Shown in pieces: positions 1-18,380 of a stretch of 18,380 nt of DNA. The DNA comes from Nitrospinota bacterium. Lineage in GTDB: Bacteria > Tectomicrobia > Entotheonellia > J063. The DNA is taken from assembly GCA_003696125.1 (NCBI GenBank), contig RFHZ01000476.1, forward strand, positions 1 through 18,380, in the 5' to 3' direction. Under the pieces are notes generated by a model. The model saw nothing but the letters and a program-made list of their open reading frames with translations. It did not search any database and was not told where the DNA came from. Numbering within the stretch: the first letter of the stretch is position 1; every line of letters starts with the position of its first letter. A program made the translations under genes and the position numbers.

Positions 1-657
1 GCCCTGACCCGCCGCATGGACACCTTGGCCCACCGCATGGATGCCCTGGCCCAGGCCCAGGAAACCCTGACCCAGCGTGTGGATGCCCTGGCCCAGGCCC
101 AGGAAACCCTGACCCGGCGGGTAGATACCCTTGCTCAAACCCAGGAAGCCCTGACCCAGCAAGTTCGCCAGCTCACGGGGCAGGTCGAACGCCTGGTAGA
201 GGTACAAACTCGGATGGCGACCGACCTGGAGCGGCTCAAAGGGAGTGATCTGGAACGTCGCTACCGAGAGCAAGCTCATGCCTATTTTCACCGTCTGATC
301 CGACGAGCCTCTGTCCTCTCTGGAGAAAGGCTTGCGCTCCTTCTTGATGAAGCCGTCTCCAGGGGAGAGTTGTCCGAAGAAGAAGCGGAACAGATCCTGC
401 AGGCCGATGTGGTGATCCAAGGACGACATCGGCACACTCAGCAGGAGGTCTATGTAGTAGTGGAAGTCTCCTGGGGGGTAGGTATAGACGACGTTGAGCG
501 TGCCGCTAAGCGGGCAACTCTTCTCTCCCGTCTTGGTCTCCCCACCATTCCGGTCGTGGCAGGAACCTGGGTGACTCCAGATGCGGCGGTCGTTGCACGG
601 ACCAAAAAGGTCTGGCAGGTGACCGACGGCCGGGTGGAATCACCCGAGGAATCCTGA
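1..657 (+). CDS. Coiled-coil protein with PD-(D/E)XK-like C-terminal domain (5' end outside window)
   Basis: The frame is open from base 1 (A-L-T-R-R before the first Met at 16), so the true start is probably upstream. Residues 1-75 (from the Met at 16) form a long coiled coil of 14-residue repeats of the type D-A-L-A-Q-A-Q-E-T-L-T-x-R-V. The C-terminal part (about 90-205) has a D131 followed by a beta strand with E150-V-S152, then a helix D-D-V-E-R-A-A-K-R-A. This resembles the predicted nuclease-fold domains that follow coiled coils in many cyanobacterial, Chloroflexi and NC10 proteins. No catalytic activity can be claimed: the usual lysine of E-x-K is replaced by Ser. Its function is unknown. 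It faces the next gene convergently and shows no link to the copper operon. Confidence 0.75.
   Translation, partial: ALTRRMDTLAHRMDALAQAQETLTQRVDALAQAQETLTRRVDTLAQTQEALTQQVRQLTGQVERLVEVQTRMATDLERLKGSDLERRYREQAHAYFHRLIRRASVLSGERLALLLDEAVSRGELSEEEAEQILQADVVIQGRHRHTQQEVYVVVEVSWGVGIDDVERAAKRATLLSRLGLPTIPVVAGTWVTPDAAVVARTKKVWQVTDGRVESPEES
40..165 (+). repeat. Three tandem 42-bp units encoding a 14-residue coiled-coil repeat
   Basis: Units lie at 40-81, 82-123 and 124-165. The first two differ at only a few bases near the 3' end and the third is more diverged. Half-unit remnants occur at 1-39. Each unit encodes two heptads, so copy-number change would lengthen the coiled coil without breaking the frame. 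Confidence 0.85.
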
Positions 658-815
658 GGCACCTGGAATCAATGAGAAAATCTCTCTCTGCCGATATCGT
701 CTTCCCATTTGCCTGCCAGAGATAGTCTTTTCCCCCTCCCTAAAATCCTTGTGACTTTTGTGGTAGGGTTGCGGGGATCGATATCTACCGCATCGATTTG
801 CGCCTGGGGATAGTC

Positions 816-1499
816 CTATGTCCCTGTCTCCATAACTCTGCTTCCCGCACGAGATTTCCGCGAAGAGATCAGCCGTTTCCAGTCTCTTCTTTTAGGGAAG
901 AACATGGGAACCTGTTGCCGGTACAGGAGATATTGATCTCCGAATTTTGCCACCATCTGTTGCTCTTCTCTCCTCGCCAGCCGGTAGTACGCCCAGACGA
1001 TGAGAGGAGACAAGACCAGGGTGGGGATGGTGGGCCAGTGGATCAACTGACCCGCGATGGCCAGGAAGATACCGGTGTATTGGGGATGCCGGACGATGGC
1101 ATAGACTCCTCCGGTAGCCAGTCGCCCTTCTCTGGTCGCCCGGTATACCTCTCGCCACCCCTGGACGAGGAGGGAAAGGCCCATGAACACCAGAGTATAG
1201 CCTACCAGCATCTCCAGCATGGTCCCGAAAAATCCTCTGCCTAAAAGCACCGCCCAGAGGTGACCATTCTGATGCATCCAGGGGATCTCCAGGCCCAGCC
1301 AGCCGCTGAGCAGATAGATGGTCAACGGGAACCCATACATCTCCGCGTAAAGGGCAATGATGAAGGATTGCACTAATCCTGCGCGTGCCCATTCCTTCCA
1401 GCCGCGTGGTGCCACGTACCGGTAGAGGATCCACGAAGCGATGACTACCATGAGTATGGTGAGTTCCCACATACCCCCTAAAGTCGGTACCGTTTCCAT
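816..1499 (-). CDS. Isoprenylcysteine/phospholipid-type membrane methyltransferase
   Basis: This 227-residue integral membrane protein has about five hydrophobic segments. The C-terminal signature of the ICMT/PEMT/NnrU-type methyltransferases is present: G-G-V-Y-A-I-V-R-H-P-Q-Y-T-G (130-143), then a hydrophobic hairpin, then E-E-Q-Q-M-V-A-K-F-G-D-Q-Y-L-L-Y (178-193) and a Pro-rich end. In the family these parts bind S-adenosylmethionine and methylate a lipid or prenyl-thiol substrate, but the substrate cannot be read from the sequence. The start at 1499 is supported by AGGAGG about 11 nt upstream. The in-frame Met at residue 10 has only a G-run immediately before it. No sigma-54-like promoter or enhancer array was found in front, so it is probably not part of the neighbouring regulon. 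Confidence 0.8.
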   Translation of the reverse strand: METVPTLGGMWELTILMVVIASWILYRYVAPRGWKEWARAGLVQSFIIALYAEMYGFPLTIYLLSGWLGLEIPWMHQNGHLWAVLLGRGFFGTMLEMLVGYTLVFMGLSLLVQGWREVYRATREGRLATGGVYAIVRHPQYTGIFLAIAGQLIHWPTIPTLVLSPLIVWAYYRLARREEQQMVAKFGDQYLLYRQQVPMFFPKRRDWKRLISSRKSRAGSRVMETGT

Positions 1500-1710
1500 A
1501 CCCTTACTCTACCTCCTGTACATTTCCTCATGCTGTTTCTTAAGTAACTATTACTCACCCTTTTGCACTCTGAGTCATCTAAGGCCATGCGTGACCGGAA
1601 GGACTTTTTACCGCCGAGCACGCGGAGAACGCCGGGATACATAAGCCAAAAAGCTCTGCGGACTCGGCGTCCTCAGCGGTGAAGGCCTGGAGACAAGGAA
1701 GATCCATACA
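1500..1710. other. Intergenic spacer carrying a palindromic repeat
   Basis: Between the treT stop and the methyltransferase start I see one dispersed palindromic element (1610-1680) and no credible ORF. The promoter of the 816-1499 gene must lie in 1510-1600, but no clear -35/-10 pair stands out. Confidence 0.5.
1610..1680. repeat. Dispersed imperfect palindrome, copy 1 (71 bp)
   Basis: The arms 1610-1627 (ACCGCCGAGCACGCGGAG) and 1663-1680 are inverted repeats with 3 mismatches in 18, around a 35-nt loop. It begins ACCGCYGAG and ends CTCAGCGGT, as do the copies at 6129-6188 and 6395-6454. It is longer by an extra 11-nt unit in the left half. Confidence 0.65.
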
Positions 1711-2967
1711 TCACACTAACGACCGTATCAGCTTGAGTTCGTCCAGAAGCAGGCGGGTGATTAAAAAATGCCTGCGCACCCGTTCCTGTCCCCGCTGTCC
1801 CATTGCCGCTGCCCGCTCCGGATGCTCTAACAATTCCACGATTCGTGCCGCACATTCCTCTACCCCGGTTACCAGATACCCCTCTTCCCCATCGGTCATC
1901 TGCAGCGGGATTCCTCCCGTTTTGCCTGCCACCACCGGTGTCTCCTTCCAGAGGGCTTCCGATACCACCAGGCCAAAGCCTTCTCGAATCGACTTTTGCA
2001 CCACCACATCGGCTACACGCTGAAAGGCATTGACCTCATGACTACCTACCCCGGTCAGGTTGGTGAAGAGATAGAGATCCGGATCGGCTTCTCCGAGGGT
2101 ACGAATACGCTTATAGACTTCCCATCCCTCTGGATCATCCTCGGCCATGGCCCCGATCAGGGCAAGCTGTAATTCCGGGTAGTCTCTCTTGGCCAGGCGA
2201 TAGGCTTCGATGACCCCTTGCGGGTCCTTCCAGGGATCAAAACGGGCTACCTGGATGATAAGCGGTCGGGTCAGATCCACCCCAAATTCGTTTACCACCT
2301 CCCGGCACAGGTATTTGGGGAGGTGACGGTTTTTGGAGCTGAGCGGATCGATGGCCGGGGGAATACAGACGATCCGTGGTCGATGCAGATGAGGTGGCAC
2401 AAACTGGGCCATGGTAAAGACCGCCACATCGTACTCTTCCACAAACGGCTGCAGAAATGCCCATACCTCCGGATGCGGCTCCGAAGTATCGATATGACAA
2501 CGCCAGATCCACCGCGCTCTGGCCGGACCATGAAACTGGCGGATGGCTGCCGGTTGAGGATCATGGACCACTATCACATCGTATGCCTCTTCCAGCATGG
2601 CGCTACACTGCCGGTTACGCTCCAGGTACCGCTCCTTCATCGCCTCGGTCAGGATCAAATCTCCTCCCTGCAGCGCATTGTGAAACTGCTTGGTCACCTG
2701 GAAAAATTCCGGATCTTTACAGAGCACCCGCCATTCTGCCTGCAGTCCCACATCACAGAGGAGAGGGACCATGGAGTCGAGGAGTTCTGCCACCCCACCC
2801 CCCGATGAGGTTGAGTTCAGATGGAGCACACGTAGTCCTTGCAGCTCACCGGCTACCGATCGGATCTCGGCCAGGACCTGTTCTCCCACCACCGGTCGAT
2901 AATTTTCCAGCGCTTTTTTCTTTACGGCAATGTGCTCCAGATGTACCTGCACCTCGTGCCTGGACAT
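1711..2967 (-). CDS. treT: Trehalose synthase, TreT-type glycosyltransferase (GT4)
   Basis: This 418-residue protein has the usual length of TreT (about 410). TreT joins nucleotide-diphospho-glucose (ADP- or UDP-glucose) and glucose to make trehalose in the cytoplasm. Visible GT-B features: S-S-G-G-G-V-A-E-L (54-62) in the N-terminal fold, H-D-P-Q-P (135-139), C-H-I-D-T-S (157-162), R-F-D-P-W-K-D (242-248) at the start of the donor domain, and the retaining GT4 E-x7-E motif (E329-G-F-G...E337). I chose the start at 2967 (M-S-R-H-E) because GAGGAGAGG lies just upstream and it leaves a 20-nt gap to the cupredoxin stop. A longer frame from 3033 would run into that gene. It is the third gene of the copA operon, which is an unusual partner for copper export. 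The family assignment is firm; the sugar donor is unknown. Confidence 0.88.
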   Translation of the reverse strand: MSRHEVQVHLEHIAVKKKALENYRPVVGEQVLAEIRSVAGELQGLRVLHLNSTSSGGGVAELLDSMVPLLCDVGLQAEWRVLCKDPEFFQVTKQFHNALQGGDLILTEAMKERYLERNRQCSAMLEEAYDVIVVHDPQPAAIRQFHGPARARWIWRCHIDTSEPHPEVWAFLQPFVEEYDVAVFTMAQFVPPHLHRPRIVCIPPAIDPLSSKNRHLPKYLCREVVNEFGVDLTRPLIIQVARFDPWKDPQGVIEAYRLAKRDYPELQLALIGAMAEDDPEGWEVYKRIRTLGEADPDLYLFTNLTGVGSHEVNAFQRVADVVVQKSIREGFGLVVSEALWKETPVVAGKTGGIPLQMTDGEEGYLVTGVEECAARIVELLEHPERAAAMGQRGQERVRRHFLITRLLLDELKLIRSLV

Positions 2968-2987
2968 ATCCCTCTCCTCTGTCGCTC

Positions 2988-3359
2988 TTACGCTTCCACG
3001 ATCAGCTTGCCGCGTAACATCCCCATCTGGCATTGAAAACCGTACTCGCCGGGCTGCTGCGGGGTGAGCTCCAGGGTCACCTCCTGGAAAGGAGGTAATT
3101 GGGCCGATCGGTTAAAATCATCGAAGAGCACCATCTCGCTGCAGGAGGCCTCCTCTTCCCGGGTAAAGTGGAGGCGGACCGGTTTGCCCGCCTTGACCAC
3201 GATCACGTCCGGGTCGTACCCCCCTTTGACCCGGATACGGACCTCCTGGGCTCCACCCACCTCAGATGCTGCAGTGCCTTTCTTTTCATATAGCCAGAAG
3301 TACCACACGATCCAGGCCATGAGTCCCAGACCGAACAGATTGACCAGCAATGTCGTCAT
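2988..3359 (-). CDS. Membrane-anchored cupredoxin-like copper protein
   Basis: This 123-residue protein has an N-terminal membrane segment (about 4-23) and a single cupredoxin fold facing outward. The core has D-P-D-V-I-V-V-K-A-G-K-P-V (49-61), C73 in A-S-C-S-E, and C110-Q-M112-G-M114 in the ligand loop before the last strand. This matches the Cupredoxin_1 / plastocyanin-like proteins often encoded beside CopA. Cys and Met ligands are present, but the His ligands of classical blue copper proteins are not obvious. It may therefore bind Cu+ and act as a periplasmic copper acceptor or chaperone rather than an electron carrier (inference). It lies 19 nt after copA and 20 nt before treT, clearly one operon. 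Confidence 0.8.
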   Translation of the reverse strand: MTTLLVNLFGLGLMAWIVWYFWLYEKKGTAASEVGGAQEVRIRVKGGYDPDVIVVKAGKPVRLHFTREEEASCSEMVLFDDFNRSAQLPPFQEVTLELTPQQPGEYGFQCQMGMLRGKLIVEA

Positions 3360-3378
3360 CTTTCCTATCCCCTCTCAT

Positions 3379-6048
3379 TTAAGTTCTCTGTGGTCGAAAC
3401 CGGCGTAGCCGATTGGCGTTCCCCACCACGGTCACGCTACTAAACGCCATGGCCGCTCCGGCGATCAGTGGACTCAAGAGCAGACCAAACATCGGATAGA
3501 GGGCTCCGGCCGCCACCGGAATGCCCAGGGTGTTATAGAGAAAGGCACCCACCAGATTCTCCTTGATGTTGCGCATGGTCGCTTTAGAGACCTCGATGGC
3601 GGTCACCACACCCCGGAGACTTCCCCCGACCAGGGTGACATCCGCCGCTTCGATGGCCACATCCGTGCCGGTGCCGATGGCGAACCCCACATCTGCCTGG
3701 GCCAGGGCCGGGGCATCGTTGATCCCATCCCCTACCATGCCGACCTTTCGTCCTTCCCGCTGCAGGTTCCGCACCTCTGCCGCCTTCTGCTCCGGTAGCA
3801 CCTCGGCCAGCACCCGGCTGATCCCGACCTGACGGGCAATGGCCTCGGCGGTGCGTCGATTATCGCCAGTGAGCATGACCACTTCCAGTCCCATAGCCTG
3901 CAAGGCCTGGATCGCAGCAACCGAGTCGTCTTTAATCGTGTCGGCCACGGCGATGAGTCCAACAGCCGCAGCCTGTTTCTCTGCTCCATCCGTTGTCGCC
4001 AGGAACATGACCGTCTTTCCCTCTCCCTCCAGCCGCTCTGCCTCGGCAAGCAGGGGAGAGATATCGGCACCCACCTGCTCCATCAGTCGCCGATTCCCCA
4101 AGGCCACGCGATGGCCATCAACGGTCGCCGCAATCCCATGGCCGGCAATGGCCTGGAACTCCTCTGGCTCCACCAACTCCGCCTCGCGGGCTTTTGCTCC
4201 TTCGACGATCGCCTCTGCCAGGGGATGTTCACTCCCCCATTCGGCCGAAGCAGCCAGCCGCAGGGCTTCAGTTTCAGAGTATCCTTCTACGGTTAACACA
4301 TCGGTGAGTTCCGGCTTGCCTTTGGTCACGGTACCGGTCTTATCCAGTACAACGGTATCCAGATCGGCAGACTGCTGCAGTGCTTCCCCGTTTCGGATCA
4401 ACACGCCATGCTCTGCCGCTTTGCCCACCCCGACCATGATGCTCATGGGAGTGGCCAGTCCTAAGGCACAGGGACAGGCGATGACCAGGGTGGTGACTGC
4501 GGCTACCAGGGCAAAGGCGAGCCGGGGGTCTGGGCCGAAATTAAACCAGGCCAGGAAAGCCAGGATGGCGATGATCATCACCGTGGGGACGAAGTACCCG
4601 CTGACCACATCGACCAGCCGGCCGATAGGCGGCTTGGTTCCTTGCGCCTGTTGTACCAGCTTCACAATGTGGGCCAGCGCCGTGTCTTTCCCCACTTTGG
4701 TTGCAGTAAACTTCAACGCTCCGGTCTTGTTGATGGTCCCACCGATCACCTCATCCCCTGGCCGTTTTTCTACCGGGATCGGCTCGCCGGTGATCATGCT
4801 TTCATCCACCGCCGAACTCCCATCGCTCACCACCCCATCCACCGGCACTTTCTCCCCGGGCCTTACCACAATCACATCCCCTACCAGCACCTCCTCCACC
4901 GGGATATCCATCTCCTGGCCATCCCGGATCACCCGGGCCGTCTTGGCCTGCAGATCCAGGAGTTTTTTGATGGCCTCACTGGTCCGGCCCTTGGCCCGCA
5001 CTTCGAGCGCCTGCCCGAGCACGACCAGGGCAATAACCACTGCCGCCACATCGAAAAAGGGTTCAGCCGTTCCGGCAGGGAAGACCTGGGGAATGGCGAT
5101 AGCGGCAACAGAGTAGAGCCAGGCAGCGCCGGTTCCCAGGGCGATCAACGTATTCATATCCGCACTGTGATGCCGGAAAGCGGCCCAGGCTCCGGTGAAG
5201 AAGCGCTGGCCTGACCAGAAGAGTACCGGGAGTGCCAGCAGGGCATCTACGGCCCAGATAATCCGCAGCGTGGTGCGGGATAAATTCCCCAGGAAGGGGA
5301 CAAATTCCGGATAGGAGGTCAGGAGTATCGGAATGGAGATGATCCCGGCAAACCAGAACTTGCGCATCAGGGTCTGGTATTCCCGTTCCCGGGCATTCAT
5401 TTCCTGGTCAGGCGCTTCTTCCTCCTCTACACGATGCACCGTCTGATAGCCGGCAGATTCGATTGCGGCTCGGATCGCCGCAAAATCGACCCGTTCTGGC
5501 ACATACCGGACCAGAGCCGTCTCGGTCCCGGGACTGACCGTGGCCTCCAGCACGCCCGGAACCCGCTGCAGCGCCTCCTCAACGAAGGTCACACAGGAGG
5601 CGCAGTGCAAATCTCGAATGCGCACCCGCATCTCCGAGGTCCCGACCTCGTACCCGGTCCGTTTGATGACGGCGATGAGGTGTTCCAGCGTCGTCTGCCC
5701 GGGGTCATACACGACATGGGCTTTAGCCAGGGCAAAGTTCACATGTGCCTGTTGCACACCGGGAACCTCGCGCAGGCTGCGCTCGATGGTCGAAACACAG
5801 GTGGCACAATCGAGTCCGGCAATAGGGAGCTCTATGTGTACCGGGCCTTCCCTCTGCTCAGGTACCCCGGTAGTAACCGAGGGGACGGCCTCCTTCTGGC
5901 CAGAAACATAGTGTTCGGGGTGTTGAATAAACTGCTCCTCGCAGTCGGTGGAACAGAAAGCGTACACCCGCCCGTTATAGGTCTGGGTCGCAACAGCACC
6001 CTCCTCCTCTATCTCCATTCCACACACGGGGTCTTTCACTTTGGTCAC
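3379..6048 (-). CDS. copA: Cu+-exporting P1B-1 ATPase with YHS and two HMA domains
   Basis: This 889-residue inner-membrane pump uses ATP to export Cu+. Domains in order: an N-terminal YHS domain (C9, C32, C36 in D-P-V-C-G-M and F-C-S-T-D-C), HMA domain 1 (C81-A-T-C84), HMA domain 2 (C149-A-S-C152), then the pump core. The core shows T-G-E-P, the membrane C525-P-C527 metal site, D569-K-T-G-T phosphorylation site, [13 protein letters not shown], and the Cu+-type YN and M-x-x-S-S membrane motifs near the end. I chose the GTG start at 6048 because AAAGGAG lies 7 nt upstream. The in-frame TTG at 6075 has no such site and lies upstream of it. It heads the copA-cupredoxin-treT operon and has a strong sigma-54-like promoter about 190 bp upstream with an enhancer-like array behind it. 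Confidence 0.95.
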
Positions 6049-6099
6049 ACGTTTTCTCCTTTCGTGAAGTGTCAATAAATCCTTTTCTTCTTTCCTTAG

Positions 6100-6121
6100 T
6101 CGTGAGCTTCAGGACTCACGA
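6100..6121 (-). promoter_or_regulatory. Short hairpin in the copA leader
   Basis: TCGTGAG and CTCACGA form a perfect 7-bp inverted repeat around an 8-nt loop, about 52 nt before the copA GTG. It could be an RNA hairpin in the leader or a small operator. The sequence does not decide. Confidence 0.4.
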
Positions 6122-6128
6122 AAAACCC

Positions 6129-6188
6129 ACCGCCGAGAAGGCGGCACCGTTTCCTGTTGCTCGCAGCATGCCCGGTGTGCGCTGCGGT
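6129..6188. repeat. Dispersed imperfect palindrome, copy 2 (60 bp, degenerate)
   Basis: It has exactly the length of the copy at 6395-6454. The first 21 nt match that copy with 4 mismatches, and the T-G-C-C-C-G-G-T-G-T stretch near the right end is identical. The middle has diverged. It lies within the copA leader and supplies the CCGCC/GGCGG hairpin at 6130-6144. Confidence 0.5.
6130..6144 (-). terminator. Possible attenuator hairpin in the copA leader
   Basis: On the minus strand CCGCC and GGCGG form a perfect stem around a 5-nt loop, extendable by two G-U pairs. It is followed after TGGG by five T residues (6121-6125). It sits downstream of the predicted copA transcription start and upstream of the gene, so it could be a weak terminator or attenuator. 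The stem is short, so this is tentative. Confidence 0.3.
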
Positions 6189-6238
6189 GCAGACCTCCAG
6201 GCGATGCCGATGTTCTAATACAGGCTGAGGTGAAACAG

Positions 6239-6255
6239 AGCAAATACCATGCCAA
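6239..6255 (-). promoter_or_regulatory. Sigma-54-like promoter of the copA-cupredoxin-treT operon
   Basis: The minus-strand sequence TTGGCATGGTATTTGCT matches the sigma-54 consensus YTGGCACGRNNNTTGCW at 13 of 14 defined positions, with exact GG-N10-GC spacing. Transcription would start near 6228 and give a leader of about 180 nt before the copA GTG. Confidence 0.75.
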
Positions 6256-6310
6256 CAGGGACCAACCTTATCCTTATCACCTCCTGGTACGGAAAGCAAG
6301 CTCTCTTTAC

Positions 6311-6337
6311 TGTCCCATTTTGCCACACTCTGGGGCA
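6311..6337 (+). promoter_or_regulatory. Phased half-site array A (putative enhancer site)
   Basis: Three 7-bp half-sites, TGTCCCA, TGCCACA and TGGGGCA, are separated by exactly 3 bp each, so centres are 10 bp apart and orientations alternate. The first 17 bp are identical to array B (9419). It lies 56 bp behind the copA promoter and about 190 bp before the plus-strand promoter, both normal distances for sigma-54 activator sites. Confidence 0.6.
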
Positions 6338-6394
6338 AATATCCCTCCCCTCTACCCGCCTCTTCTCCCAGAGGCATGGAAAGCACAGCTCTGT

Positions 6395-6454
6395 ACCGCT
6401 GAGAACGCCGGACCGAATAGACAAGGAGAGGCTCTGCCCGGTGTCCTCGGCGGT
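6395..6454. repeat. Dispersed imperfect palindrome, copy 3 (60 bp)
   Basis: The inverted arms extend to 6389-6411 and 6438-6460 (23 nt, 3 mismatches, mostly G-U compatible), with a 26-nt loop. On the plus strand the hairpin is followed directly by six T residues (6461-6466), so it could also act as a terminator for anything transcribed rightward. The start ACCGCYGAGAAC and end TCGGCGGT are shared with the copies at 1610 and 6129. Confidence 0.65.
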
Positions 6455-6529
6455 ACAGAGTTTTTTCGGTAACGTCTGACCAGAGGAGGCATCAGAGTAC
6501 AAAAGTGTTAGCCATAGCGACTTTCCTCG

Positions 6530-6546
6530 ATGGCATGAACGTTGCA
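6530..6546 (+). promoter_or_regulatory. Sigma-54-like promoter of the reductase-methyltransferase operon
   Basis: ATGGCATGAACGTTGCA matches 12 of 14 defined consensus positions with GG-N10-GC spacing. The predicted start near 6557 gives a 55-nt leader before the gene at 6612. Confidence 0.72.
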
Positions 6547-6547
6547 C

Positions 6548-6564
6548 CTGGCATAAGGTACGCT
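6548..6564 (+). promoter_or_regulatory. Second, weaker sigma-54-like element in tandem
   Basis: CTGGCATAAGGTACGCT has perfect GG-N10-GC spacing and the shared TGGCAT block, but lacks the TT before GC (10 of 14). It starts 2 bp after the better element and could be an alternative site or an RNA polymerase decoy. Confidence 0.4.
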
Positions 6565-6611
6565 CCTTAATCTTAGGTGATAGAGAATTTTTATCTCAGG
6601 AGGAATACCGC

Positions 6612-8474
6612 ATGCCGTATTATGATGTCATCGTTGTGGGTCTTGGTCCTGGAGGGGCCAGTGCTGCAGAAGCCTTAGGCCGCGCTGGATTACGTGTCCT
6701 GGCTCTGGAGAGAGCGACGCTACCGCGCTACAAACCCTGCGGAGGCTGCCTGTCCCTTAAAATTGATCGTATTCTTTCCCCTGACTTTCATCCTTTAATC
6801 GAAAAGGTGGTCTATGGAGGCAGACTGACCTTTCGTTTTGGTCAGGAGGTTGTGGCCCGCTCTCCCGAGCCGGTAGCCTACATGGTGATGCGGGATCGCT
6901 TCGATGCCTTCCTGGTAGAACGGGCAGCGAAGACAGGGGTGGAAATTCATACCGGAGAGCAGGTAACGGCCATCCAGGAATCAGCAGACGGCGTAGAGGT
7001 CCAGACAAAGCAGGGGACCTATCAGGCGGCTTTTCTGGTGGGAGCGGATGGGGTACAGAGCGTGGTAGCTCGAACCCTGGGTCTTGGTGCCAAGCGGCGT
7101 ATCGCCCTGGCTTTAGAGGGGGAGATTATCCCTTCTGCTGAAGAGGAACTCCTCTTTGACGATCTGGCCTATATCGACTTTGGTTCGGTACCCTACGGTT
7201 ATGGATGGATCTTCCCCAAGCAGAGCCACCTCTCCGTTGGTGTTGCCGGACTCAAGGGATACATCCGTCACCCCAAACCGTACTATCAAGAGCTCTTAGC
7301 TGCAGAGCACCTGCTGGAAGGAGAGATAGCACTCGAAGAACGCCATGGGTATATTATTCCTGTCTTCAGTGGTACCAGACCCCTGACCACGCGTCGCACT
7401 CTGGTGGTAGGAGATGCAGCCGGTCTGGTTGATCCCTTTCTCGGAGAGGGGATTTATTATGCGATCCGCAGTGGGCAGTTAGCGGCACAGGCGATCATCC
7501 AGGCGCTGCAAGAGCCCTCACTCTCCCTGTCCACTTATGAAGAGGCGCTGGCGGCAGAAATCTATCCAGAATTCCGGGCTGCCCGCAAAATGGCGCTTTT
7601 CATTTACCATTTTCCCCGTATCGGCTATGCGGTGCTGCAGGACTCATCCCTGATCGAGGGCTATTTTGATGTCCTGCGTGGTCGGAATACCTATCAGGAC
7701 TTTTGGGAGCGGCTCAAGCGACAGGCTGGAGTAGATCTACTCACCTGGTTGGGCCTGCTCCGGAAACACCCCAAACAGGTAGCCGCCACCTACGATCGGG
7801 TAGCCAGTCGCTACGACCAGGCTCAGCAACGCTGGAAGACACTGCTTGGCGAGGGAGCCTGGAAGCACCTGGAAGCGCTCGTTGCACGCCATGTCAGGCC
7901 TGGTGCCCGGGTGCTGGATGCAGGAACCGGTACCGGAGCGGCCATAGAAATGCTACTACAAGCGACAGACCCGGCGGAAGTCGTGGGGATCGACGTCTCA
8001 GAGAAGATGCTTGCCAGAGCGCAACAGAAGATCCAGGATCCGCGGGTACGCTTTCAGCAACAGGATATGACCTTTCTCCCTTATCCCGATCGCTCGTTTG
8101 ATATGGTGATCAGCACCTGGGCTCTGGAAACGGTATCTCATCCCAAACAGGTTGTCCAGGAATTCCTGCGGGTGATTAAAGACGATGGCTACGTGATCTA
8201 TGCCTTTTCCAGTCTTCCGCCTCGAGGAATCGGGAAGCTTTACGCCTTTCTGCTGGAGCGGCTATTGGGGAAAAAATACGCCTGGCATTTTCTATCGGCA
8301 GAAACGCGGCCCTACCATGTATGCTCCCACTCCCAGATCGCCACCTTCGGGAAGGGACCGCATACCATCGCCGTGCTCCGCAAATGTTGTACCGTCATGG
8401 AAGAGGCGGTTCCGTGTATACTGCCAGAATCCTGGCTGAGAGAGGAAAGGAGGGAAGGATGCGTCGCTGGGTAA
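6612..8474 (+). CDS. Geranylgeranyl-reductase-like flavoprotein fused to a SAM methyltransferase
   Basis: This 620-residue two-domain protein begins with an FAD-dependent geranylgeranyl reductase family domain (about 1-385): V-G-L-G-P-G-G-A-S-A-A (dinucleotide fold), Y-K-P-C-G-G-C (family Cys motif), V-G-A-D-G, Y-G-W-I-F-P-K and G267-D-A-A-G-L. Such enzymes saturate isoprenoid double bonds in chlorophyll, archaeal lipids or menaquinone tails. The second part (about 394-560) is a UbiE-like class I methyltransferase with V434-L-D-A-G-T-G-T-G, V-V-G-I-D-V-S and an acidic D-M-T-F-L-P-Y post-motif region. The fusion suggests consecutive reduction and methylation of one lipid, possibly a quinone (inference). 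AGGAGG lies 8 nt before the ATG. The 3' end overlaps the next gene by 16 nt. Confidence 0.85.
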   Translation: MPYYDVIVVGLGPGGASAAEALGRAGLRVLALERATLPRYKPCGGCLSLKIDRILSPDFHPLIEKVVYGGRLTFRFGQEVVARSPEPVAYMVMRDRFDAFLVERAAKTGVEIHTGEQVTAIQESADGVEVQTKQGTYQAAFLVGADGVQSVVARTLGLGAKRRIALALEGEIIPSAEEELLFDDLAYIDFGSVPYGYGWIFPKQSHLSVGVAGLKGYIRHPKPYYQELLAAEHLLEGEIALEERHGYIIPVFSGTRPLTTRRTLVVGDAAGLVDPFLGEGIYYAIRSGQLAAQAIIQALQEPSLSLSTYEEALAAEIYPEFRAARKMALFIYHFPRIGYAVLQDSSLIEGYFDVLRGRNTYQDFWERLKRQAGVDLLTWLGLLRKHPKQVAATYDRVASRYDQAQQRWKTLLGEGAWKHLEALVARHVRPGARVLDAGTGTGAAIEMLLQATDPAEVVGIDVSEKMLARAQQKIQDPRVRFQQQDMTFLPYPDRSFDMVISTWALETVSHPKQVVQEFLRVIKDDGYVIYAFSSLPPRGIGKLYAFLLERLLGKKYAWHFLSAETRPYHVCSHSQIATFGKGPHTIAVLRKCCTVMEEAVPCILPESWLREERREGCVAG

Positions 8475-9028
8475 AAAGTCTCCTGCTGTTATCTTTACTC
8501 CCGCTGTTAGGGTTATTAGGCTTATTTGCTGCCCGTTTAGGGAAAGACCCTAAACTCATCCCCTCTCCCCTGGTGGGGAAACCGGCACCTCCCTTTACCC
8601 TGCAGCTCTTCAATGGCGAGACCTTGCGCCTGCAAGACCTGCGTGGAAAAGTGGTCGTGCTCAACTTCTGGGCCTCCTGGTGCTATCCGTCCTGCTGGAA
8701 TGAGGCTCCCCGTCTGGAGGCAGCCTGGCAGCGATATCGCGATCAGGGAGTGGTCATCGTCGGGGTCAATTACCAGGACAAAGACGAAGACGCCCGGCAA
8801 TTCATTGCTCGTTTTGGAAAAACCTTCCCTAACGGGCCGGATCACGGGAGTAAAATTTCGATCGACTACGGGGTGTATGGCGTACCAGAGACCTTTTTTA
8901 TTGACCGTCAGGGCATCATTGCCCACAAACACATCGGCGAAATCAGCCTTGAGACCCTCACCACACAGATCGAAGCCTTGCTGGCTCCAAAGCCGGTGCA
9001 GACGAGTCAGCGAAAAGAAGGAGCGTAA
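8459..9028 (+). CDS. Membrane-anchored TlpA/CcmG-like thioredoxin with a C-x-x-x-C site
   Basis: This 189-residue protein has an N-terminal membrane anchor (about 6-23) and a periplasmic thioredoxin fold of the TlpA/ResA/AhpC-TSA group: N-F-W-A-S-W-C75-Y-P-S-C79-W-N-E-A-P, V-G-V-N-Y-Q-D, and the cis-Pro loop Y-G-V-P-E-T-F-F-I-D. Such proteins reduce or exchange disulfides, for example in apocytochrome c or copper-site assembly. The active site has three residues between the cysteines instead of the usual two. The start at 8459 (M-R-R-W-V-K) is chosen because AGGAGGG lies just upstream and the signal anchor begins there. The longer frame to 8321 is an overlap with the preceding gene. The 16-nt overlap implies translational coupling. 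Confidence 0.85.
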   Translation: MRRWVKSLLLLSLLPLLGLLGLFAARLGKDPKLIPSPLVGKPAPPFTLQLFNGETLRLQDLRGKVVVLNFWASWCYPSCWNEAPRLEAAWQRYRDQGVVIVGVNYQDKDEDARQFIARFGKTFPNGPDHGSKISIDYGVYGVPETFFIDRQGIIAHKHIGEISLETLTTQIEALLAPKPVQTSQRKEGA

Positions 9029-9030
9029 GC

Positions 9031-9216
9031 ATGTTGACCCATGCCTGGATGGCCTTCCACACCATGAGCTTCTGGTTGACGGTCCTGTTTTGGGGGGTGA
9101 TTGGCGGGGGGATTTTGCTCTGTTTACTCTACCTGCTCCGGACTCCCCGCTATCCCCCGCAGTCGCCATCGCGAGGAGAAGAGGCCCCAGACCGGAAGAA
9201 ATCTCCTCTGCTATGA
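9031..9216 (+). CDS. Small single-span membrane protein
   Basis: This 61-residue protein has one membrane helix (about 15-36) and a charged, Pro-rich tail. It begins 2 nt after the stop of the TlpA-like gene, with GAAGGAG upstream. The family is not recognised. It may be a small partner of the thioredoxin (inference from position only). Confidence 0.6.
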   Translation: MLTHAWMAFHTMSFWLTVLFWGVIGGGILLCLLYLLRTPRYPPQSPSRGEEAPDRKKSPLL

Positions 9217-9260
9217 ATGACCGCATACCAGGTCACACGAAAACTCGCCTTTCCTGCGAA

Positions 9261-9277
9261 TTGGCATTGTTTTTGCT
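9261..9277 (+). promoter_or_regulatory. Sigma-54-like promoter in front of the sRNA candidate
   Basis: TTGGCATTGTTTTTGCT matches 12 of 14 defined consensus positions, with exact GG-N10-GC spacing. The predicted start is near 9288. No gene follows for 320 bp. Confidence 0.68.
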
Positions 9278-9287
9278 TTAAATTGAA

Positions 9288-9385
9288 GGACAGACAGATG
9301 CGTAGGAAGAGACAATACGCAGTATGTCTCAGAGCGAATCTCCCTTCGCTGGGGGGGACATGGGCCGTCCCCCTCTTTTCTTTTT
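9288..9385 (+). ncRNA. Putative sigma-54-transcribed small RNA with three hairpins
   Basis: From the predicted start at 9288 there are three consecutive stem-loops. Hairpin 1 (9309-9330) has nine pairs with one bulged A (GAGAC/GTCTC and ATAC/GTAT). Hairpin 2 (9333-9350) is AGCGAA/TTCGCT with loop TCTCCC. Hairpin 3 (9353-9373) is GGGGGAC/GTCCCCC, followed by TCTTTTCTTTTT. The last is a good intrinsic terminator. The pyrimidine loop of hairpin 2 could pair with purine-rich ribosome sites. The alternative reading, a leader of htrA, is less likely because htrA has its own promoter downstream of the terminator. Confidence 0.6.
9353..9385 (+). terminator. Rho-independent terminator
   Basis: The perfect 7-bp stem 9353-9359/9367-9373 with a 7-nt loop is followed by a T-rich run (9374-9385). 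It would end either the sRNA candidate or readthrough from the upstream 6612-9216 operon. Confidence 0.7.
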
Positions 9386-9418
9386 GGAATCCCAAGCTCC
9401 TCTGACCCAAACGACCTG

Positions 9419-9445
9419 TGTCCCATTTTGCCACACCCTGTGGCA
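9419..9445 (+). promoter_or_regulatory. Phased half-site array B (putative enhancer site)
   Basis: Half-sites TGTCCCA, TGCCACA and TGTGGCA are spaced by 3 bp, giving 10-bp phasing. The second and third form a perfect palindrome. It matches array A at 25 of 27 positions. It lies 75 bp upstream of the htrA promoter and about 140 bp downstream of the sRNA promoter. Confidence 0.62.
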
Positions 9446-9519
9446 TCTTTCCCTACGTGCCTGTTCCCTGTCCACTGTTACGCAGAGTTGTGGAGCCAGA
9501 TAATCAGGCAGATGACCTC

Positions 9520-9536
9520 CTGGCATACTCTTTGCT
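9520..9536 (+). promoter_or_regulatory. Sigma-54-like promoter of the htrA operon
   Basis: CTGGCATACTCTTTGCT matches 11 of 14 defined consensus positions with GG-N10-GC spacing. Transcription would start near 9547, leaving a leader of about 60 nt. An enhancer-like array lies 75 bp upstream. Confidence 0.68.
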
Positions 9537-9607
9537 CTCTTAGACAAAAAGATTTGGTGAAGAACGATTTAAGCTATTGCTTCAGGTATGAGGAGGATTA
9601 AGAAAAG

Positions 9608-10774
9608 ATGTCCCTTCCTTCACGACGCTTCTGGCCATTCTCTCTGCTCTTGCTGCTCATCGTTGGCAGTGGAGTGCTCTGGCTGTTCTGGCCCTTTAAC
9701 CCACAAGCCACCCTGCTTCAGGACTCTCCCCGGGCCTCTCTTCCCCCGTCCCAGTCCAGGGCTGCCTATGCCGCTCCTGTTGTTTCTCCTCGAGGATTAA
9801 CTTCTCTGGCACCGTTGGTGAAGACGCTCACTCCAGCGGTGGTAAATATCCGTACCACGCAGGTGGTGCAAGGAGAAGAGTTCGCAACCGGTCCCCGCCA
9901 TCCCATGCAGGAATTCTCTGAACGCTTTTTTGGCCTGCAAAGACCACCGGCGTTCCGGCAGAGTCTCGGTTCGGGATTCATCATCGATCCGGCTGGCTAT
10001 ATCGTGACCAATAACCATGTCATTGCCAATGCCCGCACCATTGGGGTGCGGCTCGCCGACGGAAGGGAGTTTAACGCCTCGGTATTGGGAACCGATCCCC
10101 AGACCGATCTCGCCCTACTCCGGATCAAAGCGGAGGGAGACTTACCGGCGGTGCCCTTGGGAGACTCGGAGGCCACGCAGGTCGGGGATTGGGTCATTGC
10201 CATCGGTAATCCCTTCGGTTTAGGACAGACGGTAACTACCGGCATTATCAGTGCCAAGGGACGGGTCATCGGTGCCGGACCGTATGACGATTTTCTGCAG
10301 ACCGATGCTGCCATTAACCCGGGGAATAGCGGAGGACCCCTCTTCAATCTCAACGGGGAGGTGATCGGGATCAATACCGCCATTGTTGCCAGTGGCCAGG
10401 GGATCGGCTTTGCCATTCCGAGTCAACTGGCCAAGACGGTCATCGCCCAGTTGAAAAGCCGGGGCCGGGTGGTACGGGGTTGGCTAGGGGTCTATGTACA
10501 ACCCCTTACCCCACCCCTTGCCCAGTCATTAGGGTTAGAAAAGCTGCAGGGAGCCTTGGTAGCCGATGTGGTTGCTGGTGGGCCGGCAGCAGAGGCAGGT
10601 GTACAACCGGGAGACGTTATTGTAGCCTTGGGAGGGCAACCGGTGCAGACCGCCACCGATCTTCCCCGGCTCGTGGCAGAGGCACCGGTGGGTAAGGCTG
10701 TGCCGGTAAAGCTTATCCGGCGGGGTAAGACCCGGTCAGTTGCCGTTACCATAGGAGAAAGACCTGCTGAATGA
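9608..10774 (+). CDS. HtrA/Deg-family periplasmic serine protease with one PDZ domain
   Basis: This 388-residue protein has an N-terminal membrane anchor or signal (about 7-28), a trypsin-like protease domain and one C-terminal PDZ domain (about 293-385). The catalytic triad is visible: H137 in T-N-N-H-V-I, D167 in T-D-L-A-L-L, S241 in G-N-S-G-G-P-L. With a single PDZ and an anchor it resembles DegS or HhoA rather than two-PDZ DegP. The role is envelope protein quality control or regulated proteolysis. AGGAGG lies about 11 nt before the ATG. It heads a plus-strand operon with its own sigma-54-like promoter, and the Rieske gene follows after 48 nt. Confidence 0.92.
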   Translation: MSLPSRRFWPFSLLLLLIVGSGVLWLFWPFNPQATLLQDSPRASLPPSQSRAAYAAPVVSPRGLTSLAPLVKTLTPAVVNIRTTQVVQGEEFATGPRHPMQEFSERFFGLQRPPAFRQSLGSGFIIDPAGYIVTNNHVIANARTIGVRLADGREFNASVLGTDPQTDLALLRIKAEGDLPAVPLGDSEATQVGDWVIAIGNPFGLGQTVTTGIISAKGRVIGAGPYDDFLQTDAAINPGNSGGPLFNLNGEVIGINTAIVASGQGIGFAIPSQLAKTVIAQLKSRGRVVRGWLGVYVQPLTPPLAQSLGLEKLQGALVADVVAGGPAAEAGVQPGDVIVALGGQPVQTATDLPRLVAEAPVGKAVPVKLIRRGKTRSVAVTIGERPAE

Positions 10775-10822
10775 AAGATCGAGCAGCATTAAATACCCTA
10801 AAGGGCAGAAAGGAGGGAGTGC

Positions 10823-11377
10823 ATGGCCTCTCCAACGACACAAGCTCCGGCCAAACGCAGGTCACGCCAGAAAGGGAAGACTACGCTCTGGACACGGCGG
10901 GACTTCTTTAGCCTGAGCGGGTGGGCAGGGATTGCCTTTGTCCTTGCCTCTGGCCTGCTCGGTTTTCTCCGCTTCATGTTTCCCCGTGTTCTCTTCGAAC
11001 CCCCCATGATTTTTACGGCCGGCCAGCCGACAGATTATCTGGTGGGAGAAGTGAGTACAAAGTATAAAAAAGCCTATCGGGTCTGGATCATCCGGCGGGA
11101 AAGCGGGATCTTTGCCATGCTGGCCATCTGTACCCATCTCGGCTGTACCCCGAACTGGATCCCCAATAAGCAGGCCTTCAAATGCCCGTGTCATGGGAGT
11201 GGTTTTTATCTGGACGGCACCAATTTCGAAGGACCTGCTCCACGCCCTTTAGACCGGGTCAGGATTTCGCTGACCGCTGAAGGGACGCTCCTGGTGGATA
11301 AAAGCCGCGTCTACTACATGCGACCTGTGCCACCCAGCCCCGATGAGCAATATCCGGAGAGTATCCTGAAGGTATAG
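10823..11377 (+). CDS. Rieske [2Fe-2S] protein with Tat-type signal
   Basis: This 184-residue protein has an N-terminal T-R-R-D-F-F Tat-like motif (about 19-24) and a hydrophobic segment to about residue 50, probably kept as an anchor. The Rieske cluster motifs are complete: C103-T-H105-L-G-C108 and C121-P-C123-H124-G-S. By comparison with cytochrome bc proteins, C103, H105, C121 and H124 bind the cluster and C108-C123 form the disulfide. It would transfer electrons at the outer face of the membrane, as in a quinol oxidase complex. No cytochrome b gene is nearby, so it may serve a complex encoded elsewhere. GGAGGG lies just upstream. Confidence 0.9.
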   Translation: MASPTTQAPAKRRSRQKGKTTLWTRRDFFSLSGWAGIAFVLASGLLGFLRFMFPRVLFEPPMIFTAGQPTDYLVGEVSTKYKKAYRVWIIRRESGIFAMLAICTHLGCTPNWIPNKQAFKCPCHGSGFYLDGTNFEGPAPRPLDRVRISLTAEGTLLVDKSRVYYMRPVPPSPDEQYPESILKV

Positions 11378-11475
11378 AGGTGAAGGAATCAGGAGAGCAG
11401 AGACTTTCTGGGAGCAGCACCGAGAAAGACAGAGGGCAAAGCACAAACGCGGATGATGGAAAGGAGAAGAGCTAT

Positions 11476-12432
11476 ATGCCACGAGTGGCCATAACGTTTA
11501 TAAGTATTCTCTTCCTGAGTATCACCGGTCTGGCCAGAGCCCAGATGACCGGGAAGGTGGGGGACCCAAATCGCTATGAGAACCCACAACTGCTTATTAC
11601 CGCAGAAGAGTTGCATGCGCGTCTGGAGGAGCCACGCCTACGCATCATTGATGTCCGGTCACAGGACGCCTATGCGCAAGGGCATATCCCTGGTGCGGTA
11701 AACCTTCCCATTGGCCAGATCACGGTCACGCGCAACGGTATTCCCGGGATGCTGGCCCCGCAAGAGGTGGTGGAGGAGTCATTAGGGGCAGTCGGTGTGA
11801 CTCCTGAATCTCGCGTAGTGATCTATGACGAGGCCGGGGGAGATCGGGCGACCCGCCTCTTCTGGGTGCTGGACTATTATGGTCATCCACACATGGCCGT
11901 GCTGGATGGGGGGTTCGCCGCCTGGCAGGCAGCAGCGTTTCCGATCACCACTGCCGTCCCTGCGGTGCCCAAGACCACCTATCGCGGGACCCCTGATCCG
12001 GCAAAACTGGCGACAGGGGAGTGGATCCGTGATCACCTGACCGATCCTGCCGTGGTGTTGGTTGATGCGCGTTCTCGGGCCGAGTTCCGGGGAAAAGTGG
12101 CCGGAAGAGGGGTAAAAATTGCCGGCCATATTCCGGGTGCGGTGAATATCGACTGGGTACGGAACCTGACCGAGACCGCACCACGCAAGATCCTTCCCCC
12201 GACCACCTTGCGACGTCTCTATGCAGAGGTGGGGATAAGTCAGGATAAGACCGTGGTCGTGTACTGCCGGTCGGGTATGCGAGCTTCCCATACCTATTTC
12301 GTGTTACGCCTGCTCGGTTATCCCCGGGTTCGTCTCTACGACGGCTCCTGGTTAGAGTGGGCCAACAGCGGCAAGTTCCCCTTACAGCACCAATGCCGTC
12401 TCGATAACACCCTGCGCACACGGCAGGGATAA
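11476..12432 (+). CDS. Secreted two-domain rhodanese (sulfurtransferase)
   Basis: This 318-residue protein has a signal peptide (about 1-23, ending A-R-A-Q) and two rhodanese domains. The first has D118 (Y-D-E-A-G-G-D-R) where the catalytic Cys would be, so it is inactive, as usual. The second has C264-R-S-G-M-R-A, an active persulfide-forming loop. It would move sulfane sulfur (thiosulfate or persulfide) in the periplasm. I chose the start at 11476 because AAAGGAG precedes it and the signal peptide begins there. A GTG at 11380 would add 32 unlikely residues. Gene order suggests co-transcription with the Rieske gene. Confidence 0.88.
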   Translation: MPRVAITFISILFLSITGLARAQMTGKVGDPNRYENPQLLITAEELHARLEEPRLRIIDVRSQDAYAQGHIPGAVNLPIGQITVTRNGIPGMLAPQEVVEESLGAVGVTPESRVVIYDEAGGDRATRLFWVLDYYGHPHMAVLDGGFAAWQAAAFPITTAVPAVPKTTYRGTPDPAKLATGEWIRDHLTDPAVVLVDARSRAEFRGKVAGRGVKIAGHIPGAVNIDWVRNLTETAPRKILPPTTLRRLYAEVGISQDKTVVVYCRSGMRASHTYFVLRLLGYPRVRLYDGSWLEWANSGKFPLQHQCRLDNTLRTRQG

Positions 12433-12470
12433 ACACCAGCAGCACCACATAACCATGGAGGGAAGGACGT

Positions 12471-12674
12471 ATGGGAACATTCTTACAGGACTATGGACTC
12501 TGGCTTTTACTTGCCGTCTTCATCGGCATGCATCTCTTTGGTCTGGGATGTGGCGGCGCTCACAGTCACGGTCACCAGCGAAAAAGAGAGCCACAGGATC
12601 ACCATCCTGAAGAGATACCACCGGTAGAGCCGGATGGGGAGAAACCACCGCGGGAGACCACACACCATCATTAA
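12471..12674 (+). CDS. Small His-rich membrane protein (DUF2933-like)
   Basis: This 67-residue protein has one membrane helix (about 8-26) followed by G-C-G-G-A-H-S-H-G-H and a tail ending H-H-H. This resembles small DUF2933-type proteins found in heavy-metal gene clusters. The Cys/His patch just outside the membrane suggests copper or other soft-metal binding. GAGGGAAGG lies before the ATG. Family assignment is moderate. Confidence 0.65.
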   Translation: MGTFLQDYGLWLLLAVFIGMHLFGLGCGGAHSHGHQRKREPQDHHPEEIPPVEPDGEKPPRETTHHH

Positions 12675-12747
12675 ACGTCGAGGGATTGGCGAATGCAAAA
12701 AAACGGGGAAATTTTGGCAATAGTTACCTGACAGAGAGGAGAAGGCT

Positions 12748-12984
12748 ATGCTTACGACACTTTTTTGGCTTGTAGTACTCGGTGGAGTCGGTTATTTCTT
12801 CCTGCGTCATGCAGGGGGAGGAGGATGCTGTGGAGGGGGACGCTCCTCACACTCCTGTGGACAGCGCACCCCCAAAGCGACAGAGAAACAAACCACGATT
12901 ACTTCGGATGATCAGGATGACAACACGCTCGATATGACGCTGTCCCGCGAGGGACGCTATGTGCCGAGACACAAGGAGGAGTAA
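12748..12984 (+). CDS. Small Cys/Gly-rich membrane protein
   Basis: This 78-residue protein has a membrane helix (about 4-20), then a Gly-rich patch with C-C and S-H-S-C-G, then a polar tail. AGAGGAG lies about 8 nt before the ATG. It resembles the preceding gene in plan and is likely metal-related. The precise family is not recognised. Confidence 0.6.
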   Translation: MLTTLFWLVVLGGVGYFFLRHAGGGGCCGGGRSSHSCGQRTPKATEKQTTITSDDQDDNTLDMTLSREGRYVPRHKEE

Positions 12985-12987
12985 TCG

Positions 12988-13003
12988 TTCCCCGTGCGGG
13001 GAA
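12988..13003 (+). other. Hairpin after the small membrane protein genes
   Basis: TTCCCC and GGGGAA form a perfect 6-bp stem with a GTGC loop just after the stop codon. A second 6-bp stem, GGGGAG/CTCCCC, follows at 13035-13055. No clear T-run follows either, so they may be mRNA processing or stability hairpins rather than terminators. Confidence 0.4.
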
Positions 13004-13094
13004 TCTGCCCTTAATGATACCCGAGTTGAGATAGGGGGAGGGAAAAGCGCTCCCCTCCGTTGTACCGTTAAATACTAGAGTATGGATACATCGT

Positions 13095-14006
13095 ATGAAA
13101 ATTCGGAGAAGAGACTTCTTGCTTAGCTCCAGTAGTTTTGTTATCGGTGCGTCTCTTGCCGTTGTAGGTTCGCGTTACTGGCTTCTGCATTATACTGAGC
13201 CGGGAAAACAGTATGTTTTACAAAAGAAACAGGCAGCATTAGAGAAAGAACTCCTCCCTACAGAAGGCAAAACGATTCCTGTCTCTTTACAGGGTGCTGT
13301 GAAAACGCTGGTAGAGGCAGGAGTGATTGATCTAAAGAAATGGAATAGACTTTACGCAAAACGAGGGAGAGAAATACCGGCGTGGATTAAAAAATCTTTC
13401 TTTATGCCTTCTCAAGAACCGCTACACTTTGATACGGTTTCTGCTCCTATCTTATTGAATATCCTATGGGCATTAGGTCTTTCAAATAAAACTACGTTTA
13501 ACCACCAAAGCCCCCTGCAAGGAAAAGACCTGCCCAACTTTGCCAGTACTGGTGGGTGGACGTTAGGGAAAGAGGAAAACGGAGCAGCGTACTTTAATCA
13601 AGTGTCGAATATCGTCCTGGATAAGAAGCAGGAACAGCTTGTACGGAATCTGGCGGAAAACATCTACCGTCCCTGTTGCAATAACTCCACCTTCTTTCAA
13701 GACTGCAATCATGGTTCGGCGATGTTAGGGTTACTGGAGCTTGGTGCTTCGCAGGGGAAAAGTGCAGCAGAGCTGTACGCTATTGCTCTAGTCGCCAATA
13801 CCTATTGGTTCCCGGATGTGTATGTCAAGATGGGGCTGTACTTTACAGAAATAGAGGGGAAGAGCTTCAGAGATATTCCTCCTACCCAGGTGCTCTCGCG
13901 GGAATTCTCTTCCGCATCTGGTTTCCGGAGCACTATTCTCCGAAGGTTAGCAGAACACCGCCTCCTTCCCCGTTCAGGAAGACGGCTCCAGGGATGTTCA
14001 GTCTAA
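13095..14006 (+). CDS. Tat-type Cys-rich protein of unknown function
   Basis: This 303-residue protein starts with R-R-R-D-F-L-L and a hydrophobic stretch (Tat-like signal or anchor). The central conserved-looking block is Y-R-P-C194-C195-N-N-S-T-F-F-Q-D-C204-N-H-G-S-A-M-L-G. I recall this as a recurrent but uncharacterised motif in environmental bacteria. The protein ends Q-G-C301-S-V. The adjacent cysteines plus a DCNHG motif suggest a metal or disulfide site, not a known enzyme. The first half is clearly more A+T-rich than its neighbours. No Shine-Dalgarno sequence precedes the ATG. Both features hint at separate acquisition. The alternative is an ordinary operon gene with weak translation. 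Confidence 0.65.
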   Translation: MKIRRRDFLLSSSSFVIGASLAVVGSRYWLLHYTEPGKQYVLQKKQAALEKELLPTEGKTIPVSLQGAVKTLVEAGVIDLKKWNRLYAKRGREIPAWIKKSFFMPSQEPLHFDTVSAPILLNILWALGLSNKTTFNHQSPLQGKDLPNFASTGGWTLGKEENGAAYFNQVSNIVLDKKQEQLVRNLAENIYRPCCNNSTFFQDCNHGSAMLGLLELGASQGKSAAELYAIALVANTYWFPDVYVKMGLYFTEIEGKSFRDIPPTQVLSREFSSASGFRSTILRRLAEHRLLPRSGRRLQGCSV

Positions 14007-14059
14007 ACATTTAACGAAAAAGAGCGTTGGACGAGACCCTCTAGAGAGAGGAGGCTCCC

Positions 14060-14368
14060 ATGAAACGGCATCAGGATTGTCACGTTGATCCTCTAGAAAA
14101 ACCGGTGGATCTGGAAGCGTTGCGGCGTGCCAAAATCGTTACCCTTTTAATCAGGGGTATGGGCTGCGGTCGCTGTGCGCTGCGGGTACGGAACAGTTTA
14201 CTCCTGCTTCCAGGAGTGCTCACCGCAGATATCGATCTGTACAACGGATTAGCAGAGATCGCCTATGACCCGTCACAGGCCGATATCGATGCCCTGGTCG
14301 GTGCGGTAGCCGCAGCCGGAGGGGATGGTCGGCATTCGTATAGCGTAGAGGGAATCGTGTTTTCCTGA
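14060..14368 (+). CDS. HMA-type metal-binding protein
   Basis: This 102-residue protein has an N-terminal extension of about 25 residues. A single HMA domain follows: I-R-G-M-G-C36-G-R-C39-A-L-R-V and L-P-G-V near the middle. The C-x-x-C loop binds Cu+ or a similar soft metal in copper chaperones and mercuric proteins. No signal peptide is seen, so it is probably cytoplasmic and could hand copper to CopA (inference). GAGGAGG lies upstream of the ATG. It is the last plus-strand gene of this run and converges on the DUF1573 gene, with 57 nt between. Confidence 0.82.
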   Translation: MKRHQDCHVDPLEKPVDLEALRRAKIVTLLIRGMGCGRCALRVRNSLLLLPGVLTADIDLYNGLAEIAYDPSQADIDALVGAVAAAGGDGRHSYSVEGIVFS

Positions 14369-14425
14369 GGTCATGGCATGCAGACCATCACTACGCTGGA
14401 CAGAAGAGGAGTAAGGAGCCATCCC

Positions 14426-16117
14426 CTAATCCACCACCGTAGCAAAGAACTCGATAATCGTGACCGGGTGCTGGGGATCGTTGGAATCGATCCGCACCTC
14501 CCGCCAAATCCTCCCCAGTCCCTCACGGCCGTGGAAATTGGGATCAAAATAGACGGTGAGCTTTCCCTGCTGTCCCGGAGCCAGGGTCTCCTGCCAGCCG
14601 AGAGAGCTTTTGTGCATCTCAAAGAGAGCACTCTTTCGCCCCGCCACCTCAAGGGTGGCGCTGACACACATTCAAGAGACGCGAATCCTGGTGATGGTTA
14701 AGGGTTGTTCCCCACGGTTTTCCACCGTCGCCACGTAGCTCACCTTCCCTCCCAGGCGTGGGATCTCACCCAGATCATACGAGCGGGGGGTAACCACGAT
14801 CCGAGGTGGCTTGGCCTCGGAAAGAGCGTTGCTCTTCAAGAAAAAAATCCCCCCAATAAGGAGAACAAAAAGCCCGCCGATCCCGAGCATTACCAGTCGC
14901 CGAGAATACCAGGGAGTCACCGGTGTCGGCGTTGTCTTTTTCACACCTCTCTGTTTCTTCTTCTTTTTGTCCATAGCGTTTTCCTCCTCAAGGTTTTTCA
15001 TGCTCGCCACGAGTCGAAGCAGTTCCCCCTTCTTCTCTGCCCGGAGGCGCCGGTATTCCTCTGGATCGATCTTTCCGGCTTCGAAGGCATCGTCAAGACC
15101 TGCAAGATCTGCGATCAAAGCATCATACTGCGTCTGCAACTCTTCCTGGAGGGACGATAGCGACTGCTGCTGGCGATTCCTCTGGATCAGCGAATAGGCT
15201 AAGCCTATCAGAACGAAGAGCGAAACGGCTCCCAAGGCAAGATAGCGGAAGACACCTGAGCGAAACGGTAGGCCACCGATCTCTACCGTCACCAGGGTAC
15301 CTGCTTTGAGATCTTTCCCGGCCAGATGCCGGTAGCGTCTGTCCTGAAACTGGACCACCTCCTTGCTCTCCAGGCTCGGGCTCCGTGCTGCCACCTCATC
15401 GCGCACAAAGACGTTTATCGTCTCCGTCGGATAGTCCAACGATCTCACCAGGGTATATTGCCCGGCGTCGAAGGGAACGGTGTAGGCAAACCCGATCTCC
15501 CGTATCCCGGGCTTCACGTCCATCGTATCCACAAATCCCGACTCTGTGGGCACGACACAACACTCCATCAGCCCGGCCAGGTACTGGCGTTCGGCAACGC
15601 CTTGGGGCAGGGTAAATTGGAGCGTTGCCCGCCGCCCCTGATCGACCGGTCTGGTCCCGATGAAGGCTTTGTCACCCGTGTTCTCAATTGCGAGGAACTC
15701 TCTGATGAGCAGTGAGCCTTCGCCGGGAGTAACGATCAGGTGATGCACCTTGACGCGGAGCAGGGAGGGATCATCGGTGGCGTCGTAGACCGGTATCTCG
15801 ATGCGACTCTTTTCCTCTTCTGGTGGCACGGTAACCTCTGTATCATACGCCGCCCCCTGATACTGCAGGTGGATGCGGTAGCGCTCTCCCGGAGACAGAT
15901 CGGCAAAGCGAAACCCTCCCTCGGCATCGGTCGTGGTGGTCTGTTTCTCCTCCTGACCAGCTTGTGAGCGGATCAAAGTGACTTCCACCCCCCGAACCGC
16001 ACCTCCACCCGGGGTCTTGTTCTGCAGTTGCCCCTCTAAAACAGCCGCTCCCACCTCAAGCGGGAGCAGGAAAAGAAGGCCAAGCATAACGATACACAAT
16101 CCTCGCACCCTCATCAT
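14426..16117 (-). CDS. Membrane DUF1573 protein, putative selenoprotein (Sec482 at in-frame TGA)
   Basis: Read through the TGA at 14672-14674, this is 563 residues. The order is: signal peptide (1-24), carboxypeptidase-regulatory-like beta domain (25-108), a second beta-rich region, membrane span (about 291-311), coiled coil (315-378), basic linker, second membrane span (about 408-427), and DUF1573 domain (about 437-563). DUF1573 proteins have an S-C-x-C motif after I-T-R-I-x-V. Here the codons read T-I-T-R-I-R-V-S-TGA-M-C484-V-S, so the TGA replaces the first Cys. After it the frame continues to the domain end (F-D-P-N-F-H-G, S-N-D-P). Without readthrough the domain would be cut in half. The start overlaps the stop of the 39-residue gene (ATGA). 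Alternatives: a nonsense mutation, a sequencing error, or two coupled genes. Confidence 0.75.
14642..14660 (-). promoter_or_regulatory. Candidate SECIS hairpin after the in-frame TGA
   Basis: In the mRNA, 11 nt after the TGA, CGCCACC and GGTGGCG form a perfect 7-bp stem around a CTTGA loop, so the loop begins 18 nt past the TGA. Bacterial SECIS elements lie at this distance and have a G in a small apical loop. The G is at loop position 4 rather than 1-2. A lower stem GTC/GGC is possible below a small internal loop. Confidence 0.55.
14972..14989 (-). promoter_or_regulatory. Internal ribosome site and start inside the DUF1573 gene
   Basis: GGAGG lies 8 nt before the in-frame ATG at 14974 (Met382, M-D-K-K-K-K-K). 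Initiation here would give a separate 182-residue protein: basic N-terminus, one membrane span and the whole DUF1573 domain. This suggests an old gene fusion or two nested products. Confidence 0.5.
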
Positions 16118-16233
16118 TTCCTCCCTATCTGATCTGTAACAAACGCAGAGTCACACCTGAGGAGCACAGTCGTCGTTGAATAAGCAGCCACTCCCAAGGC
16201 CAGGATCAACAGGTAATCAGCGAATTCGGTCAT
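16114..16233 (-). CDS. 39-residue single-span membrane peptide
   Basis: The frame M-T-E-F-A-D-Y-L-L-I-L-A-L-G-V-A-A-Y then runs to I-G-R-K. One hydrophobic helix (about 7-26) is followed by a polar tail with one Cys. GAGGGGGA lies just before the ATG. Its stop overlaps the start of the next gene (ATGA), which strongly suggests translational coupling. The spacing, ribosome site and hydrophobic pattern support a real gene, but the family is unknown. Confidence 0.6.
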   Translation of the reverse strand: MTEFADYLLILALGVAAYSTTTVLLRCDSAFVTDQIGRK

Positions 16234-16300
16234 CTTCCCCCTCAACCATTATCATATGGACCTTTAAAGGCAGGCAACCTTCTCCCCATTTCCTTCCCTC

Positions 16301-16780
16301 TCACCGCATCTGATGAAAGAGTTGGGTCAGCGCTTCTTGGGCCACCCGGGGATCGACCGCCAACCAGATCACCGTGGCCTCTCGCCGGTAAAAATAGTGA
16401 ATTTGGCCTTGACCTAGTGCCGAGTAGACGGGAGTTCCTTCCCGTTGCAAAACCTTTAGATGATAAAAGGGAGTGTTTCCCTGCTTAATGCGCTCTGCCA
16501 TGTTCTCTACCTGGCGGGTAGCCTGCTCGGCAGAGGAGGCTTGGGAGACGTACAGCATGGCTACGGCTCCCTCCTTCTCATAATGAGCGATATAGCTCTC
16601 CTCTCCTGCCACCTCCTTCCCATGGAGACGATTGATCACCTGCAGAGCCTCCTCACCCTGGAGGGCATGAACCAGCCGCAAGGTCCCCAGAGCTGGCGGA
16701 GGCTCTGCCTGCCCTGCCATGGCATAGCCGACCAGAAAGACGATAAAAACGCACAATCCAACCGCACTCCTTTGTCGCAT
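16301..16780 (-). CDS. Secreted protein of unknown function
   Basis: This 159-residue protein has a signal peptide (about 1-25, M-A-G-Q-A-E at the cleavage region). The mature part, about 130 residues, alternates helices and strands with no Cys. It has L-R-L-V-H-A-L-Q-G-E-E-A near the start and I-H-Y-F-Y-R-R-E-A-T-V-I-W-L-A-V-D-P near the end. I do not recognise the family. It is 67 nt upstream of the 39-residue gene in the same direction, so it probably heads the selenoprotein operon. G-rich GGGGGAG precedes the ATG. Confidence 0.7.
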   Translation of the reverse strand: MRQRSAVGLCVFIVFLVGYAMAGQAEPPPALGTLRLVHALQGEEALQVINRLHGKEVAGEESYIAHYEKEGAVAMLYVSQASSAEQATRQVENMAERIKQGNTPFYHLKVLQREGTPVYSALGQGQIHYFYRREATVIWLAVDPRVAQEALTQLFHQMR

Positions 16781-16889
16781 CTCTCTCCCCCGCTAAGATC
16801 TAGCCATAGCAAAAGCTGGTGAGTTTCACCCGCAAACGAGCCGGTGTTCAGTAATTTACGGCTTTGTCCTTTGACCTTTATTTTCCCAT

Positions 16890-16906
16890 GGCAAAAAATG
16901 TACCAC
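16890..16906 (-). promoter_or_regulatory. Weak sigma-54-like element before the secreted-protein/selenoprotein operon
   Basis: The minus-strand sequence GTGGTACATTTTTTGCC keeps GG-N10-GC spacing and TTGC but matches only 9 of 14 consensus positions. It lies about 100 bp from array C and would give a 100-nt leader. Tentative. Confidence 0.3.
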
Positions 16907-17006
16907 CGAAGAGGAGTCCCTCGGACGGTGACGCTGCACCTCTTGTCTTCCCCGAGTCTGGACGGTTCCACCCGGTAAAATACCCTGCGTAGCGATCGGG
17001 AATTTC

Positions 17007-17033
17007 CGTACCAAAATGGGACAGAGAGAGGCA
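17007..17033 (-). promoter_or_regulatory. Phased half-site array C (putative enhancer site)
   Basis: On the plus strand CGTACCA, TGGGACA and AGAGGCA are spaced by 3 bp. The central pair, read on the minus strand as TGTCCCA-TTT-TGGTACG, matches the core of arrays A and B. It sits 118 bp before the plus-strand promoter at 17151 and about 100 bp from the weak minus-strand element. Confidence 0.5.
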
Positions 17034-17150
17034 TAATAACGAGACAAAACGTCTCTTCTACTATCGGTCAAAATGCTGGACATACGCTTTAAGAAACAGG
17101 ACCCGAAGAAAGCCAATCCCGGGAGGGAAGGCACCGCTTCTCAAAAAGCT

Positions 17151-17167
17151 CTGGCATGGTTTTTGCC
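17151..17167 (+). promoter_or_regulatory. Sigma-54-like promoter before two small ORFs
   Basis: CTGGCATGGTTTTTGCC matches 12 of 14 defined consensus positions with GG-N10-GC spacing. The predicted start is near 17178, 39 nt before the small ORF at 17217. Confidence 0.68.
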
Positions 17168-17216
17168 CATTTGACTCGCAGATACCTGTGCTATCTATCC
17201 CGACGAAGGCGAACGC

Positions 17217-17282
17217 ATGATAGACATTGATCGGTTTGCTTCCTATAAACAAATGCTTGAGCAGCGAAAGAGAGGAAAGTAG
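17217..17282 (+). CDS. 21-residue small ORF
   Basis: It runs M-I-D-I-D-R-F-A-S-Y-K-Q-M-L-E-Q then R-K-R-G-K. GAAGG precedes the ATG and it is the first ORF after the sigma-54-like promoter. The composition looks like real coding sequence (acidic start, amphipathic helix, basic end). It may be a leader peptide, a free small protein, or the N-terminus of a gene frameshifted against the ORF that follows 5 nt later. Confidence 0.4.
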   Translation: MIDIDRFASYKQMLEQRKRGK

Positions 17283-17287
17283 AGGAG

Positions 17288-17500
17288 ATGCCTATACAGG
17301 TTGAGGTCCGGGGGGATGATCTCTGCGAGAAGCGGTCCTTCTTGACCGCCAGAACGATTAGTGTAGGAGTCACCAGTAGAGCAACCCGTCTCCACTGCAG
17401 GCGTGGGAGACCCGGGAGCAGGAGAGAGCCGGTGGTGATGGGGAATGCTCGTGCGCAGATGCGGGTTGTCGGTCGATCGGTTACCGGTAGGTTTCGATGA
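17288..17500 (+). CDS. 70-residue ORF, possible PilZ-like remnant
   Basis: The ORF starts 5 nt after the 21-residue ORF, with GAGAGG upstream. The first half, M-P-I-Q-V-E-V-R-G-D-D and T-A-R-T-I-S-V-G, resembles the opening strand and S-x-x-G region of PilZ domains. The preceding R-K-R-G-K would fit the PilZ basic motif if the frame were joined. The Arg-rich second half does not look like a conserved domain. It may be a frameshifted or decayed gene. It overlaps the 3' end of the convergent gene at 17481 by 20 nt. Confidence 0.3.
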   Translation: MPIQVEVRGDDLCEKRSFLTARTISVGVTSRATRLHCRRGRPGSRREPVVMGNARAQMRVVGRSVTGRFR

Positions 17501-18011
17501 ACTTGATGACCCTCTCCCGGTCGAAATCCGTAAGCACCTCGAGTTTCCCCAGGGTGGTTAACGCGATCCTGGCGTCCATCTTGGGATACGGGGCCAGATA
17601 GACCGCATCCGGGTAGCGCCGGGCGATGCTGGTGAGCTTTGCCACCAGCTCTGGGCAATCCCGGCAGTTATATTGGATCAGAATAGCGGGCCTGTTGGCC
17701 TGCTGATTCCCATGCTCCAGGAGATGCTTTTGTACCGCCTCATCGATGGGAACAGTCAGAATATGTTGCGGAGGGAACTGCTCTACATGGCCCGCAATAC
17801 CGGTAGGGGGATACACTTTGGCATTGAGCGTCGCGGTGTACACCCCATAACCAAACAACCCGGCCACTATGAGCCCCCCCAGATACCACCCTCTTTTCTT
17901 CAGCCAGACGCGAGCCTGTCTTTTTCTCCTGGCCCGGCGTCTCGCTTCTCTTCGTTGCGCTTTTGCCTGCTTTTTGCCTTCTGTAGGTGAGGATTTTTGT
18001 GACTTGGCCAT
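17481..18011 (-). CDS. DUF3105-like membrane-anchored protein with C-x-x-C
   Basis: This 176-residue protein has a very basic N-terminus (about 9-40), a membrane span (41-60) and an outer domain resembling DUF3105: Y-P-P-T (67-70), H-L-L-E-H-G (96-101), I-L-I-Q-Y-N-C116-R-D-C119-P-E-L, and A-P-Y-P-K-M-D. The basic start implies a cytoplasmic N-terminus and an outward domain. The C-R-D-C pair is thiol-redox-like, in keeping with the window's theme, but the family's function is unknown. AAGGAG lies 8 nt before the ATG. Confidence 0.75.
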   Translation of the reverse strand: MAKSQKSSPTEGKKQAKAQRREARRRARRKRQARVWLKKRGWYLGGLIVAGLFGYGVYTATLNAKVYPPTGIAGHVEQFPPQHILTVPIDEAVQKHLLEHGNQQANRPAILIQYNCRDCPELVAKLTSIARRYPDAVYLAPYPKMDARIALTTLGKLEVLTDFDRERVIKFIETYR

Positions 18012-18380
18012 CTATATGCTCCTTAGAAGATAACAGCTTCCTCAAAACCTGAAACACTTTCCATTAGACGATCTTATCGCCAAAAAGTTTCACCGTTCAG
18101 GAAATCTTGATGTTCTGCTCCCTTCTCTCCTGCACCAGCAGAAGTCTTCCATGAGGAGACAGAACACCGTGTATGGCGATCCTTATTGGCCGGTCCAGAC
18201 ACAGACCCGGTGACCTCTGCTCGCGGAGAAGAACAAACAGGGCAGAGTGCCACACAGTGTACCAAAATGCCTCACCAGCGGTCTCTTCCTTACCGGTTAA
18301 GCCCTGGGAAGAAGGCAGTCGTCATCTTGCCATACCGGTGTGTACCTGTTGTCACCTTCCTGATCACTACCCGTTGAGGA
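18012..18380. other. Non-coding right end with array D
   Basis: I see no credible gene in these 369 bp. Array D (18248-18274) is the only clear element. Nothing resembling a good sigma-54 promoter was found on either strand here, so the array may serve a gene beyond the right edge. Confidence 0.5.
18248..18274 (-). promoter_or_regulatory. Phased half-site array D (putative enhancer site)
   Basis: On the plus strand TGCCACA, TGTACCA and TGCCTCA are spaced by 3 bp. Read on the minus strand it aligns with arrays A and B over all three half-sites, with TTT between the first two. It is the most diverged copy. Confidence 0.48.

Follow-up and report, generated by a model that had tools for sequence, protein, structure and literature searches.

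Selenoproteins of the DUF1573 family have been catalogued since 2007–2008. One of them, OS_HP2 (pfam07610, motif UxC), was described in the 2008 ocean survey (PMC2398784) and has a model of its own in NCBIfam (NF041425, OS_HP2 (seleno)protein), while a 'DUF1573 domain-containing protein, UGC' is listed in two reviews (PMC9312934, PMC13188914), a passage of the second crediting the DUF1573 selenoprotein to Zhang and Gladyshev 2007. In the same review, of 2026, one bin of Methylomirabilota is noted for its 63 predicted genes for selenoproteins (PMC13188914). The sequence-only reading of the DNA analysed here, which knew of no described DUF1573 selenoprotein, was therefore mistaken in this respect. 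Here, we analyse a window of 18,380 nucleotides (the whole of the stretch under study; contig RFHZ01000476.1 of the Nitrospinota bacterium assembly GCA_003696125.1) carrying a gene of this family. Its product scores 33.3 bits against NF041425 and does not reach the curated cut-off of 100, so genes of this kind are likely to be called as truncated proteins.

On the minus strand of the window, positions 14674-14672 read TGA, flanked by ...ITRIRVS upstream and MCVSATLEVAGRKSALFEMHK... downstream, and the same frame then continues through 81 open codons to a TAG stop. The TGA occupies the position of the first Cys in the S-C-x-C motif of the DUF1573 domain; when it is read as Cys, the Pfam model of the domain (PF07610) spans it with 46.8 bits, the gathering cut-off being 26.1. 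The sequence-only reading had placed the TGA at this Cys and the end of the domain beyond it, and both statements hold: codon, flanks and the homologues with Cys in the same column agree with the former, the TAG end and the Pfam match across the TGA with the latter. The parts of the locus are the following:

14429–14974, minus strand: DUF1573 selenoprotein module, 182 amino acids from an internal ATG (PF07610, 46.8 bits)
14672–14674, minus strand: in-frame TGA, putative selenocysteine (Sec101 of protein P0004, Sec482 of the long frame)
14429–14671, minus strand: the 81 codons 3' of the TGA that complete the domain, with U-M-C, the F-E-M-H loop and D-P-N-F-H-G
14642–14658 (approximate), minus strand: hairpin GCCACC-CUUGA-GGUGGC, candidate bacterial SECIS, near-identical in four Sec genes
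14975–14993, minus strand: GAGGAGG Shine-Dalgarno-like site before the ATG at 14974, read from the sequence
14984–16117, minus strand: N-terminal module in the same frame (PF13620, 36 bits)

We infer with great confidence that this TGA is read as selenocysteine in the cell, because the genome carries the Sec machinery, TGA recurs in three divergent relatives, other homologues have Cys at this position and the codons beyond are under purifying selection; the claim of a selenoprotein, made from the letters of the window, is upheld by these same lines of evidence. The strongest of them is the comparative one. Both TGA and Cys are found in homologues at this position, which answers the question that the earlier reading had raised. 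TGA stands at the identical codon in orthologues from three Methylomirabilota genomes (L041, L043 and L052, the last of G149), which are 34-43% identical to the window protein, and selB is above cut-off in all three genomes. Cys occupies the column in L036, L046, L047, L114 and L115, and the Cys forms span many phyla, including Patescibacteria, the genomes G111 and G343 with their relatives, plasmids and many generic DUF1573 proteins. Among the Methylomirabilota orthologues dN/dS is ~0.1-0.3 in the codons 3' of the TGA; these codons are under purifying selection, and such values would not be seen in a reading frame that is no longer used. The Sec forms cluster with a support of 0.86 in a small tree, whose resolution is low, the domain being short.

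All four components named by the sequence-only reading are present in the genome: a tRNA-Sec (74 bits), whose anticodon TCA was confirmed by ARAGORN, and selB, selA and selD (386, 560 and 136 bits, respectively), all above cut-off. The genome is a bin of 990 contigs with 8% contamination, in which the sel genes lie on contigs other than that of the window; these contigs have a GC content of 0.56-0.62, against 0.56 in the window, and a tetranucleotide correlation with it of 0.82-0.89, an agreement in composition about equal to that of other contigs in the bin. Since the selD fragment of this genome (L017, G000:C684:3-299) has one in-frame TGA, SelD is probably a selenoprotein here as well. A reassigned code was ruled out: neighbouring genes and the orthologues themselves terminate in TGA, and tRNA-Sec is present. 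A scan of the whole window by reading revealed no second convincing in-frame TGA, most cases being shadow frames, and a search for candidates in the phylum around genome G078 found none.

The perfect hairpin reported at SECIS distance is present, exists also in a 7-bp form and is conserved, but it is unremarkable against synonymous recodings and its loop is atypical. The loop lies 18 nt past the UGA. Across the four Sec genes 16 of the 17 nucleotides are identical, and the four stem codons are the same in every gene, against an expectation of about one third (a naive estimate puts the chance at ~0.01). However, a perfect hairpin with 6 or more base pairs also forms in 20-34% of random synonymous recodings, for which reason we dropped it as a stand-alone proof, and the fold energy of the window hairpin is not exceptional (p = 0.06). 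In typical bacterial SECIS elements, as captured by the bSECIS model, a G is expected within the first two loop positions, whereas the loop CUUGA has no G at either of them. The hairpin is likely to be the SECIS of the gene, as a candidate that is weak evidence by itself.

The 481-aa open reading frame upstream of the TGA is made up of two modules, and its residues 1-~380 form a gene of their own in relatives. This N-terminal module comprises a signal peptide, a carboxypeptidase-regulatory-like domain, a transmembrane helix and a SHOCT-like tail; its counterparts in L041 and L043 are stand-alone ORFs adjoining ccmF/ccmH. The DUF1573 module consists of a basic N-tail, one transmembrane helix predicted by reading and a predicted periplasmic beta-sandwich of the PapD/ASH-like type, the fold seen in the AlphaFold2 model of the ectodomain (pLDDT 92.9). 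Its best match among solved folds, and the sole sequence hit, is PDB 2qsv (TM 0.72), a Porphyromonas gingivalis protein of unknown function that lacks Sec.

Several genes around this locus encode proteins related to metals or thiols:

816–1499, minus strand: isoprenylcysteine-methyltransferase-like (ICMT) protein, 51% identical to its counterpart in the pSinB island (L114)
2988–3359, minus strand: cupredoxin-like protein (PF13473, 76.3 bits)
3379–6075, minus strand: copper-type P-type ATPase with YHS and HMA domains (by reading), given as context
8486–9028, plus strand: TlpA-like thioredoxin (PF00578, 92 bits)
10823–11377, plus strand: Rieske protein (PF00355, 34.8 bits)
14060–14368, plus strand: HMA metal-binding protein (PF00403, 46.7 bits)
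16301–16780, minus strand: conserved neighbour with no assigned function, 44-51% identical to L041/L043/L077

The ICMT, ATPase, TlpA and Rieske genes are common to the window and the pSinB island; the TlpA of the window is 39-42% identical to DsbE/TlpA of plasmid islands, and its ATPase 50% identical to that adjoining the Cys homologue in G343 (L094). The Sec DUF1573 gene has the protein of 16301-16780 as a companion in L041, L043 and L077 as well as in the window. Elsewhere in the window, positions 6612-8474 hold a single ORF in which geranylgeranyl-reductase-like and SAM methyltransferase-like domains are apparently joined (by reading), and two small His/Cys-rich ORFs with no Pfam match lie at 12471-12674 and 12748-12984 (HSHGHQ; GGGGCCGGG..HSC), the first with a relative (39%) close to the Sec gene of L077.

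Among the relatives, copper export or sensing genes are neighbours in L046, L047, G343 and pSinB, as in the window, with ccm genes instead in Methylomirabilota and in G111/G482. The Cys relatives that have the loop are found repeatedly at copper or cytochrome loci: CsoR, rhodanese-DUF1573, DUF1573 and Cu-ATPase genes lie together in the patescibacterial L046 and L047, CsoR and Cu-ATPase adjoin the Cys form in G343, and G111 and G482 have CcmF/CcmH close to theirs. The Sec gene in L041/L043 comes after a Rieske gene, with ccm rather than copper genes nearby. On plasmid pSinB and on a Jiella plasmid, the Cys form (SCMC...SPEFNMAMH) is surrounded by genes for DsbE, TlpA, SCO, DsbA and CcdA, to which the pSinB island adds a heavy-metal P-type (Cu-)ATPase, PCu(A)C and a Rieske protein; pSinB is a heavy-metal resistance plasmid with modules including copper (PMC6115938). 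A Cu-ATPase/CsoR or Ccm gene is found nearby in 8 of the 11 loop-type loci, and also in the window, versus ~3 of 19 generic DUF1573 loci, in a count whose lineages are not independent and in which three contigs are short. In the Patescibacteria the rhodanese-DUF1573 fusion (L046 2299-3144, L047 5530-6375) forms a tandem with another DUF1573 gene, and the tandem lies between CsoR and the Cu-ATPase as a compact copper island, with a CcdA-like gene in between in L047. Throughout the G111 family a membrane protein with a ACCMHHVTDILP motif, possibly a metal ligand, occurs near the DUF1573 pair (L075 9577-10131, with homologues in L089, L090, L092 and L094), and on the Jiella plasmid the region directly upstream of the DUF1573 island holds mer genes and a gene for a GDCCVxC-domain (seleno)protein (L115 1332-1556).

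How, then, may this protein work? The SelB/tRNA-Sec system of the cell itself would decode the TGA as selenocysteine, giving a membrane-anchored DUF1573 (PapD/ASH-like) domain that, by the topology we infer, faces the periplasm and has, besides a Met-His-containing loop, a Sec-x-Cys pair where one beta-strand ends. The selenolate/thiolate pair, perhaps with this loop and a conserved His, could bind copper(I) or hand it on; alternatively, it could be a redox couple for the maturation of copper sites or cytochromes, and in either case its gene would have genes for copper export and thiol redox as neighbours. We favour handling of copper(I), or thiol redox linked to it, because of the copper, thiol and cytochrome neighbours of the window and of the Cys relatives, and a periplasm-facing, membrane-anchored selenoprotein with one of these roles, in copper(I) handling or in the linked redox of copper-site or cytochrome maturation, is in our judgement the probable product. 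For a role in copper itself, to which gene context and residues point, the prospects appear even. We propose only tentatively that the Sec-x-Cys pair and the Met-His loop make a selenolate-based periplasmic copper(I) protein on a PapD-like fold, perhaps as a fusion with a Ccm-associated membrane protein. The outward-facing Sec-x-Cys redox or metal site of the sequence-only reading is plausible and strengthened by the copper-island context, its chemistry being deduced from gene context and residues.

Three other explanations bear on this proposal. TGA is normally read as stop and the genome is a fragmented bin, so the codon might be a true stop, the 481-aa protein being what is made and the remainder decay or error; with the same-position TGA in three other genomes, the purifying selection past it and a complete Sec machinery, we regard this as very improbable. 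A different matter is whether the two modules are separate proteins, their in-frame join being accidental or due to a lost stop codon, a question of gene boundaries that is compatible with the selenoprotein reading. They are separate genes ~5 kb apart in Methylomirabilota, translation of the DUF1573 module by itself could begin at the ATG at 14974, which has GAGGAGG in front of it, and the lysine-rich tail followed by a transmembrane helix resembles a native N-terminus; however, no stop codon separates the modules in the window, and the topology we propose would permit a two-helix fusion with both domains outside. We consider the two arrangements evenly balanced.

The remaining alternative accepts the selenoprotein and denies the metal: the Sec-Cys pair would be a selenenylsulfide/thiol-disulfide redox pair for the maturation of cytochrome c or Rieske proteins. 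In its favour, Methylomirabilota have Ccm genes and a Rieske gene next to the Sec gene, CcmF/CcmH lie close to the Cys form in both G111 and G482, and the Cys homologues on the plasmids have TlpA, DsbA and CcdA as neighbours. Yet a C-x-C on a PapD-like fold differs from a thioredoxin active site, and the CsoR/Cu-ATPase pairing in distant lineages suggests a metal, so that we find a metal-free pair rather unlikely. Were the copper(I) proposal true, the window would encode the selenium counterpart of DUF1573 proteins that occur in mobile copper-resistance islands. The gene context offers a lead for the role of the U-x-C motif, in copper or thiol handling, and since the protein occurs in metal islands with either Sec or Cys, the reason for using selenium can be tested directly.

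Taken together, a selenoprotein family that is known, although functionally blank, would gain a distinct membrane-anchored branch, which can be compared with the described systems as follows: (i) The DUF1573 selenoprotein with UGC (PF07610) shares the domain and has its Sec where S-C-x-C has its first Cys. The present branch, in contrast, has U-M-C or U-D-C, a loop of ~23 residues past the motif and a membrane anchor, and its lineages are Methylomirabilota and that of the window. (ii) OS_HP2 (NF041425) shares U-x-C in a DUF1573 domain, in a partial match of ~35 positions, but its alignment with the window protein reaches only to the motif and ends at the new loop. (iii) The proteins of pSinB (WP_173238111.1) and Jiella (WP_083591557.1) resemble the window protein in S-C-M-C, in a loop with S-P-E-F-N-M-x-M-H, in an N-terminal hydrophobic segment and in their copper/thiol gene neighbours; they differ in having Cys for Sec and in lacking D-P-x-x-H. 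(iv) The patescibacterial DUF1573 pairs (L046, L047) have S-C-x-C, F-G-M-H and D-P-x-x-H-G, and differ in their Cys form and in their tandem with the rhodanese-DUF1573 fusion. Neither the Met-His loop nor D-P-x-x-H is found in all relatives. What looks new is only the subfamily, with its membrane anchor, its ~23-residue F-x-M-H loop past U-x-C and its copper-island setting; it appears to be set further apart by its sub-cut-off OS_HP2 score, and in the window it is also joined, in the same frame, with a second membrane protein.
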